Shown: in pieces, positions 1 to 64,000 of the stretch
Position numbering within the stretch: position 1 is the stretch's first letter
Layout: every line of letters starts with the position of its first letter
From: an uncultured bacterium
GTDB taxonomy: Bacteria; Elusimicrobiota; Elusimicrobia; Elusimicrobiales; Elusimicrobiaceae
NCBI GenBank assembly: GCA_949291545.1
Contig: CASEWB010000006.1
Location: forward strand, 1 to 64,000
Reading direction: 5' to 3'
DNA: 64,000 bases
Notes under the pieces: generated by a model
Told to the model about the DNA's origin: nothing
Databases searched by the model: none
What the model saw: only the letters and a program-made list of their open reading frames with translations
Program-made: the position numbers and the translations under genes

Positions 1-723
1 ATAGACAGGATTTCCGAGGATTCGCTGTATAGACCCGTGCCGGAACAAATGCCCGCCACGTTTATCCCCTGCCGCGGTTTGCCAGCATTTACTGCGGTAG
101 CCTTGCTGATTCATCCAATCGGCTGTGGCTTGTATATTTCCCAGTTCTAAATACTTGCTAAAAATCAGCTTGACGAGTTCCGTTTCCTGGGGGTTCGGAA
201 TTAACTGCTTGTCTTTTAGGTCATAGCCTAGTGGTGGGGTTCCCCCCATCCATAGTCCTTTAGCCTTACTGGCTGCGATTTTATCCCGTACGCGCTCCGC
301 TGATACCTCCCGTTCAAACTGGGCAAACGATAACAGCATATTAAGCGTCAGTTTCCCCATAGAATTACTCGTATCAAACGACTGGGTAATAGACACAAAG
401 TTGCACCCATATTTATCAAACTCCTGCATCATTTTGTGGAAGTCTATAATAGAACGCGACAAACGGTCCACTTTATAGACCACTACCACTTGGATATGGC
501 CCGCGCGGATATCGTTAAGCAGCGCCTGCAACCCGGGGCGTTCCATTGTCCCCCCGCTAATGCCGCCGTCTGAGTAGGTTTTGGTATATTCCCAACCGTT
601 GAACGCTTGGGATAAGATATAGGCCTTACAGGACTCCTCTTGGTTTTGGAGCGAGTTAAACTCCATATCCAGCCCGTGTTCGGTTGATTTACGCGTATAT
701 ATTGCACAGTTAATTTTTGGCAT
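1..723 (-). CDS. Serine recombinase, C-terminus cut by window edge
   Basis: Site-specific serine recombinase of the large type. The 241 codons present start at the ATG at 721-723 and run off the left edge without a stop. The resolvase N-terminal domain opens with AIYTRKST, whose Ser13 should be the catalytic nucleophile; SDGGISGGTMERP and VYKVDRLSRS are the usual conserved blocks. The recombinase domain begins around residue 160 (KAKGLWMGGTPPLGYDLKD) and is incomplete. It is the last gene of a four-gene operon whose genes all overlap; this start lies inside the end of the DUF2924 gene. It closely resembles the recombinase at 57135-58751. It probably excises or integrates the mobile element that carries it. 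The truncation comes from the window, not from a visible mutation. Confidence 0.93.
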   Translation of the reverse strand, partial: MPKINCAIYTRKSTEHGLDMEFNSLQNQEESCKAYILSQAFNGWEYTKTYSDGGISGGTMERPGLQALLNDIRAGHIQVVVVYKVDRLSRSIIDFHKMMQEFDKYGCNFVSITQSFDTSNSMGKLTLNMLLSFAQFEREVSAERVRDKIAASKAKGLWMGGTPPLGYDLKDKQLIPNPQETELVKLIFSKYLELGNIQATADWMNQQGYRSKCWQTAAGDKRGGHLFRHGSIQRILGNPVY

Positions 724-1159
724 TTGCTCTCCTTGAAAGTCCAAAAAACATGGGGCCGCTTACGTGGCCCCGTGTTATTTTCTGCGCTATTACCGTCAAA
801 TTGGGATAGATATTATTCTCCCACTCGTATTCTTTCTCCCCTTTTACGGTAACTTGATATATCTTTCCCTTATACTTCTTGGTTAGAATAGTCCCTATTG
901 CCAAGGAATACTTATTCTTATTTGCCCGTTGGATATATTTCTCCGGGTTACTGGCGTATTTATCTAACCTAGTTATATACTTTTCAGCCAGTTTACAACT
1001 ATACAACTCACACTGGATAGCATACCACAGAGGACGGTATTTACCTTTCCTCCCTCTTAACGGATAACGGTAGAAGATATCCCAATAGAATTGGAGTTTT
1101 TCATCGGATAATCCTTTGAGTTCTTCTAAACTTTTGGGTAAATAACATTTATTTCTCAT
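710..1159 (-). CDS. DUF2924 family protein, 149 aa
   Basis: Small protein of unknown function. The C-terminal half has the DUF2924 pattern: a GT-L-K-Y-G strand followed by YQVTVKGEKEYEWENN, then a conserved block ending GPMFFGLSRR. The N-terminal half is helical and charged, also as in DUF2924 proteins (LEELKGLSDEKLQFYWDIF). DUF2924 genes are well known as neighbours of serine recombinases in prophage-like elements, and here the 3' end overlaps the recombinase start by 14 bases, which implies translational coupling. A role as recombination directionality or DNA-binding accessory factor is possible but is inference only. Confidence 0.82.
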   Translation of the reverse strand: MRNKCYLPKSLEELKGLSDEKLQFYWDIFYRYPLRGRKGKYRPLWYAIQCELYSCKLAEKYITRLDKYASNPEKYIQRANKNKYSLAIGTILTKKYKGKIYQVTVKGEKEYEWENNIYPNLTVIAQKITRGHVSGPMFFGLSRRANAKN

Positions 1160-1355
1160 TTAGTACCTTCCGAATACGGTCTAACCTACGGGCGGCATGG
1201 CCCTTGTGATAATAGGCCCGGGCCAATTCATCCAAGAACTCGATGGCAAGGAGTAGTAGCTCTGTATTGTACAGTTTCTTGGGGCGGCCGAGCGGATTGC
1301 CCGAACGCCCCTTTACAAACCGCCCTGATATAGGTGGTAACTGGCGTGGCGTCAT
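1149..1355 (-). CDS. Small DUF5681-like protein, 68 aa
   Basis: Short basic protein. It carries GRFVKGRSGNPLGRPKK near residues 11-27, the signature of DUF5681 proteins, which are found mostly in phage and mobile-element contexts. The remainder is a charged helix rich in Arg and Lys (GHAARRLDRIRKVLNEK). It overlaps the upstream DUF2924 gene by 4 bases (ATGA arrangement) and the downstream one by 11, so it belongs to the recombinase operon. DNA binding is plausible from its charge. Function unknown. Confidence 0.65.
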   Translation of the reverse strand: MTPRQLPPISGRFVKGRSGNPLGRPKKLYNTELLLLAIEFLDELARAYYHKGHAARRLDRIRKVLNEK

Positions 1356-1618
1356 TTGGTAAGCCCAAAGAATACATATCCACTGATAGGGCGCTTGACT
1401 ATATCCATCGCCACGCGGGATATGCTTTTATAGGTTTTCCCTTGGTATTCAAAGCCGTTTTCTAGGACTTTTACTTCTATGGGCTGGCCACGGTAGGTTT
1501 TAGTGATAATGCTCCCGACAGCGGGCAAACGGCTATCCCGTTCTTTAGGTGCAGGAGCAGACACATTTACGACTTGTTCGGTTAATTTTGCAGCAAATTG
1601 TTTAGATTTTTTCTTCAT
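1352..1618 (-). CDS. Short DUF2924 protein, 88 aa, first gene of recombinase operon
   Basis: A minimal DUF2924 protein. After a basic N-terminus of about 30 residues it has only the domain core: VGSIITKTYRGQPIEVKV, then ENGFEYQGKTYKSISRVA and SGYVFFGLTK. It is thus a second, divergent paralogue of the 710-1159 product in the same operon. The start is supported by a GGGAG ribosome site five bases upstream, which forms part of an inverted repeat at 1623-1688. Function unknown; possibly an autoregulator or a partner of the recombinase. Confidence 0.75.
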   Translation of the reverse strand: MKKKSKQFAAKLTEQVVNVSAPAPKERDSRLPAVGSIITKTYRGQPIEVKVLENGFEYQGKTYKSISRVAMDIVKRPISGYVFFGLTK

Positions 1619-1622
1619 AAAA

Positions 1623-1688
1623 ACTCCCGATAGTATATTGGTTTAGTGGGCTTTGGGCCCATTCCTATTACCGCTTACTATCGGGAGT
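1623..1688. repeat. 13-bp perfect inverted repeat across promoter and RBS
   Basis: ACTCCCGATAGTA at 1623-1635 is the exact reverse complement of 1676-1688. One arm contains the ribosome binding site of the 1352-1618 gene, the other fills the spacer between the -35 and -10 boxes. A second perfect 8-bp repeat (GAATACCC 1709-1716 and 1730-1737) lies just upstream of the promoter. The arrangement suggests an operator pair rather than an RNA hairpin, since one arm lies upstream of the expected transcription start. Confidence 0.6.
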
Positions 1689-1696
1689 GAAGTCAA
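1667..1696 (-). promoter_or_regulatory. Predicted promoter of the left recombinase operon
   Basis: Read on the minus strand there is TTGACT (1691-1696) as -35 and GGTAAT (1667-1672) as -10, 18 bases apart. The same two hexamers in nearly the same frame (17 bases apart) precede the right-hand DUF2924/recombinase genes at 59149-59177, which is the main support. Both sites also have TGCTAATACG upstream (minus-strand reading; plus coordinates 1720-1729 and 59188-59197). Confidence 0.55.
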
Positions 1697-1748
1697 GTCG
1701 TTTCAGAAGAATACCCCACCGTATTAGCAGGGTATTCGAGGAATTTAT

Positions 1749-1913
1749 TTATCGTTGGACAAATACCATCATGTTATAAATAGATTTTATACATTGGCCT
1801 AGATGCGCCAACCCGCATAAACCGCCAATCACCAGATTAATATCGTTTTCTCCAATACCTTCCTTTGCGTATTCAAGCTTCTGTTGTATCTCTTGCTCAA
1901 AGGAAGATAACAT
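1749..1913 (-). CDS. Putative small protein, 54 aa
   Basis: An open frame of 54 codons starting ATG at 1911-1913. The product is acidic at the N-terminus (LSSFEQEIQQKLEYAKEG) and hydrophobic at the C-terminus (LVIGGLCGLAHLGQC). No strong ribosome site is visible. It lies upstream of, and in the same direction as, the recombinase operon in an otherwise gene-free stretch from 1619 to 2145. It loosely recalls the short helical protein at the right edge (63823-64000), but I cannot show homology. Function unknown. The remainder (1914-2145) contains only the AT-rich promoter area of the MarR gene. Confidence 0.35.
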   Translation of the reverse strand: MLSSFEQEIQQKLEYAKEGIGENDINLVIGGLCGLAHLGQCIKSIYNMMVFVQR

Positions 1914-2145
1914 CCCGACTCAACTTTTTAGTATGGCTAATTTTTCTTCTTTTCCCGTAGATTTCTCATTTTTGAATTGTCCGGCATGCCATTACCTCTT
2001 ACTATGAGGCAAGTAAACGGATGAATCAAAGCGGCATTCCTAAAAAGTTTCGGGCCTGTATCAAAATAAATATTGAAACTGAAAAAATCTATATTGTATA
2101 ATAAAAGTCCAATATCAGACCGTCAAATAATTGATAGGAGGACTA

Positions 2146-2619
2146 ATGGAACGGGAAAAAGTACGCGCCTATGACAATGCCTATTGCAAACTGCGGGATA
2201 TTCAATTCGCGGCGTATGAGTTTTACGCAAGACGGCACGCTCTGACAGCAAAGGAACTCTTCGTGTTGGATATTCTTTGGTTTGCCCCGGACGGCTGCTT
2301 GCAGTCGGATATTTGTAACCGGCTTTCCGCGACAAAACAAACAATCAGCGCCATTATCAAAAAATTTCTGAAACAGGGCTATGTAACCATGGAAGAATCG
2401 CCCACGGACCGCCGGAATAAAATCCTGCGTTTCACAGCGGCGGGGCTTCGGTACGCCAAGAAGATTATTCCTCCGGCGGCAAAGGCGGAAGTTGATGCTA
2501 TGGCAGAACTGTGCGACAAGGATATCGCCGAGCTTGTACGCATTACAACTCTGTTTTCCAATTATATGAAACAGCATTTTGATGCGCTGAATGTAACTGA
2601 CCGCAAGACAAACAACTAA
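2146..2619 (+). CDS. MarR-family transcriptional regulator
   Basis: Winged-helix regulator of 157 residues. The start at 2146 is chosen because AGGAGG lies five bases upstream; a TTG further up would include that site. The wHTH region spans roughly residues 33-95: ELFVLDILWF, then the recognition-helix area ATKQTISAIIKKFLKQG, and a wing with DRRNK. It lies eight bases before a nitroreductase gene and likely controls that four-gene cluster, as MarR proteins often respond to oxidants or phenolic compounds and repress adjacent detoxification genes. The ligand cannot be read from sequence. The cluster's gene content looks Firmicutes-like, so horizontal acquisition is likely. Confidence 0.85.
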   Translation: MEREKVRAYDNAYCKLRDIQFAAYEFYARRHALTAKELFVLDILWFAPDGCLQSDICNRLSATKQTISAIIKKFLKQGYVTMEESPTDRRNKILRFTAAGLRYAKKIIPPAAKAEVDAMAELCDKDIAELVRITTLFSNYMKQHFDALNVTDRKTNN

Positions 2620-2627
2620 GGGAGAAA

Positions 2628-3260
2628 ATGAATATGGACTTTTACAAAGCAATTTACAAACGCAGAACCGTACGTGAGTTTTTGGATAAAGAGGTGGATT
2701 TTGAAGCCATTAAACGAATTTTAGAAGCCGGAAATGCCGCGCCGACCTGGAACCACAACCGGAATTGGAGTTATATCGTATTAAAAACCGATGAAGAAAA
2801 AGAATACGCGTTTGAATACGCAAAGAAAATTGCCAACAAGTTTGATGCAGACAAATACCTAAATACGCCCAGGCCCTATCCGACAACGCTGGCACAAAAG
2901 ATGTATGCCTATGCCATGCCAAGACAATATACCATGCTTAAAAATGCGCCTTATGTGATTATTCCCGTATTCAAATCAAAGGAGTTAAACGGGAAATATG
3001 TGTCCAGGCTAAATCCGTTCTCTACCATTTGGTGCGTCATCGAAAACATTTTCCTTGCAACAACCGCCGAAGGCTTGGGCTGCTCTATGAGAATCCCCTT
3101 AAACGAAGAACACGACATTGTAAAAGCCAGGCTAAAAGTGCCGCCGACCTATATGATTCCCGTTTTCATCGGAATCGGCTATGCCGACCCGCAGGAAACA
3201 GCACTGGAACAGAATGTTGCCGAACTTGACAAACAGCTTCATTTCGGCAGATGGAAGTGA
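2628..3260 (+). CDS. Nitroreductase-family FMN oxidoreductase
   Basis: 210-residue flavoprotein of the nitroreductase superfamily. The typical N-terminal FMN-binding start is present (YKAIYKRRTVREFLDKEVD), followed by LEAGNAAPTWNHNRNW and, near the C-terminus, the block FLATTAEGLGCSM, where the family places flavin contacts and the dimer interface. GGGAG precedes the start. These enzymes reduce nitro groups, quinones or similar substrates with NAD(P)H; the substrate here is unknown. It is translated with the MarR gene upstream and the radical SAM gene 4 bases downstream. Confidence 0.85.
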   Translation: MNMDFYKAIYKRRTVREFLDKEVDFEAIKRILEAGNAAPTWNHNRNWSYIVLKTDEEKEYAFEYAKKIANKFDADKYLNTPRPYPTTLAQKMYAYAMPRQYTMLKNAPYVIIPVFKSKELNGKYVSRLNPFSTIWCVIENIFLATTAEGLGCSMRIPLNEEHDIVKARLKVPPTYMIPVFIGIGYADPQETALEQNVAELDKQLHFGRWK

Positions 3261-3264
3261 AATA

Positions 3265-4149
3265 ATGAAACCTATTGTAAATGAGGTCTCGGTCAAAACC
3301 GTTATCACAAAATCCAATCTGCCGGTCTGCGATTATTCCATCAACCCCTATGTCGGCTGCCCCCACGCCTGCAAATACTGCTATGCCTCCTTTATGAAGC
3401 GGTTTACCGGACACACTGAACCGTGGGGAACCTTCTTGGATGTGAAATATTGGGAACCGATTAAGGATCCGGGCAAGTACTGGCAAAAAGAGTTCTTCAT
3501 CGGTTCCGTCACCGATCCCTACAACCCGCAGGAAACAGAGTACAAACGGACAAGGGCTTTTTTGGAACAACTTCAAGGCAGCGGGGCAAAAATCAGCATT
3601 CAAACAAAATCCGACTTGGTACTGCGGGATATGGACTTAATCAAAACATTTCCCGATGCCCGGGTGGGATTCAGCATCAACACGTTGGATGAGGATTTCA
3701 AAAATAATATGGACCAAGCAGTCAGTATCAAACGACGTCTTGCGGCCATGAAAGCGTTTCACGATGCCGGAGTCCGCACGACTTGTTTTATCTCTCCGAT
3801 TTTCCCCGGAATTACCAACGTAGAAGCAATCATTGAGCGGGTAAAAGAACAATGCAATCTGGTCTGGTTGGAAGATCTGAACTTGCGCGGAGATTACAAA
3901 AAGGTGACTTTTGACTACATCCGAGAAAAATATCCAACGCTTATGCCGTTGTATGACGAAATTTACCGACACGGGAACCGCCGCTATTGGGAAACGCTAA
4001 ACAGTCGCCTGTCTATATTTGCACAAGAACAAGGTCTTCGCTATGTGCGGGACGATGACAGCTTCACACAGCCGTTTGACGCACCACCCACGGTTGTAAA
4101 CTTCTTCTACCACGCGGAGATTAAAAAATCCGCCAAGGAAGGGAAATAA
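3265..4149 (+). CDS. SPL-family (spore photoproduct lyase-like) radical SAM protein
   Basis: 294-residue radical SAM enzyme. The [4Fe-4S] motif is CPHACKYC (C-x3-C-x2-C) near residue 30, preceded by YSINPYVGC, which is typical of the SplB-like/Rv2578c group. Other conserved blocks are GSVTDPYNPQE and QTKSDLVLRD. The ATG at 3265 is chosen because it directly follows the nitroreductase stop and gives the standard N-terminus; an open frame extends further upstream inside the previous gene. Members of this group are related to DNA photoproduct lyases, but most have no proven substrate. Its place between nitroreductase and Fpg suggests a damage-response role (inference). Confidence 0.85.
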   Translation: MKPIVNEVSVKTVITKSNLPVCDYSINPYVGCPHACKYCYASFMKRFTGHTEPWGTFLDVKYWEPIKDPGKYWQKEFFIGSVTDPYNPQETEYKRTRAFLEQLQGSGAKISIQTKSDLVLRDMDLIKTFPDARVGFSINTLDEDFKNNMDQAVSIKRRLAAMKAFHDAGVRTTCFISPIFPGITNVEAIIERVKEQCNLVWLEDLNLRGDYKKVTFDYIREKYPTLMPLYDEIYRHGNRRYWETLNSRLSIFAQEQGLRYVRDDDSFTQPFDAPPTVVNFFYHAEIKKSAKEGK

Positions 4150-4151
4150 CT

Positions 4152-4982
4152 ATGCCGAAATTGCCGGAAGTTGAAACTGTCAGACGAATCCTTGAGCCGC
4201 AGCTCATCGGCAGAAGCATTAAAAAAGTTGAAGTTCTGAACAAACAGATCATCGCCCACCCTGCTGCAAAACAATTTGCTGGAAGCCTTTCAGCGCAGAA
4301 GTTTTCCGGAATGGACAGGCGGGGCAAGTTTCTGATTTTTCAGCTTGAAAGCAGCGCCCGCCTTTTTCTGCATCTGCGCATGACAGGGCAGCTACTTGTA
4401 ACGCCAAGAGATTACCCCTGCGAAAAGCATACGCATCTCGTCCTGCATCTAGATAATGGAATGCAGTTGCGGTATATTGATGTACGACGCTTTGGCCGTT
4501 TTTGGTATATAGACAGCAAGGAAACGGAAAATATCACAGGCATAGACAAACTGGGACTGGAGCCTTTTGATAAACAGCTTATCGCCGAATATCTGAAAAG
4601 CCGGCTTTTCCAAAAGAAAAAGTCCATCAAAGAGATGCTGCATGATCAATCGGTTGTTGCCGGAATCGGCAATATTTACTCGGATGAAATTCTCTATCTA
4701 TGCGGTATTTATCCTGAAACCAAATGTACAGAGTTGAGCGATACAGATTGGGAAAAACTGAGCCGTACAATCCCGCAGGAATTGGCTCTCGCAATTAAAG
4801 AAAATAAAATGTCTGCCGAAGAATATTTGGCGGGCAAGGGCAAGGAATACCGCAATACGCCGTTTCTAAAAGCCTATGGACATGATGGCATGCCGTGTCC
4901 AGTCTGCGGCAGTATTTTTGAACGGATTACCGTCGCCGGGAGAAGCAGCTGCTATTGCCCGAAATGTCAAAAAATGCGATAG
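4152..4982 (+). CDS. mutM: DNA-formamidopyrimidine glycosylase (Fpg/MutM), altered active site
   Basis: 276-residue base-excision repair glycosylase of the Fpg/Nei family, three bases after the radical SAM gene. Visible family marks: Pro2, the PEVE block, the Lys of RRGKFL (beta-hairpin Lys), the H2TH segment DQSVVAGIGNIYSDEIL, and the zinc finger CPVC ... CPKC at the C-terminus. The N-terminus reads MPKLPEVET where the family has MPELPEVET: the glutamate after the catalytic proline is lysine. In characterised Fpg that glutamate is required for glycosylase activity, so activity may be changed or lost. Length is normal. Likely removes oxidised purines if active. Confidence 0.9.
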   Translation: MPKLPEVETVRRILEPQLIGRSIKKVEVLNKQIIAHPAAKQFAGSLSAQKFSGMDRRGKFLIFQLESSARLFLHLRMTGQLLVTPRDYPCEKHTHLVLHLDNGMQLRYIDVRRFGRFWYIDSKETENITGIDKLGLEPFDKQLIAEYLKSRLFQKKKSIKEMLHDQSVVAGIGNIYSDEILYLCGIYPETKCTELSDTDWEKLSRTIPQELALAIKENKMSAEEYLAGKGKEYRNTPFLKAYGHDGMPCPVCGSIFERITVAGRSSCYCPKCQKMR

Positions 4983-5169
4983 CAAATCACTATCAAAATC
5001 ATTATATTAATTGCAGCCCGCTAACTATGCCAGATACAAACATATGCAATACAAGTATAAGCATCGGGCGTTTTGGTGCCAGGGATTTTTGCAGTTACGG
5101 AAGAGAAGAACACCGTGAAGATTCTTGTACCTTACTTTAAACCCAATTACTGACATTTCCCTGCTGTCG

Positions 5170-5321
5170 CCTGTTTTTTCCCTGTTCTCTATTTTAGGGA
5201 ATTTGGAGTGTTTTCCTTTGGATTGCTCCGACGAGGCATTTCATGGGGATATATCCCCAAAATCCGCAAAATACGCTAAAAATGGGTAAAACTCCCTGTT
5301 TTTTCCCTGTTAAACAGGGAA
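5170..5321. repeat. Direct repeat and palindrome (CCTGTTTTTTCCCTGTT)
   Basis: CCTGTTTTTTCCCTGTT occurs at 5170-5186 and again at 5295-5311. The second copy continues into a perfect palindrome, TTCCCTGTT / AACAGGGAA (5303-5311 and 5313-5321). The first copy is followed by a looser TTCCCT ... AGGGAA pair. Such repeats could be remnants of a recombination or insertion site. Confidence 0.6.
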
Positions 5322-5377
5322 CTCTCAGTACGCGTTCTAAGAGGTACTCACAGTCACAACTCCGTGCCCGACCATTT

Positions 5378-5407
5378 AAAAAGACACCTTTTGCAAAGTG
5401 TCTTTTT
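5378..5407 (+). terminator. Hairpin terminator downstream of the Fpg cluster
   Basis: AAAAAGACAC (5378-5387) pairs with GTGTCTTTTT (5398-5407), loop of ten bases, with a T run in both readings. It could end transcripts from either side; no other terminator follows mutM. Confidence 0.6.
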
Positions 5408-5590
5408 TGTTGTCCATACATCCCGGCTCTCGTCGGGAGCTTCCTTGATTTTTTTATGATAAAAACAGCATTACAGTTGTTCGTTTACCACGCCATCTTT
5501 GCAGCTGTTTCACAAAATTTACGGATTTATTTATCTCATTAATCCTTCGTAATTTTAATGGAGAACAAATACATCCATTCGTGGCAATTC

Positions 5591-6832
5591 CTACAAATTA
5601 CGGATAGCCCACGGTTTGGGATAGAGGTTGTTGGCTCGGTCGCCCAAGTTTTTTACAAAGCCAAGCGGCTGGCCGTGATACGTCACCAGCACAAAGCCGC
5701 GCGGCGTGTTGTCAGGCAACTTAAGCGTTTCCCGGTGCAAATAGCGCAAAGCCTCTTCCAAAGTCAACTCCGCACGGGGGAAGTCCACCGCCCGTGTGGA
5801 TAGCGAAAGCGCCTGCGCCACTGACGGGATTTGCTCCCGTCCCTTGGCTTCCGGTTGAGGGACTCCGTCGGAAAGCAAATGCAGCAACGGGTATTTTTTC
5901 AACTGTGCACGCAAAGAGGACGGCAATGTGGCAAACGCATTTTTTCCTCCCTGCTTGCGAAGGATTGCCATAAACAGCCCCTCGCTGCGCGTCGTGCCGG
6001 GGATAAAACGATACACCGGCTGTTGCCACCCTTCCAATAAACTGCCTGTAATGGGCCAATCCGGCAAAACCGGCACGGGCACAAGCTCCGCCCCCAATTC
6101 CTCGGCAATCCAGCGAATGTTTTCCTCGTTTTCGTATGTATTAAATGTGCAAGTGCTGTAAATCAGCAAACCGCCGTCTTTTAGGCACGGCCAAATATCA
6201 CGCAAAATCTGCCGCTGGCGCTGGGCGCAGAAATGCACATTTTGCGGGCTCCATTCGTTCACGGCGGCAGGCTCACGCCGAAAAAGCCCCTCGCCCGAAC
6301 ACGGCACATCTGTCAAAATAACATCAAACAGCAGATTGGTTTTGGCAAAATCTTTGGGTGCATTGTGCGTAACCAATACGCCCGGATGCCCTTGTTTTAA
6401 GATGTTTTCCAAAAGGATATTGGCGCGGCGGCGGTCAATTTCGTTACTGACAAGCACAGACCCTTCCGGCAAAGCGGCGCGCATAAGGGTAGATTTTCCC
6501 CCCGGAGCCGCGCACAAATCCAGCGCGCTGACGGGGGCAGAAATTACTTGCCGCAAAACATAATCCAAAAATAGCGAAGCGGCCTCCTGCACATAATACA
6601 CCCCCGCGTGAAAGAGCGGGTCCAGCGTAAAGCGGTGGCGGTCTTTCAGCCAAAATCCCTGCCGGCACCATGGCACGGGTTCGGCATCTGGAAAGGGGTT
6701 TTCCGCAGCTTTCCAGGGGTTTAGCCGCACGCTTACGGGAACTTCGTGCGAAAAGGATTGCACGAAATGTTCCCAACGCACAGCGCCGAACAATCGGGAG
6801 GTATAGTCAGTAAATTCTGGAGGCAAAATCAT
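5591..6832 (-). CDS. RsmF/NOL1-NOP2-Sun family rRNA (cytosine-C5) methyltransferase
   Basis: 413-residue SAM-dependent RNA m5C methyltransferase. The SAM-binding motif I is LDLCAAPGGKS near residue 105; the two cysteine motifs are DVPCSGEGLFRRE (motif IV) and STCTFNTYENE (motif VI), which hold the release and catalytic cysteines. The C-terminal part after residue 290 matches the PUA-like tail of the RsmF/YebU type. It is transcribed alone. The predicted -10 TACAAT lies ten bases before the ATG and no strong ribosome site is visible, so the leader is very short. The exact rRNA position modified cannot be inferred. Confidence 0.88.
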   Translation of the reverse strand: MILPPEFTDYTSRLFGAVRWEHFVQSFSHEVPVSVRLNPWKAAENPFPDAEPVPWCRQGFWLKDRHRFTLDPLFHAGVYYVQEAASLFLDYVLRQVISAPVSALDLCAAPGGKSTLMRAALPEGSVLVSNEIDRRRANILLENILKQGHPGVLVTHNAPKDFAKTNLLFDVILTDVPCSGEGLFRREPAAVNEWSPQNVHFCAQRQRQILRDIWPCLKDGGLLIYSTCTFNTYENEENIRWIAEELGAELVPVPVLPDWPITGSLLEGWQQPVYRFIPGTTRSEGLFMAILRKQGGKNAFATLPSSLRAQLKKYPLLHLLSDGVPQPEAKGREQIPSVAQALSLSTRAVDFPRAELTLEEALRYLHRETLKLPDNTPRGFVLVTYHGQPLGFVKNLGDRANNLYPKPWAIRNL

Positions 6833-6992
6833 AAGATACTTTATTGTACAATTATTGATACAAAATTACTGACACATCTCCTTCCTTAAAAACAGGTGCT
6901 GCAAGCGGCGAAAGGTTGTAAAGCGCGGCATCGGGGCCCTTAAAAACTGGCTGCCGGGCAAAAACATCCTCCAACCCGTACAACCTACCAAA

Positions 6993-7030
6993 AAAACAGC
7001 CCTCTAAACGCCACAAGCGAAAGAGGGCTT
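6993..7030 (-). terminator. Terminator of the 7097-9363 operon
   Basis: AGCCCTCT (6999-7006) and AGAGGGCT (7023-7030) form a stem. Read on the minus strand it is followed by a run of seven T (6991-6997), just after the stop of the hydrolase gene at 7097. Confidence 0.8.
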
Positions 7031-7096
7031 TCCTTCCTTTTTCCCCAAAATTAACAAGGCACCATCAGCAAGGAGCCTTTTAACATAAAGTTTTCG

Positions 7097-8416
7097 CTAC
7101 TTAACAGTAACCGTTAAATCGGACGGCACCGCCAGCACTTCCGGCAGGCGGGAACGAACGGTAAACACGGAAGACTTCGCCGCTCTTAAGAGGGCAGCTT
7201 CTTCGGGCGATACTGGCACTTGCAGGAAAAAGGCGTTTTCTTCCTCAAAAAATCCTCTTACGGGCAGGCCGCTCAACACCACTTTTCCGCCCTGCAAAAT
7301 ATCCACCTCGCACGCAAAACGAACCCAAAAGGGCATTTGCTTTCCAGGCACTTGCAGCATCAAATCCGTATCGCCCAAGTATTCTTTATCATGCGTAAGC
7401 GGCGTTTGCTTCCCCCAATATAAGCGCGTTACCTGCAAAGGCAACCAGACCGGATTTCTAGAAGTATCGGTAAGCGCAATTGGACGCAAGGGGCCGCCTT
7501 GCGAGTGCGTTTTTAAAAACGCAATCATATCCTGCTGGATAGGTTCGTGCTCGGTCTTGGGATAAGTATGCGTCTGCACATTAGGGGCCAGCTGTGCCAG
7601 CAAAGCGCGGGCGGTTTCCCAACGGTTTTGAATGCTTCCTTGCCCAAATACATATAGAACCAAATCTCCGTCTTCCTGCCCGTATACAGAATTCAAAGGA
7701 TCGTTGTAATCATACGCCCCATTGGTCAACAAAATGGGAATTTTACGCCAGGCTTTTTCGTTAAAATCCCGTCCGGTCACTTCCTTAACATCGGACACTC
7801 CTACCGGGAACAGTAATTCTTTTCCTTTGAAAGACTTTACCGGAAGCGCCGGATACATTTCCCCGCCTGCCGCCACAGCCAAGATTTTTTTAGGATGCAG
7901 CAAAGCCAATTTCCAGCCAAACGCTCCCGCGGAAGAAAACCCCGCCACCAAAAATTTCTTTTGGGTGCGTATGCCTTCTTTTTTCAGTTGTTTGCGGGCA
8001 TCTTGAAGCATAGCAATAACCTGCTTGTCCAAGCGTTTGTAGGGGCCTTCTTTTACTAAAAAAGCCGCCCGGTTCAAATCGTGAGAGTTCACCTCCCCCT
8101 TTTCCCGTGGAATCAGCGGCAATACCATCGGAACACCTATTTCATAGGCAATATAATCTTCGTTGCCGCGCCCAAAACGTTCCCGCGTGGCTTGTTCCAA
8201 TTCGGCGGCGGACTTAAAAATTCCGCTGTCGTTCATTGTAAACAAAACAGGCAACGTTTTTTCTTTATCCACCGTATTGGGGATATACAGCAAATAATCC
8301 CAATAAAAGCCAGCTTTTGGATTAGCCGGAACCGTGCGGATTTCCCCTTCCGGGGCGGCCCAGCCGGCAACAACAGCAACCAACAACAAAAATCCAGTCC
8401 ACAGATATTTTTTCAT
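7097..8416 (-). CDS. Secreted alpha/beta-hydrolase-like protein
   Basis: 439 residues with a clear signal peptide (about residues 1-20, cleavage after GWA-A). The middle has an esterase/alpha-beta hydrolase look: strand-rich LPVLFTMNDS, a probable nucleophile elbow AGFSSAGAFG near residue 160, and a His in TYPKTEHEPIQQ near residue 290. The last 120 residues form a separate beta-rich region of unknown role. Poly(3-hydroxybutyrate) depolymerase-like esterases have this layout, but the substrate is not readable. GGGAG precedes the start. It follows the 8419-9363 gene by two bases, so the two secreted proteins are co-expressed. Confidence 0.65.
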   Translation of the reverse strand: MKKYLWTGFLLLVAVVAGWAAPEGEIRTVPANPKAGFYWDYLLYIPNTVDKEKTLPVLFTMNDSGIFKSAAELEQATRERFGRGNEDYIAYEIGVPMVLPLIPREKGEVNSHDLNRAAFLVKEGPYKRLDKQVIAMLQDARKQLKKEGIRTQKKFLVAGFSSAGAFGWKLALLHPKKILAVAAGGEMYPALPVKSFKGKELLFPVGVSDVKEVTGRDFNEKAWRKIPILLTNGAYDYNDPLNSVYGQEDGDLVLYVFGQGSIQNRWETARALLAQLAPNVQTHTYPKTEHEPIQQDMIAFLKTHSQGGPLRPIALTDTSRNPVWLPLQVTRLYWGKQTPLTHDKEYLGDTDLMLQVPGKQMPFWVRFACEVDILQGGKVVLSGLPVRGFFEEENAFFLQVPVSPEEAALLRAAKSSVFTVRSRLPEVLAVPSDLTVTVK

Positions 8417-8418
8417 CT

Positions 8419-9363
8419 TTACTCCCTTACCAACACCTTTTCTTGCAAATTATCCCAATTACAATCTTGCCACAAAGGCTGTGGCGAAAGTTGCTTCCCA
8501 TCAATCACCTGCGGGGTTCCCAGCAGCTGCTGCAACGCCGGTACCAAATCCATATAATGGCCTGCCCCCATTTCCGCAAACACCACATCATATTGGTTCA
8601 GCGCCGCCGTAATGTTTTGCAGCATGAACTGGCTCCGCGCCAGCCCGATAGCACTATTCAAACGGTAAAAAGGTGTTTTAGTTACCCACTTTTCGGGATA
8701 AACGTTCATCAAGTCCTGGTAAAGCCGGATAAAATCGGTTTCAGCGAAATTTTGTTTGTAATACTTTTTAAAATAAGCATTCAGGCGTTTTTCGGTAAAC
8801 AGTTCGCCCCACGCGGCGTGGTGGTCCCGCTTGGCATACGAAGCAATTGCTTCCGCGGGCGTAAACGGCTGATCGGTTTCCCGAGCGCGGCCGTATCCGT
8901 CGCGGATGATCCACAGCATTTGCCAATCCTCGTACGAAAATCCGTTTTCTTTGGCAAATTGCCATTGTTTTTCAAGCGATATATCAGCCCGCACCAGCGG
9001 GATTTGCCGTTTACCGCAGAGCGCGGCGGTATAGCTGTCCTCCGCTTCCGTACACGGGCCGCCAAACGCTTCCCCGGGCTCCCGCTCCACCAAAGCCACC
9101 TGCGGGGCATACGCATCAAACGCATATTGTACGGACGGCAAGGACTCCGCCCCATGCCGCGCCGCCAATAGCACCAGTTTTTTATTTCCTTTTTGGTACA
9201 CCGTCAAAAAAGGCGGCGCCGGAAATTTTTCATAGTGTTCTTGATGGAAAGTCCGGCGGCTTTCGGAAAGAGCGGAAATATCCGCCGTAAACGGCTGCGC
9301 CGCCGCGTGGCTGAACAAAAAAAGACTGCAAATTCCCCAAATAAATATATGAATGTTGAACAT
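8419..9363 (-). CDS. Secreted TraB/ChaN-like protein
   Basis: 314 residues with an N-terminal signal peptide (cleavage likely after HAAA). The mature part begins a strand KLVLLAARHGAES and then VALVEREP, resembling the G-x-x-H and acidic strand motifs of the TraB/GumN/ChaN (Tiki-like) superfamily. A later AEMGAGHYMDLV resembles the second conserved His motif. Such proteins include metal-dependent proteases and haem-binding proteins; function here is open. It is first in an operon with the hydrolase and probably leaderless: a consensus promoter ends six bases before the ATG. Confidence 0.55.
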   Translation of the reverse strand: MFNIHIFIWGICSLFLFSHAAAQPFTADISALSESRRTFHQEHYEKFPAPPFLTVYQKGNKKLVLLAARHGAESLPSVQYAFDAYAPQVALVEREPGEAFGGPCTEAEDSYTAALCGKRQIPLVRADISLEKQWQFAKENGFSYEDWQMLWIIRDGYGRARETDQPFTPAEAIASYAKRDHHAAWGELFTEKRLNAYFKKYYKQNFAETDFIRLYQDLMNVYPEKWVTKTPFYRLNSAIGLARSQFMLQNITAALNQYDVVFAEMGAGHYMDLVPALQQLLGTPQVIDGKQLSPQPLWQDCNWDNLQEKVLVRE

Positions 9364-9369
9364 ATTTTT

Positions 9370-9421
9370 AATTTAGCAATCCTGCCCCAACATGTCAACC
9401 AACGGCTCTTTTTGCTACACT
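9370..9421. promoter_or_regulatory. Divergent promoters sharing one -35 hexamer
   Basis: Minus strand: TTGACA (9393-9398), 17-base spacer, TAAATT (9370-9375), then six bases to the ATG at 9363. Plus strand: the same hexamer read as TGTCAA, 17-base spacer, TACACT (9416-9421, with TG one base upstream as in extended -10 promoters), then seven bases to the ATG at 9429. Neither gene has a Shine-Dalgarno, so both transcripts may be leaderless. Confidence 0.6.
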
Positions 9422-9428
9422 ATGCATT

Positions 9429-10340
9429 ATGAAACTAAAAATCAAAAATTCTACCCTTACCGTCCTTTCCCCGGTCTATATGGCCTTCTATATCATTTTT
9501 TTACTTCTTGCACTGTTTTTATTGCATTGGCTGGCTGTTCATTTCCAAGCCATAACTTTCGTTTGGAAGGATTTGCTGTCGTATGCACAAAAGGACAACC
9601 TTGTCTCCTATATATTTATTTGCATTTTTCCGGCGATAGTAGCACTGTGGGCAGTGCTTTTCTTCTGGTCCCGTGCGAGCGCTTGGAACAAAGCCCGTAA
9701 AACAAACCCCATTATTTCCCTCTCGTTTGAAGAAACCGCCGTCCGGCTGGAGCGCAAAAAGCCACGCACCGCTATTATCCTGCCCTACACCGAAACCGAT
9801 TTTTCCGTCGGCTTGCCGGTATTTGTGAGCTATAATAAATACGGCCACGCCTTCCCGCATTTGGCCGAGCTGGAAATAACTTTTTCCCATGCGGGCAAAA
9901 CCTATTCTATCCGGCACAAGGGCAAGCTGCCCGCCGTGCAAACGTTGTTGGACGAAAGTAAAAAATTCCGCTCCTTTTCGGCTGATATCAAGCGCCTTTC
10001 TGCCGCCAAACCCGCCACCAGTGTTGAACTGGACTTCATTCGTTTTTTAAAAGAACAGCTGGAAAATCACCGCCGCTACGGGCTGGTGCTGCCGCAATAT
10101 CCCGTACCCCGTGCCATTTTTACGATATTGGGGGTTATCGGGGTGGGCGCCCTGGATTTGGGTTTGGGTATGCAGGCAATGTTTTTATTTACCACGTCGG
10201 CCTGGCTGCTGTTCCCGGTCGTCCTGTTGCTGATGGTGACAGGGCTGACGTTCTGGTGCGCGGTAGACATCAAAAACTATTTTGCATTTCGTGCGGTAGC
10301 CGCCAAATTGGAAAAATTGAAACAGAATTTGCCTTATTAA
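9429..10340 (+). CDS. Uncharacterised membrane protein, 4 TM
   Basis: 303 residues. Two transmembrane segments lie near the N-terminus (about 17-38 and 58-80), then a soluble domain of about 130 residues with mixed strands and helices, and two more segments at about 230-275 before a short cytoplasmic tail. I recognise no enzymatic motif. The start is supported by the promoter at 9416-9421 and is probably leaderless. Its neighbours give no functional hint. Confidence 0.75.
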   Translation: MKLKIKNSTLTVLSPVYMAFYIIFLLLALFLLHWLAVHFQAITFVWKDLLSYAQKDNLVSYIFICIFPAIVALWAVLFFWSRASAWNKARKTNPIISLSFEETAVRLERKKPRTAIILPYTETDFSVGLPVFVSYNKYGHAFPHLAELEITFSHAGKTYSIRHKGKLPAVQTLLDESKKFRSFSADIKRLSAAKPATSVELDFIRFLKEQLENHRRYGLVLPQYPVPRAIFTILGVIGVGALDLGLGMQAMFLFTTSAWLLFPVVLLLMVTGLTFWCAVDIKNYFAFRAVAAKLEKLKQNLPY

Positions 10341-10358
10341 TGAAAAAGTCTTCGGCCT

Positions 10359-11027
10359 ATGTCCCCGGAAGAAAAAATAGCTAAAACAATTGGCTGTAAC
10401 AGTTGCCATCTGTGTTCTTTTGCCCACCTGCTTGGGAAAATTCCGCTCTGGCAATACGGAACGAACTTTGAAAAAAGCAAATACAAAATCTTATTTGTAG
10501 GCAAAACAGCCCGTGGTAACTCCAGCCCCTCTTATTACTCGGATGCCGACAAATATAAGGATTTGCCTTGGGCTTTTTGGTCCTATACGCGGGGCATCTA
10601 CACAAAACTTGGCTTGTCGTGGGAAGATGTAGCCATTACTAATCTGGTAAAATGCAATGCTTCTATGGATGTAGACACAACCTCTCAAGAAGTAAAAGAA
10701 AATTGCATTTGCAAGCAACAATTTATAAAAAAAGAAATTCAAATCATCCGCCCTGCATTCATTGTTTTTTATACAAACACCTATTATGATGCAGAAATCA
10801 GCAGCCTGTTTGACAAAATCACTGAAGTTACCGATAGAACATTTAAAATACGCTGCGGGAAAAGGAAAATTTGCTTTTGGCAGTTTAAAGGACACTTAAA
10901 AAACGATTCTTCTGGAACTTGTTTTTATGTGCTTCGGTTAGCACACCCTTCTCGCAAAAACAAAACGGACTTTATAAATTTAGTCACACAATTTATTCTG
11001 CATCCCGACAAAATTCCGGTTTGTTAG
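10359..11027 (+). CDS. Diverged uracil-DNA glycosylase superfamily protein with Fe-S cysteines
   Basis: 222 residues. Cysteine spacing matches the [4Fe-4S] family-4-type UDGs: CNSCHLC at residues 13-19, then NLVKC near residue 100 followed about 17 residues later by CIC. A strand KYKILFVGKTARG stands where the first catalytic motif should be but lacks the usual Gly-Glu-x-Pro, and RLAHPSRK resembles the second (His-Pro-Ser) motif. It may therefore act on another base, or only bind nucleic acid. No good ribosome site is seen; the start at 10359 is the first ATG in frame. Confidence 0.6.
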   Translation: MSPEEKIAKTIGCNSCHLCSFAHLLGKIPLWQYGTNFEKSKYKILFVGKTARGNSSPSYYSDADKYKDLPWAFWSYTRGIYTKLGLSWEDVAITNLVKCNASMDVDTTSQEVKENCICKQQFIKKEIQIIRPAFIVFYTNTYYDAEISSLFDKITEVTDRTFKIRCGKRKICFWQFKGHLKNDSSGTCFYVLRLAHPSRKNKTDFINLVTQFILHPDKIPVC

Positions 11028-11095
11028 AGGCTTTTCCCCTTGTATTTTGCGGGAAATTGATATATAATATATAAAATTGGTTTGAAGGAGCCAAA

Positions 11096-11206
11096 ATGAC
11101 CTCGGAACTGTACAAAAACATTTCCCTCTCTGCCAAAGGCGAAAATGTATGGCAGGGGAAACAATATTTAGTCGGCTTTCTGGCGTCGCTTTTCCGCAAG
11201 GGCTAA
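11096..11206 (+). CDS. Putative 36-residue small protein
   Basis: A short frame with unusually good expression signals: GAAGGAG six bases before the ATG and a TATAAT-like box about 30 bases upstream (around 11062-11067). The peptide begins MTSELYKNISLSAKGENV and ends in FLASLFRKG, amphipathic. It lies between two unrelated genes in a 284-base gap. It could be a small secreted or membrane-active peptide, or a leader peptide for the secreted protein downstream. A weak hairpin with a T run follows the stop. Too short for family assignment. Confidence 0.45.
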   Translation: MTSELYKNISLSAKGENVWQGKQYLVGFLASLFRKG

Positions 11207-11311
11207 AGGGGCCTCCTTTTATATTTGTTGGCCCATACAAAGCACCCGGGCGATAGCCTAAAAGCCCCGTTAGTTAGGCCAAGTACTCCAGAAAAAGCCC
11301 GGAGAAACCAT

Positions 11312-12574
11312 ATGAAGCAGATAGCTCTCTTTGTTGCTGTTTTTATTTTTACCATATGCGGCTTGGCAAACGCACAGACGGTATCGCCCGAGCAATTAAA
11401 AAAATTCAAAGACCGCCTGCCCGCTGGCTTCCTGTCGTTGGACAAGGAGCTATTACATCAATTTGCTCAACAAGGCAAAAAAGAGCCCGCTTCCCAAGGT
11501 GTTCCATTAAACAACACCCAAGGATATTCTTATAAAACACAGATATTTTTTGGCAAAAATTATACGGTTCAGGATGTGCTCAGCTGGCTGCCGTCTTTTA
11601 TTTCCCAGCTTCCCCCCGCCCAACAGCCGCTGTTCCAACGTGCCCGGGAAATCTTGGCGCAGCACACCGTTCCCCACGCCCCCCGCCAACCGGCGGAGTT
11701 GACGCAAACAGCGGTTTTTGCGCAGTGGACCCAGTTCCTTAAATCCGCCAAACCGCATGTGCTAAATGCAAAAGAAGGAAACCCCTTTTCCCTGCCCGAT
11801 TTGCAAAAGGCCCGTGTGATTTTAATCGGGGAGGATCACACGATGCATTATCCCGCGGAGCAATTGGTGGAATACTTAATTGCCTACAATAAATCCGCTC
11901 CCCAAAGCCAGCGCATTACGCATTTGTTTGTGGAATTTGCCTATCAAGCCAATATTGCCATGGAGTTTATTCGGGCCCATATGGGCGAATTGCCCGAAAA
12001 AGAACTGTTAAAGCAAGCCGTACAATATGCACGCCAACAATTAAAAAACAAATACATTGCGGCCTCTTTGCGTGAAGAAGTCCGCTGGCTGCGGTTAGGG
12101 TATCGTTTGCTCCAGGAAAATATGGACGTCGTGTTTTATGCCTATGATATCCCCAGCTCAGCCATTGAAAAACGCAACGCCGCTGCCATGGCGTTTTTGC
12201 AGGCAGGCTACCAACAGCCCGGTACCAAAATGGTCGTGATTGGAGGGGCCTTGCACATGCTGCGGGAAAACCTGAACACACCGCTCTTGGGTGATTCGGA
12301 AATTAACGCACAAAATTCACTGGCTCATACCCCCGGCATAGCGCCCCAAGACATTGTCTCCATACTGGCCGTAGGCGGTGCCATGTGGAAGGATGACCTG
12401 GCCCGGTATAGTGGAAATAACGCAATAGATTTATACCATTTGTTGTTATACAAATTCCAGCAGCAACGCCAAAATTTGGCGTTTAAGACGCCTGCCAAAA
12501 AGTTTGGTTTTGACTATTATTTCTATTTTGACAGTACTAAAAAGCCACAGGTTACGGACGCAAACAACTGGTAA
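11312..12574 (+). CDS. Secreted TraB/ChaN-like haem-binding-type protein
   Basis: 420 residues. The ATG at 11312 is chosen because GGAG precedes it and it yields a proper signal peptide (MKQIALFVAVFIFTICGLAN, cleaved near ANA-Q). Around residue 170 comes RVILIGEDHTMHYPAE, the motif of the ChaN/TraB/EreA-like superfamily, followed by THLFVEFAYQ and, later, MVVIGGALHML. This makes it the second secreted protein of this broad fold within 3 kb. The Gln/Ala-rich N-terminal part of the mature protein has no clear domain. Substrate or ligand unknown; iron or haem handling is one option. Confidence 0.6.
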   Translation: MKQIALFVAVFIFTICGLANAQTVSPEQLKKFKDRLPAGFLSLDKELLHQFAQQGKKEPASQGVPLNNTQGYSYKTQIFFGKNYTVQDVLSWLPSFISQLPPAQQPLFQRAREILAQHTVPHAPRQPAELTQTAVFAQWTQFLKSAKPHVLNAKEGNPFSLPDLQKARVILIGEDHTMHYPAEQLVEYLIAYNKSAPQSQRITHLFVEFAYQANIAMEFIRAHMGELPEKELLKQAVQYARQQLKNKYIAASLREEVRWLRLGYRLLQENMDVVFYAYDIPSSAIEKRNAAAMAFLQAGYQQPGTKMVVIGGALHMLRENLNTPLLGDSEINAQNSLAHTPGIAPQDIVSILAVGGAMWKDDLARYSGNNAIDLYHLLLYKFQQQRQNLAFKTPAKKFGFDYYFYFDSTKKPQVTDANNW

Positions 12575-12591
12575 CAAACTGTTTGATCTTT

Positions 12592-12626
12592 ACCGCTTGC
12601 TTCCCGGTGGAGCAAGCGGTTTTTAG
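12592..12626 (+). terminator. Terminator after the ChaN-like gene
   Basis: ACCGCTTGCT (12592-12601) pairs perfectly with AGCAAGCGGT (12611-12620), followed by a T run. Confidence 0.85.
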
Positions 12627-12697
12627 TTGAATGTCTTTCCGTTTTTTTACGCCACAAATAACCGCCGCTTTTGCGTGCGGGTATAAGCGTCTGTTTT

Positions 12698-12722
12698 CCC
12701 GGCTTTTGGGCCGGGTTTTTTA
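12698..12722 (+). terminator. Second terminator in the same gap
   Basis: CCCGGC (12698-12703) and GCCGGG (12710-12715) flank a short loop, followed by six T. About 70 bases separate it from the first terminator, with a further hairpin at about 12659-12682 in between. Confidence 0.6.
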
Positions 12723-12846
12723 ATCCTTTTTTATATAACCCTTTTTCACCCTTTTCAAACGGTTTTGTTTTTCTGCAATTTATTATAATATAGGAAAGAA
12801 ACCGCCGCGCGCCGCCAACCGGCGTCCGCACCGCAGGAGGGGGAAT

Positions 12847-13830
12847 ATGGATATTACGACACTTAACAAACAAGTCCAGCAAGAAAGCATTTTTTTGCAA
12901 GATTTAAAACGCGAAGTAGGCAAAGTAATCGTAGGGCAGGACGCCCTGGTGGAAAAAATGCTGGTGGCCTTGCTGGCTGACGGGCACATTTTAATTGAAG
13001 GCGTGCCCGGGCTGGCCAAAACGCTGGCCGTAAAAACCCTGGCGCAAGCTATCCACGCGCAGTTTCAGCGCATTCAATTTACACCCGATTTGCTCCCGGC
13101 CGATATCACGGGCACGCTTATTTTTAACCCCAAGGACGGGTTATTCTACCCCAAGCGCGGGCCGGTATTTTCCAACTTTGTTCTGGCCGACGAAATCAAC
13201 CGTTCCCCGGCCAAAGTGCAAAGCGCCCTATTGGAAGCCATGCAGGAACGCCAAGTTACTATCGGCGAGCAAACCTACAAACTGCCCTCCCCGTTTATGG
13301 TAATGGCCACGCAAAACCCCGTGGAGCAGGAAGGTACCTACCCGCTGCCGGAAGCCCAGGTGGACCGCTTTATGCTTAAAGTGCTGGTCACCTACCCGAC
13401 GAAAGAAGAAGAAAAAATGATTTTGGAGCGTATGGCCTCGCACAAACCGATAGAAATAAACACCAACGTCACTCCGGAAATGATTTTAAAGGCCCGCACC
13501 GTAACGGACAGCATTTATGTAGACGAAAAAATCAAAAACTACATTGTGGATCTCGTGTTCGCCACGCGCGACCCGAAAGCCGCCGGTCTGGAGAAACTTG
13601 CCTCGTTTATTGCTTACGGCGCCAGCCCGCGTGCCACCATTTTCCTCACGCAGGCCGCCAAGGCGTACGCATTCTTGAACGGGCGCGGCTACGTCACGCC
13701 GGAAGATATCAAAGCCGTCGGCTTAGATGTGCTGCGCCACCGCGTGCTGTTGTCCTACGAAGCCGAGGCCGAAAACATTTCGTCCGATCAAATCGTCAAA
13801 CAGATTTTTGACGCCGTGGACGTACCGTAG
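12847..13830 (+). CDS. MoxR-family AAA+ ATPase
   Basis: 327 residues. Walker A is GVPGLAKT (residues 52-59), Walker B with sensor region FVLADEINRSPAKVQS (from residue 111), and the arginine-rich second domain follows. A strong GGAGG site precedes the ATG. MoxR ATPases act as chaperones that help assemble partner complexes containing von Willebrand A proteins; exactly such partners follow (DUF58, BatA, BatB). It is the first gene of the Bat operon, which runs without a clear terminator to 21024 and possibly to pgi. Confidence 0.93.
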   Translation: MDITTLNKQVQQESIFLQDLKREVGKVIVGQDALVEKMLVALLADGHILIEGVPGLAKTLAVKTLAQAIHAQFQRIQFTPDLLPADITGTLIFNPKDGLFYPKRGPVFSNFVLADEINRSPAKVQSALLEAMQERQVTIGEQTYKLPSPFMVMATQNPVEQEGTYPLPEAQVDRFMLKVLVTYPTKEEEKMILERMASHKPIEINTNVTPEMILKARTVTDSIYVDEKIKNYIVDLVFATRDPKAAGLEKLASFIAYGASPRATIFLTQAAKAYAFLNGRGYVTPEDIKAVGLDVLRHRVLLSYEAEAENISSDQIVKQIFDAVDVP

Positions 13831-13848
13831 TTCTACTGGGGGTAAACC

Positions 13849-14739
13849 GTGGATACCGCGGAAATTTTAAAAAAAGTACGCCAAATTGAAATCCAAACGA
13901 ACAAATTGGTGTCGGAAACGTTCGCCGGAGAATATTTGAGCGCTTTCAAAGGCCAAGGGATAGAATTTGCCGAAGTGCGCGAATATACCCCTGGCGACGA
14001 CGTGCGCTCTATTGACTGGAACGTCACCGCGCGCACGGGCGTACCTTATATAAAAAAATACAACGAAGAACGCGAGCTTACTTTAATGATTGCGTGCGAC
14101 GTTTCCGCCTCGCAAAAATTCGGCTCCGCCGATAAGCTAAAGCAGGAAATCGCCGCCGAACTGGCCGCCTTGTTTGCCTTTTCCGCCATCAAAAACAGCG
14201 ATAAAGTGGGCCTGATGCTCTTTTCGGACAAGATTGAACTCTTTGTCCCTCCGCGCAAAGGCAAAAAACACGTCCTGCGCCTAATCCGCGAACTAATTGC
14301 TTTCGAGCCGCAAAGCACGGGCACCAACATTGCTCTGTGTTTGGAAACGTTAAGCAAAGTAATTAAACGCCAAGGCATTTTAATTTTAATTTCGGATTTT
14401 TTGGCCCCGGTTTCCTCGTTTTCCAAACCGTTCAAACTGGCGGCGCGAAAGTTTGACTTAATTCCCGTTATTGTACAAGATAAACTGGAAACGCGCCTGC
14501 CGGCTGTGCACGCCTGCATAGACGTAACAGACCCGGAAACCGGACAGGAAGATTTTTTGTGTCTTTCGTCCTCGGAAATCAACGACGCGCTGGACGACCG
14601 CGCCCGCACCCAAAACCTAAACCTGCAGGCGCTGTTTAACCCATATAAAATAGAGCCGATCCGGGTAGACACGGCCTTGCCGCCGGCGGACCCGGTTATC
14701 GCGTTTTTTAAACAACGCGCTAAAAAAATTAGGAGATAG
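13849..14739 (+). CDS. DUF58 protein (VWA-like)
   Basis: 296 residues, predicted start GTG at 13849 with GGGGG upstream. The DUF58 signature EYTPGDDVRSIDWNVTA spans residues 45-61, followed by a von Willebrand A-like strand with the metal-site motif DVSAS at 84-88 and a second Asp in LLISDFL. DUF58 genes are typically encoded just after MoxR. It probably binds MoxR or the BatA/BatB proteins at the inner membrane; no transmembrane segment is seen in the protein itself. Confidence 0.9.
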   Translation: MDTAEILKKVRQIEIQTNKLVSETFAGEYLSAFKGQGIEFAEVREYTPGDDVRSIDWNVTARTGVPYIKKYNEERELTLMIACDVSASQKFGSADKLKQEIAAELAALFAFSAIKNSDKVGLMLFSDKIELFVPPRKGKKHVLRLIRELIAFEPQSTGTNIALCLETLSKVIKRQGILILISDFLAPVSSFSKPFKLAARKFDLIPVIVQDKLETRLPAVHACIDVTDPETGQEDFLCLSSSEINDALDDRARTQNLNLQALFNPYKIEPIRVDTALPPADPVIAFFKQRAKKIRR

Positions 14740-14740
14740 C

Positions 14741-15649
14741 GTGAAAAAGAGTCTGCTTTTTTCTGTTTTTCTATTTTCTTTTTCGGCATTAGCCGCGCAG
14801 GAAATCAGCGTGGTGGAAGCGCGCTCCGCCGAAGCGGTGCCGTTTGCCCAACCGTTTGCCCTGCAATTTGTTTTGTCGCACACCCCGGGGTACGAAGTGA
14901 CCTTGGACCAAGACTCTCTGTCTAAAGATTTTGAAATTACCCAAATTTCTTCTGCCGAAAACTCCCCCGGCACCGTATCGTACGATTTAACCGCCCAACC
15001 TTTTATTTTGGGCAAATCCACTTTCACCGTCACGTTTAATTTGGTACAGGACGGCAAAACATTTGCCTCCGCTGAGAAAGAATTATTTATAGACATTTCC
15101 CACGCCAAAACATTCGACGATATGAACCTGCGGGAAATCCGCTCCCCGCACATTCCCTCCGGCTGGCTGACGTGGCTGCTGGCGGCACTGCTTTTGGCGG
15201 CTATCGTGTATGTACTATACTACTGGTACACCCGCCTGCAGGAACGCCCCCGCCGCATAGGCCAGCTCGAAGACTCCCGCCCGGGCGATGTAATTGCTTT
15301 GTCTAAAATAGACGCGTTGCTCGACAGCGGCTTATGGGAAAACCAACAATACAAGCTGTTCTATATCACTCTTTCGGACATTCTGCGGGAATATTTATGG
15401 CGGCAATTCCATATAGACGCGTCGGCCGATACCTCTGCCGAATTGCTGCGCCGCGTAAAAAATATGCCGCAAATGGCTCCGCTGATGTACCAACTGCGGG
15501 AATTTTTGAGCTCGGGCGACTTGGTCAAATTCGCCAAGGCGGTTCCCAGCGAGCAAATCCGCGATAAAGACGTAAAAATCTTGCGGGAAATTATCGTAGA
15601 AACCGCCCCCAAAGAACTTTCTCCCGCCGGGCAGGAGGGGACCAAATGA
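14741..15649 (+). CDS. Membrane-anchored Bat-operon protein (BatD/DUF4381-like position)
   Basis: 302 residues, GTG start at 14741 with AGGAG upstream. A signal peptide (about 1-19) is followed by a beta-rich periplasmic domain to about residue 140, one transmembrane helix (WLTWLLAALLLAAIVYVLYYW) and a helical cytoplasmic domain. In Bat operons a gene of this layout stands between DUF58 and batA. The stop overlaps the batA start by four bases (ATGA). Its role is probably scaffolding; no catalytic motif is seen. Confidence 0.75.
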   Translation: MKKSLLFSVFLFSFSALAAQEISVVEARSAEAVPFAQPFALQFVLSHTPGYEVTLDQDSLSKDFEITQISSAENSPGTVSYDLTAQPFILGKSTFTVTFNLVQDGKTFASAEKELFIDISHAKTFDDMNLREIRSPHIPSGWLTWLLAALLLAAIVYVLYYWYTRLQERPRRIGQLEDSRPGDVIALSKIDALLDSGLWENQQYKLFYITLSDILREYLWRQFHIDASADTSAELLRRVKNMPQMAPLMYQLREFLSSGDLVKFAKAVPSEQIRDKDVKILREIIVETAPKELSPAGQEGTK

Positions 15650-16773
15650 TTTATTTTTTCTTAATCAGCATTGCCCTGTTGCTGGCGGCGTTGGGCGTCA
15701 ACCTATTTCTCAAACGCAGTTCTAAGATAATGGCTACCGTACTGATTTGCTGTTCGGCATTGACGCTGGCCAGTTTGGCAGGTTTCTTGTTTGAACGTCT
15801 TTACGGCGGGCGGGCTGATTTTTTGCACCCGTGGGCTTTTGTTTTGTTGGTGTTTCCTTTGGCGGTTTTGCTGGCGCAAACGGTTTTCCGCGGGGCATTT
15901 GCCAGGCGGATTGCCTACCCTATGACGCACCTGATGGTGGAGCAAGCTTCCCTGCGGGTATTGCTCACCCGTTGGCTGCCGGCGGCCTTGTATACGGCGG
16001 CCCTGCTTTTGATGGTGGTGGCTTTGGCGCGCCCGGTACGGGTGGACCGGACGGTACTGCCGCCCACGGAAGGGATTGATATTATCCTGCTGATGGACGT
16101 TTCGGCCTCTATGCAAAAGCAAGATTTTTACCCCAACCGTTTTGTTGCCGCCCAGCAAACGGCCGCGCGCTTTATTTCCAAACGCTTTAACGACCGGATA
16201 GGCCTGGTGGTGTTTGCCAAGCAAGCTATGCTGCAAGCCCCTTTAACGCTGGACCACGAAGCCCTGCAAGAGTATCTTTCCACCTTGTTTTTGGGGATTG
16301 TGGACCCTAATTATACCGCCATTGGCGATGCGCTTGGTGTGGCCGCCAACCATTTAAAGGACAGCAAAGCCAAAAGCAAAATTATTATTTTACTAACGGA
16401 CGGCGATTCCAATGCCGGCACCATTTCCCCTCAGCTGGCGGCCAAAGCGGCGGCAGCCTATGGTATACGCGTCTATACCATTGGCACGGCCAGCGCCCCG
16501 GGCGAAACGCTCTACTCCAGCACCGAGGACGAAATTAACGAAGGGCTCATGATGGAAATTGCCAACGCCACCGGCGGCAAATTCTACCGCGCCAAAAACG
16601 AAGCGGAACTGGCTAAAATTTACGATACCATCAACGAGTTGGAAAAAACGGAATTTGCCCCCAGCTCTACAATAGACCGCAGCGATTATTACCACCCTTT
16701 CCTGCTGTTGGCCTTGTGCTGCGTCTTGGCGGCATATATATTGGAAAAATTGTTTTTAATAAAGGTGCCTTAA
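15646..16773 (+). CDS. batA: BatA-like von Willebrand factor A membrane protein
   Basis: 375 residues. Transmembrane segments lie near the N-terminus (about 1-20, 55-75 and 110-128) and at the very C-terminus; between them is a VWA domain with a complete MIDAS motif (LLMDVSASM) and LLTDGDSNAG. The start overlaps the previous stop. BatA and BatB are paired inner-membrane VWA proteins of the Bat (Bacteroides aerotolerance) system. The physiological function of Bat proteins remains debated; protection of the envelope under oxidative stress was the original proposal. Confidence 0.9.
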   Translation: MIYFFLISIALLLAALGVNLFLKRSSKIMATVLICCSALTLASLAGFLFERLYGGRADFLHPWAFVLLVFPLAVLLAQTVFRGAFARRIAYPMTHLMVEQASLRVLLTRWLPAALYTAALLLMVVALARPVRVDRTVLPPTEGIDIILLMDVSASMQKQDFYPNRFVAAQQTAARFISKRFNDRIGLVVFAKQAMLQAPLTLDHEALQEYLSTLFLGIVDPNYTAIGDALGVAANHLKDSKAKSKIIILLTDGDSNAGTISPQLAAKAAAAYGIRVYTIGTASAPGETLYSSTEDEINEGLMMEIANATGGKFYRAKNEAELAKIYDTINELEKTEFAPSSTIDRSDYYHPFLLLALCCVLAAYILEKLFLIKVP

Positions 16774-16774
16774 T

Positions 16775-17818
16775 ATGGAATTATTCGCCAAACCTATTTA
16801 TTTGCTGTACTTTCTGCCGGCCGCTGCACTGATAGGGCTATGCGCTTGGCTGGGCCAAAAACGCAAAAACGCTTTGATCCGTGCGCTGTTTGGCCCGCAG
16901 GCCTATGCCAAGCTGACTGACCGACTGCGCCCGGTATCGCGCTGGCGGGGATTGTTGTTTTTGCTGACGGTATTTTTTCTGTTTGCGGCGCTGGCCGGCC
17001 CCCAGTGGGGAACGGAAGTGATAGAAGCGCAAGGCTCTTTTGCACAAACGGTTATAGCGGTGGACGTATCCACCTCTATGCGGGCGCGGGATTTAAACCC
17101 GGACCGTTTGGACAATGCCAAAAAAATGCTGCAAATGTTGGTCAGTAATTTAAAAGACGAACGCTTGGGCATTATTGCGTTTACCTCGCAGGCGTATATT
17201 CAGTGCCCTATTACTACGGACGAAGACGCCCTGACCTATTTTGTCGATTCCCTGCAGCCCGATATGCTGCCCGTGCCGGGAACCTCGCTGGCAGCGCCGG
17301 TGGCGCTGGCGGCGCGTATGCTGGCCAAATATCCCGGGCAGAAAGCCCTTATTTTGCTGACAGACGGCGAAGACCACTCCCCCGAAGAATTAAAGTCCGC
17401 CCAAGAAACCGCCCTCAAAAACGGCATTCGCATCATTGCCATCGGCATTGGCACCCAGGAAGGAACCCTGATCCCCGCCAAAACAGACGCTAGCGGAAAA
17501 ATTTTAGAATATAAAAAAGACAAAGACGGCAAGACCGTCGTTTCCAAATTGGACGAAAAAACCTTGTTGGAGCTGGCCCAAGCTACTGGGGGGGCCTATA
17601 TTGCTTACACTACCCCCGCCCAGGTGGCGGCACAAGTGGAGGCTGCCGTAAAAGGGCTGGACCGTTCCGTTTCCCGCGCGGCCGCGCGGGCGGCCTATAA
17701 AAACCGCTACGCGTATGCGTTGGTGCTGGCTATGTTGTGCTTGGCAGGGTATTTGCTGTGGCCCCGCGGGCAAAAGCCCCGCACCTCCGCCGAGGAAAAA
17801 CCCTCCCAAAAAAGGTAA
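16775..17818 (+). CDS. batB: BatB-like von Willebrand factor A membrane protein
   Basis: 347 residues, one base after batA. Layout as BatA: two N-terminal transmembrane segments (about 8-26 and 58-74), a VWA domain with MIDAS (VDVSTSM near residue 91, LLTDGEDHS near 192), and a C-terminal helix (YALVLAMLCLAGYLLW) with a short charged tail. The paired presence with BatA and the downstream TPR proteins supports the assignment. Confidence 0.9.
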   Translation: MELFAKPIYLLYFLPAAALIGLCAWLGQKRKNALIRALFGPQAYAKLTDRLRPVSRWRGLLFLLTVFFLFAALAGPQWGTEVIEAQGSFAQTVIAVDVSTSMRARDLNPDRLDNAKKMLQMLVSNLKDERLGIIAFTSQAYIQCPITTDEDALTYFVDSLQPDMLPVPGTSLAAPVALAARMLAKYPGQKALILLTDGEDHSPEELKSAQETALKNGIRIIAIGIGTQEGTLIPAKTDASGKILEYKKDKDGKTVVSKLDEKTLLELAQATGGAYIAYTTPAQVAAQVEAAVKGLDRSVSRAAARAAYKNRYAYALVLAMLCLAGYLLWPRGQKPRTSAEEKPSQKR

Positions 17819-17826
17819 AATATAGT

Positions 17827-18486
17827 ATGAACAAATGGCTGTGTTTGCTCCTTTTATTTAGCGTCTCCTCCGCTTACGGCGGGGTACGGGCCGATTTGCG
17901 CCAAGGCGGCAAGTTGTATCAAGACAAGAAATACGGCCAAGCGTTGGACAAATATACCGATATACTGCAAACAGATCCAACAAACGAAAACGCCTCCTTT
18001 GGTGCGGGGGCGGCCGCCTATTACTTGAAAGACTACGCCGCCGCGGAAGCCGCCTTCGAACAAACCGCCCGCCAAGCCGGCAAATTGGAACAAGACGCCT
18101 TGTTTAATTTAGGCAATGCTTATTACCGCGGGGGAGATTCGCAAAAAGCGATAGACGCTTACCGCCAGGCGCTGGTAAAAAACCCAAAAGACAAGGAAGC
18201 CATTCACAATTTACAGCTGATTTTGCAACAACAAAACCAACAGAACCAAAACAACCAAAATCAGCAAAACCAGGACGACGCTTCGCCCAACCAGTCCCAA
18301 CAGTCCCAAAACAACCAAGGGCAGGCTCCGGAGCAACAGCAACAACAGCAAAATCCGTCCAACCCGCAGGACGCTATGAACAAAAACGATGCCGAACGCG
18401 TGATGCAAATGGCCCGGGAAAACGAACACCGAAAGCCCGCCCCTTCGGGCGCTGCGCAAGACAGCCAGGTGGAAAAAGATTGGTAA
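17827..18486 (+). CDS. batC: BatC-like TPR protein with Gln/Asn-rich tail
   Basis: 219 residues beginning at ATG 17827. Signal peptide of about 18 residues, then three TPR units up to about residue 135 (for example ALFNLGNAYYRGGDSQKAID). The C-terminal third is very low complexity: long runs of Gln and Asn from about residue 137 to 185, then a charged end. BatC proteins typically have a TPR part and a Gln-rich tail. It is likely periplasmic and bound to the BatA/BatB complex. Confidence 0.85.
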   Translation: MNKWLCLLLLFSVSSAYGGVRADLRQGGKLYQDKKYGQALDKYTDILQTDPTNENASFGAGAAAYYLKDYAAAEAAFEQTARQAGKLEQDALFNLGNAYYRGGDSQKAIDAYRQALVKNPKDKEAIHNLQLILQQQNQQNQNNQNQQNQDDASPNQSQQSQNNQGQAPEQQQQQQNPSNPQDAMNKNDAERVMQMARENEHRKPAPSGAAQDSQVEKDW

Positions 18487-18490
18487 CCGT

Positions 18491-20305
18491 ATGAAAAGAA
18501 TTTTTTTATCCTTATTATTTATCAGTTGGGCCGCCTGGGCGGGGGCTCAGGTGTCGGTAACTGCCAGCGTGGATAAAACCGCCCTTACGTTAGACGACGA
18601 GCTGACACTGTCGGTAGAAGTAAACGGCGCTTCGGGCAATATGATTATGCCCCAGCTGCCCAGCCTGCCGGCGTTTAATGTGTACTCGCGCGAAGTTCAA
18701 CGTTCCTCTATCAACGGCAAGACAACCACGGTTTTCCGCTATGTAATGCTGCCCCGCTTTGTGGGAAACGCCACCATTGGTTCCGTCCAATTCACCTATA
18801 ACGGAAAAACCTATAAAACCGATCCTATTTCCGTCAGTATTTACCGCAACGCCCAGGCCGTGCAGCAGGCGCGGCCGGCGTCCTCTTCGGCCAAAGCCGT
18901 TTCTACCGGCAATTATGACTCGGCCGCCGCCAAACGCCCGCGGGAAACGGCCGACCCCAACCTCCCCCCGCTCGAGCGCGATTTGGCCAACCAGGCCTAT
19001 GCCCGCGGAAATGAAAACTACTTTTTAATAGCCGCCGTCAGCGATAAAACCCCTTACGTCAACCAAGCCGTCGCGCTGGCCGTGCGCTTTTATTATAACC
19101 GCCCTTTTTACGATGCTCCCTACAAAAAGCCTTCTGCTTCGAATATTTTTATGGAGGATATCGGCTCCTCTCAGGGCACCCAAAGCATCGGCGGTGTATT
19201 GTACCGCTACGAAGAACAGCGCTACCAGCTGACGGGCCCCACCCCCGGCAAAGCCACCATTGGCCCGGCCTCCGTGCAATATGTAACAGGCTCCTCCCCG
19301 CTTTCCGTACTGGACCGTTTGTTTGTAGCCGCGTCCTCCAGCAAGGAGCAAACCGCCCAATCGGAACCGATTTCCCTTACGGTTCGCCCGGTGCCGGCCG
19401 CCGGCAAACCCAGCACGTTCTATGGAGCGGTAGGAACCGGATTTACGGTTTCGGCCCAAACGGACCGCACCCAAGCCGAAGCCGGCGAAGCCATTACCCT
19501 TACCTTAACGGTCAAAGGCCCCGGCAACCTCAAATCGACCGCTGATTTGCAGTTCCCGTCTTTGGACGGTTTTAAAATGTATGCGGCGCAGCCCACCTCC
19601 CAAACTACAGCCGTGGGCGGCAAAATCACCAGTACCAAAGTATTTAAAACGGTTTTAGTGCCGTCGGCTTCGGGCGTCTACACCATTCCTGCGGTTAAAT
19701 GGTCTTATTTTAATCCGGTTTCCCATACTTATAAAACCTTGCAGACCGAACCTATTACGCTGCAAATCTCCCCCGCCAGCAAAACAAACAGCGGTTTTGA
19801 TTTTGGCGCCGCGGCCGCGGCTGCAGCGGGCATTCAAACGCTGGGGCAGGATATTGCTTATTTAAAAACCGCCCCCGCTCCGGCAGCTACCCCTCTTTCC
19901 CGCCTTAGCGTGTGGCAAACGCTTAACTGGGTAATGCTGGCCCTGTTGGCCGCCAGTGTGCTATTTGCCTCTGTGGGGCGCAAATCGCTGGCCAACAAAA
20001 AAGCCTATTCTACCGCCAAAAACCGCTTAAAAAAAGCATTCACCAGCGAAGCCGTAGCCGAAGCCGTGGCCGATTACTTACAACAAAAGTTACGCATCAA
20101 CACCGGCAGCCTGCCGCTTAAGGCCATTGTACACGCCTTAACTAAACGCGGCATCACCCCCGCTACAGCGGAAGCCTTTGCCTTGTTGTGGCAGCGGCTG
20201 GACGCGGCGCGCTTTGCCCCTGGCGCGCCCGACACCCAAAGCGCGCAGGATTTGGCGCAACAAGCGTTGGATATTTTGAAACTTTTAGAGGAGGAAGCCA
20301 AATGA
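18491..20305 (+). CDS. batD: BatD-like oxygen-tolerance protein
   Basis: 604 residues. A signal peptide (about 1-19) and repeated beta-sandwich segments; the family opening VSVTASVDKTALTLDDELTL is present, as is a second such module near residue 320 (FTVSAQTDRTQAEAGEAITL). One transmembrane helix lies at about residue 480 (NWVMLALLAASVLFASV), followed by a helical cytoplasmic domain. Gly/Ala-rich stretch before the helix. Four-gene coupling with batC upstream and batE downstream supports the call. Confidence 0.9.
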   Translation: MKRIFLSLLFISWAAWAGAQVSVTASVDKTALTLDDELTLSVEVNGASGNMIMPQLPSLPAFNVYSREVQRSSINGKTTTVFRYVMLPRFVGNATIGSVQFTYNGKTYKTDPISVSIYRNAQAVQQARPASSSAKAVSTGNYDSAAAKRPRETADPNLPPLERDLANQAYARGNENYFLIAAVSDKTPYVNQAVALAVRFYYNRPFYDAPYKKPSASNIFMEDIGSSQGTQSIGGVLYRYEEQRYQLTGPTPGKATIGPASVQYVTGSSPLSVLDRLFVAASSSKEQTAQSEPISLTVRPVPAAGKPSTFYGAVGTGFTVSAQTDRTQAEAGEAITLTLTVKGPGNLKSTADLQFPSLDGFKMYAAQPTSQTTAVGGKITSTKVFKTVLVPSASGVYTIPAVKWSYFNPVSHTYKTLQTEPITLQISPASKTNSGFDFGAAAAAAAGIQTLGQDIAYLKTAPAPAATPLSRLSVWQTLNWVMLALLAASVLFASVGRKSLANKKAYSTAKNRLKKAFTSEAVAEAVADYLQQKLRINTGSLPLKAIVHALTKRGITPATAEAFALLWQRLDAARFAPGAPDTQSAQDLAQQALDILKLLEEEAK

Positions 20306-21024
20306 GACGTATTTTATTTACCGTTTTATTCGTATGCTTGGCGGCGGCTTCCTGGGGGGAGCAATCCCAATGGCAGCAAGCCGAAACATATTACCGGGAA
20401 GGTAAATTTTCGGCGGCTTTAAGCATTTACGAAAAGGAACTAAAAAACACCCCAAACGACCCCTATGTTTACTACAATATAGGTAACTGTTATTTTAAAA
20501 TGGGCAGCAAGGGCTTGGCGGCCGCCAATTATTACCGGGCCTTTAAACTGGCCCCGCGGGACGCGGATATCCGCCATAATTTAGCCCTTTCTTTGGCCTC
20601 CGGCGGGGAAAGGCTGGTCCCGGCGGGCGTGCCGGAAGTGCTGCATAAAGCGTTTTTTTACTTATCGTATGACGAAGTAAAAGGGCTGGCGTTTATCTGG
20701 CTGTGGCTCTTTTGCGCCTTAGGCTCGGTGTGGTTGCTAAAACGTCAATTCAAACGCACGTTGCTGGCCAGTGCCGCGGTGTTGGCGGTTTGCTTTGGGT
20801 GGCTGTATGCGCGCCACGCGCTGGAACAAACGCCTTTGGCGGTAGTGGCCGCCCCGGTGGCCGAAGTCCGCAGCGGGCCCGGGACTAACTTCCCCGCCAG
20901 CGCCAGTGTGCCGCAAGGGCATTTGCTTGCGGTGCAAGACGAGAAAGACGATTGGTATGAAGTAATTGTAAAATCCCAAGGGCTTAAAGGCTGGGTGGAA
21001 AAAGACGCCATAGAACAAATTTAA
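20302..21024 (+). CDS. batE: BatE-like protein: TPR plus SH3b domain
   Basis: 240 residues; the ATG at 20302 overlaps the batD stop by four bases and follows GAGGAGG. Signal peptide, two TPR units (about 25-95), two transmembrane helices (about 135-175), and an extracytoplasmic bacterial SH3 domain at the C-terminus (AEVRSGPGTNFPASASVPQG, then GWVEKDAIE). SH3b domains often bind cell-wall peptide. Last gene of the Bat set; the sugar-phosphate genes begin 17 bases later. Confidence 0.88.
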   Translation: MRRILFTVLFVCLAAASWGEQSQWQQAETYYREGKFSAALSIYEKELKNTPNDPYVYYNIGNCYFKMGSKGLAAANYYRAFKLAPRDADIRHNLALSLASGGERLVPAGVPEVLHKAFFYLSYDEVKGLAFIWLWLFCALGSVWLLKRQFKRTLLASAAVLAVCFGWLYARHALEQTPLAVVAAPVAEVRSGPGTNFPASASVPQGHLLAVQDEKDDWYEVIVKSQGLKGWVEKDAIEQI

Positions 21025-21041
21025 TACGAGGAATTTTAACT

Positions 21042-21599
21042 ATGTTTGTACAACAACAAGCAGACGAATTAATTAAAGCCATTACCTATGTAAAAGAAAA
21101 CTTGGCGGGAAAAGTGGAAGAACTGGCCGCAAAAGTAACGGAAGCTTTTAAAAAAGGCAACAAAGTAATTTTAATGGGAAACGGCGGCAGCGCGGCAGAC
21201 GCGCAACATATCGCGGCAGAATTTGTGGGCCGCTTTAAAAAAGAACGCCCCTCTTTGCCTGCCCTGGCGCTTAATACCAATTCGTCCACCCTTACGGCTA
21301 TCGGCAACGATTACTCGTACGATGTGGTTTTTTCCCGCCAGATTGACGGATTTGCCAAAGAAGGAGATGTGGTAATCGGTATTTCTACTTCCGGCAACAG
21401 CAAAAACGTCTATTTGGCGTTGGGGTTGGCCAAACGCAAAGGCTGCTTTACGGCGGCTTTTTTAGGCAAAGACGGCGGCACCATTAAAGATATGTGCGAT
21501 TTGCCGCTGGTTGTAAACATCAAGGACACCCCCCACATTCAGGCCTGCCATATTTTTATGGCCCACTGTATGTGCGATTTGGTGGACCAAGCATACTAA
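21042..21599 (+). CDS. gmhA: Phosphoheptose isomerase (SIS domain)
   Basis: 185 residues. The single SIS domain carries GNGGSAADAQHIAAEFVGRF (residues 46-65) and VVIGISTSGNSKNV, with IGNDYSYDVVF between them, matching GmhA, which converts sedoheptulose 7-phosphate to D-glycero-manno-heptose 7-phosphate for lipopolysaccharide core. DiaA, a DnaA-binding homologue, is an alternative but less likely. Start has GAGG upstream. It is followed three bases later by rpiB and then pgi, a sugar-phosphate isomerase trio. Confidence 0.88.
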   Translation: MFVQQQADELIKAITYVKENLAGKVEELAAKVTEAFKKGNKVILMGNGGSAADAQHIAAEFVGRFKKERPSLPALALNTNSSTLTAIGNDYSYDVVFSRQIDGFAKEGDVVIGISTSGNSKNVYLALGLAKRKGCFTAAFLGKDGGTIKDMCDLPLVVNIKDTPHIQACHIFMAHCMCDLVDQAY

Positions 21600-21602
21600 T
21601 TT

Positions 21603-22055
21603 ATGAAAATAGCAATTGGTTGTGATCACGCGGGCTTCCCGCTTAAAGAAACCGTGAAAGAGACGGTCACCCGTCTTGGACACGAAGTAACAGACTGCGG
21701 CACCTTCAGCACCGAACGCGCCGATTACCCGGATTACGCCGACAAAGTAGCCAAGCTGGTTGCTTCCGGCCAGGCGGACCGGGGGATCCTGCTGTGCGGC
21801 AGCGGGGTGGGCGTTTGTGTAACGGCCAATAAAACCAAAGGGGTGCGCGCCTGCGTCTGCCACGACGCTTACAGCGCCAAACAGGCCGTGGAACATGATG
21901 CACTTAATGTGCTGTGTTTGGGTGCGCGCATTATTGGGCCGGCACTGGCTGAAGAATTAACCGAACGTTTTTTAAGCGCCTCTTTCTTGACGGGTTCCCG
22001 CCACGAAGGACGGCTTAATAAAGTAAAAGCGATTGAAAACGCAAATTTTAAATAA
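21603..22055 (+). CDS. rpiB: Ribose-5-phosphate isomerase B
   Basis: 150 residues of the RpiB/LacAB family. Conserved marks: IGCDHAGFPLKE at the N-terminus (active-site Asp-His), the catalytic Cys in GILLCGSGVGVCVTAN near residue 66, and the GxR block LCLGARIIGPALAEE. It interconverts ribose 5-phosphate and ribulose 5-phosphate in the pentose-phosphate pathway. Length is typical. Confidence 0.95.
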   Translation: MKIAIGCDHAGFPLKETVKETVTRLGHEVTDCGTFSTERADYPDYADKVAKLVASGQADRGILLCGSGVGVCVTANKTKGVRACVCHDAYSAKQAVEHDALNVLCLGARIIGPALAEELTERFLSASFLTGSRHEGRLNKVKAIENANFK

Positions 22056-22087
22056 GACTTACGGGTCTTATAAATTGATTGAGGATG

Positions 22088-23761
22088 ATGAAACTTATGA
22101 ATACACATGCAAACCCCATGGCCGAAGGCATTATCAGAGAAGGCGAAATCAAACTGGAAGGGCTTGATTTCAACACCAAATTCTGGGCCAAGGACCCTAC
22201 TCTTTGGAAACAAGACAAAGAGCATATGGAATTTATCGTTAAATTTTTAGGCTGGCAGAAAGTGTACGACTGGACGCTGGAACGGATTGACGATGTATTA
22301 AAGTTTGCCAATGACGTAAAACAGAACTTCAAACATTGCGTCATTATGGGGATGGGCGGTTCTTCGCTCGCTCCGGAAGTATTCCGCACGGTGTTCGGCA
22401 AGCAGGAAGGCTGGCCGGAACTTATCGTGTTAGACACCACCAACCCGGATTGGATTGGCGCCGCCCGCGCCCGCATCAACCCGGCGGAAACGCTGTTCAT
22501 TTTCGCCAGCAAATCCGGCGGCACGGTGGAGCCGTCCTCTCAATTTGCTTATTTCTGGGACGAAGTAAAAAAATCCGGCGTCAAAGAACCCGGCCAAAAC
22601 TTTGCCGCTATCACCGACCCCGGCACCGGCTTGGAAACCTTGGCTAAAAAATACCATTTCCGCAAAACCTTCTTGAACCCGGCCGACATCGGCGGCAGAT
22701 TTTCCGCACTGTCTATGTTCGGCATTGTTCCGGCCGCTATTATGGGTGTGGACGTAAAACGCCTGCTCACCGAAGCCAAAGAACAAGCCGCTACGTTTGG
22801 CCCGGAAGCCCCGGTGAAAGACAACGCCGCCGTAAAGCTCGGCGCGTTTATGGGTGCTTGCAACGTCAACCACGGCAAAGACAAACTGACCTTGCTTACC
22901 CCGAAAGACTTTGCCACTTTCGGCTTGTGGGCCGAACAGCTGGTGGCCGAATCCACCGGTAAAGAAGGCAAAGGCATCGTACCGGTAGCGGGCGAAACGT
23001 TAACCCCCAACTTTGACTACCGCGACGACCGCCTGTTCGTCCACCTCTCTACCGGCAGCGAAGACGACAAACGCGTTACCGCCATTGCCGACGACTTGGC
23101 CGAACGCGGCTACCCCATTTTGACCATCACCCTCGGCGGCCTGTACCAACTGGGTGCTATGTTCCTGCTGTGGGAAATTGCCACCGCCGCGGCCGGCGCC
23201 ATTTTGGGTATCGACCCGTTCGACCAACCCAACGTGCAAGAAGCCAAAACCCTGACCAAAAACGTATTGGCCAAACTGGAAGCGGGCGATATTCCCGCCG
23301 AAGTATCCGCGCCGATTTTGGTTTCGTCCGATATTGCTGACGAAGTAAAATTGGACACCTTGGCGCAGGACCTTTACTCCCTCTTGGAAAGCAACGACTA
23401 TGTGGCCATTCTGCCCTATGTCTATCCGTCCGAAGAAGTGGAAAAAGCCCTGCTTGCCTTGCGCGATAAAATTATGGCCCGCACCAAACGCGCCGTATTG
23501 TTTGGCTTCGGCCCGCGCTACCTGCATTCCACCGGCCAGCTGCACAAAGGCGACGGCAACAACGGCGTATTTTTAATCTTGTCCGCCGACCCGGCCAACG
23601 ATATCAAAATCCCTGGCCAGCACTACACCTTCGGTCAGCTCTGCAATGCGCAGGCGCTGGGCGATTTCCAAGCCCTGCAGTCCAAAGGCAGACGCGTAAT
23701 TAAACTGCACCTTACGCAGCCTATCTTGGAAAGCATCAAAAAAATCAGCGGCTTGTTCTAA
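22088..23761 (+). CDS. pgi: Glucose-6-phosphate isomerase
   Basis: About 557 residues. Two SIS-type halves with GMGGSSLAPEV, the FASKSGGTVEPSSQ phosphate-binding loop and the block GGRFSALSMFGIVPAA. This longer form with an extended C-terminal part resembles the bifunctional transaldolase-pgi-derived bacterial type. Three in-frame ATGs occur (22085, 22088, 22097); GAGG at 22081-22084 does not decide between them, and 22097 is equally possible. A strong terminator follows, so pgi ends the run that began at moxR or gmhA. Confidence 0.92.
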   Translation: MKLMNTHANPMAEGIIREGEIKLEGLDFNTKFWAKDPTLWKQDKEHMEFIVKFLGWQKVYDWTLERIDDVLKFANDVKQNFKHCVIMGMGGSSLAPEVFRTVFGKQEGWPELIVLDTTNPDWIGAARARINPAETLFIFASKSGGTVEPSSQFAYFWDEVKKSGVKEPGQNFAAITDPGTGLETLAKKYHFRKTFLNPADIGGRFSALSMFGIVPAAIMGVDVKRLLTEAKEQAATFGPEAPVKDNAAVKLGAFMGACNVNHGKDKLTLLTPKDFATFGLWAEQLVAESTGKEGKGIVPVAGETLTPNFDYRDDRLFVHLSTGSEDDKRVTAIADDLAERGYPILTITLGGLYQLGAMFLLWEIATAAAGAILGIDPFDQPNVQEAKTLTKNVLAKLEAGDIPAEVSAPILVSSDIADEVKLDTLAQDLYSLLESNDYVAILPYVYPSEEVEKALLALRDKIMARTKRAVLFGFGPRYLHSTGQLHKGDGNNGVFLILSADPANDIKIPGQHYTFGQLCNAQALGDFQALQSKGRRVIKLHLTQPILESIKKISGLF

Positions 23762-23772
23762 GTAATTCTTAC

Positions 23773-23806
23773 GCAAGGCGGCCTTTCGGGGCCGCCTTGC
23801 TTTTTT
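23773..23806 (+). terminator. Strong terminator after pgi
   Basis: GCAAGGCGGCC (23773-23783) and GGCCGCCTTGC (23790-23800) form an 11-bp perfect stem with a TTTCGG loop and six T after it. Confidence 0.95.
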
Positions 23807-23818
23807 CTTTTTGACGCT

Positions 23819-25048
23819 ATGAACAAAGTTTTTATCCAAACCTACGGCTGCCAAATGAACGTAGCCGACTCGGACGAAATGTTCGCCCACTTGGCGGCGC
23901 GCGGCGCCGTGCTGACGGACAATTTGGACGAAGCCGACACGGTGCTTATCAACACCTGCACCGTGCGCGACCACGCCGAACACCGCGCCGTCTCTTTTTT
24001 GGGCCGTTTAAACGCCTGGAAAAAAGAAAAACCCGGCCGCGTAATTATCTTTGCCGGCTGTGCAGCCCAGCGGCTGGGGAAAGCCCTGCAAAAGAAATAC
24101 CCCTTTTTGGATATTCTTTCCGGCGCCAAAGACATCGAACACTTTTCCGATACGCTAAACGCGAGCGGTCTATTTGGGGCACCGGGTGCCTCCGGCCCGT
24201 TGCCGGCCCCGGGGATAACCGGCTATGTAACCATTATGCGCGGGTGCAATTTTGCCTGTTCGTACTGCATTGTGCCCAGCGTGCGCGGGCCTATTAAATG
24301 TTTGGAACCGCAGGATATTTTGCAAGAAGCCGCCCGCAAAGCCGCCGCCGAAGCCAAAGAAATTATGCTCCTGGGGCAGACGGTCAATGCGTACCAGAAC
24401 GGCCCCGTAACGTTTGCCGATTTGTTAAACCGCGTCAGCGAAGTACCCGGCGTAGAACGCGTGCGCTTTACAAGCCCGCACCCCATTTATTTTACGCCGG
24501 AATTTTTAAACGCGGTCAAAGCCAACCCCAAAATTGCCCGTCACGTTCATTTGCCGGTGCAAAGCGGATCTAGCAAAGTATTGCAGGAAATGAAACGCGG
24601 CTACACGCGCGAAATCTTTTTGGATAAAATTCGCGCCTTGCGGGAATGCGGCTTTAACATTTCCACCGATATTATTGTGGGTTTTCCGACGGAAACGGAA
24701 GAAGACTTCCAGCAAACCTTAACCTTGGTGGACGAGGCGAAATTCTTTATCGCCTATTGCTACAAATATTCCCCCCGCCAAGGCACCCCGGCAGCACAAA
24801 TGAAACAGCTTGCTCAAAATGTACTGGAAGAAAGACTAGATATTTTGTTAAATAAAGTAAGGGGCCTGTCGGACGCGGCTTACTTGGCGCAAGTAGGCAC
24901 CGTGCAGGAAGTGCTTATGGAAGCGGAAAACAAAGGCCGTTCTTCCAGCAATTTTTGGGTAAAAACAAAACAATCTTACCCGGTAGGCACAATCGTCCGC
25001 ACGGAAATTGAAAAAGCCGACGGGACATTATTATTTGCGAGGGATTAA
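23819..25048 (+). CDS. miaB: tRNA-2-methylthio-N6-dimethylallyladenosine synthase MiaB
   Basis: 409 residues. The N-terminal UPF0004 domain has TYGCQMN with the first cluster cysteines (also NTCTVR and AGCAAQ). The radical SAM cluster motif is CNFACSYC near residue 141, preceded by GYVTIMRGC. A TRAM-like domain closes the protein. It adds the methylthio group to i6A37 in tRNAs; its substrate is produced by MiaA, encoded 600 bases downstream. It is slightly shorter than most MiaB, but all domains are present. Confidence 0.93.
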   Translation: MNKVFIQTYGCQMNVADSDEMFAHLAARGAVLTDNLDEADTVLINTCTVRDHAEHRAVSFLGRLNAWKKEKPGRVIIFAGCAAQRLGKALQKKYPFLDILSGAKDIEHFSDTLNASGLFGAPGASGPLPAPGITGYVTIMRGCNFACSYCIVPSVRGPIKCLEPQDILQEAARKAAAEAKEIMLLGQTVNAYQNGPVTFADLLNRVSEVPGVERVRFTSPHPIYFTPEFLNAVKANPKIARHVHLPVQSGSSKVLQEMKRGYTREIFLDKIRALRECGFNISTDIIVGFPTETEEDFQQTLTLVDEAKFFIAYCYKYSPRQGTPAAQMKQLAQNVLEERLDILLNKVRGLSDAAYLAQVGTVQEVLMEAENKGRSSSNFWVKTKQSYPVGTIVRTEIEKADGTLLFARD

Positions 25049-25050
25049 GT

Positions 25051-25515
25051 ATGACAAAACAATTTTCTGAAAAACGCAGACATCCGCGTATGCCGGTTAT
25101 CAGCAACTTGATTGAACCGGTCAACCTGCATTACAAAACGGAAGACGGAAAAGAAACTTCTTTGGTCGCCATTTTGGCGGACTTATCGGCTTCCGGTATG
25201 CGTATGATCAGCTTCCTGGGTGCTCCGCTGGCGGATCGTTTTTCCATCAGCCTGCAACTGCCCGGCACCGACAAAATGGAAGTGGAAGCCAAATTGGCCT
25301 GGGTAAAACAACGCGAAAACGTGTACACCATCGGCATTGAATTTACCAAAATGGCGGATAAAGACGCTAAAGTTATCAGCGAAATGGCCGACGACTTTAA
25401 CGATTGCGATACCCGCATTTTGCTTAAACTGCCCGAAGTATGCGTAGCCAACTGCAAATGCCACAAAATCTGCAATAAAATTCAAAAAGACGAAAGCCTT
25501 TTTGAAGGCAAATAA
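25051..25515 (+). CDS. PilZ-domain protein with Cys-rich C-terminus
   Basis: 154 residues, two bases after miaB. The PilZ signature is present: EKRRHPRMPV at residues 6-15 and DLSASGMRM near residue 47, the RxxxR and D/N-x-S-x-x-G motifs that bind cyclic di-GMP. After the beta-barrel, the tail has five cysteines, four of them in the pattern C-x3-C-x-C-x3-C (CVANCKCHKIC), which is not part of standard PilZ domains and could bind a metal. No further output domain exists, so it likely acts by protein interaction. Confidence 0.85.
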   Translation: MTKQFSEKRRHPRMPVISNLIEPVNLHYKTEDGKETSLVAILADLSASGMRMISFLGAPLADRFSISLQLPGTDKMEVEAKLAWVKQRENVYTIGIEFTKMADKDAKVISEMADDFNDCDTRILLKLPEVCVANCKCHKICNKIQKDESLFEGK

Positions 25516-25533
25516 TTCCCTAAACTCGCAAAT

Positions 25534-25565
25534 AAAAAACCCCCGCTTCATTCGGGGGTTTTTAT
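25534..25565 (+). terminator. Terminator after miaB-PilZ
   Basis: AAAAAACCCCCG (25534-25545) with CGGGGGTTTTT (25553-25563), symmetric A and T runs. Confidence 0.9.
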
Positions 25566-25657
25566 TTTCCCCCACGTTTGTTTTTGTTGGGCCGGTGCCG
25601 CAGCTTCCGGCAAATTGTATCCTGGGCAACTGCCGGAAATTTACTAAAATATATCAT

Positions 25658-26599
25658 ATGAAACCCATCGTCCTTTGCGGCCCGACGGCTTCGGGCAAAA
25701 CGGAACTTGCGCTGGAGGTTGCCCGCCAAACGGGGGGAATTATCGTATCGGCCGATTCGCGCCAAGTATACACCCGCCTGACGGTGGGAACCGCCAAGCC
25801 CCAAGGCCGCTGGGAAAACGGTGTGTATCAGGTAGACCAAATACCCTATCTGCTGGTAGATTTTTTGCCCGTCACAGATACCTTTAATGCCGGGGCCTTT
25901 CGTGCCCGCGCGCGGGAAATTGCCGCACAGTACGCTGGCCGGCCGCTTATCTTTGCCGGAGGAACAGGAATGTATCTGCACGCATATTTTGTAGGAATGG
26001 ACGACCTCCCCCCCGGCACGGAAGAAACGCGGCGGCAGCTGGCCAATTTGCTGGCCCAAAAAGGGAAAGAAGGCCTCCACGCCGAACTAGCCCGGCAGGA
26101 CCCCGCCTCCGCGGCCGCTATCCCGACGGGGAATGTGCAACGCACGATGCGCGCACTGGAGCTATATTTGCTGACGGGACGCCCGGCAAGCGAGCTTAAA
26201 AGCGGAAAATTTTTCCAACTGCCCGACGCTTCCCAATCCGCCTGGGTATATTTGGCGTGGGATAAAGAAGCTTTAAACGCGCGTATTCAACACCGCACGG
26301 AACAGATTTTTGGCCCTATGTGCGCCGAAGCCAAAGCCTTGCTGGAGGAAGGTTTCCCGGCCGATATTCCCGCGCTTAAAAGTTTGGGTTATCCGCAGGC
26401 CATTGAATTTTTGCAAGGGGACTTGCCCCGACAGGAAGCTATCGGAAAAATCTCCGCCCTCACCCGCCAATACGCCAAGCGCCAGCGCACTTGGTTTAAC
26501 CGCTACACCCAAGCCTTAAAACTCGAGCTGCACCCCGGGGCTGATTTTAATATTCCGTCACTGGCCGAACAAATTATCCGCTTTGCGAAACAGGCCTAA
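25658..26599 (+). CDS. miaA: tRNA dimethylallyltransferase MiaA
   Basis: 313 residues from ATG 25658. P-loop GPTASGKTEL at residues 8-17, followed by SADSRQVYTRLTVGTAKP, which contains the catalytic Asp, and AGGTGMYLHAYF. It transfers a dimethylallyl group to A37 of tRNAs reading UNN codons; MiaB acts next. An open frame extends upstream but has no ribosome site; a TAAAAT box at 25645-25650 lies seven bases before this ATG, so the message is probably leaderless. Confidence 0.94.
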   Translation: MKPIVLCGPTASGKTELALEVARQTGGIIVSADSRQVYTRLTVGTAKPQGRWENGVYQVDQIPYLLVDFLPVTDTFNAGAFRARAREIAAQYAGRPLIFAGGTGMYLHAYFVGMDDLPPGTEETRRQLANLLAQKGKEGLHAELARQDPASAAAIPTGNVQRTMRALELYLLTGRPASELKSGKFFQLPDASQSAWVYLAWDKEALNARIQHRTEQIFGPMCAEAKALLEEGFPADIPALKSLGYPQAIEFLQGDLPRQEAIGKISALTRQYAKRQRTWFNRYTQALKLELHPGADFNIPSLAEQIIRFAKQA

Positions 26600-26639
26600 G
26601 CGCATTTTTCCGTTTGGCAAAACTTTATAAAATAAAAAT

Positions 26640-27884
26640 ATGGAACGGGTTATTTTAGTAAGCGTCTGCCTGAAAAACCAACGCCCTGACGAAGAATCCC
26701 TCGCAGAACTCCGCCGCCTGGCACATACGGCCGGGGCGGAAGTCGTCAACGTCTGGCGCGTACGCGTGCAAGCCTTCAGCGCAGCGGCGCTTATCGGCAG
26801 CGGCAAAATGGAAGAAATCGCCCAGGACGTACAGCTCCTGCAAGCCCAAACTGTTATTTTTGACGACGAAATTTCCCCCGCACAACAAAAAAATTTAGAA
26901 AAAGGCATTCCCGCCAAAGTGATAGACCGCACCCGCCTGATTTTAGATATTTTTGCCCAGCGCGCCCGCACGCAGGAAGGGAAACTGCAAGTAGAGCTGG
27001 CCCAGCTGAAATACCTCCTGCCGCGCCTAGGCGGGCAAGGAACGGCTCTTATGCAGCAAAAAGGCGGTATCGGCCTGCGCGGCCCCGGGGAAACCAAACT
27101 GGAGTACGACAAACGCCGTCTGCGCCTGCGCATTAGCAAACTGGAAAAAGAAATTGACCAAGTAAAAAAGGAGCGTTCCCTGCGCCGCGCGCGGCGTGGG
27201 CAAATCCCCTTGCCGCAAATTGCCATCGTAGGTTACACCAATGCCGGCAAAAGCACGCTTTTAAACGCGCTCACGCGCCAAAGCGCCGTATACGCAGACG
27301 ACAAATTATTCGCTACGCTCGACCCCACCACCCGCCGCGTGCACATGCCCGCCGGCGGCGAAATGCTGTTTACGGATACGGTGGGATTTATTCAAAAATT
27401 ACCGCACAGCCTGGTAAGTTCTTTCCGCGCCACGCTGGAAGAAACTACCTTTGCAGACGTCATTCTGCATGTGCAAGACGCCTCCTCCCCCCACCAAACC
27501 GAACAAACCGCCACGGTGCGGCAAATTATTACGGACCTGGGCGCCGAAAGCACCCCTATCATAGATGTATTAAACAAAACAGATTTGCTTTCCCCCGCCA
27601 GGCAACAGCTTCTGCAGGCACAAAACCCCCAGGCCGTACTGATTAGCGCCAGCCAAAACAAGGGCCTTACCGAACTGTTGGAAAAGGTGGAAGAAGCCGC
27701 CGCCCGCCGCTGGAAATTGCGCCGCTTGCTGTTGCCGCCCGAAAAATTCGGGTTATTGGGCACTATTTACGAAAAAGCTATCGTTACCGGCCGGTATGAA
27801 AAACCGTCCGGGGCGCTGGAGCTTACGCTGATGGCCACGGACGGTAATTTTGCCAGTTTGCAAAAAATGTTAAAACCGCATTGA
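26640..27884 (+). CDS. hflX: Ribosome-associated GTPase HflX
   Basis: 414 residues. N-terminal HflX domain with IGSGKMEE and a Gln/Arg-rich linker (GQGTALMQQKGGIGLRGPGE), then the G domain: G1 GYTNAGKS near residue 203, G3 DTVGFIQKLP, G4 NKTD. HflX binds 50S subunits and splits stalled ribosomes. It is often encoded near miaA and hfq, consistent with the order here. The -10 box TAAAAT at 26628-26633 lies six bases before the ATG and no Shine-Dalgarno is present. Its 3' end overlaps the convergent protease gene by 15 bases. Confidence 0.94.
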   Translation: MERVILVSVCLKNQRPDEESLAELRRLAHTAGAEVVNVWRVRVQAFSAAALIGSGKMEEIAQDVQLLQAQTVIFDDEISPAQQKNLEKGIPAKVIDRTRLILDIFAQRARTQEGKLQVELAQLKYLLPRLGGQGTALMQQKGGIGLRGPGETKLEYDKRRLRLRISKLEKEIDQVKKERSLRRARRGQIPLPQIAIVGYTNAGKSTLLNALTRQSAVYADDKLFATLDPTTRRVHMPAGGEMLFTDTVGFIQKLPHSLVSSFRATLEETTFADVILHVQDASSPHQTEQTATVRQIITDLGAESTPIIDVLNKTDLLSPARQQLLQAQNPQAVLISASQNKGLTELLEKVEEAAARRWKLRRLLLPPEKFGLLGTIYEKAIVTGRYEKPSGALELTLMATDGNFASLQKMLKPH

Positions 27885-28859
27885 CGTATTTTCTTCTATT
27901 TTAACGATAGAATCAAACTTTTTATTACTTTTTTGGGCAAAATCCGGCATAATTTGCACAGTCCGCAAGTGCGGCACATAATTGCGGATAAAGTTTAGGG
28001 TCGTTCCATTAAAACCGGTAAACATAAATATTCCGCTAGCACCTTTTAAGGCCAGCACAGTTTTGCCGGTTGCGTCGTGGAAAGAGGCTATTCCCTCTTT
28101 GTTATAAAGCAAGGAAGACACGATCCCCACCAAATCGCCCGAGCGCGTAAAAACGCCCCCGCCGGAATTTCCTTGGCGCACGCCAAAACTAGGCGAAATA
28201 AAATGCTGCAACTGCCCCACATAATACACTTCCGCCATTTGCCCCGGCAAATAGGAAACCACCCCGGCCGTAGTTTTGGGCACGATAATTTGGGGTATCA
28301 AACGCACGGTAGGCGCATTGGCTACACTTAACAGGCGCACGCCTTTTGCATTTAACTGGGCTTGCGCTTCCGGGTCCAGGCGGAGCTTGGATTGAAAAAC
28401 TTCCGGCGTGATGGGGTTTCCGTCTTCTAAATTAATATAAGAATATTCCGCTTTTTTGGGGTCCAGTTTAATCAGCGCCACATCCATTCCGCTAATGCGG
28501 TTTTGCCCCGGAAAAAAACCTTTGTAAATAAACACACTTTGCGAGGACGTGCTGTGCGTTACCCGGGCCCGGGCCAATAACCCGGCGGACTCGGCCAATA
28601 TAATTCCCACCGTGCACGGCCGCGTAGCGCAGGCATCGTATACGCAATGGGCGGAGGTCAACAACCAGTTTTCGTCCAAGCGCACCGCTTGGCATTGGTC
28701 TACCTGAACTTGGCTGTCAAAAGTTTTGTCGGTAGGCCAAACGGAAAATTCCTTTTGCACGAGGAACGCGTCCTCATTGACCGGCTCCGGAGCCGGTTTT
28801 GCTGCAAAAAGAAGGGAAGAACAAATACAATAAACACCAATTAATACAAACTTTCTCAT
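27870..28859 (-). CDS. Secreted trypsin-like serine protease
   Basis: 329 residues with a signal peptide (about 1-19). All catalytic motifs of the chymotrypsin fold are present: His in LLTSAHCVYD near residue 71, Asp in GMDVALIKLD near 127, and Ser in RQGNSGGGVF near 238. Cysteines around the His suggest a disulfide. No PDZ domain follows, so it is not a typical DegP. Likely acts in the periplasm or outside the cell. Transcribed alone, convergent with hflX. Confidence 0.85.
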   Translation of the reverse strand: MRKFVLIGVYCICSSLLFAAKPAPEPVNEDAFLVQKEFSVWPTDKTFDSQVQVDQCQAVRLDENWLLTSAHCVYDACATRPCTVGIILAESAGLLARARVTHSTSSQSVFIYKGFFPGQNRISGMDVALIKLDPKKAEYSYINLEDGNPITPEVFQSKLRLDPEAQAQLNAKGVRLLSVANAPTVRLIPQIIVPKTTAGVVSYLPGQMAEVYYVGQLQHFISPSFGVRQGNSGGGVFTRSGDLVGIVSSLLYNKEGIASFHDATGKTVLALKGASGIFMFTGFNGTTLNFIRNYVPHLRTVQIMPDFAQKSNKKFDSIVKIEENTSMRF

Positions 28860-28950
28860 ATTATTAGTCTATATAAAAAACATCAAATTTTCCACACTTG
28901 GGTGCAGATACGGGCTTTTCTAAACGTCTAAATTTAATATAATGAAGTAT

Positions 28951-29580
28951 ATGACTACGACCGTTATTATACTCGTTTTGTTTAGTTACTTACTCGGGTC
29001 CGTCCCGACCGGCTACCTCATTGCCAAACGCGTGATGGGTATTGATATCCGCGAACACGGCTCCGGCAACCCCGGCGCCGCCAATGTGTACCGCACGGTA
29101 GGCAAATGGGCCGGCATTTCCACGTTTTTGGTGGACGGATTAAAAGGGTTTATCCCGGTTTGTTTGGCCCGCCATTATTGCCCGGAAAACTACTGGGTGG
29201 CCATCGCCTGCGGCGTGATTGCCATCTTGGGCCATATGTGGACAATTTACCTTAAATTCCGCGGCGGAAAAGGCGTGGCTACCTCGGCCGGCGTGTTTGC
29301 CGCTTTGCTGCCCATTCCCACCGCTATTGCTTTTGCGTCGTTTGTGGTATGTGTTGCCCTGTGGGGCCGCATTTCCATTGGTTCTATCTGTGCATGTATC
29401 GTTTTACCGATTGCCAGCTTTTTTATCGGCCATCACCCGCTGTCCGTTAATTTAATGGTCACGGCGGTAGCCCTGTTGGTAATTTACAAACACGTTCCCA
29501 ACATCAAACGCCTGCTGGCAAAAAAAGAACTCAAATTTGAAGACGGCGCCAAAAAGAGAAAAGAAAATGAAAATAAATAA
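28951..29580 (+). CDS. plsY: Glycerol-3-phosphate acyltransferase PlsY
   Basis: 209 residues (212 if the ATG at 28942 is used). Multi-span membrane protein with the three PlsY motifs: SVPTGYLIAK, GSGNPGAANVYRT and FRGGKGVATSAG. It acylates glycerol 3-phosphate from acyl phosphate, the first step of phospholipid synthesis. TATAAT at 28938-28943 overlaps the upstream ATG, so the ATG at 28951, seven bases after the box, is preferred and the message would be leaderless. The product of gpsA, encoded next with a 14-base overlap, is its substrate. Confidence 0.93.
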   Translation: MTTTVIILVLFSYLLGSVPTGYLIAKRVMGIDIREHGSGNPGAANVYRTVGKWAGISTFLVDGLKGFIPVCLARHYCPENYWVAIACGVIAILGHMWTIYLKFRGGKGVATSAGVFAALLPIPTAIAFASFVVCVALWGRISIGSICACIVLPIASFFIGHHPLSVNLMVTAVALLVIYKHVPNIKRLLAKKELKFEDGAKKRKENENK

Positions 29581-30571
29581 AATCACCGTTTTTGGGGCCG
29601 GCATTTGGGGCAGTGTTATCGCCCAACATTTGGCGCGCAAAGGCTATAATGTTTCGTTGTGGGAATACAACGAACAACTGTTAAACGTACTTAAAACTAT
29701 CGGGCGCCACCCCAATATCCCGAATTTTAAAATTCACGATAATATCCGCCTGACGGGCAGGGTGGAAGAAGCAGTAAAAGATACGGACTTGATTATTTTC
29801 GTCATATCCTCCAAGGCCATCCGCGCGTTCTGCCGCGAACAGCTTAAACCGCTGTTAAACGGCCGCGCCGTGCCGGTAGTCAGCGCGTCCAAAGGCATTG
29901 AAGACAAAACCTTTAAAACCATTTGCGAATTAATCGAAGAAGAACTCCCCCAGTTAAAAGACAAAGCCTTGGCTTTTTCGGGCCCGAGTTTTGCTTTGGA
30001 AGTAGCGCAAAATGTGCCTACCAAAATTATGCTGGCCGGTAAGGACCCGGCCCTGGTGGACGAAATCCGCGATGTAATGAGCGGGGACCCGATTATTGTG
30101 GTGCCCTCGTCCGACCGGCGCGGGGTGGAATATGGGGGCGGCATTAAAAACGTGCTCGCCATTGGCTGCGGCGTGATTGACGGGATTGGCGACGGTGCCA
30201 ACTCCAAGGCCGCGCTGATTACCCAGGCTATGCAGGAAATGAACGATATTATCGTCAGCCAAGGCGGCCAGCCTGGCACGGTATATAGCTTGGCCGGATT
30301 TGGCGACGCTATTTTAACCGGTATGTCCGCCATTTCGCGCAACCGCCGCTTGGGCGAAAAATTAGGTTCCGGCCTTTCTTTGGACGAAGCCAAAAAAGAA
30401 GTGGGAACCATTGCCGAGGGTGTAAACTCGGTACAGAGCGTGTATGATATTGCACGCAAAAACAATTTAAAAACCCCGATTGTGGACGCTATTTGGAAAA
30501 TAGTCTGCCAAGGCCAAAAGCCTTGGGTGCTCTTGCACGCCATGGGTTTTACCAACCGGGGAAATAAATAA
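29567..30571 (+). CDS. gpsA: Glycerol-3-phosphate dehydrogenase [NAD(P)+]
   Basis: 334 residues. Rossmann motif ITVFGAGIWGSVIAQHLA at the N-terminus, then VSASKGIED and the catalytic Lys block EYGGGIKNVLAIGCG near residue 190. It reduces dihydroxyacetone phosphate to glycerol 3-phosphate, feeding PlsY. The ATG at 29567 lies within the plsY 3' end, with AAGAGAAAAG upstream as a weak ribosome site. Confidence 0.96.
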   Translation: MKINKITVFGAGIWGSVIAQHLARKGYNVSLWEYNEQLLNVLKTIGRHPNIPNFKIHDNIRLTGRVEEAVKDTDLIIFVISSKAIRAFCREQLKPLLNGRAVPVVSASKGIEDKTFKTICELIEEELPQLKDKALAFSGPSFALEVAQNVPTKIMLAGKDPALVDEIRDVMSGDPIIVVPSSDRRGVEYGGGIKNVLAIGCGVIDGIGDGANSKAALITQAMQEMNDIIVSQGGQPGTVYSLAGFGDAILTGMSAISRNRRLGEKLGSGLSLDEAKKEVGTIAEGVNSVQSVYDIARKNNLKTPIVDAIWKIVCQGQKPWVLLHAMGFTNRGNK

Positions 30572-30623
30572 TTTACCGCCTGTGCCTTGCCGCACAGGAC
30601 CTGTAAGGAAAGGAAGATAAATC

Positions 30624-30887
30624 ATGAATAAGGACGATGTAATCCGCCATTTAACCCGGCACGTTTTGGATAAAAAGCAGGCCAAAATGTCCGTGGATAA
30701 AGTTTTTGAAATTATTAAACACGGTTTAAAACGCGACGGAAAAGTAGTTATCAGCAATTTTGGCTCTTTCCATTTAAAAACAGCCCGCCCCGTCACCCGC
30801 CGCAACCCCAAAACAGGCGACAAGGTGCAAGTGCCGGCTAAACAAAAGGTACGGTTTAAACCGTCGGAAAATCTGCTTAAAAAATAA
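30624..30887 (+). CDS. HU/IHF-family DNA-binding protein
   Basis: 87 residues, basic. Conserved HU fold: helical N-terminus, then VVISNFGSFHLKTARP and the DNA-arm region RRNPKTGDKVQVPAKQKVRFKPS. Good ribosome site AGGAAAGGA. It bends and compacts DNA. Alone, followed by a strong terminator. Confidence 0.92.
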   Translation: MNKDDVIRHLTRHVLDKKQAKMSVDKVFEIIKHGLKRDGKVVISNFGSFHLKTARPVTRRNPKTGDKVQVPAKQKVRFKPSENLLKK

Positions 30888-30888
30888 T

Positions 30889-30917
30889 AAAACGGGCTGA
30901 TAAACAGCCCGTTTTTA
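30889..30917 (+). terminator. Terminator after the HU gene
   Basis: AAAACGGGCTG (30889-30899) and CAGCCCGTTTT (30905-30915), followed by T. Confidence 0.92.
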
Positions 30918-31034
30918 CATAACCCACGCTAGATTTTATTGCCTTGTACTCCAAAAAGTTTTTCTATCTATTCCCTGGAACACCCATCCCGCCGCAAAAG
31001 CGTAAACGAACAACATTTTACGGATTTTCTGCAT

Positions 31035-31064
31035 AAAAAACCCGGCCTTTGCGGCCGGGTTTTT
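31035..31064 (-). terminator. Terminator of the ileS operon
   Basis: CCCGGCC (31041-31047) and GGCCGGG (31053-31059) flanked by A and T runs, placed 13 bases after the stop of the last gene on the minus strand; also works on the plus strand. Confidence 0.88.
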
Positions 31065-31077
31065 GCGTGGTTTACAG

Positions 31078-31788
31078 TTACAAAACTTGCTTTAGCACAA
31101 CCGGTAAATCCCGTTTATCAATGCGCACGGCACTGTGCGTATTGGTTTTTTGGTCCAAGCCAAAGATGTTCACCCGGTAAATAACCACCATTTTTCCGTT
31201 TTCTTCCTGCACATCTTGGATTTCAAACACTTTATCCGGCAAATTGCTTTCCGACTCTAACACCACAACATAGTCTTTGGCAAAATTTGCCTCGGGGTAT
31301 TTCCCGCGGGCCGTACGTTTAAAGGCTTTGTATTCGTCCAAGGTCTTAATTACACGCGCTTTAGCGGGGGCCTCTATCATTGAAATATTGCTTTGGGCAT
31401 TAGCGTCCACCGCAACCGGAGCCGTAGCGGAAGGGACGGCATTGCGGTCTACATTCCCCAACACAACGGGGCTGTCTTCTTCCCCCTCCGGGGTTTCGAT
31501 TACGGTTCCGCTGCGGGAAACCACCTGGGCTAACCCCTGCACCTTAATTTTAGATAACTGGGACGGGACGGACGAATCGTCTACATATGCCGGCTCTGCA
31601 ACGTCCACCACCCCTTCCGGTTCGGACGCGCCTTTCATATCCACCACCAGCAGGGAATCACTCCCGGGTATCTGGGCCGATTCCGCCGGGCGGGGCATAT
31701 GATAGGCGTCCCAAATACGCATAGTCGCCAAACCGGCCAAAAAGGCCAGCACCAGCACCCCTGCAGCGGCAAGTGTTTTTTTATTCAT
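31078..31788 (-). CDS. Membrane-anchored protein with PrcB-like C-terminal domain
   Basis: 236 residues. One N-terminal transmembrane or signal-anchor segment (about 7-24), a low-complexity acidic linker to about residue 150, and a C-terminal domain with FAKDYVVVLESESNLPDKVF and MVVIYRVNIF, which resembles the small PrcB C-terminal fold. No cysteine, so not a lipoprotein. Last gene of the six-gene operon; its start shares one base with the queF stop. Function unknown. Confidence 0.55.
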   Translation of the reverse strand: MNKKTLAAAGVLVLAFLAGLATMRIWDAYHMPRPAESAQIPGSDSLLVVDMKGASEPEGVVDVAEPAYVDDSSVPSQLSKIKVQGLAQVVSRSGTVIETPEGEEDSPVVLGNVDRNAVPSATAPVAVDANAQSNISMIEAPAKARVIKTLDEYKAFKRTARGKYPEANFAKDYVVVLESESNLPDKVFEIQDVQEENGKMVVIYRVNIFGLDQKTNTHSAVRIDKRDLPVVLKQVL

Positions 31789-32195
31789 TATTTTTTCTCG
31801 TATTTTGCTGTGATGACAGAGCGCAGCCCGCCGCGCGGCGTAAACACACCGGTTACAACCGCTTTTTTAGGCTTGCACGCCTTTACCACATCGTCCAAAA
31901 TTTTGTTGGCGATGTTTTCCATAAAAATCCCCATATCTCGGTATTCCAGCAGGTAATATTTTAGGGATTTTAATTCCAGGCACAATTCGTCCGGTATATA
32001 TTCAATGGTAATTACGCCAAAATCCGGCAGACCCGTTTTAGGGCAGACGGAGGTAAACTCCGGCAATTCAATTTTAATGTCGTAATCGCGCTTATACTGG
32101 TTCGGCCAGCATTGAATTTCCGGCAAGACGGCGTCCGCATTTTTGCGGGCATGGGCAGAAGTATAGCCAAAGTCGATATCGTGGGTTTGTGTCAT
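31788..32195 (-). CDS. queF: NADPH-dependent 7-cyano-7-deazaguanine reductase QueF
   Basis: 135 residues, the short unimodular QueF type. The catalytic cysteine lies in FTSVCPKTGLPDFG (near residue 51), and the NADPH-binding block is LELKSLKYYLLEYRDMG. It reduces preQ0 to preQ1 for queuosine in tRNA. No preQ1 riboswitch precedes it, since it is internal to the operon (4-base overlap with the P-type ATPase). Confidence 0.95.
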   Translation of the reverse strand: MTQTHDIDFGYTSAHARKNADAVLPEIQCWPNQYKRDYDIKIELPEFTSVCPKTGLPDFGVITIEYIPDELCLELKSLKYYLLEYRDMGIFMENIANKILDDVVKACKPKKAVVTGVFTPRGGLRSVITAKYEKK

Positions 32196-34147
32196 TTTAT
32201 TTTAATCATCCTCATTGAATTTAGCAAAACGATCAGCACTACCGCCAGCGCCCCGCCCACCGGCAAGGCCCAGCCCTGCGCCTGGGGCATACGCCACAAC
32301 AGCCCCGCGGCCAACATACCGTTAAGCAGCAAAGCCAATATGGCATTGGTGATAATCACCCGGCGCAGCTTTTTATTTATTGTAAATAAATACGAAACAG
32401 GGAACAAGTCCCGCCCTTTTACTATGACGTCCACCCAATTATTATAGACGTTGCGGCCCGAGGCAAACACCACCCCCGCGTCCGCCCGTAAAAGGGCAAT
32501 AATATCGTTAAATCCGTCCCCCACCATCACTACCCGCTTGCCTACGGCACGCAGGTTGGATACAATTTCCGCCTTTGTTTTAGGCAAAACGTTAAAATTC
32601 ATTTTCTCAATACCGGCGGCGCGCGCCATTACGGCAACGGACGTTTCGTTATCGCCGGATACCAACACAATGTCTTTCCCCAGCGATTTTAATAAAGCGA
32701 TTGTTTCTTTAGCACCCGGGCGCAATTCGTCGGACAGTGTTAAATATCCCAGAAATTTCCCATTTCTTGCCACGCACACCACCGCTTCCGCCGCGGTAGC
32801 AATCTTAGCCGACACACCAATCCCCCGTTCTTCCAGCCACTGGGTCCTCCCCGCCAGGATTTTGTCCTCCCCGCAGGTGGCTTCCACGCCTAGGCCGGGC
32901 AGCACGTCGAAACACAACAACCGTCGGGTGCGGATTTTATGCTCCTTGGCGCACAAGTTAATGGCATCGGCAAACGGTCCGTCCACCAGCTGTTCGGCCG
33001 TGGCGATTGTTTCCAGCAGATATTTTTGCGTTACGCCTTCCGCCGGATATATGCCCGACACACGCAGTTCGCCATAGGTTAAGGTGCCGGTTTTATCAAA
33101 AAACACCGTATCGGAGCGGAACAACTCCTCCAGCACATACATATTTTGAATTTTAATTTTAACCCGCCGCGCGCCAGAACGGGTGAAAAAGAACGGGAAA
33201 ACCGCAATAAACACCCACGCCACCGGGCAGGCAATGGTCAGCACGAACAAAAACACACCCAAATACAAAAACCATTTATCCGTGCCATAGGTATGGAGCA
33301 GCCCGGCATATGCCCCGCCGGCCGCCAACAGCAACACGACCAGCGCCCACGCGGAACAACTGTCCAAAACGCTCTTAAAGGTGCTGCGGTGGCGCTCCCC
33401 TTGTTTAATGGCGTTTATAACGCTCATTAAGGCGGAATTTTCCAGCACTTCGGTTACTTCTATATAGACGTCCGCCGATTTGTTAAGCGTTCCCGCGTAG
33501 ACAGGGCTCCCCACCGTTTTAGAAGTAGGAAGCATATTCCCGGTGATTAATTGCTCGTCAATAGAAGTTTTGCCTTTGCGCAAAATACCGTCCGCCGGCA
33601 GTCTTTCCCCAGGTTTTACAAAAATCAAATCCCCTTTCTTCAGTTCCCCCGCAAATACTTTGCGGAAGCGTCTTCCTTCGCACAAACGGCCCGATTTGGG
33701 CAAAAAGTCGTCCAACTTTTTGATAAACACGCGGGCTTTTTCCTTTTCCCGCGCCAAGCGGCGTTCCGCCCACAAAGCCAACGTAATCAGCAAAGCGGTA
33801 TAGAGCGATAAATCCGCCACCGGGCCATAAAGCTTTACCGTTAAAAAAGTATTTAAGGCAGAATAGATAAAACCCGCCCCGGCGCACACAGTAATCAGGA
33901 CAGCAAAACTAAAGCGCCCGGCCCAAATATCTTTCCCGGCGCTGCGCACCAATACATCGGCACAAAACAGAAAATCCATCAAACACAAAATAAAAATACC
34001 TACCGAAGAATGGCGAAAGGTAAGCGAAAACAAAATGAGCACCAAAAAACAGGCGGATAAGAAAAAACGATAAGTATACGCCCGGGACGGCACCGAAAGG
34101 GCCGCCGGATCCGGGCGGGAAGATAATAAAGGCAGCTGCTGCGTCAT
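32192..34147 (-). CDS. Divergent P1B-type ATPase with altered catalytic motifs
   Basis: 651 residues, P-type ATPase architecture: N-terminal membrane helices, actuator domain, transmembrane metal-site helix, P and N domains, two C-terminal helices; no N-terminal metal-binding domain. The phosphorylation site DKTGTLT is intact. Three hallmark motifs differ: actuator TGES reads ITGNML (Glu to Asn), the metal-site CPC reads ACPVAW, and the N-domain His-Pro reads DGPFADAI. The hinge GDGxNDxP reads GDGFNDIIAL. The first change should hinder dephosphorylation. It may be a regulatory or very slow pump, or transport something unusual. It is co-transcribed with lspA and queF. Confidence 0.85.
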   Translation of the reverse strand: MTQQLPLLSSRPDPAALSVPSRAYTYRFFLSACFLVLILFSLTFRHSSVGIFILCLMDFLFCADVLVRSAGKDIWAGRFSFAVLITVCAGAGFIYSALNTFLTVKLYGPVADLSLYTALLITLALWAERRLAREKEKARVFIKKLDDFLPKSGRLCEGRRFRKVFAGELKKGDLIFVKPGERLPADGILRKGKTSIDEQLITGNMLPTSKTVGSPVYAGTLNKSADVYIEVTEVLENSALMSVINAIKQGERHRSTFKSVLDSCSAWALVVLLLAAGGAYAGLLHTYGTDKWFLYLGVFLFVLTIACPVAWVFIAVFPFFFTRSGARRVKIKIQNMYVLEELFRSDTVFFDKTGTLTYGELRVSGIYPAEGVTQKYLLETIATAEQLVDGPFADAINLCAKEHKIRTRRLLCFDVLPGLGVEATCGEDKILAGRTQWLEERGIGVSAKIATAAEAVVCVARNGKFLGYLTLSDELRPGAKETIALLKSLGKDIVLVSGDNETSVAVMARAAGIEKMNFNVLPKTKAEIVSNLRAVGKRVVMVGDGFNDIIALLRADAGVVFASGRNVYNNWVDVIVKGRDLFPVSYLFTINKKLRRVIITNAILALLLNGMLAAGLLWRMPQAQGWALPVGGALAVVLIVLLNSMRMIKIK

Positions 34148-34149
34148 AA

Positions 34150-35136
34150 TTAATTTCCGGGGAAGAACCTCTCCGCCAGCACTCTTTGGCGGCCGGCTTC
34201 CGTGCGCATAAGACTAATTTTGCGGTTGTATTTAGCGGCGTTGGCGGGGTCTAATTTTTTGGCCACCATATAGTTGGCCGTCGCCGCCACCGGGTCCTGC
34301 ACGGCAAGCATATCCCCCATCAAATCGTAAGTAGGCACATACTGGCTGGCCAGCTCTTTGGATTTTACCAGCAACCCCAAGGCGTAATCGGTTTCACCTT
34401 TGCGGTACATCAAATCGCCCATATAATAATAGGCCAGCGCATAAGTAGGCTTAATGGTAACGGCTTCTTCCAAATCGGCATAGGCGTTGGCGGGGTAGCC
34501 CAATTTAATAAACGCACGGGCACGCTCCAAATACGGGCGGGCATCGTCGGGCGTCAAGGAAATCAAATAAGTGTAATCGTCCAAGGCGGCTTCGTACTGG
34601 CCCAAACTGTAATAGGCCAAGCCGCGGTTTAAAAACAAAAGCGGCTCGTCTTGGCGCAGTTTAAAAGCGCTGTTAAAATCAGTCAGCGCGTCCATAGAGC
34701 GGCCCATATTGGAATAGGCGATAGCCCGGTTCATTAAGGCCGTAAAGTAATTGGGGTTCCGGGCAATGGCTTCGGTCAAATAAAAAACTGCTTTGGAATA
34801 AAGGCCCATATCAATATACAAGGCCCCGATGTTGTTGTATACTTCCGGGATATTCGGGTTAGCGTCGATGGCGGCTAAATAATCTTGTTCGGCATAGGAG
34901 CGGTTTTTGGCACGTTCTTGTGCGTCCTTAACAGGCAGGCGTTCCCACAAAATACCGCGGTTCGCATACGCGGAGGCATTTTTGGGGTCTTGCTTAATTA
35001 AGCGCGAATACAACTGCATTGCCTGGGTAAAGTTCCCTTTAGAAGTAGCCAACTGGGCTTTTTTAAACAGGCGCTCGTCACTTCCGCACGCAGCCAGCAA
35101 TAATACCGCTGCCGCCAAGCCTAATACTTTTTTCAT
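34150..35136 (-). CDS. TPR-repeat lipoprotein
   Basis: 328 residues with a signal peptide ending in the lipobox LLAACG (Cys17), so it is probably lipid-anchored. Five to seven TPR units follow (for example SAYANRGILWERL, EVYNNIGALYIDMGLYSKA, LLFLNRGLAYYSLGQYEAA). The gene for the processing enzyme, lspA, is directly upstream with a 4-base overlap. Likely a scaffold at the outer or inner membrane. Confidence 0.85.
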   Translation of the reverse strand: MKKVLGLAAAVLLLAACGSDERLFKKAQLATSKGNFTQAMQLYSRLIKQDPKNASAYANRGILWERLPVKDAQERAKNRSYAEQDYLAAIDANPNIPEVYNNIGALYIDMGLYSKAVFYLTEAIARNPNYFTALMNRAIAYSNMGRSMDALTDFNSAFKLRQDEPLLFLNRGLAYYSLGQYEAALDDYTYLISLTPDDARPYLERARAFIKLGYPANAYADLEEAVTIKPTYALAYYYMGDLMYRKGETDYALGLLVKSKELASQYVPTYDLMGDMLAVQDPVAATANYMVAKKLDPANAAKYNRKISLMRTEAGRQRVLAERFFPGN

Positions 35137-35624
35137 TTTTCCTCCTGCTGTTTGCCGCGCCGTATGAACAAAGAAAGCACAAACATACAGCCGCCAATCG
35201 TGATAAAGGAATCAGCCACATTGAACACAGGCCAAACCCGAAAGTCCAAAAAATCTACAACAAATCCTAAAGCTATTCTATCATAAAGATTGCCCAATGC
35301 ACCCGCCAAAATAAAAACACTGCCCCACTTGACCCACGGCCCGTAGGAGCACAATTCCCGCCAGCTCGCCACAATATACGCCACAATGGCCAGCATTACA
35401 AAAATAAGCAGGAAATTGCCGTTTTGCATCATTCCAAAAGCCGCTCCCGTGTTTTCCACATACGTCAAATGGAAAAACGGGAACACTTCTATCGGGTGCG
35501 TTGGCAAACACATAAGCGCCCATACTTTGGTCAGCCGGTCCACCAGCAAAATGCCCGCCGCCGCTATTACCAGCCAGCGGTTTTGGCCCAGCCAGGTGCA
35601 CAGCTGCCGCCACGCATTACGCAC
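35133..35624 (-). CDS. lspA: Lipoprotein signal peptidase
   Basis: 163 residues with four transmembrane helices. The two catalytic Asp motifs are present: GNLYDRI (near residue 113) and FNVADSFI (near 137), plus VENTGAAFGM. It removes signal peptides from prolipoproteins. Its start overlaps the ileS stop by eight bases; the ileS-lspA pair is common in bacteria. Confidence 0.96.
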   Translation of the reverse strand: MRNAWRQLCTWLGQNRWLVIAAAGILLVDRLTKVWALMCLPTHPIEVFPFFHLTYVENTGAAFGMMQNGNFLLIFVMLAIVAYIVASWRELCSYGPWVKWGSVFILAGALGNLYDRIALGFVVDFLDFRVWPVFNVADSFITIGGCMFVLSLFIRRGKQQEEK

Positions 35625-38436
35625 TTACTTTTTCCCCTTCCTCTACTACAATGCCTTCTTTTGCCAGCACTTGGGCACAGCGGGCGCACAAATCGGGGTG
35701 AGCGGCATCGGTTCCCACGTCCTCTTTCCACTGCCAGCAGCGGGCGCATTTGTGCCCGGCGGCGTGCTGTGCTTCCACGGTTAATTCTTCTGTCCCGTCC
35801 GCAATTTCCACCGCGGACACAATGGCAATTTCCGGCCACAGCGCTTTGGTTTCTTCCAAGAAGGCTTTCATTTCCGGGTTGGAAGTTTTAAAAATCACTT
35901 TCGCTTCCAGCGAAGAACCGATAATCCCTTTCTGGCGGGTTTCTTCCAGCACTTTTTGTACGGCTTCGCGCACACGGCGGATTTTGTTCCACTTTTCTTC
36001 CAGTTTCACGTCCGGAATCAGCGATGCATTTACCGGCATATTGGAGAGGAAAATGCTCTGCGGTAAATCGCGCCCCAAAGCGGTTTTGCGAAGTTCCTGC
36101 CAGGCTTCCTCGGCGGTGAAAGACAACACCGGCGCCATCAGCTGCAAAAGCGTAACGGTAATTTCCGCCAGCACGGTTTGCGCGCTGCGCCGCGCCGGGG
36201 ACGAGGCCCCCAGCGTGTACAGGCGGTCTTTGGAAGCGTCCAGCATAAAGGAGGACAAATCCAAAATACAAAAGTCCGTAATCGCGCGCACAGCGCGGCG
36301 GAAGTTAAATTCGTTGTAACCGGCGTGCACTTCCTGAATGAGGTCGTTTAAGCGGCCCAGCATATAGCGGTCCATTTCGGCCAATTCTTTAGCAGGCACT
36401 TTGTGGACGGCCGGGTCGTAATCGGACAAGTTACCCAGCGCATAGCGCACCGTATTGCGGATTTTGCGGTAGGTATCCACCGGTCCGCCCAAAATTTCGT
36501 CCGAAATGCGCACATCGCCTTGATAGTCGGAAAACGCCACCCACAGGCGCAAAATGTCGGCACCGTATTTATTGATAACGTCTTCTGGGTCTACACTGTT
36601 GCCCAACGATTTATGCATCGGGCGGCCTTGTTGGTCCAGCACCATACCGTGGGTTAAAATGGTTTTAAAAGGAGCGGTGCCTTCCAACGTATAAGACGGG
36701 ATATACGAGCTTTGGAACCAACCGCGGTGCTGGTCGGACCCTTCGGAATATACATCGGCCGGGAAGGTGATGCCGCGGTCCTTTAAGACGGCCGCCCACG
36801 ATACACCGGAATCCAACCATACGTCTAAAATGTCGGTTTCTTTGCGGAACTCGGTACCGCCGCAATCGCAGTGATAGCCTTGCGGCATGAGTTTTTCCAC
36901 CGGGTCGGTAAACCAAAAATCGGAGCCTTCTTTCATGGCGCGTTCTTTAATAAACGCAAACAGCTCGTGGTTCACCTGCGGTTTGCCGCACTTTTTGCAG
37001 TACAGCACGGTGACCGGCGTACCCCAAAAACGCTGGCGGGACAAGCACCAATCCGGGCGCAGGCCAATCATGGAGCGCATACGTTCTTCGCCGCCGGCGG
37101 GGTAAAATTTAACGTTGGAAAGGTTATCCATCAGTTTCTGGCGCAGATTGTCTTTATCAATGCTCATAAACCATTGTTCCGTCGCACGGAAGATGATGGG
37201 GTTATGGCAGCGCCAGCAGTGCGGATAGCTGTGGGTGATTTCCTGTTCTTTAATCAAGGCGCCCAGCTCGTCCAATTTTTTAACCATCAGCGGGTTAGCG
37301 TCAAACACGTGCATGCCTTCAAACACGCCCGCTTCTTTGGTGTAGCAGCCTTTTTCGTCCACGGGGCAGAAGGTTTCCAGGCCCCATTGTTTGCCGGCGC
37401 GGAAGTCGTCCTCGCCGTGGCCGGGGGCAATGTGCACGATACCCACGCCCGCGTCCATGGTTACGAAATCGGTCCAAATAACGGGGTTTTCTTTATGCGT
37501 AAGCGGGTGATAGTATTTCATACCTACCAAATCGGCGCCCGCCACTTTGCCGGCTTGGGAGCAATCCAACCCGGTGTTCTTCAAAAATTCTTCGGCCAGT
37601 TTTTCGGCTACGATGTAATATTCGCCGGTTTTTTCGTCTTTCAAAATGGCGTAGTCTTCGGTGTTGGAAACGGCCGCCGCCATATTGGAAGGAATGGTCC
37701 ACGGCGTGGTGGTCCAAACCGCCAGGCTGACGGGTTTGGAATAGTCCAAATCGCCCAGCACTTCTTTCGTGGGGTCGGCCAATTTAAAGCGCAGATAAAT
37801 GGAGGAAGACTGAATGTCCTTGTATTCGGTTTCGGCATCGGCCAAAGCGGTTTCGCAATGGGAACACCAAGTGATGGTTTTTTGGCCTTTGTAGACGTAG
37901 CCTTTTTCAATCAAATCCAAAAATACGCCAATGGTAATGCCTTCGTAGCGCGGGGCCATGGTGAGGTACGGGTTGTCCCAATCGCCCTGCACGCCCAAGC
38001 GTTTAAAACCTTGGCGCTGCAAATCAATAAATTTAGCAGCAAACGCACGCGCTTTTTTGCGGAAGGCAGGCACGTCGGTAATGTGTTTTTTGTCTTGTTT
38101 GAGTTCTTTTAAAAGCGCCTGTTCAATGGGCAGACCATGGCAGTCCCACCCGGGAACATATGGGGTATAGTAGCCCGTCATTGCGCGGCTTTTAATAATA
38201 ATATCCTTAATGGTTTTGTCTAACGCGTGACCAATGTGAATTTTCCCGTTGGCATAGGGCGGGCCGTCGTGCAATACAAAATGTTTGCCGGCCTCGTTCT
38301 TTTTCAGCATTGCTTCGTAAAGGTTGATAGATTGCCAAAACTCCAGGATTTTGGGTTCTTTTTGCGCTAAACCCGCACGCATTGGAAAATCCGTTTTGGG
38401 GAGCAAAACGGTATGAGAATACTTATTTTTTGCCAT
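35617..38436 (-). CDS. ileS: Isoleucyl-tRNA synthetase
   Basis: 939 residues, class I. HIGH at residues 67-70, the KMSKS-equivalent loop is PMHKSLGN (a variant seen in other bacterial IleRS), the CP1 editing domain lies between, and the C-terminal zinc site is CARC ... CARC. First gene of a six-gene operon that continues with lspA, a TPR lipoprotein, a P-type ATPase, queF and a PrcB-like gene. TATAAT-like and AT-rich sequence at 38470-38485 is the likely promoter; no T-box is seen. Long open frames on the opposite strand are shadows. Confidence 0.97.
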   Translation of the reverse strand: MAKNKYSHTVLLPKTDFPMRAGLAQKEPKILEFWQSINLYEAMLKKNEAGKHFVLHDGPPYANGKIHIGHALDKTIKDIIIKSRAMTGYYTPYVPGWDCHGLPIEQALLKELKQDKKHITDVPAFRKKARAFAAKFIDLQRQGFKRLGVQGDWDNPYLTMAPRYEGITIGVFLDLIEKGYVYKGQKTITWCSHCETALADAETEYKDIQSSSIYLRFKLADPTKEVLGDLDYSKPVSLAVWTTTPWTIPSNMAAAVSNTEDYAILKDEKTGEYYIVAEKLAEEFLKNTGLDCSQAGKVAGADLVGMKYYHPLTHKENPVIWTDFVTMDAGVGIVHIAPGHGEDDFRAGKQWGLETFCPVDEKGCYTKEAGVFEGMHVFDANPLMVKKLDELGALIKEQEITHSYPHCWRCHNPIIFRATEQWFMSIDKDNLRQKLMDNLSNVKFYPAGGEERMRSMIGLRPDWCLSRQRFWGTPVTVLYCKKCGKPQVNHELFAFIKERAMKEGSDFWFTDPVEKLMPQGYHCDCGGTEFRKETDILDVWLDSGVSWAAVLKDRGITFPADVYSEGSDQHRGWFQSSYIPSYTLEGTAPFKTILTHGMVLDQQGRPMHKSLGNSVDPEDVINKYGADILRLWVAFSDYQGDVRISDEILGGPVDTYRKIRNTVRYALGNLSDYDPAVHKVPAKELAEMDRYMLGRLNDLIQEVHAGYNEFNFRRAVRAITDFCILDLSSFMLDASKDRLYTLGASSPARRSAQTVLAEITVTLLQLMAPVLSFTAEEAWQELRKTALGRDLPQSIFLSNMPVNASLIPDVKLEEKWNKIRRVREAVQKVLEETRQKGIIGSSLEAKVIFKTSNPEMKAFLEETKALWPEIAIVSAVEIADGTEELTVEAQHAAGHKCARCWQWKEDVGTDAAHPDLCARCAQVLAKEGIVVEEGEKVSA

Positions 38437-38491
38437 GGTATTATGTCACTCCGTATATATATTAAGGATAAATATATTATAGAAAATTTAA

Positions 38492-38522
38492 GCCCCCTTA
38501 CGCTTGCCAGCATAAGGGGGCC
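38492..38522 (-). terminator. Terminator after the prepilin gene
   Basis: GCCCCCTTA (38492-38500) pairs with TAAGGGGGC (38513-38521). On the minus strand it follows the prepilin stop at 38545; the T tract is weak (TTAAATTTT). Confidence 0.7.
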
Positions 38523-38544
38523 GGTGTTAAAAGACTATGCCCGC

Positions 38545-39051
38545 TTACCACGAACAATGGCTGCCGTAAACGGCGTCTTCTTCGTAAGCGGCGGGGTCAA
38601 ATGTGCGGGCGGTCACGCCGCATTCCCGGGTGACCACCTCCGCTTGCGGCACATAATTTAAACGGTAACTAGCGTGCATTCCTTTGGGCGTATAGGAAAC
38701 AAAAAGAAAGCCCGATGTATTCATCAGCGATTCGTCCCCGTTTTCCAGTGTATAGCTTACGCCCAACAAATCTTCCGGTGCGTCATTGGTCGGGCTTTCC
38801 CCCTCGGGGGTATAATAGACGGCCTGCTTGACGGGATACGATACATTTAACTGCTCCAGCAGCGCCGTCAGTTTGCCGTGGGCCATATAGTAGGCTTGTT
38901 CCGCCCGGTAAATTGCTTCCGCCGTTTGGCGGCCCCGGTTGTAGCGCGTGCTCATTATGGCAATTTTATATTGCGGCACGGATACCCATACCAAAATGCC
39001 GATGATAACCAGCACCATCAGCATTTCCAACAAGGTAAACCCTTTTTTCAT
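38545..39051 (-). CDS. Type IV prepilin-like protein
   Basis: 168 residues. It starts MKKGFTLLEMLMVLVIIGIL, a very short leader with the prepilin peptidase site Gly4/Phe5 and Glu at +5, followed by the hydrophobic helix. The C-terminal domain is short with two cysteines that could form the usual disulfide. No pilus assembly genes are near; it sits behind the ankyrin and DtxR-type genes. It may be a pseudopilin or a minor pilin served by machinery elsewhere. Confidence 0.88.
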   Translation of the reverse strand: MKKGFTLLEMLMVLVIIGILVWVSVPQYKIAIMSTRYNRGRQTAEAIYRAEQAYYMAHGKLTALLEQLNVSYPVKQAVYYTPEGESPTNDAPEDLLGVSYTLENGDESLMNTSGFLFVSYTPKGMHASYRLNYVPQAEVVTRECGVTARTFDPAAYEEDAVYGSHCSW

Positions 39052-39092
39052 TTTTTCTTCCCTGTTTGTGTGTACAAATACGTACGGTATTT

Positions 39093-39839
39093 TTACTTAT
39101 TTGGTTGTGCGCCTTGCAGCGAAAGTGTCAATAATTCCGCCACGGCGGCTTGATTTTTGGCCTTTGCCATATCCAAGGCTGTGAGCCCGCGTTGATTTTT
39201 TATACCAACTTCTGCCCCGGCCGCTACCAAGGCTTGGACCATTTCCAATTGCCCCGCTTTAGCCGCTTTCATCAGCACCGTATTGCCGCCGGCATCCGGT
39301 TGGTTTATCTGTATGTTTGGTTGTTTCAAAAGAAGTGAAACGATTTCCGCCCGGCCAAAATCCACCGCCGTTTGCAAAGCAGTGTCCCCGCTTTTTGCCG
39401 GTTGGTTGACGTCCGCTCCCGCCTCCAGCAATGCAATCACCGCCTGGGGCTGGTTGGCTTTGATGGCTTTAAGCAAGGGCGTTTCCCCAAATTCCTCGGC
39501 ATTTACATCGGCGCCTTGCCGGATTAACTGCTGCATATTGCCCACGTGCCCAAAGCCCGCTTCCCGGATGAGCAAGCTGCCAAGACGTTTGGCATCGGCA
39601 GAAGAAATTTCCCGTGCGAACGAATCCACCCGTGCCTGCTGGGACTGATCCAAAGCGGCATTGGCTTGTTGGCGCAAGTCTTGGAATTCGGCCTCCAGTT
39701 TTTGGATTTCAGCCGAGGACATCGCTTCCTTGGCCCCCGGGCCGACAGCCGAGGAGTTATTTTGCTTCCAAAACAACAAAAGCAAAACTAACCCTACTAC
39801 AGCAATAACACATACGGCAATCCATACCTTCTTTTTCAT
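39093..39839 (-). CDS. Membrane-anchored ankyrin-repeat protein
   Basis: 248 residues. One N-terminal membrane segment (about 4-24), a charged coiled-coil-like stretch (about 45-85), then four ankyrin repeats (for example GETPLLKAIKANQPQAVIAL, GNTVLMKAAKAGQLEMVQAL). Likely periplasmic protein-binding scaffold. It lies 12 bases after the DtxR-type gene and 41 before the prepilin. A smaller ankyrin membrane protein occurs at 63471. Confidence 0.85.
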   Translation of the reverse strand: MKKKVWIAVCVIAVVGLVLLLLFWKQNNSSAVGPGAKEAMSSAEIQKLEAEFQDLRQQANAALDQSQQARVDSFAREISSADAKRLGSLLIREAGFGHVGNMQQLIRQGADVNAEEFGETPLLKAIKANQPQAVIALLEAGADVNQPAKSGDTALQTAVDFGRAEIVSLLLKQPNIQINQPDAGGNTVLMKAAKAGQLEMVQALVAAGAEVGIKNQRGLTALDMAKAKNQAAVAELLTLSLQGAQPNK

Positions 39840-39851
39840 TATTTTTCCCTT

Positions 39852-40232
39852 TTATTTTTCCCCTGTTTGTTTTTGCAGATACTCGTGGAGTTTTTCCAGC
39901 GTTTCGCGGCTGACGGCGTGTTCCATTTTGCACGCGTCCATATCGGCTATTTTGGGGTTTACCCCCAGCACCTGCGTAAGAAAGCGGCTTAAAATAGCAT
40001 GGCGTTTTTTGACGTCCTCCGCCGCGCGGCGGCCTTTGGGGGTCAATTCGATTCCGCTGTACGGCTGGTGCCGCACATACCCCCCTTGGGCCAGGGCTTT
40101 TACCGCCCCCGTTACGCTGGGGGTCTTTACACCCAGCATATCGCGTATGTCGCTCACGCGGGCCACGCCCTTTTCGTCCGCACACAGGGAAACGGCTTCC
40201 AAATAGTCTTCCATATTGGGGGATAATTTCAT
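39852..40232 (-). CDS. DtxR/MntR-family metal-dependent regulator
   Basis: 126 residues, without the SH3-like third domain. N-terminal winged helix: MEDYLEAVSLC, RVSDIRDMLGVKTPSVTGAV; then the metal/dimer domain with ADMDACKMEHAVS (Cys and His ligands). Similar short proteins of the MntR type sense Mn or Fe. AGGAG precedes the start. A near-palindrome at 40271-40284 in its promoter could be its own operator. Target genes are not evident; the divergent gene is gdhA. Confidence 0.88.
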   Translation of the reverse strand: MKLSPNMEDYLEAVSLCADEKGVARVSDIRDMLGVKTPSVTGAVKALAQGGYVRHQPYSGIELTPKGRRAAEDVKKRHAILSRFLTQVLGVNPKIADMDACKMEHAVSRETLEKLHEYLQKQTGEK

Positions 40233-40270
40233 ACTTTTTCGCTCCTATTCCACCATAGCAGGCTACGCGT

Positions 40271-40284
40271 ATATCTTAACATAT
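40271..40284. promoter_or_regulatory. Candidate operator for the DtxR/MntR regulator
   Basis: ATATCTTAACATAT is symmetric at 12 of 14 positions. It lies about 40 bases upstream of the regulator start and about 20 bases from the gdhA -35 region. Suggestive only. Confidence 0.3.
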
Positions 40285-40301
40285 TTCACACGCAACCCCC
40301 C

Positions 40302-40331
40302 TTGCGTTCGCCCAAAAGATATGTTTATAAT
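40302..40331 (+). promoter_or_regulatory. Promoter of gdhA
   Basis: TTGCGT (40302-40307) and TATAAT (40326-40331) with an 18-base spacer, followed by a leader containing AGGAGAGG before the ATG at 40361. Confidence 0.6.
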
Positions 40332-40360
40332 GGGGGTAGCAATACCCAAAAGGAGAGGCT

Positions 40361-41710
40361 ATGGACACCAATACTTATACCGAGCAGTTCCTGGCGGCGC
40401 TAACCAAAAGAGACCCCGCCCAAAAAGTCTTTCACCAAGCCGTGTTTGAAGTTGTAAGCACTTTAAAACCAGTGCTGGAGCAAAAACCGCTGTACATCAA
40501 AGAACGCATTTTGGAACGCATTGTAGAACCGGAAAGAACCATCATTTTCCGCGTGCCGTGGCAGGACGACAAAGGCGAAATTCACGTCAACCGCGGGTTC
40601 CGCGTACAATATAACAGTGCGCTGGGGCCGTACAAAGGCGGTATGCGCTTTCACGAAACAGTGACGCAGGACGTATTAAAATTTTTAGGGTTTGAACAAG
40701 TTTTTAAAAACAGCCTGACCACCCTCCCTTTAGGCGGCGGCAAAGGCGGCAGCGATTTTGACACGCGCGGCAAGTCCGACAGCGAAGTAATGCGTTTCTG
40801 CCATTCCTTTATTAATGAACTTTATCACCACATCGGCTATCATACCGATATCCCGGCGGGGGACCTCGGCTGCGGAGCGCGGGAAATCGGGTATATGTTC
40901 GGGCAATACAAAAAGCTGACCAACGATTTCACCGGCGCCTTTACCGGCAAAAAACCCAACTGGGGCGGCAGCCTGCTACGGCCGGAAGCCACCGGCTACG
41001 GCGTGGCGTATTTTGCACAAAATATGCTGGCTACCCAGGGCGACAGCTTACGCCATAAAACCTGCATTGTGTCCGGCACGGGCAACGTGGGCATTTACGC
41101 CATTGAAAAACTGACCCAGCTGGGCGGAAAAGTGGTGGGTTTTATGGATTACGACGGCAGCATTTACGACGAAAACAGCGTGGACGCCGAAAAGCTGGCC
41201 TTCCTGAAAGATTTGGTGTTCGTACGGCGCGGCAGTTTGAAAGAGTACGACAAAAAATTCAAAGGCGCGCACTTCCGCCCCGGCAAAAAAACGTGGGACA
41301 TCCCGTGCGACGTGGCCTGCCCCACCGCCTGCGAAAACGAACTGCACACCGAAGACGCCAAACTCCTGCTGCAAAACGGCTGCAAATGTATTTGCGAGGG
41401 CTCCAATATGCCCTGCACGCCGGGCGCGATTGAAGCGTTCCAGCAGGCGGGCATTTTGTATTCGCCCGGCAAAGCGTCCAATGCAGGCGGCGTGGCGGTG
41501 TCCGGCCTGGAAATGACGCAAAACAGTATGCGCGTGTATTGGACGCGTGAAGAAGTGGACCAATACCTCCAGCGTATTATGAATAACATTCACCAAAGCT
41601 GCCTCTCCGCCGCAGAAGAATACGGAATGAAAGGCAACTATATGGCGGGCGCCAACATTGCCGGCTTTAAAAAAGTGGCCGACGCTATGATTGACCAAGG
41701 CTTGGTGTAA
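40361..41710 (+). CDS. gdhA: Glutamate dehydrogenase
   Basis: 449 residues, the hexameric NADP-type length. Conserved blocks: YKGGMRFHETV, the catalytic Lys in LPLGGGKGGSDFD (near residue 126), DIPAGDLGCGAREIGYMFGQ (Asp and cofactor region) and the Rossmann motif VSGTGNVGIYAIEKL. It assimilates ammonium into 2-oxoglutarate or runs in reverse during amino-acid fermentation. Own promoter and terminator, so a single-gene unit. Confidence 0.96.
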   Translation: MDTNTYTEQFLAALTKRDPAQKVFHQAVFEVVSTLKPVLEQKPLYIKERILERIVEPERTIIFRVPWQDDKGEIHVNRGFRVQYNSALGPYKGGMRFHETVTQDVLKFLGFEQVFKNSLTTLPLGGGKGGSDFDTRGKSDSEVMRFCHSFINELYHHIGYHTDIPAGDLGCGAREIGYMFGQYKKLTNDFTGAFTGKKPNWGGSLLRPEATGYGVAYFAQNMLATQGDSLRHKTCIVSGTGNVGIYAIEKLTQLGGKVVGFMDYDGSIYDENSVDAEKLAFLKDLVFVRRGSLKEYDKKFKGAHFRPGKKTWDIPCDVACPTACENELHTEDAKLLLQNGCKCICEGSNMPCTPGAIEAFQQAGILYSPGKASNAGGVAVSGLEMTQNSMRVYWTREEVDQYLQRIMNNIHQSCLSAAEEYGMKGNYMAGANIAGFKKVADAMIDQGLV

Positions 41711-41729
41711 GCATTTTAGGTACACAAAA

Positions 41730-41757
41730 AACCGGAGAGGCTTTTGCCTCTCCGGTT
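41730..41757. terminator. Bidirectional terminator between gdhA and the prepilin gene
   Basis: AACCGGAGAGGC (41730-41741) pairs with GCCTCTCCGGTT (41746-41757) around TTTT. The adjoining A run (41726-41731) provides a T tract on the minus strand, so it serves the prepilin gene at least as well as gdhA. Confidence 0.88.
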
Positions 41758-41763
41758 AATGGT

Positions 41764-42282
41764 TTAACCCGCAGTAAATTTTCCGGTAAACTCATATAAG
41801 AACTTGCACAAATCCTTTGGGTTTCCGCCCCCGTTGCAAATCCTGGTGCCGGCTTTGTCTTCTCCGTAGGCGGTATGATTAAAATAGAAATTATAATTCA
41901 ATTTATTTTCTCTTTTTCCATCTGTTCTTATGCATTCATTTTTTCCAAGTCCTGGACAAAACCTAACATTTACAGCACCGCGCCAGCCATAATTGCCTAC
42001 CAAAATAAAATCTTTGCAAAGCCAAGTCCCTTTATGGTAAGTGACATCCTTTAATTCACACGCGGGGAACTCTATATCCAACCGGGTTAAATCCGTTGCA
42101 TAGGCCCCGTTGGCCAACCAATACAACTCCTGTGCTTGCTGCACTTTTGCCGCCATCTGCAGCGACTCCATAAGCTGCGCCTTATAAACCGTTTGTTGAT
42201 ATTTGGGCAACGCCACCGCCGCCACAATGCCTATAATCAGCACCACTACCAACAGTTCCATCAAAGTAAAACCCTTTTTCAT
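41764..42282 (-). CDS. Type IV prepilin-like protein
   Basis: 172 residues when started at the ATG at 42280-42282, which follows GGGAGG; the frame remains open upstream but without signals. The leader MKKGFTLMELLVVVLIIGIV has the class-III signal (cleavage after Gly4). The globular part has several cysteines, including CELKD ... CKDF and a C-terminal GTRICNGGG. Standalone gene between gdhA and a symporter, like the one at 38545; the two share little beyond the helix. Confidence 0.9.
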   Translation of the reverse strand: MKKGFTLMELLVVVLIIGIVAAVALPKYQQTVYKAQLMESLQMAAKVQQAQELYWLANGAYATDLTRLDIEFPACELKDVTYHKGTWLCKDFILVGNYGWRGAVNVRFCPGLGKNECIRTDGKRENKLNYNFYFNHTAYGEDKAGTRICNGGGNPKDLCKFLYEFTGKFTAG

Positions 42283-42406
42283 CAAAAGCACCTCCCTGAC
42301 CCTTTTAGAGCGGTTTTCTCCCGCCTGAAACAAGCCAGCCTGTTTACCGTCACTACGGGAAGTGTATCAAAAAAAAAAAACGAGTCAACCCGTCGCAAAA
42401 AACCAC

Positions 42407-42441
42407 AAAAAACGGAGAGGTTTTTGCCCTCTCCGTTTTTT
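42407..42441 (-). terminator. Terminator after the DAACS symporter
   Basis: AAAAAACGGAGAGG (42407-42420) pairs with CCTCTCCGTTTTTT (42428-42441). Located 15 bases past the stop at 42456 on the minus strand. Confidence 0.88.
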
Positions 42442-42455
42442 ATCTGCAACAAATA

Positions 42456-43706
42456 CTAGCCGATGCGTATGCCCTGCGGGTTGCCCGGCAAATCCACCGG
42501 ACGGGCCACAGGCTGCGGGGCGCGGCGGGAATAGATTTTGTCCACAATCACGCTGATGGCCCCGTCCCCGGTAACGTTGCACGCCGTACCGAAGGAGTCC
42601 ATCGCAATATACAGGGCAATCATTAGCCCCAGCTCGGCCTCGCCAAAGCCCAGCATACTCTGCAAAATGCCCAGCGCGGCCATAATCGCCCCGCCCGGCA
42701 CGCCCGGCGCGGCCACCATTGTCACCCCCAGCATGCAGATAAATCCCGCAAACTGGGCAAACGGCATATTCGTACCGCTCATTACTAAAATAGCCAATGC
42801 ACAGGCCACGATTTTCATTGTACTGCCGGACAAGTGAATGGTTGCACACAGCGGCACCACAAAGCCGGCCACCTCTTCGCGCACGCCCAGCTTGACGGTT
42901 TGCTTGAGCGTAACGGGAATGGTGGCGGCAGAGGACTGCGTGCCCAGCGCCGTCATATACGCGACCAACATCGTTTTAAGCATCGGGAACGGATTTCTCC
43001 GCGCCACCACGCCGGCCGCCGTAAACTGCAGCACCAACATCACGGCCGTGATAGCAAAAATCAGCACGATAATTTTGGCAAATACGCCCAGCACCGCCAC
43101 CACTTGGCCGGATACCGTCATATTTAAAAATATACCGAAAATGTAATAAGGAAGCAGCGGGATAATCACGCGCGCGATGACGCGGTCAATAATATCGCGG
43201 AAGTCCCACATAATGCCTTTCAAGCGGCTGCCTTGGATAACTGCCATTCCCAACCCCAGCGTAAACGCCAGCACCAGGGCCGTCATCACATCCATCAAAG
43301 GCGGCATAGCAACGGTAAAATATGGTTTTAACTCTGCCGCCGCGGCAAATTGCGCCGTTTTGGCAGACACATCTAACAAATACGGATAACTGGCCTTGGC
43401 CACCGCATAGCTAAAAAAACCCGAAGCCAGCGTAAACCCATACGCCAGCACCGTAGTGATAAAAAGCAATTTGCCCGCACTGCGGCCCAATTCGGCAATT
43501 CCGGGCGCCACCAGCCCCACAATCAACAAGGGGATAATAAAACCCAAAAAGTTACCGAAAAGCCCATTAAACGTAAGCGCCACGCGCACCAGCCAGTCGG
43601 GGAAGAACAGCCCGCATACAATACCCAGCGCAATGGCACAAATTACGCCCGGCAGCAGGCCCCATTTTAATTTGATATGTAGTTTTCTTTTTCGCAGTTT
43701 TAACAT
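42456..43706 (-). CDS. Dicarboxylate/amino acid:cation symporter (DAACS family)
   Basis: 416 residues from the ATG at 43704-43706 (GAGAG upstream); the frame extends further but without signals. Eight or more membrane segments, with family blocks SSAATIPVTLKQ (the Ser-rich HP1 loop) and, near the C-terminus, VPGGAIMAALGI and MDSFGTACNVTGDGA. GltP/DctA/SstT relatives take up glutamate, aspartate, serine or C4-dicarboxylates with Na+ or H+. Substrate uncertain. Single-gene unit. Confidence 0.88.
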   Translation of the reverse strand: MLKLRKRKLHIKLKWGLLPGVICAIALGIVCGLFFPDWLVRVALTFNGLFGNFLGFIIPLLIVGLVAPGIAELGRSAGKLLFITTVLAYGFTLASGFFSYAVAKASYPYLLDVSAKTAQFAAAAELKPYFTVAMPPLMDVMTALVLAFTLGLGMAVIQGSRLKGIMWDFRDIIDRVIARVIIPLLPYYIFGIFLNMTVSGQVVAVLGVFAKIIVLIFAITAVMLVLQFTAAGVVARRNPFPMLKTMLVAYMTALGTQSSAATIPVTLKQTVKLGVREEVAGFVVPLCATIHLSGSTMKIVACALAILVMSGTNMPFAQFAGFICMLGVTMVAAPGVPGGAIMAALGILQSMLGFGEAELGLMIALYIAMDSFGTACNVTGDGAISVIVDKIYSRRAPQPVARPVDLPGNPQGIRIG

Positions 43707-43822
43707 AACACTCTCTTTCGGGTCAACTTTTTTATTATACGAAATTGTCGTTGCAAGCAAAGGATTTTTTCGCTTTGGGGGGCAGTTGGCGCCTTTCGCA
43801 CGGATTTTGCTACAATAGCCCT

Positions 43823-44404
43823 ATGCAAGTAAAAATCAACATTGACGGCGGCTCCCGCGGGAACCCCGGGCCGGGAGCGGCGGCCTACATTATCTGCTCT
43901 ATGGACGGCAAAATTCTAGCGCAGGAAGGGCATTTTATGCCCCACTGCACCAATAACCAAGCCGAATATACTGCTTTAAAATTGGCGCTTATTAAAGCCA
44001 AAGAACTGGGCGCCGCGGAATTATTTATCCAGTCGGACTCGCAACTGCTGGTCAAGCAGTATTTGGGCGAATACAAAATAAAAAATCCCGATTTAGCCGC
44101 CCGTATGCTATATATCCGGCGGTTGGCTGCCGGATTTACCATTCATATAGAGCACGTTTTGCGCCACCTCAACAAAGCACCCGATGCCCTGGCCAACAAA
44201 GCTATGGATGCCAAACAATCCGTCGGTTTCAACCCGATTATCAACCTGCCGCCCGAACCGGACGGCCAGGCTCCTGCCGCTGCGGAAAATATGGTAAACG
44301 GGGTGGAAGTAAAACCCGTAGTGCGCACGCACCCCACGGCAAAAACCGCTGCCCAAAAAACGCCTAAAAAGCCCCAACAGCCGGATTTATTCGGCGATTT
44401 ATAA
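43823..44404 (+). CDS. rnhA: RNase HI-like protein with C-terminal clamp-type motif
   Basis: 193 residues from ATG 43823. The RNase H fold covers residues 1-135: NIDGGSRGNPGPGAAAY (first Asp), NNQAEYTALKLAL (Glu), IQSDSQLLVKQY (Asp) and HLNKAPDALANKAMD (last Asp). A Pro/Ala-rich extension follows and ends QQPDLFGDL, matching the beta-clamp binding consensus Q-x-(S/D)-L-F. TACAAT at 43811-43816, preceded by TGC, lies six bases before the ATG: probably leaderless. It cleaves RNA in RNA-DNA hybrids. Confidence 0.9.
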   Translation: MQVKINIDGGSRGNPGPGAAAYIICSMDGKILAQEGHFMPHCTNNQAEYTALKLALIKAKELGAAELFIQSDSQLLVKQYLGEYKIKNPDLAARMLYIRRLAAGFTIHIEHVLRHLNKAPDALANKAMDAKQSVGFNPIINLPPEPDGQAPAAAENMVNGVEVKPVVRTHPTAKTAAQKTPKKPQQPDLFGDL

Positions 44405-44414
44405 GCATTTTTGC

Positions 44415-44420
44415 TACAAT
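44415..44420 (+). promoter_or_regulatory. -10 box of rnpB
   Basis: TGCTACAAT, an extended -10 identical to the one before rnhA, lies six bases upstream of the predicted 5' end of RNase P RNA. No good -35. Confidence 0.6.
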
Positions 44421-44425
44421 ATGTT

Positions 44426-44763
44426 GGGCAGCCCAGATAACCGCTCCCGGCCAATTCCGGCTTAGGGGGAGGAACTTCCGGACTCCACAGGGCAGTGCGC
44501 CGCCCGAAAGGACGGGACGGCGGGGCGATATCACCCCGCTGGACGGAAAGTGCAACAGAAAATAAACCGCCCGCAAGGGTAAGGGTGAAATGGTGCGGCA
44601 AGAGCGCACCGCGCATTTAGCAATGAATGCGGCAAGGCAAACCCCGCACGGAGCAAGGCCAAACCGGTCCACACGCGGCCCGCGTTCGCGACCAAGTAGG
44701 CCGCTAAGAGTAATGGTTATCCCAACCCGCAAGGGTTGACAGAATCCGGGGTATCGGCTGCCC
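44426..44763 (+). ncRNA. rnpB: RNase P RNA, bacterial type A
   Basis: About 338 nt. The 5' GGGCAGCC pairs with 3' GGCTGCCC (P1). Conserved regions are visible: GAGGAACTTCCGGACTCC and ACAGGGCAG (CR I), GAAAGTGCAACAGAAA, GGTAAGGGTGAAATGGTGCG, AAGGCAAACCCC and the 3' ACAGAATCCGGGGTATCG (CR V). It is the catalytic subunit that matures tRNA 5' ends. It lies directly after rnhA and is followed by a terminator. Confidence 0.95.
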
Positions 44764-44770
44764 CCTTTTT

Positions 44771-44795
44771 ATCCGCCTGATTAGGCGGATTTTTA
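44771..44795 (+). terminator. Terminator after rnpB
   Basis: ATCCGCCT (44771-44778) and AGGCGGAT (44783-44790), loop GATT, then T run. Confidence 0.9.
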
Positions 44796-44814
44796 TTTCC
44801 CGTTTGTTTAGCGT

Positions 44815-44842
44815 AAAAAACCCGCTTATACAGCGGGCTTTT
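44815..44842 (-). terminator. Terminator of the rsmI-tsaC-kinase operon
   Basis: CCCGCT (44821-44826) and AGCGGG (44832-44837); A run before, so a T tract on the minus strand after the kinase stop at 44857. Confidence 0.82.
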
Positions 44843-44856
44843 TATTGTCTAGCAAA

Positions 44857-45942
44857 TCAAGCGGCTGGTTTATCCGGCCCGGGGGCAACTCCCCCCGCGT
44901 CCGGAGGAAGCGTTCCGTTCGAAGGGTTTAACGGAACAGCCGGCTGGGCAGCCCCCACATGCGGTGCTGCGGCTTTAGCCTCAACGGCCGGCTGCGCGGC
45001 CTGGAAACCATTAGGCTCCTGCGGAATGGTAAACCAAAAGACGGAACCTTGCCCCAGCCCGGGGCTTACCACGCCAATTTCTCCGCCATGGGCGTTGATA
45101 ATTTCCTGTGCGATGGATAACCCCAACCCCCACCCTTGTTTTTTAAGGGTGCGGTCGTTATCGGATTGGTGGAATTTTTGAAAAATTTTCCCCTTTTCGC
45201 CGTGCAGCAAACCCGGGCCGTTGTCGGCCACTTTAAAGGTCAATACGCCGTCCATTACATAGAACCGCGCTTCCACACAGCCGCCTTGGGGAGAAAATTT
45301 AATAGCATTTCCAATCAGGTTATTAATTACCTGCGAAATACGAAACCGGTCCGCTACGACTGTCACTTCGGCGGGATATTCACACTTTTGCAAAAAGATA
45401 CCTTTCTTTTGGGCGTTCACAGCCTGCAAGGTAATAACATCATTGAGCAAAGCATTAAAATTAAATGGCTGGGCGTCCATTTTAAACCGCCCGGACTCAA
45501 TCATGGAGATATCCATCAAATCCGCCATCAACATATTCATATTATCGGTGGCTTTTAAGATGTTATTTAAAGCCGTTTGGTCGTTATTGCCGCCGCCCTG
45601 GGGGTTATCCATCATAAGCACGGAGGTAAACCCTTGAATGGAGGAAAGCGGCTGGCGCAAATCGTGCGCCACGATAGACATAAACTTGGCACGGATTTCG
45701 TTCAAGCGGTTCAGTTCCTGGTTGGAAAGACGTAGTTTTTCCACCATGCTTTCCAGCACGTTTACTTTGCCGGACAGCTGCATTTGAAGCGTAGCAATTT
45801 GCTGCTGGTAATTATGTTCGGCCTTCATAATGGTACGTTTCATTTTTTTCAGCACGAACTTTTTAGTAATCCAATACGTCAAGAGCGACAACGACGCCGC
45901 CACCAACAACGAATACGATACAAAAACCTGCCAAAAGCTCAT
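44857..45942 (-). CDS. Sensor histidine kinase
   Basis: 361 residues. One N-terminal membrane segment (about 5-25), a coiled coil (about 35-80), then HisKA with the phospho-acceptor in MSIVAHDLRQPLSS (His near residue 93), and HATPase with N box NLIGNAIKFSPQGG, G1 VADNGPGL and G2 GWGLGLSIA. No periplasmic sensor domain, and the C-terminal 45 residues are Pro/Ala-rich and probably disordered. No response regulator gene is adjacent, so it is an orphan. AGGAGG precedes the start; tsaC lies eight bases upstream. Confidence 0.92.
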   Translation of the reverse strand: MSFWQVFVSYSLLVAASLSLLTYWITKKFVLKKMKRTIMKAEHNYQQQIATLQMQLSGKVNVLESMVEKLRLSNQELNRLNEIRAKFMSIVAHDLRQPLSSIQGFTSVLMMDNPQGGGNNDQTALNNILKATDNMNMLMADLMDISMIESGRFKMDAQPFNFNALLNDVITLQAVNAQKKGIFLQKCEYPAEVTVVADRFRISQVINNLIGNAIKFSPQGGCVEARFYVMDGVLTFKVADNGPGLLHGEKGKIFQKFHQSDNDRTLKKQGWGLGLSIAQEIINAHGGEIGVVSPGLGQGSVFWFTIPQEPNGFQAAQPAVEAKAAAPHVGAAQPAVPLNPSNGTLPPDAGGVAPGPDKPAA

Positions 45943-45950
45943 ACGTCCTC

Positions 45951-46592
45951 CTATTTGTTACACAGCGGCTCACCGAGGGTCTTTTCCAAGGCCGTGCGAG
46001 GAATGCCCCCCTCCCGCAGCAGCACGGCATGCGGGCCCGTTAAATCCACCACGCTGGAAGCCACCGGGCTTAAAGTCCCGCCCAAAAAAATAAAATCCAC
46101 TTTTCCTGCAAAAGTTTCTAACAAGGTTGCTTCGTCCGTTATTACCGGTTGCCCGTGCAGGTTGGCACTGGTGCAAGCCATAGGGTTCTGCATTTGCGCC
46201 AAGAGCCCGGTCAAAAACAAGTGTCCCGGCACGCGGATACCCAACCCGGCAAACCCGCGGGTGAGCGGTTTCCCCTCCACCGTCGGCGGTAAAATAGCGG
46301 TAAGCGCACCCGGCCAATAAGCACCGGCCAAGCGTTCCGCCGCAGGCGAAAATACGGCCACCCGGCGGGCCTGTTGGACGGTGCCTGTCAAAATCTGCAG
46401 CGGCGAAGTGGCAGGCCGCTCTTTAATGCGGTAAATTTCTTGAATGGATTTTTCGCAAAAGGCCCCCGTACCGATGCCGTACACGGTATCTGTAGGCAAA
46501 ACCGCCACGGCCCCTTCGTCCAAGGCGCGGGCCGCCTGTACCGCATCGGACGGCGTCATTTCCACGATTTTAAAAATATGGGTCCGGTTCAT
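45951..46592 (-). CDS. tsaC: Threonylcarbamoyl-AMP synthase (YrdC/Sua5)
   Basis: 213 residues. Sua5/YciO/YrdC domain: VLPTDTVYGIGTGAF, IKERPATSPLQIL and ACTSANLHGQPVI. It forms threonylcarbamoyl-AMP from Thr, bicarbonate and ATP, the first step of t6A37 in tRNA. Other t6A genes (tsaB, tsaE) are encoded at 54.5-55.7 kb; tsaD is not in this window. Its start overlaps the rsmI 3' end by 23 bases. The short form lacks the C-terminal Sua5 domain. Confidence 0.93.
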   Translation of the reverse strand: MNRTHIFKIVEMTPSDAVQAARALDEGAVAVLPTDTVYGIGTGAFCEKSIQEIYRIKERPATSPLQILTGTVQQARRVAVFSPAAERLAGAYWPGALTAILPPTVEGKPLTRGFAGLGIRVPGHLFLTGLLAQMQNPMACTSANLHGQPVITDEATLLETFAGKVDFIFLGGTLSPVASSVVDLTGPHAVLLREGGIPRTALEKTLGEPLCNK

Positions 46593-47280
46593 TTTCTTCC
46601 TCCCGCTCCGGTTCGGCCGGGCGGTCGATAATCAACACAAATTCGCCCTGCACTTTGTTTTTTTGCCCCAATTGCCGGGCTAATCCCGCGGCCGTACCGC
46701 GCAGCCATTCCTCGTACACTTTGGAAAGCTCCCGCGCCGCAATCACAGGCGTATCGTCCCCCAAGGTTTTGGCAATCAGTTCCAGCATTTTCACCACACG
46801 GTAAGGGGATTCGTACACCACCACCGGGTGATTAAGGCCGTAGGCCGCCGAAATTAATTTAGCGGCTTTGCCGGCTTTGCGCGGCAAAAAACCCAAAAAG
46901 GTAAATGCTCCGCCCGTAATGCCCGCCCCCGCCAAGGCACACGCCACCGCACTGGGCCCCGGCAAGGAAGATACCTTCACCCCCGCCGCCACGGCGGCTT
47001 TAACCAGCTTCCACCCTGGGTCGGAAATGCACGGGGTGCCGCAGTCGGATACTAAAGCGCACGTTTTGCCGCCCGTAAGCGCTTCCAGACAGCGGGCCAC
47101 GGAGCGGTCGTCATTTTCGTTATATCGATAAGTCGGTTTAGAAATGCCAAAATGCGAAAGTAAAATCTGGGTACGGCGTGTATCCTCGCACAAAACAGCG
47201 TCGGCGGTTTTGAGCACTTCCAAAGCGCGCAGGGTAATATCCTGCAAATTGCCGATAGGCGTGGGAACGATATAGAGCAT
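46570..47280 (-). CDS. rsmI: 16S rRNA (cytidine(1402)-2'-O)-methyltransferase
   Basis: 236 residues from the ATG at 47278-47280. Typical opening LYIVPTPIGNLQDITLRAL, then ADAVLCEDTRRTQILL and VSDCGTPCISDPG (tetrapyrrole-methylase-type fold). It methylates C1402 in the decoding centre. A TATACT box (47289-47294) lies eight bases before this ATG with no ribosome site, so probably leaderless. First gene of the operon rsmI-tsaC-kinase. Confidence 0.94.
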   Translation of the reverse strand: MLYIVPTPIGNLQDITLRALEVLKTADAVLCEDTRRTQILLSHFGISKPTYRYNENDDRSVARCLEALTGGKTCALVSDCGTPCISDPGWKLVKAAVAAGVKVSSLPGPSAVACALAGAGITGGAFTFLGFLPRKAGKAAKLISAAYGLNHPVVVYESPYRVVKMLELIAKTLGDDTPVIAARELSKVYEEWLRGTAAGLARQLGQKNKVQGEFVLIIDRPAEPEREEENEPDPYF

Positions 47281-47433
47281 ATAGTAAAAGTATATAAAAT
47301 AGCAAAGAAGCGCAACAGCCCATCTTGCCCAGCAAGCGGAATTTTGCAAAAAAACAACATAGAGTACAGGGTTATTTAGTAAAATAATAATTTATTATTT
47401 ATTTTAAAAAACACAGAGGAAATACGGAAAGAA

Positions 47434-48900
47434 ATGTCTAAAATTCTGTCCAAAATAAAACTCAATACGTTTGCCATTATTTTGTCTATCTTGGCAATCG
47501 TAGCCGCGCTGACGTGGGTTGTTCCCTCCGGCGCTTATGACAAAATGGACGTAGACGGCCGCCAGGTCGTCGTTGCCGGAACGTACCACCCCGTTGCGGC
47601 CAACCCTCAAGGGATATTTGATTTATTAAAAGCCCCCATTCAAGGGTTTTCCAACACGGCGGAAGTAATTGTATTTCTGCTTGTCATTGGCGGCGTACTG
47701 GCCGTAGTGGAAAAAACCGGCGCCATTGCCGCAGGCATTCAGGCTGCCAGTAATTTCTTTCAACGCAAACCTCATTTGCGCTTCTTGTTTATTCCGTTGG
47801 GGATTATCGTATTTTCGCTGTGCGGCGCTACCTTTGGTATGTGCGAAGAAGCGCTGATTTTTATCCCTATCTTTATCCCGCTGGCGCTTTCGCTGGGGTA
47901 CGACTCCGCCCTCGGCACCGCCATTCCGTTTATTGGCGCGGGCGTTGGGTTTGCCGCCGCGTTTACCAACCCCTTTACGGTAGGCATTGCACAAGGCATA
48001 GCGCAGGTGCCGCTCTACTCGGGCATTGGGTACCGGTTTATTATCTGGGTTATCTGCACCACCGTGGTTATCAGCTGGCTGGGCGTGTATGCGCGCAAAA
48101 TCCACAAGGATCCTACTAAAAGCTTAACCTACGAATTTGATATCGAAAAACGCAAAGAATTAAAACTAAATAAAGAAGAAACCCGTATGACCCGCCGCCA
48201 AAAATGGGTGTTGGCCGCGTTTGGGTTAGGGATGCTGACGCTGATTGCCGGCGTGCTCAAACCGCAGCTGTGCAGTATGATTAAAGGCCTGTGGGGAGTG
48301 GACTTGATGGAAATGCTGCACTTGGAAGAAAGCGGCTGGTATATCACGGAAATTGCCGCCCTGTTTTTGGGCGTAGGGTTTGTGTGCGGCTTCTTGGGCA
48401 AAATGAGCATGCAAAAATTTACGGACGCTTTCTTTGACGGCGTACGCGGTATGGCCGAAATTGCCATGCTGCTCTGCTTTGCACAGGCGATTGTGATTAT
48501 CGCCAATAACGGGCACATCTTGGATACGCTGCTTAACTGGATGTCCTCCGGCATCAGCAAGCTGCACCCGGTGTGCGCTTCGTGGGCGGCTATGATGCTG
48601 CAAACCGTGATTGATTTCTTTATTCCGTCGGGTTCCGGCAAAGCCGTGTTGACCATGCCCATTTTGGCCCCCTTGGCAGACTTAATTGGCATCACACGCC
48701 AAACAATGGTGCTGGCCTTCCAATTGGGCGGAAGCTGGATGAATATGATTATCCCGACGGACCCCGTCACCATTGCGGCCATTGGTTTTGCGCGCATTGC
48801 GTACCCCAAATGGCTTAAATGGATGCTACCGCTTTTGGTGGTAATGTATTTGCTGTCGTTTGTGCTGTTAATTCCGCCGTATTTGATGAAGTGGCAATAA
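47434..48900 (+). CDS. YfcC-family carrier (first of tandem pair)
   Basis: 488 residues, about 12 membrane segments. YfcC/DcuC-like features: ALTWVVPSGAYDK near the N-terminus, IFIPIFIPLALSLGYD, and VDFFIPSGSGKAVLTMPILA in place of the second re-entrant loop. Such carriers exchange C4-dicarboxylates or basic amino acids. AGAGGAAA precedes the start. A paralogue follows at 49017 under separate termination, so the pair arose by duplication and may differ in substrate. Confidence 0.85.
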   Translation: MSKILSKIKLNTFAIILSILAIVAALTWVVPSGAYDKMDVDGRQVVVAGTYHPVAANPQGIFDLLKAPIQGFSNTAEVIVFLLVIGGVLAVVEKTGAIAAGIQAASNFFQRKPHLRFLFIPLGIIVFSLCGATFGMCEEALIFIPIFIPLALSLGYDSALGTAIPFIGAGVGFAAAFTNPFTVGIAQGIAQVPLYSGIGYRFIIWVICTTVVISWLGVYARKIHKDPTKSLTYEFDIEKRKELKLNKEETRMTRRQKWVLAAFGLGMLTLIAGVLKPQLCSMIKGLWGVDLMEMLHLEESGWYITEIAALFLGVGFVCGFLGKMSMQKFTDAFFDGVRGMAEIAMLLCFAQAIVIIANNGHILDTLLNWMSSGISKLHPVCASWAAMMLQTVIDFFIPSGSGKAVLTMPILAPLADLIGITRQTMVLAFQLGGSWMNMIIPTDPVTIAAIGFARIAYPKWLKWMLPLLVVMYLLSFVLLIPPYLMKWQ

Positions 48901-48907
48901 TTTTTTG

Positions 48908-48963
48908 CGTCCCGCCGCATTTTTGGGCAGAAAAGCCCTTGTTTGAGCCGGCGGGACGTTTTT
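48908..48963 (+). terminator. Terminator between the two YfcC genes
   Basis: CGTCCCGCCG (48908-48917) pairs with CGGCGGGACG (48949-48958) around an inner GGGC/GCCC hairpin, then five T. Confidence 0.88.
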
Positions 48964-49016
48964 ATGCATAACTTGCAAAAATAATGCTGTACTAATAAAG
49001 AGGAAAACAAAATTAA

Positions 49017-50411
49017 ATGAAAAAGATGTTGTGCAACACCTATTTTTTGGTGTTCTCCATTATGGTGTTCGTGGCCGCGCTGACGTGGTTCGTCCCCTCC
49101 GGCCAATATGACCGGGTAGAACAAGACGGCCGCACCTATGCGGTAGCCGGTTCCTACCATAGCGTGGACAGAGCCCCCCAAGGCATTGGGGACATCTTGT
49201 CCGCCCCCGTAGAAGGTTTCACCCAATGTGCGGAAATTATCGCGTTCATTTTGGTAGTGGGCGCGCTGTTTACGATTATTGAACGCACGGGCGCCATTAA
49301 TACGATGATAAAGAAAGTCAGTTTCTTTTTTGCCAACAAACCCCGCTACAAGAAATTTTTTATTCCCGTATGTATGTTCTTGTTCTCGCTGTGCGGGGCG
49401 ATGTTTGGTATGGAAGAAGAAACGCTGATTTTTATCCCCATTTTCATTCCGCTGGCCCTTTCGTTAGGGTATGACACGGTAATCGGTATGTCCATTCCGT
49501 TCATTGGCGCGTTTACGGGGTTTTCGTCTGCGTTTGTCAATCCGTTCACGGTAGGGATTGCGCAAACCATCGCCCAGCTGCCTATGTATTCCGGCTGGCA
49601 ATACCGCTTGGTAATTTGGTTTATTTTCACTTCCGTCGTGGCGGGGTTTTTTACCTGGTACGGCGAACGCGTGCGCAAAAACCCCACCAAAAGTTTAACC
49701 TATAAAATGGACTTGGAAAAACGCGCCGAACTGAATGTAATTAATGATGTGGTCGTGGACCAATCCTTCCGCTTGACCCGGGCGCATAAGTTGGTGATTG
49801 CCTCGTTCTTGCTGGGGATGTTCGTTCTGTTTTATGGCGTAATCCGCTATCAGTGGTACATGATTGAAATCGCCGCGGTGTTTTTGGGCGTTTCCATTGC
49901 GAGCGCCTACTTCGGCAAATTAACGCTGGACCAAACCACCGATGCGATTATCGACGGAGCCAAATCCATGATTAGCGTGTGTATTCTGATGGCCCTGGCG
50001 CGCTCCATTGTGATTGTAGCCACCAACGGGCACATTTTAGATACGTTCCTGCACGCTATGACCAAAAGCGTCGGCGGGCTGCACCCGATTTTGGCCTCGC
50101 AGGCGATGTTCGTCATTCAGACGATTTTAAACTTCTTTATCGCCTCCGGTTCCGGCCAAGCCGTGCTGACCATGCCCATCATGGTTCCGCTGGGGGATTT
50201 GGTCAACGTATCGCGCCAAACGGTTATTTTGGCCTATCAGTTTGGGGAAGGCTGGGGGAACCCGATTATTCCCACCGCCCCGGTTACCATGGGGGCGCTG
50301 GCCTTGGCCGGGATATCGTACCCCATGTGGGTAAAGTGGTTCTTAAAGCTGGAAGTTATTTTAGTGGTGCTCTCCCTGCTGCTACTGATACCTGCATATT
50401 TTATTTGGTAA
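49017..50411 (+). CDS. YfcC-family carrier (second of tandem pair)
   Basis: 464 residues, same layout as the 47434 gene: ALTWFVPSGQYDRVEQDG, EETLIFIPIFIPLALS, and NFFIASGSGQAVLTMPIMVP. It lacks about 25 residues of the central cytoplasmic loop of its neighbour. AAAGAGGAAA precedes the start. Substrate unknown; divergent residues in the second loop (IASGSGQ instead of IPSGSGK) hint at different specificity. Confidence 0.85.
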   Translation: MKKMLCNTYFLVFSIMVFVAALTWFVPSGQYDRVEQDGRTYAVAGSYHSVDRAPQGIGDILSAPVEGFTQCAEIIAFILVVGALFTIIERTGAINTMIKKVSFFFANKPRYKKFFIPVCMFLFSLCGAMFGMEEETLIFIPIFIPLALSLGYDTVIGMSIPFIGAFTGFSSAFVNPFTVGIAQTIAQLPMYSGWQYRLVIWFIFTSVVAGFFTWYGERVRKNPTKSLTYKMDLEKRAELNVINDVVVDQSFRLTRAHKLVIASFLLGMFVLFYGVIRYQWYMIEIAAVFLGVSIASAYFGKLTLDQTTDAIIDGAKSMISVCILMALARSIVIVATNGHILDTFLHAMTKSVGGLHPILASQAMFVIQTILNFFIASGSGQAVLTMPIMVPLGDLVNVSRQTVILAYQFGEGWGNPIIPTAPVTMGALALAGISYPMWVKWFLKLEVILVVLSLLLLIPAYFIW

Positions 50412-50420
50412 AATAAACCT

Positions 50421-50449
50421 AAGCCCCTTGGCCAGCCAAGGGGCTTTTT
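50421..50449 (+). terminator. Terminator after the second YfcC gene
   Basis: AAGCCCCTTGG (50421-50431) with CCAAGGGGCTT (50436-50446) and a T run, only six bases before the next start codon. Confidence 0.9.
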
Positions 50450-50454
50450 AGAAT

Positions 50455-51885
50455 ATGCTAAACGAATTAAAAACAGTTTCTTATTTCCACGCGGCGGATT
50501 GGGCCGTCTTTTTTGCTGTGCTGGCGGCCACGGCAGGGGCTGCGGTGTACGGAAACCGCCGTTTAAAAAAGAAACAAGGCGCCAAACCCTCGGGCATATT
50601 GGACTATTTGCTTATGGGCCGCCAACTAACACTGCCCTTGTTTGTGGCTACGCTTGTGGCCACTTGGTATGGCGGAATTTTTGGCGTGAATGAAATTACG
50701 TTTAACTACGGTATTTACAATTTTGTTACGCAAGGTTTTTTTTGGTACATTGCGTATTTGGTTTTCGCTTTTTTTATTGCGCCAAAAGTGGCCCGCTCCC
50801 AGTCCGTTACACTGCCGGATTTGACGGAGCAAATGTTTGGGCCCAAATCGGCCAAAGTAGCGGCGGTGTTTACTTTTTTCTACATCACCCCAGTAGCGTA
50901 TGTACTTAGTTTGGGGATGTTTTTGCATATGGTGTTTGGCATTGGCGTACTGCCGGGTATGGCGCTGGGCACCTTGTTTGCGGGGCTGTATACGGCGTGG
51001 GGTGGGTTCCGCTCGGTCGTATTTTCGGACCTGGTGCAATTTTTTGTAATGTGCAGCGCCGTGTTTTTGGTGGTGCTGTTTTCTGTAAGCACATTTGGCG
51101 GGCTGGATTTTTTAAAGGCTCATTTGCCGGCCTCCCACTTTACGCTGACAGGGGGAAACTCGTGGCTGAACACGTTAATTTGGGGGTTTATTGCCCTCTC
51201 TACGCTCATTGACCCCAGCTTCTACCAACGTTGCTTTGCGGCTAAAAACCCGGCTGTGGTAAAAAAGGGCGTTTTGATTTCCACGTTCATTTGGTTCTGC
51301 TTTGACTTATGCACCACCACCGGTTCCCTCTATGCCCGGGCACTCCTGCCACAGGCCGAGCCGGGGCAAGCGTATTTCTTCTATTCCATTCAGTTATTGC
51401 CGGTGGGCCTGCGCGGTTTTTTTGTGGCCGGGATACTGGCAATTATCTTATCCACCTTAAATTCGTTTTTGTTTATTGCTTCCAATACGCTCAGTTTCGA
51501 CTTGCTGCGTACGCGGTTTAAAAATGTGGTTCTATCCAACCGCATCGCCATTTTTGCCGTGGGAGCGCTGGCAATTTGCATGGCGCATATGCTGCACGGC
51601 AGTTTTAAAGAAATTTGGCTGGTGCTGGGGTCGTATTTTTCGGCGTGTTTGCTGGTTCCAATTTTGATGGGGTATCTTTCCCCGGGCCGGATCAGCGATA
51701 AATTATTTGTATGTTCTTCCTTGGCAAGCGCCGCCGCCATGACGGCGTGGCGGTTCATTCCCAAACACGAACTCTTACAAGTGCTGGACCCTTTCTATAT
51801 CGGGGTTGCCACGGGGCTGATTGTCCTGCTGGCGTTTCGCCGCAGGAGGGAGGAGGCGTATGTTACACGCATTACTTATCGGTAA
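50455..51885 (+). CDS. Sodium:solute symporter family (SSS) transporter, possibly for thiamine
   Basis: 476 residues with about 13 membrane segments. SSS family blocks: LMGRQLTLPLFVATLVATWYG at the first core helix region (quoted in part), AGLYTAWGGFRSVVFSDLVQ, and GLRGFFVAGILAIILSTLNS. The stop lies 26 bases inside the thiamine pyrophosphokinase gene, so both are co-translated. That coupling suggests uptake of thiamine or a precursor, which the kinase would convert to the diphosphate; this is inference. No thiamine riboswitch is visible in the short upstream gap. Confidence 0.85.
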   Translation: MLNELKTVSYFHAADWAVFFAVLAATAGAAVYGNRRLKKKQGAKPSGILDYLLMGRQLTLPLFVATLVATWYGGIFGVNEITFNYGIYNFVTQGFFWYIAYLVFAFFIAPKVARSQSVTLPDLTEQMFGPKSAKVAAVFTFFYITPVAYVLSLGMFLHMVFGIGVLPGMALGTLFAGLYTAWGGFRSVVFSDLVQFFVMCSAVFLVVLFSVSTFGGLDFLKAHLPASHFTLTGGNSWLNTLIWGFIALSTLIDPSFYQRCFAAKNPAVVKKGVLISTFIWFCFDLCTTTGSLYARALLPQAEPGQAYFFYSIQLLPVGLRGFFVAGILAIILSTLNSFLFIASNTLSFDLLRTRFKNVVLSNRIAIFAVGALAICMAHMLHGSFKEIWLVLGSYFSACLLVPILMGYLSPGRISDKLFVCSSLASAAAMTAWRFIPKHELLQVLDPFYIGVATGLIVLLAFRRRREEAYVTRITYR

Positions 51886-52495
51886 TGGGCACACCCCGCA
51901 GGCCGAATTTCTAAAACCGCTGGCCCAACAGGCCGACTGGGTTTTGGCAGCGGACGGAGGGGCCGACCGCGCCCTGGCAGCAGGCGTTACGCCGGACGTG
52001 ATTATCGGGGATTTGGACTCCGTATCCGCCGAAGCTAAAAAATGCGTCCGGCCGGAAAACCTAATCTTTGTGGATAACCAAAACAATACAGATCTGGAAA
52101 AAGCCCTCGATTGGCTGCTTTCCCGCGGATGCAAAGCCGTTACGCTGACGGGCTTTATGGGCGGGCGGTTGGATTTTACGCTGGGAAATTTTTTATCGGT
52201 ATTTCCCTATGCCCGCCATATGCAGCTGACCTTTGCCGGCCCCGGGTGGAAAATCTACCCGGTGGAAAAACCGCGCCGTTTCCCGTGCACGCCGGGCACG
52301 CGGGTGAGCCTTATTCCGCTTAAAACATGCAGCGGGGTTACGTTAAGCGGTTTAAAATATCCATTAAAAAATGCACACCTTCCCTTCGGCCAAACAGGCC
52401 ACACCCTAAGCAACCAAACCACCGGAAAGACTTTTACGGTAACTCTAAAGAGTGGATTTTTGTTTGTTTACGCCGAAGAAAAACCCGCCTCTTAA
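51860..52495 (+). CDS. thiN: Thiamine pyrophosphokinase
   Basis: 211 residues from ATG 51860, behind a very strong GGAGGGAGGAGG. TPK catalytic domain: LLIGNGHTPQAE, LAADGGADRAL, DVIIGDLDSVS (metal-binding Asp) and NNTDLEKALDWL; the small C-terminal thiamine-binding domain follows (SLIPLKTCSGVTLSGLKYPL). It makes thiamine diphosphate directly from thiamine and ATP, implying salvage. Confidence 0.93.
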   Translation: MLHALLIGNGHTPQAEFLKPLAQQADWVLAADGGADRALAAGVTPDVIIGDLDSVSAEAKKCVRPENLIFVDNQNNTDLEKALDWLLSRGCKAVTLTGFMGGRLDFTLGNFLSVFPYARHMQLTFAGPGWKIYPVEKPRRFPCTPGTRVSLIPLKTCSGVTLSGLKYPLKNAHLPFGQTGHTLSNQTTGKTFTVTLKSGFLFVYAEEKPAS

Positions 52496-52497
52496 CC

Positions 52498-52526
52498 AAA
52501 ACCCCGGTATTCGCCGGGGTTTTTTA
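52498..52526. terminator. Terminator after thiN
   Basis: AAAACCCCGG (52498-52507) pairs with CCGGGG and T run (52514-52525). May also stop the convergent operon ending at 52549. Confidence 0.88.
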
Positions 52527-52548
52527 ATTACAGACCAAGGAATGCGGG

Positions 52549-54099
52549 TTACTTTTGTTTTGGCAGTTTGTCGTACAGTTTGGCGGCCGCTTTAATGGTT
52601 TGGCGGGCGGACTGCAAATACGGGCGGGCTGTTTCGTAGTCGCCCAAAGCAAAGAAAACCGCCCCTAGGTGGTAGGAAATTTCCGCATCGGATTGCACAA
52701 ACTCCGCCGAAAGGGCAGAAAGCATATCCGCCGCCTGCTGGTATTTTCCTTGTTTGAAATAAATCCAGGCTTGGGTATCGATAAATGCATTTTCGTCCGG
52801 ATAAAGTGCCAGCGCGCGGGCAATATATTCCTGTGCGTCCGCCAGGCGGATATTGCGCTCGGCCAATGAATAGGCATACAGATTGAGCGCCGGAGCATTT
52901 TTGGGGTTTTGCTCCAACAAAATTTCCAACTGGGCGTCCAATTCTCTATATTTTTTTAAACTGTCCAATGTAAAAGCATACTGCAAGCGAGCTTCTTCGT
53001 AAGAAGGATTGGTTTCCAGCAACTTTTTAAACACTTGGGCGGCTTTTTTATACGCTTGATGGTCGTTTAAAGCCAGTGCATAAAAATAGGCTATTTCCAC
53101 ATTTCCGTCAAATTTTTTATAAGCCTCGGCCAAGGTTTTTAAACTTTCTTCGGGTTGGTTTAACCGCTGCAAATAAAAACTGACCTGCAGCCATTTGCTG
53201 GCAGAACGATTATAATCGGCCGAGTCTTTTAAATACCCAATCGCGCGGGGAAAGTCCCCCCGCTGCTCGGCCAGCAACGCCAAAAAATAAGCAGACGGAA
53301 CATCGCCGTTATCATCGGCTTTAGCTTTTAAAAAATAGGCCTCTGCTTTGGGCAAATCGTTTGCCATTAAATACACCGACGCCATACGCGAAAGCGTGCC
53401 CGCATTGGCATAGCCCATTTTTTCCAGTTCTTCAAATTCGTGCAGCATTAAAAAATACTGGGAGGTTTTTTCGTACACTTCCCCTTTGCCCAAACGAGGG
53501 TTGGGGTCGTCCGGCGCCAGGCGAATGGCTTTATCAAAATACGCCACCGCTTTATCCATACGTCTGTTATCATAATACAAGGAACCAATTTCCGTATAGA
53601 TAGAAGGCGCCAAATCCGGGTATTCTTCCGCCAACACAAGCAACTTATCCACCGCTTTGTCCACATTCATTAGCGAAAGCACCAACACATACTGATACAA
53701 CACCCGTATATTGTCCGTATCCAGTTCCAAGGCTTTTTGGTAGGCTTTTTCCGCTTCCGGCAGGTTGTTCTTTTTTAATTGATAAGCTCCGTACACCAAC
53801 CAGTCTTCGGCGTCGTTTTCGCCTTGTTCAATAAAATTTAAATACGGCTCGGCTTTTTCGGGCGTGTTATCCGTCAGCGCTTGGGAGACCAACATACGCT
53901 TGAGATATTTGGAATCGGGCGTTAGCTGCAGGGCTTTTTCCAGCTCGGCAAAGGCTTTGGGGCTGTCCGCACGCTGGGTATAGACGGCTTTTAAAAATTG
54001 GTTAAATAAACGCGCTTCCTGCTTGCTCTGCGCATTAAGCGAAAGGCCCCACCCAGGCAATACCGCCAAACAGAAAACAAATACTAAAAAATGTTTCAT
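52549..54099 (-). CDS. Secreted TPR-repeat protein
   Basis: 516 residues with a signal peptide (about 1-23) and no lipobox. At least ten TPR units cover most of the mature protein (for example SIYTEIGSLYYDNRRMDKAV, LNLYAYSLAERNIRLADAQ). Resembles the large periplasmic TPR proteins that scaffold envelope complexes. Start overlaps the rimI stop by 4 bases; last gene of a six-gene operon. Confidence 0.85.
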   Translation of the reverse strand: MKHFLVFVFCLAVLPGWGLSLNAQSKQEARLFNQFLKAVYTQRADSPKAFAELEKALQLTPDSKYLKRMLVSQALTDNTPEKAEPYLNFIEQGENDAEDWLVYGAYQLKKNNLPEAEKAYQKALELDTDNIRVLYQYVLVLSLMNVDKAVDKLLVLAEEYPDLAPSIYTEIGSLYYDNRRMDKAVAYFDKAIRLAPDDPNPRLGKGEVYEKTSQYFLMLHEFEELEKMGYANAGTLSRMASVYLMANDLPKAEAYFLKAKADDNGDVPSAYFLALLAEQRGDFPRAIGYLKDSADYNRSASKWLQVSFYLQRLNQPEESLKTLAEAYKKFDGNVEIAYFYALALNDHQAYKKAAQVFKKLLETNPSYEEARLQYAFTLDSLKKYRELDAQLEILLEQNPKNAPALNLYAYSLAERNIRLADAQEYIARALALYPDENAFIDTQAWIYFKQGKYQQAADMLSALSAEFVQSDAEISYHLGAVFFALGDYETARPYLQSARQTIKAAAKLYDKLPKQK

Positions 54100-54530
54100 A
54101 AATTGGCTCCCATAATCAGCGCGTCGTCCGCCGCGTTATAGAATTTTTCCCGTCGGCCGATTTCTTTTAAGCCGGCTTTGGTGTAAAGGGCAATGGCCGG
54201 GTGATTGCGCACATTTACTTCCAGCGTGACGGTACTTCCGCCGTGTTCGCGCACGTCCCGCAACGCGTGGGACAACAGCCGAAACCCAATGCCTTTGCGG
54301 CAAGCGGCAGGCAATACAGCCAAGTTTAAAATTTCGCAAAACCCGGCCGCCAGCCGCAGCGCCAAAAAACCGACGATTTCGCCGTCTTCTTCCCAACACC
54401 ACACGCGGGCAGCCGCATTGGCAATTTCCCCCGCCATTCCTTTTTCGCCCCAATGCGCACTCATGGGCTGGGTACTTTCAATATAAGCCAGCCGGGCGGC
54501 GTCCAGGGGGCGTGCGGGGCGCATTTTCAT
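54096..54530 (-). CDS. rimI: GNAT acetyltransferase, RimI-like
   Basis: 144 residues. GNAT fold with VWCWEEDGEIVGFLALRL, the acetyl-CoA loop LPAACRKGIGFRLLSHAL, and VNVRNHPAIALYTKAGLKEIG. RimI acetylates the N-terminus of ribosomal protein S18; the gene is commonly placed next to tsaB, as here (4-base overlap). Confidence 0.88.
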   Translation of the reverse strand: MKMRPARPLDAARLAYIESTQPMSAHWGEKGMAGEIANAAARVWCWEEDGEIVGFLALRLAAGFCEILNLAVLPAACRKGIGFRLLSHALRDVREHGGSTVTLEVNVRNHPAIALYTKAGLKEIGRREKFYNAADDALIMGANL

Positions 54531-55222
54531 ACGGGTTTAATCAGCTCGAAACGGGCGGGTTTTAGGTAGAGCGGTTCCAGCGCGTCTTTTTCCCAACCGT
54601 TCTGGCGGGCCATTTCCAAAAATTGGGCCGGCTGCAACCGGCAGACTTTTTCTTCCGCCAGGGTATATTTCCCGCCCAACAAACCGCTTAAAGGGGAAGC
54701 GTCTTTATCGCTTCCTGCCACACAGAGCGGGCGCCCATATTGCGCCAGCCGCTCCAGCAGTTCCTCGCGCGAAAGCCAGGCCGGGGCGGTGTTTTGTTCG
54801 TCAAAAATCTGCAAGAAATATTCTTCCCTAAACGCGTGCAAAACCACCGCTAAAGCTCCGTCCGGGTGTTGCTGCTTCCAGCTTTTAAACGCGCGGGAAT
54901 TTTCCGCCTGGAAGCGCAGCGCTTCAAACAAGGTGGCGCCGCGGACTTCGGTATGATTTAAATACTTCATCATAGACGCAAACGTCAGGGAAATGCGTAT
55001 CCCGGTAAAGCGGCCCGGGCCGCGAATGATAAACACCCGCCCGATATCGGCCAAATCCGCTCCGGCTTTTTTCAGCAAGGCATTTAACACGGGAAACAAC
55101 AATTTTTCCTGCTTAATGCCGCGGCGGCGTGCCGTGTAGCGTTTGCCGTCTTTTTCCAGCACAAAAAGAAGCGGCGAAGAAGAGGTATCCATCGCCAAAG
55201 TTACTTGTTTGCCGCTTTGCAT
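54527..55222 (-). CDS. tsaB: tRNA threonylcarbamoyladenosine biosynthesis protein TsaB
   Basis: 231 residues. ASKHA-like fold: LAMDTSSSPLLFVLEKDG at the N-terminus and the core motif FIIRGPGRFTGIRISLTFAS. It partners TsaD and TsaE in making t6A. The start overlaps the tsaE 3' end by 22 bases. Confidence 0.92.
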   Translation of the reverse strand: MQSGKQVTLAMDTSSSPLLFVLEKDGKRYTARRRGIKQEKLLFPVLNALLKKAGADLADIGRVFIIRGPGRFTGIRISLTFASMMKYLNHTEVRGATLFEALRFQAENSRAFKSWKQQHPDGALAVVLHAFREEYFLQIFDEQNTAPAWLSREELLERLAQYGRPLCVAGSDKDASPLSGLLGGKYTLAEEKVCRLQPAQFLEMARQNGWEKDALEPLYLKPARFELIKPV

Positions 55223-55677
55223 AATTCCTCCAACAGCGCGTCAGAAACGCGCCCAAAAGACTTAAGCACAATTTCGCGCTCGTCGCCTTCTTTTAAGATA
55301 AAATCCATTTCCAACCGGTCTTGGGGCAGCATATGGCGTATAGGGTCCGGCCATTCCGCCAAAATCACGGCCTTTTCGTCTTCCAACATTTCTTCAAAAC
55401 CTAGGTTAAACACTTCCCCTTCTTCCAAACGGAACAAATCGATATGGAACATACGGTGTTTTTTATTCTTATACTCTTTCATTAGGCTAAAGCTGGCGCT
55501 GGTAGGCGAACTTTTAAGCCCCATAGCCGCTGCAATGCCCTTTACAAACACGGTCTTTCCCGCGCCGATTGGACCGCGCAAAAAAATAATCTCGCCCCCT
55601 TTAAGCGCGTGGGCAAAGCGAGAAGCCAAAGACAGGGTGTCTTCGCGGGAGTGGGAAGCAAGCTGGGCTGTTTTCAT
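55201..55677 (-). CDS. tsaE: tRNA threonylcarbamoyladenosine biosynthesis protein TsaE
   Basis: 158 residues. P-loop FLRGPIGAGKTVFVKGIAAA near residue 33, Asp-containing FHIDLFRLEE and VILAEWPDPI. This is the ATPase that regulates the TsaBD complex. Its ATG shares one base with the stop of the upstream CBM48-like gene. Confidence 0.94.
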   Translation of the reverse strand: MKTAQLASHSREDTLSLASRFAHALKGGEIIFLRGPIGAGKTVFVKGIAAAMGLKSSPTSASFSLMKEYKNKKHRMFHIDLFRLEEGEVFNLGFEEMLEDEKAVILAEWPDPIRHMLPQDRLEMDFILKEGDEREIVLKSFGRVSDALLEELCKAANK

Positions 55678-56135
55678 TATTTCACCGTTTTAATGCAAAT
55701 TTCGTGTCCGTCTATTTCCCGGCGGTCCAAATTGGTAGGATCCGGGACTTCTTTTCCGTCTACCGAGAATACATACTTATATTCCCCGCCCGTCAATGCA
55801 ACAGAGGTTTCAAAATAACCTTTGCGGTAGGCTTTCAGCACAATAGGGTCCTTGCCCCATCGGTTAAAATCGGCCAATAATTCCACCTTTTTAGCCCCTG
55901 GCGCAGTTAGATAAAACTTACGGTATTTTACTTCCGTATCATACGCCTGCTTAGCGGGCTGCAAGCGCGCAATCAAGCTTTCTTTATTCAGCGGCGCCAC
56001 GGAGGCGGAACCTTCAATCGTGTCGGCGGCGTAGTCGTAGTAATCTTCGGACGCGACAAAGAACCACGTCAGCACGATGGCAATCAGCAGAACAAACAGC
56101 ACAAACAATGCACCGGGTTTTTTAATTTTGGGCAT
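55677..56135 (-). CDS. Membrane-anchored CBM48/AMPK-beta-like protein
   Basis: 152 residues. One N-terminal membrane helix (about 10-27, GALFVLFVLLIAIVLTWFFV), a short linker, then a glycogen-binding-like early-set domain: KVELLADFNRWGKDPIVL and GGEYKYVFSVDGKEVPDP (quoted in pieces), with Asn-Arg-Trp where such domains bind glucan. With a periplasmic position a storage-glycogen role is unlikely; it may bind envelope glycan or serve structurally. It overlaps the radical SAM gene by 14 bases. Confidence 0.75.
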   Translation of the reverse strand: MPKIKKPGALFVLFVLLIAIVLTWFFVASEDYYDYAADTIEGSASVAPLNKESLIARLQPAKQAYDTEVKYRKFYLTAPGAKKVELLADFNRWGKDPIVLKAYRKGYFETSVALTGGEYKYVFSVDGKEVPDPTNLDRREIDGHEICIKTVK

Positions 56136-56775
56136 CTAAAAAGCTCCTTAAATAAAATTCGGCGCCGCATTCTTCGGCTACTTTTTTAACGGCCTGTGCG
56201 TCCGCACCGGTTTGGTCCACACAGCTGGCTACCACCCGTTCGAACCCGGCGGCCACGCACAAGCGGATAAATTCGCATACGGCGCCGTAACCGTTTTCGT
56301 ATCCGGCGGCCGGGCAAACAATGCTGCGCCACACGGTTTCGTTCTCGGCATTGAGGCTGACATTTACCACATCTACCACACGGCGCAAGTCGGGCACTAT
56401 GTTTTTGTGGTTAATTAAATTCCCCAAGCCATTGGTATTTAGACGAACTTTAAAGGGCGGATATTTCGCTTGCGCCATCCAGCCTTTCAGCGTCTGCGCC
56501 ACAAACAGCAATACGTCCAAGCGCATGGTAGGTTCGCCATACCCGCAGAACACCACTTCCTTAAACGGAGCCTTTTTCAGTTCTTGTTCCAAGGCGGATA
56601 CCACTTCGCCGGCGGACGGTTCATTGCCCGCTAAATTCAGGTTGTTGCCGTGGAAGTCCATTTTCCACTTAGTCTTGATACAAAAGGTGCATAAATTGGG
56701 GCAGCGATTGGTGAGGTTTAGATAAACCCCATCTCCAAAGCGGTAAGCGATTTTAGGCGATTCTTGTTTTACCAT
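56122..56775 (-). CDS. TatD-associated-type radical SAM protein
   Basis: 217 residues. The cluster motif is CPNLCTFC (C-x3-C-x2-C) in VYLNLTNRC..., followed by FCGYGEPTMRLDVLLF and LNTNGLGNL. This short radical SAM type is often encoded next to TatD nucleases; no tatD is present here. Substrate unknown. A TATAAT box and AGAGG precede the start. It is the first gene of the operon that includes tsaE, tsaB and rimI. Confidence 0.85.
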   Translation of the reverse strand: MVKQESPKIAYRFGDGVYLNLTNRCPNLCTFCIKTKWKMDFHGNNLNLAGNEPSAGEVVSALEQELKKAPFKEVVFCGYGEPTMRLDVLLFVAQTLKGWMAQAKYPPFKVRLNTNGLGNLINHKNIVPDLRRVVDVVNVSLNAENETVWRSIVCPAAGYENGYGAVCEFIRLCVAAGFERVVASCVDQTGADAQAVKKVAEECGAEFYLRSFLDAQN

Positions 56776-56881
56776 AAATACCTCTTAAAGTTATTATAGC
56801 AATTTGAATATCCCCGAATCCCTCTCAAAGCGGATTAGAAAACCGGACACGGAAGTACGAAAATTATTAAAATAAACATAG

Positions 56882-56966
56882 GGAGAGGTGGCCGAGTGGT
56901 TTAAGGCACTAGTCTTGAAAACTGGCATACCGCAAGGTATCGAGGGTTCGAATCCCTCCCTCTCCG
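56882..56966 (+). tRNA. tRNA-Ser (anticodon UGA)
   Basis: 85 nt, class II with a long variable arm. Acceptor GGAGAGG (56882-56888) pairs with CCTCTCC (56959-56965), discriminator G. Anticodon TGA at 56916-56918 in loop CTTGAAA; T loop GGTTCGAATCC. No CCA is encoded. It borders the right-hand mobile island. Confidence 0.96.
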
Positions 56967-57021
56967 TATTTTAGTCCCCCAATTTCAGCATATTCCGCAT
57001 TATTTCCATTTCATCGACGAG

Positions 57022-57095
57022 AAAGTCCACATAAACAACTCATAGCATGGCCTTATTTTGCCTATTTGGGGCTTTATAAGAATTTATTGGACTTT
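57022..57095. repeat. 8-bp inverted repeat beside tRNA-Ser
   Basis: AAAGTCCA (57022-57029) and TGGACTTT (57088-57095) lie in the 168-base gap between tRNA-Ser and the recombinase stop. This gap is where an attachment site would be expected, but no repeat of tRNA sequence is visible within the window. Confidence 0.35.
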
Positions 57096-57134
57096 ATGCT
57101 GACAAGCATACGTAGGAAGTTGTTTTCCGATGGG

Positions 57135-58751
57135 TTATTTGACAAAGATTTTCTCTTGTTCGTGCCAATCCGGTGTGCGGATTGAGAGCAATTTTTTAAG
57201 CGTGCAATCGGCAGGTTGGGTGCCGTTTAGGATAGCACGCACAATCTTAGGGGATAGAAACCCCAAATTGATCAGTCGTACCACATACTGATAGGATACC
57301 TTATCTCGCACGGCAATCTGCTTTGTACTAGCACCATTTAGTACATCCTGATGCCACTTAAATGCTTGGGCCAAGATTTTGGTAAGATTTTGATCTTGTT
57401 TCTTATCCGGCTTTGTAAATTGTCCTACGATTACTTTGGCTCCGTTATCTATCGTGCCGATATGATACGGTTCCATGTAGGTGTTTCCTCGCGTCAGTTC
57501 TTCTGGTTTTAAACAACGCATGTCTCTATTCTCATAAATGGCATTTAATAACTCTATAACTTGCTCTTGATGTAGCGCGATTTCTATCTTATTGGGGTGC
57601 AATTTAACACGTTTAATAAGTGATTTCTCCATATCCCGCGTTATCGGATAGGATGAGAGTTGCTTAATAATTTCCTTTTGCTTGCTTACGCCAAACTGTT
57701 GGATATAGGGATATATTTTTGTTTTGTCCTTCAAAAACTCACTAAACCAATTATCTATAAATTGTTCTAACTTTGGAAGTGAGACTTTACTGACTTTTCC
57801 CACTTTGCCCGGCTCCTTGCGAATAAGTGCTTGGCTGACATAATAGCGGTATTTCTTGCCGCCGCTACCTGTACTCCAACTTGGGCTCATGGCATTGTCT
57901 TTATCATCATATAACTTGCCTGATAAAAGGCTCTTTTTAGGGTCATAATGTTGGCGATTGATACGGTTATCATTCATAACTCCTTGTGCTTGTTCAAATA
58001 ATTCTTTTGAGATTATCCCCTGGTGTTCCCCCGGATACCATGTGCCTTTATGACCTACAAGACCAATATATGCTTTATTACGCAAAATGCAGTTCAAATT
58101 GCCAACCGATATATTATACCCCTGTTTATTTAGCCACGCTTTTAGGAGTGTAGTGCTTTTTAACTCCATGTATTTCTCAAAAATGGAGCACACTAGCTGT
58201 ACTTTTTCTTCATCAGGGTATATTTTCTTATCTTTGCGATAATACCCTAATGGCGGTTTGCCACCCATCCACATACCTTTCTTTTTACTGGCACTGATTT
58301 TATCGCGTATGCGTTCCCCCGTCACTTCCCGCTCGAATTGAGCAAATGAGAGCAACATATTGAGAGTTAACCTACCCATACTGGTAGTGGTATTAAAGTG
58401 CTGGGTAATAGACACGAATGAGGCATTATGCTTGTCTAGCACTTCTACAATCTTGCTAAAATCCATTAAACTGCGTGTTAAACGGTCTATCTTGTATACT
58501 ACGATAATGTCTATAAGTCCGTTTTGAACATCTAATAGCAGGCGCTTTAAAGCTGGACGATCCATGTTCCCACCCGAATACCCGCCATCATCATACGCCG
58601 TAGGCAATAATGTCCAATGTTCGTGTTTTTGACTTTTAATATAGGCTTCACAGGCTTCTCGCTGGGCCTGCAAACTATTAAACTCCTGTTCTAACCCTTC
58701 TTCCGTTGATTTACGGGTATAGATGGCACAACGTATTTTCTTATCACTCAT
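57135..58751 (-). CDS. Large serine recombinase, complete
   Basis: 538 residues. Resolvase domain with AIYTRKST (catalytic Ser15), DDGGYSGGNMDRP and VVVYKIDRLTRSL; recombinase domain from about residue 170; a zinc-ribbon-like region KSLLSGKLYDDKDNAMSPS (without obvious paired Cys) followed by YRYYVSQAL; C-terminal helix-turn-helix-like segment ASTKQIAVRDKVSYQYVVRL near residue 485. It ends the island nearest to tRNA-Ser and likely integrates or excises it. Preceded by a DUF2924 gene with a 4-base overlap. Closely related to the partial gene at 1-723. Confidence 0.95.
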   Translation of the reverse strand: MSDKKIRCAIYTRKSTEEGLEQEFNSLQAQREACEAYIKSQKHEHWTLLPTAYDDGGYSGGNMDRPALKRLLLDVQNGLIDIIVVYKIDRLTRSLMDFSKIVEVLDKHNASFVSITQHFNTTTSMGRLTLNMLLSFAQFEREVTGERIRDKISASKKKGMWMGGKPPLGYYRKDKKIYPDEEKVQLVCSIFEKYMELKSTTLLKAWLNKQGYNISVGNLNCILRNKAYIGLVGHKGTWYPGEHQGIISKELFEQAQGVMNDNRINRQHYDPKKSLLSGKLYDDKDNAMSPSWSTGSGGKKYRYYVSQALIRKEPGKVGKVSKVSLPKLEQFIDNWFSEFLKDKTKIYPYIQQFGVSKQKEIIKQLSSYPITRDMEKSLIKRVKLHPNKIEIALHQEQVIELLNAIYENRDMRCLKPEELTRGNTYMEPYHIGTIDNGAKVIVGQFTKPDKKQDQNLTKILAQAFKWHQDVLNGASTKQIAVRDKVSYQYVVRLINLGFLSPKIVRAILNGTQPADCTLKKLLSIRTPDWHEQEKIFVK

Positions 58752-59131
58752 TTTTTCACTCCAAAGAATACATTGCCGTTCCAGTTCTTCCCTGTAATGG
58801 CTTTGGCTACACCGGACAAACTCTTATATGTTTTATGTTTGTACAAATAGCCCTGTGGGATAATCTCTACTTCGTATTTAGTGCCTTGATAAGATCGGAC
58901 CATTTTGGAGCCCACTTCTAATGTAGCTTTTGGCCGCTTGTCCGTATTTTGAGCGGCTTGTTTTACTTCATAGAAAAAGCCAAGTGGAGAAAATTTCTCA
59001 CGCTTGGCTTGTTCATACCATAACAGGTATTTGATAATTAGACTTCGCCCGATTGGCGGTATGGGCCGATCTATTATTTCGGCCCATTTTAGGCATAATT
59101 CCCGTGCGATTAATTGTGTGTAATCGGTCAT
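58748..59131 (-). CDS. DUF2924 family protein
   Basis: 127 residues. The C-terminal DUF2924 core is clear: SKMVRSYQGTKYEVEIIPQG, then KSLSGVAKAITGKNWNGNVF and FGVKK. N-terminal half helical. GGAGAG ribosome site. Same neighbour relation to a recombinase as at 710-1618, but here only one copy and no DUF5681-like gene. Function unknown. Confidence 0.82.
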   Translation of the reverse strand: MTDYTQLIARELCLKWAEIIDRPIPPIGRSLIIKYLLWYEQAKREKFSPLGFFYEVKQAAQNTDKRPKATLEVGSKMVRSYQGTKYEVEIIPQGYLYKHKTYKSLSGVAKAITGKNWNGNVFFGVKK

Positions 59132-59148
59132 ATTTCTCTCCTATACAC

Positions 59149-59177
59149 ATTACCGCTTATAACGACTCAGAAGTCAA
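59149..59177 (-). promoter_or_regulatory. Predicted promoter of the right recombinase operon
   Basis: On the minus strand TTGACT (59172-59177), 17-base spacer, GGTAAT (59149-59154). The hexamers and flanking AAGTCAAGTC and ATTACCGCTTA match the left cassette. Confidence 0.55.
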
Positions 59178-59200
59178 GTCATAATCGCGTATTAGCACCC

Positions 59201-60043
59201 CTAGTCTATTATCTCATAAGGCGTATGAAATACCTCTTTAATCTCATAACTATAGTGATAGCCGGGAGCTGTCCTATCCTCGCTATGATCAATATAAATC
59301 AAAAAATAAACACCATTTTTGCTAAATATAGGGTTAAAAAGGTGGGTAGCCCTCGTAGCGTGTTCCCGTTCACTTTCCGTCAATTCTTTAATCGGTTTAT
59401 CTACCACACGAACACAACACCACTCTTCTACATTGTGCTTTTTATTCTTGTATGTTAATTGCGGGGCATTCCCGGGTAAAACATCATTCCACTCCACAAT
59501 CTCTCCATATTTTTCCGCAATTATTTTTTTAGCAACATCCGTAGCAAAATTGTATTTTTCATATTCGGACATAGGTGTCAATTCATCCGTTGCGCCCTCT
59601 TTCGGATCTATGGGCTCATTTGTTACGGCATGAATCAAATTCCAACTTTCCTTGCTGTGCGGAGTAAATATTTGCGATATGCCATATCCCCCGCCAAAAT
59701 ATGTTCCATATCCATGTGGGCCACTTTGTTTGCCAAAGGACATATCTAGTGGAAATATACAGGGGACGAGATTGTTTGCCTGGCAAAGTTTAATAAGTCT
59801 TTCTTTTCGTTCCGCCAAATCCGGTACTATACTTGAATTATTGTGGCAAATATCTAACAGTATGGCATAAAACCGATTCTTATATCGAATAGCCATATCA
59901 AAGTAAGAAATATCGGCAGGACGTGTCTTTCGAAAGGAAAAATCCTTTGGCAACAAAAAATTATTCTTTTTGGCACATTCTGTTAAATGAATGCCCGTTG
60001 CATTGTATGCTCCGGCAATATCTAAAGCCATTTGAACTTCCAT
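59201..60043 (-). CDS. Unknown protein, 280 aa
   Basis: The ATG at 60041-60043 is chosen because AGGAGGT lies six bases upstream. I recognise no family. The sequence is soluble, with no signal peptide. A region around residues 60-105 alternates strands and helices (YFDMAIRYKNRFYAILLDIC, then RKERLIKLCQANNLVPCIFP), and a Gly/Tyr-rich loop follows (GYGTYFGGGYG). The end is a beta-rich stretch with charged residues (YFLIYIDHSEDRTAPGYHY). Nuclease-like or phage-derived functions are possible. Island gene between a lipoprotein and the DUF2924 gene. Confidence 0.7.
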   Translation of the reverse strand: MEVQMALDIAGAYNATGIHLTECAKKNNFLLPKDFSFRKTRPADISYFDMAIRYKNRFYAILLDICHNNSSIVPDLAERKERLIKLCQANNLVPCIFPLDMSFGKQSGPHGYGTYFGGGYGISQIFTPHSKESWNLIHAVTNEPIDPKEGATDELTPMSEYEKYNFATDVAKKIIAEKYGEIVEWNDVLPGNAPQLTYKNKKHNVEEWCCVRVVDKPIKELTESEREHATRATHLFNPIFSKNGVYFLIYIDHSEDRTAPGYHYSYEIKEVFHTPYEIID

Positions 60044-60075
60044 ACTTGTACCTCCTAAAGCCATTACTCAGTTCC

Positions 60076-60927
60076 CTATAATGGGAAAAATCCTTTAGCT
60101 ACATTATCCACATTAAAAGCAGAACGCCAATCCTTTTTACTTTCCAACAAAGATTCATAATTTCTGCGTAGTTTGATAAAGACTTCTAATCCTTTGTAAA
60201 ATTCTTCATTCGCTACTTCTTTTCCATCAACATACTCTAATGCAAATACTACCCACTGTGGAGAAACGACCGCTTGTTTGCCATTTATCCATCTATTCCA
60301 ACCCATATCAGGATCTAATTGCATGGCAACGACTCGGCTTTCATTAGGTTGCAAGGGCTCGGACAATCCTTTAGTTATTGCTGCTACAAAAGGAATTTCT
60401 CCATCCGTCTCCACCGCTCCTAATATAAACGCTGAAATTCCTGTTTTGGACATATTTTTAACGGTTACAGTGGCTTCTTCCTTCGTTAAAGAATTATGAG
60501 AAATTACTAAACCTTGCAGATGAGGGGCCTGCCCTGAAGCTAATAAATCTTGGGCAACCTCGCGCAATACTTCCACATATTGTTGCTGGGCATTTTCCAT
60601 TTTAACCAGCATGATTTGATCAACTTCGTTTATAATCTGCTTATAATTTTTGCCGTGTAATTGCTCGTGAAGTCGTTTCTTGGTTTCTTTTTCTTCTTCA
60701 TCATCCATAACAATAGCGCCATGATCAAGATATTCCTTCATATTCTCCATTGTCAGTATGGTCATTGATAAATCAAAGGCCTCTTGCTTTTCCGGCGGAA
60801 CGGAATCTTCCACTTGTTTTAGTGATACTTGATAACTTTCCGGCGTACGATTATTAACTCTGGGCAATGTTGGCCCACAGGCAAAAAATAAACTGCTCGT
60901 CAAAACAACCAAAAGTTTCTTATACAT
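60076..60927 (-). CDS. Lipoprotein, 283 aa
   Basis: Signal peptide with lipobox LFFACG (Cys17). The mature part is helical and charged to about residue 125, then beta-rich (ATVTVKNMSKTGISAFILGA), reminiscent of immunoglobulin-like DUF6694-type lipoproteins, but I cannot confirm it. It may coat the cell surface. AAGGAGAA precedes the start. Within the mobile island; expression of a surface lipoprotein could serve exclusion or adhesion (inference). Confidence 0.65.
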   Translation of the reverse strand: MYKKLLVVLTSSLFFACGPTLPRVNNRTPESYQVSLKQVEDSVPPEKQEAFDLSMTILTMENMKEYLDHGAIVMDDEEEKETKKRLHEQLHGKNYKQIINEVDQIMLVKMENAQQQYVEVLREVAQDLLASGQAPHLQGLVISHNSLTKEEATVTVKNMSKTGISAFILGAVETDGEIPFVAAITKGLSEPLQPNESRVVAMQLDPDMGWNRWINGKQAVVSPQWVVFALEYVDGKEVANEEFYKGLEVFIKLRRNYESLLESKKDWRSAFNVDNVAKGFFPL

Positions 60928-60944
60928 AATTTTCTCCTTAAGAT

Positions 60945-61118
60945 TTATTTTTTCTTTATAATTAAATTGATAACAAAACGCCCCAACTTGCGTTCCAACC
61001 CATTTTTGGTCATGGGGATTCCCGTTTTGCGAGAGATCTTTTGTTTAATTTTGCTGATTCCAATAGCTCGCCGCCAAGAAAAAGCCAGGCCTGGGATGCC
61101 GGTAGTAGATTTTCTCAT
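60945..61118 (-). CDS. Small basic protein, 57 aa
   Basis: A 57-codon frame whose ATG (61116-61118) lies one base after the PIF1 stop, so translation is probably coupled. The product is strongly basic, with many Lys and Arg (TGIPGLAFSWRRAIGIS, KIKQKISRKTGIP), and ends IIKKK. Such a charge suggests nucleic-acid binding or a ribosome-like peptide. I have an uncertain memory of similar small proteins in mobile contexts. Function unknown. Confidence 0.6.
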   Translation of the reverse strand: MRKSTTGIPGLAFSWRRAIGISKIKQKISRKTGIPMTKNGLERKLGRFVINLIIKKK

Positions 61119-61119
61119 G

Positions 61120-62460
61120 TCATTTATTCCTAATCTCTTGATAAAACTTTTCTACGGCTGGATTAGACAAAATATCCGTTTCTTTGAGCGGTTTTTTAAG
61201 CCACAATCCTTCAATGGTGCGTACACGGCTCAATGCTACATAGGTTTGGCCGATACTAAAGGCCCCTTTTTCGCCCATATCCACATAAGCAGAGTCAAAA
61301 GTCATACCCTGTGCTTTATGGATAGTGGTTGCCCACGCTAATTGTAGTGGGAACTGGCAAAAGTAATTCTCTAGGTCCGCCTCTTGGCGACCTGTTTTTT
61401 TGTTAAGCACCATCTTATACCACGTACAACAACGCACCTCTACTTCGCGGTTAGGAGCGATTTCAACCGTAATGCTTTTAATCGCTCGCTCTTTAACGCA
61501 ATTGATACTTTTTACCCGCCCTAACATACCATTCACAAACTGCTTTTCCTCATCATTGCGTACGAACATTACTTTAGCGCCGATTTTAAGATACAATACC
61601 TTCGGAGCAGGACAATTGGCCTCCTTCCAATCGTTATCATAACGACTGCTTTGATACGCTGGGATACGATAGGTGGGTTGCGGCAGCTTATCAAGTTCGG
61701 CCTGATTGATACGTTGGGCGTCTATTTTTCGGGCGCACAAACACACGGCTTCTTGGGGTCGTTTATCCGTTACACGCTTATTAAAATAATCAAGCGCCTT
61801 GCCGAAGTTTGTACCTTGTGCCGATTCCAAAGCGGCCAGATGGCTTGTAAATTCCTTATCGGTTTGGCGAAAAATTTTTGTAAAGAAAATATGCTTAAAA
61901 TTCATTTCTTTCCAACATTTGGCCTCAAATACGTAGGAAGTGTTATAATTCTCTTTGCATAATTTGTCTTGTTGCAAATTGGACTTTTCGTTAAGCACTG
62001 GGGCCAGTTGGTTTAAATCTCCCACTACGATAACTTGTTTATGGGCAAAAGGCCGTTCATCTTCCAAAACTTCCTGTAGGCGCTCGTTCATCTTGTCAAA
62101 AATATCTGCACGCACCATAGATATTTCGTCAATTACTAAAATATCTAGGTTGCGCCATGCAGTTTTTAAAGCATTGCGGTTGGCATAATCAAGCGGTGCG
62201 TGCATATCTTGGGGATTGATATGAAAGAAAGAGTGGATTGTCTGTCCGTGAATGTTCAAAGCCGCAATACCTGTAGGAGCTACAAACATCGCATTTTTAC
62301 TTTTTACATTTAAATGTGAGCGAAGTCCTTTCAAAAAAGTGGATTTACCAGTTCCAGGACGGCCATGGATAAACACATTGTCTCCATGGTTAATGTGATA
62401 AATGGCGTTTTTAATTTCAGGTGTCATTTCCAATTCGGAAGAAATAATTTGCTGTGTCAT
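61120..62460 (-). CDS. PIF1-like superfamily 1 helicase
   Basis: 446 residues. SF1B helicase motifs: Walker A HGRPGTGKSTFLKG near residue 34, motif Ia APTGIAALNIHGQTIHSFF, motif II VIDEISMVRADIF, motif III VVGDLNQLAPVL, and C-terminal WATTIHKAQGMTFDSAYVD with YVALSRVR. PIF1 helicases unwind DNA and remove proteins or G-quadruplexes; bacterial copies are common in phage and mobile islands. AGGAG precedes the start. Confidence 0.93.
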   Translation of the reverse strand: MTQQIISSELEMTPEIKNAIYHINHGDNVFIHGRPGTGKSTFLKGLRSHLNVKSKNAMFVAPTGIAALNIHGQTIHSFFHINPQDMHAPLDYANRNALKTAWRNLDILVIDEISMVRADIFDKMNERLQEVLEDERPFAHKQVIVVGDLNQLAPVLNEKSNLQQDKLCKENYNTSYVFEAKCWKEMNFKHIFFTKIFRQTDKEFTSHLAALESAQGTNFGKALDYFNKRVTDKRPQEAVCLCARKIDAQRINQAELDKLPQPTYRIPAYQSSRYDNDWKEANCPAPKVLYLKIGAKVMFVRNDEEKQFVNGMLGRVKSINCVKERAIKSITVEIAPNREVEVRCCTWYKMVLNKKTGRQEADLENYFCQFPLQLAWATTIHKAQGMTFDSAYVDMGEKGAFSIGQTYVALSRVRTIEGLWLKKPLKETDILSNPAVEKFYQEIRNK

Positions 62461-62470
62461 AATAATCTCC

Positions 62471-62866
62471 TTAGAAATTGATATAGGGCCAAAAACCCTT
62501 TAAAAAAGAATATGTGTATTGCACATCGGCACCACAAGCGCGTGCTACTTGGATAATTTCATTATCTGCCGTAACCACGCAAACATCGCGGCCATATTGT
62601 TGGGTATGCTCATAAATGGAATTGATGATGAGTTTATCGGCTTTATGGCGAGCCGAGAAGAACACACTCATTCCATGCGGGCGGGAAATGGCGCGTTTAT
62701 AACCATCAAAATAACATTCAATCTCTCTGGAAGAGTCCGTATTAAAACTGGACACATAGTCAACCAATTGATCTGACAGCCGGGCTTCTAGGTCAAAATT
62801 TGGTTTACCTTGCAGGCCATAGGCCGAACGAACGACATTGGATCCATCAATGATAAGACTTGTCAT
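62471..62866 (-). CDS. NYN/PIN-like nuclease domain protein
   Basis: 131 residues from the ATG at 62864-62866 (AGGAG six bases upstream; an ATG six bases further up is too close to that site). PIN/NYN-type acidic strand IIDGSNVVRSAYG at the N-terminus, CYFDGYKRA, and DVCVVTADNEIIQVARACGA with the second Asp. Resembles YacP/Rae1-type RNases. It lies ten bases before the PIF1 gene, so the two are co-expressed. Target RNA unknown; the hairpin-rich region upstream is one candidate. Confidence 0.8.
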   Translation of the reverse strand: MTSLIIDGSNVVRSAYGLQGKPNFDLEARLSDQLVDYVSSFNTDSSREIECYFDGYKRAISRPHGMSVFFSARHKADKLIINSIYEHTQQYGRDVCVVTADNEIIQVARACGADVQYTYSFLKGFWPYINF

Positions 62867-62872
62867 ATACAT

Positions 62873-63470
62873 CTCCTTAGTTGTACCCCTTGGGTAAGGG
62901 TGGTACGTAAGATATGCCAACTATGGGATTACTCCCTACCGGGTGTGGCCCCCTACACTATAGGCATAAATCTGGCATTTCCTGACATTGTATTCGTAAA
63001 ATCTACCTACTAGACACCAAGCAGTGGAATAAAATATGCTTGGCCGGAGCCCTACCGGAGCACTTTATAGCACGGCTCTCGGCTCTTATTACGGGTCATT
63101 CTCTCTTTGCAATTACACGCATATAACAGGAATTTTAGGCTTCCGATTAAACGGTTGTATACTCAATATGACAGGTTCCGTAAAACCCGCTGTTAACTGA
63201 AACTTCGGGGCAGTTAACAAACTCAGAGTTTCCTTTCCCAGCAGAAAGTTAATTACACATCCGGTTAATCTTCTTACTCACTAAATATGAAGATACCGCA
63301 TAACTACAAATACCCAACTAGGGATAATAAGCAGGGACATTTTCAAGTCGCCCTTCTGTAACGGACCGCCCTTGGTGCAACGAACCTTGGAGCAACCGTT
63401 GCCTAGTAACTTACTACGAAACGCATATTGAGCAAAAGCCCTATCTCTTGCCTTCCACTGCGCTTCCTTT
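62873..63470 (-). other. ORF-poor, hairpin-rich 600-base region, candidate structured RNA
   Basis: Between two minus-strand genes lies nearly 600 bases with no convincing coding frame; stop codons occur in all frames. Local perfect stems on the minus strand: GCAACG/CGTTGC (63377-63402), TGTTAACTG/CAGTTAACA (63191-63219), CCAAGCA/TGCTTGG (63018-63044), TATGCC/GGCATA (62913-62968) and the hairpin at 62882-62905. A conventional promoter is not obvious. It may be a large non-coding RNA, a long 5' leader, or an origin-like region of the element. Confidence 0.35.
62882..62905 (-). repeat. Hairpin just upstream of the NYN gene
   Basis: On the minus strand GUACC-AC-CCUU pairs with AAGG-GGUAC around ACCC. 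It ends five bases before the AGGAG ribosome site, so it could control translation. Confidence 0.5.
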
Positions 63471-63812
63471 CTACATATACTGATCAATCAAAGCCGCTAT
63501 TTCCGGATGTCCGTACCACATGGCATGATATTGGGCATTAAATCCTTTGTTGTCTGTTAAACGTGGATTTGCACCGGCATCCAATAACAATTTCACAATC
63601 CGGATATGACCTCTTTGGGCTGCCACCATTAAAGGGGTAAGGCCATTTGGCTCGTGCATATTTACATCTGCATTGGTGCGCAATAACTCGCGCACTTTAT
63701 ATTCATCTCCAGATAATGCATAATCAAGTAGTTTCATGTTGCAATAGGCAACGCGAGATGTATAGATAAACCATATGACGATTAAAACGACTATTACTAA
63801 CAAGAAAAACAT
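63471..63812 (-). CDS. Small membrane-anchored ankyrin protein
   Basis: 113 residues. N-terminal membrane segment (about 2-17, FFLLVIVVLIVIWFIY), then two and a half ankyrin repeats (LLDYALSGDEYKVRELLRTN, GLTPLMVAAQRGHIRIVKLL). GAGGAGG precedes the start. It follows the short helical gene at the window edge by ten bases. Possibly a protein-binding immunity or adaptor factor of the island. Confidence 0.8.
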   Translation of the reverse strand: MFFLLVIVVLIVIWFIYTSRVAYCNMKLLDYALSGDEYKVRELLRTNADVNMHEPNGLTPLMVAAQRGHIRIVKLLLDAGANPRLTDNKGFNAQYHAMWYGHPEIAALIDQYM

Positions 63813-63822
63813 AGACGCCTCC

Positions 63823-64000
63823 TCATAACTCTTTAAATTTATCCATAATGCGTTTAATACTAATCAACGCTTGGGATAAGCTCATAACTAGTGTCATACT
63901 TTCAAAGAAATCCAAAAACTCACCCATATCTTCCGCCGCTAGCTCTTTTTTACCTGTTATTACATCGGTCATATCTTTCCCGCTAGCTTTTCCACGGGCT
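63823..64000 (-). CDS. Helical protein, N-terminus beyond window edge
   Basis: A frame open to the right edge, stop TGA at 63823-63825, at least 58 codons. The visible end reads GKKELAAEDMGEFLDFFESM and continues into an amphipathic helix with Ile and Lys. No known family. It lies directly before the ankyrin gene, in the same direction, so it belongs to the island's minus-strand series. Incomplete, so start and length are unknown. Confidence 0.5.
   Translation of the reverse strand, partial: ARGKASGKDMTDVITGKKELAAEDMGEFLDFFESMTLVMSLSQALISIKRIMDKFKEL

Follow-up and report, generated by a model that had tools for sequence, protein, structure and literature searches.

The 65-bp gap between two divergent genes at positions 9364-9428 of the window (the whole stretch of 64,000 nt that was analysed, positions 1-64000 of its contig, C6) probably holds two ordinary and independent promoters placed back to back, the minus-strand one with a TTGACA hexamer of its own and the plus-strand one an extended -10 promoter lacking a real -35, with both giving leaderless transcripts. 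We put the probability of this reading at about 0.86. As proposed, TTGACA and an extended -10 would drive the minus-strand operon 8419-9363 / 7097-8416, and an extended -10 preceded by a T-run would drive 9429-10340. With each -10 hexamer just 6-7 nt upstream of an ATG, transcription would start on or next to that codon, and the RNA would be translated without a Shine-Dalgarno leader. Polymerases would probably be unable to sit on both promoters together.

The minus-strand promoter, as read from the sequence, consists of TTGACA at 9393-9398 (9398 to 9393 in its own direction), which serves this promoter only, a spacer of 17 nt and the extended -10 TGC-TAAATT at 9370-9378 (TG 9378-9377, hexamer 9375-9370). 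A discriminator of 6 nt follows (9364-9369), constant in length in 8 of the 11 loci compared below while its letters vary, and the predicted start, 7 nt past the -10, is the A of the ATG at 9363. No other of the eight promoter-like sites in 5000-14000 reaches its 10 of 12 matches, and the TG is there as well; however, eight sites against a mean of 9.3 in shuffled sequence is no excess, so that the motif alone proves nothing and comparison with relatives is needed. The first gene, an ORF of 314 aa (8419-9363, minus), has what by eye looks like a signal peptide at its N-terminus. Its product matched no Pfam family above cut-off, with TraB/PrgY/GumN below threshold (E 0.17), and the label 'TraB-like' used below derives from this sub-threshold match. 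Mean pLDDT was 82.7 for the best model of its structure and 41.6-49.6 for the other four, and a PDB fold search with the model gave nothing at E <= 0.001, the first three entries having TM of about 0.27-0.33. Just 2 bp after it comes an ORF of 439 aa (7097-8416, minus), likely in the same operon, with a weak resemblance to alpha/beta-hydrolases (Pfam E 0.014, below cut-off). A second secreted-looking ORF near the TraB-like gene, at 11225-12574 (plus), has a sub-threshold match to ChaN/Tiki (Cofac_haem_bdg, E 0.39).

On the plus strand the extended -10 is TGC-TACACT at 9413-9421 (TG 9413-9414, hexamer 9416-9421), with a T-run upstream. Its discriminator is of 7 nt (9422-9428), is 6 or 7 nt in all eight loci that have the gene, and leads to a predicted start at or beside the A of the ATG at 9429. 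The ORF, of 303 aa (9429-10340), is membrane-protein-like, with hydrophobic stretches discerned by eye and no Pfam match. What passes for its best -35 candidate is ATGTCA at 9392-9397, with 4 of 6 matches at spacer 18 and a five-base overlap with the minus-strand hexamer; among the relatives a score of 4/6 at that position is seen only at loci where it overlaps a minus-strand TTGACA, and no hexamer with at least five matches is present at spacers 16-18 in any of the eight loci. ATGTCA is probably not in use, though it could make a small contribution to the plus promoter.

How, then, could one hexamer have been credited to both promoters? A -35 must match TTGACA in its own direction of transcription, and TTGACA is not palindromic. 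At this site the minus strand matches 6/6 and the plus strand, reading TGTCAA, 2/6. The initial annotation had a single -35 shared by the two promoters with 17-base spacers on either side, a reading that arose because the reverse complement was taken as the same element. Both distances are exact, TACACT standing 17 nt past the plus-strand TGTCAA, but what adjoins the plus-side spacer is no -35. The genome sample used throughout is 464 kb of contig C6, the window included. In it 9393-9398 is the single place where TGTCAA precedes TAnAnT at spacer 17, while TTGACA so placed occurs 4 times, against 0-3 at 15 other spacings. TGTCAA is found at the plus -35 position in three of eight loci (the window, L045 and L046), exactly those with the minus TTGACA there. 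As a plus -35 it was rejected on its 2/6 match, its absence from the other five loci and its single occurrence in the sample. A polymerase obliged to choose direction at one common hexamer, with regulatory competition as the outcome, is thus very improbable, despite the spacer of 17 to each side, the identity of the hexamer in L045 and L046 and the coincidence of modelled -35 contact zones described below: the plus promoter is kept without TGTCAA in 5/8 loci, the gap ranges from 65 to 310 bp among relatives, and E. coli promoters whose starts are 10-23 bp apart are described, in the available text, as having little basal competition (PMC12825309). A hexamer and its reverse complement do not make a single -35 for two directions, tempting as the strand error is, and the claim is corrected here.

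The relatives are ten loci (L045-L054), eight of them labelled as from uncultured Elusimicrobiales and two as from an 'uncultured bacterium', and promoters were read in all 11 loci including the window, though the window and L045 are too alike to be independent. The minus-gene -10 is exactly 6 nt before the ATG in 8/11 (the window, L045-L049, L052 and L054), and in these eight no Shine-Dalgarno pattern is present within 20 nt upstream; L045 has GGAG one base before the ATG, nearer than a usual Shine-Dalgarno would be, and the pattern did not count it. The minus -35 at spacer 17 is TTGACA in the window, L045 and L046 (6/6), TTGACG in L047 (5/6) and TTGAGT in L052 (4/6), and the extended -10 of L046 is TGC-TAAAGT. 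The plus gene is present in eight of the 11 loci, and in every one TGn with TACACT, TAAACT or TATACT stands 6-7 nt before its ATG. From gene to gene the distance is 65 bp in the window, L045 and L046, 82 in L047, 310 in L050, 78 in L051, 66 in L052 and 74 in L053. Compared with L046, the window differs at 1 of 22 element bases and at 11 of 43 others (Fisher p 0.047); the corresponding figures with L045, 0/22 against 4/43 (p 0.29), are not informative. L047 is a natural test: with 17 extra bases between the promoters and TTCCCC where a plus -35 at spacer 17 would be, the two are decoupled and both -10/ATG units survive, as TTGACG-17-TAAAGT-6-ATG on the minus side and TGA-TACACT-7-ATG on the plus side.

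In three relatives, L050, L051 and L053, the minus gene has a Shine-Dalgarno-like leader instead, so a leaderless start is not obligatory for it, and the same gene would seem to alternate among close relatives between leaderless and Shine-Dalgarno-led expression. By eye, more distant homologues (G004, G015, G019, G020 and G022) look leadered or operon-internal. In L051 and L052 the frame of the TraB-like gene, counted from the predicted start, stops after 48 and 80 aa, respectively, while homology runs on, which may be gene decay or assembly error. The three leadered homologues are what favours the notion that in the window, too, one or both genes have a leader, with the start codon further downstream or the promoter further upstream and the nearby -10 coincidental. 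We consider this improbable given the exact 6-nt spacing kept in 8/11 loci despite altered discriminators, the absence of Shine-Dalgarno patterns in those eight and the behaviour of the genome at large.

That behaviour was assessed with a simple longest-ORF procedure for gene calling, and the leaderless set contains some background. In the 464 kb, 23 ORFs of 80 aa or more have their ATG 6 nt after TGnTAnnnT and 13 have it 7 nt after, while any single distance in the range 8-30 has 1-7 (count peaks at -10 and at -5, which come from ATGs overlapping the motif, were ignored). When the pattern is TAnAnT and the ORF minimum 60 aa, 65 cases fall at 6 nt and 36 at 7 nt, against 7-23 at other distances in 0-30; the same pattern in 376 kb of G015 gives 38 and 25 over a background of 3-29, where only the 6-nt peak is clear. 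Genes that come first in a unit (those with a divergent neighbour or an upstream gap of 60 or more) show TAnAnT at 6-7 nt from their ATG in 47 of 226 cases, against 4-13 at six control pairs of distances, and operon-internal genes have it in 7 of 183. TGnTAnAAT is more frequent 6 nt than 12 nt before ATG in 41/41 genomes of the relatives search (32 against 4 in the bacterium's own genome). The 74 leaderless genes collected have a T-rich stretch and a G upstream of the -10 and no -35 consensus: their match to TTGACA averages 1.66/6 at spacer 17, as against 1.30-1.66 elsewhere, and one of the 74 has five matches or more; the plus promoter is therefore not unusual in doing without a -35.

The minus -35/-10 pair and both -10-to-ATG distances are kept in relatives, the distances fall on the genome-wide peak at 6-7 nt, and these features exceed chance. 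The earlier proposal that both transcripts are leaderless is well supported by comparison of sequences, with RNA predicted to start at or beside each ATG. The features are those of TA-led genes, with the -10 at 6 nt (minus) and 7 nt (plus) from the ATG and no Shine-Dalgarno upstream, the upstream bases of the plus gene being the -10 itself, and those of extended -10 promoters, TGn directly preceding both hexamers. Starting a transcription unit from a leaderless -10 promoter looks routine in this bacterium, as it does across Elusimicrobiales. Such promoters are best known from Deinococcus-Thermus and Actinobacteria. Their extension, by sequence, to all the Elusimicrobiales genomes searched bears on the annotation of gene starts in uncultured genomes. 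Literature searches surfaced no report of leaderless genes for the phylum, which is not to claim that they are unpublished; Elusimicrobiota are named in a table of anti-Shine-Dalgarno types in the available part of one paper (PMC10783764).

Could the TTGACATGTT stretch be the operator of a regulator acting between the two promoters? The six-base palindrome ACATGT does overlap the hexamer, but it is lost in L046, and a nearly perfect inverted repeat, with arms of 5 or longer, was not found around TTGACATGTT in the window, L045 or L046. The operator was dropped on these two grounds and is the least probable of the alternatives entertained. A tRNA scan and an Rfam scan (the latter of 9000-43000) found nothing at the promoter site.

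The other aspect of the initial annotation was built-in competition between the two directions. Polymerase contacts DNA from about -55 to +20, with a narrower contact zone at -35. From predicted start points at 9363 and 9429, 66 bp apart, footprints modelled with such limits overlap by 45 bp; the -35 contact zones run from 9392 to 9401 and from 9391 to 9400, coinciding simply because so little DNA lies between the genes. Simultaneous occupancy of both promoters is accordingly modelled as unlikely whatever the hexamers; a regulatory role for such competition would be conjectural and is not the default reading, with a gap varying from 65 to 310 bp in relatives and the E. coli pairs of 10-23 bp showing little competition (PMC12825309). 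A steric version needing no common hexamer, in which a polymerase on one promoter blocks the other and so couples the genes, gains from the recurrence of this packing elsewhere on the contig, where some divergent leaderless pairs have gaps of 61-64 bp. The spacing is not conserved, however, L047 (82 bp) and L050 (310 bp) keeping the same plus promoter, and competition in E. coli is reported, in the text at hand, mainly where one promoter was strengthened or activated (PMC12825309). We hold such coupling to be doubtful, though a good deal less remote than a common hexamer, and prefer two independent promoters.

Divergent pairs of this type are not confined to the gap. By a loose score 11 of 73 divergent neighbour pairs in the 464 kb are leaderless-like on both sides, and none of the 11 has a TTGACA hexamer with at least five matches on both sides at spacers 16-18. 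A stricter rule gave seven rows on the bacterium's own contig, representing six distinct gaps (62, 64, 65, 82 or 91, 123 and 238 bp), and four pairs in G015 (75, 80, 82 and 303 bp); one additional loose-score pair has a gap of 61 bp. A broad generalization would have T-run/extended -10 leaderless promoters without a -35 as a main kind of start for units in Elusimicrobiales, with divergent genes often set as close together (about 61-66 bp) as two back-to-back promoters of this sort allow and with steric exclusion between polymerases recurring over the genome. As a whole it is speculative and rather unlikely.

Prepilin-like genes on C6 (GFTLIELLVVVLIIG or similar) form a family with a near-identical leaderless promoter, made up of TTGA or TTGT, a run of 8-13 T, then GATAAATT or GATAAACT, 5-6 nt and ATG. 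The sites, all on the minus strand and given as the first base after the -10, are at C6 positions 90246, 103360, 104703, 136393, 185337, 248377, 309041, 347422 and 402282. The pattern has 25 matches in the bacterium's own genome (control 0), between 4 and 50 in each of nine further genomes of the genus and none in 31 of 41 genomes. The T-run sets the distance between -35 and -10, which is 12-17 in the sample, and in G016 it is 12 at 13 of 20 sites (sampled from 33). Phase variation by slippage in the T-run is possible, as is sequencing noise. A promoter of the same type is present in the window at 42361-42388 (minus), with TTGACTCG, 12 T and GATACACT; it is not leaderless, since a leader with AGGGAGG precedes its prepilin-like ORF (MKKGFTLMELLVVVLIIG).

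Among known systems the divergent promoters Pc and Pr of plasmid pLS20 overlap such that polymerase can occupy only one, a likeness to the present gap, but the available account has their switch made by a dedicated regulator and DNA looping (PMC4207663), and neither was found at the 65-bp gap. The likeness to E. coli bidirectional promoters, as far as the accessible text describes them, is in divergent transcription with binding one way expected to exclude the other. There a pseudo-symmetric -10 region is shared and starts are about 10-23 bp apart, and for five such promoters basal activity is given as too low for substantial competition (PMC12825309); here the -10s are separate, the starts are 66 bp apart and nothing is shared. 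Closer in kind are the TA-led genes of Zheng et al. 2011 (PMC3160421), for which TG before the -10 was reported in some low-GC genomes and a missing -35 suggested there. Their signal is per genome and not for divergent pairs, and in the part of that paper at hand the groups listed as having leaderless genes omit Elusimicrobia, one genome being 'unclassified in RefSeq'. Deinococcus-Thermus is another phylum, and the present predicted promoters differ from those described for it, in the available text, in that T-runs or TGn often precede the -10 (PMC12340547). The design is nevertheless much the same, with leaderless mRNA arising from a -10 placed a fixed number of bases from the ORF and, where the -10 adjoins the ORF in Deinococcus-Thermus, a -35 that stimulates and is not required (PMC12340547).
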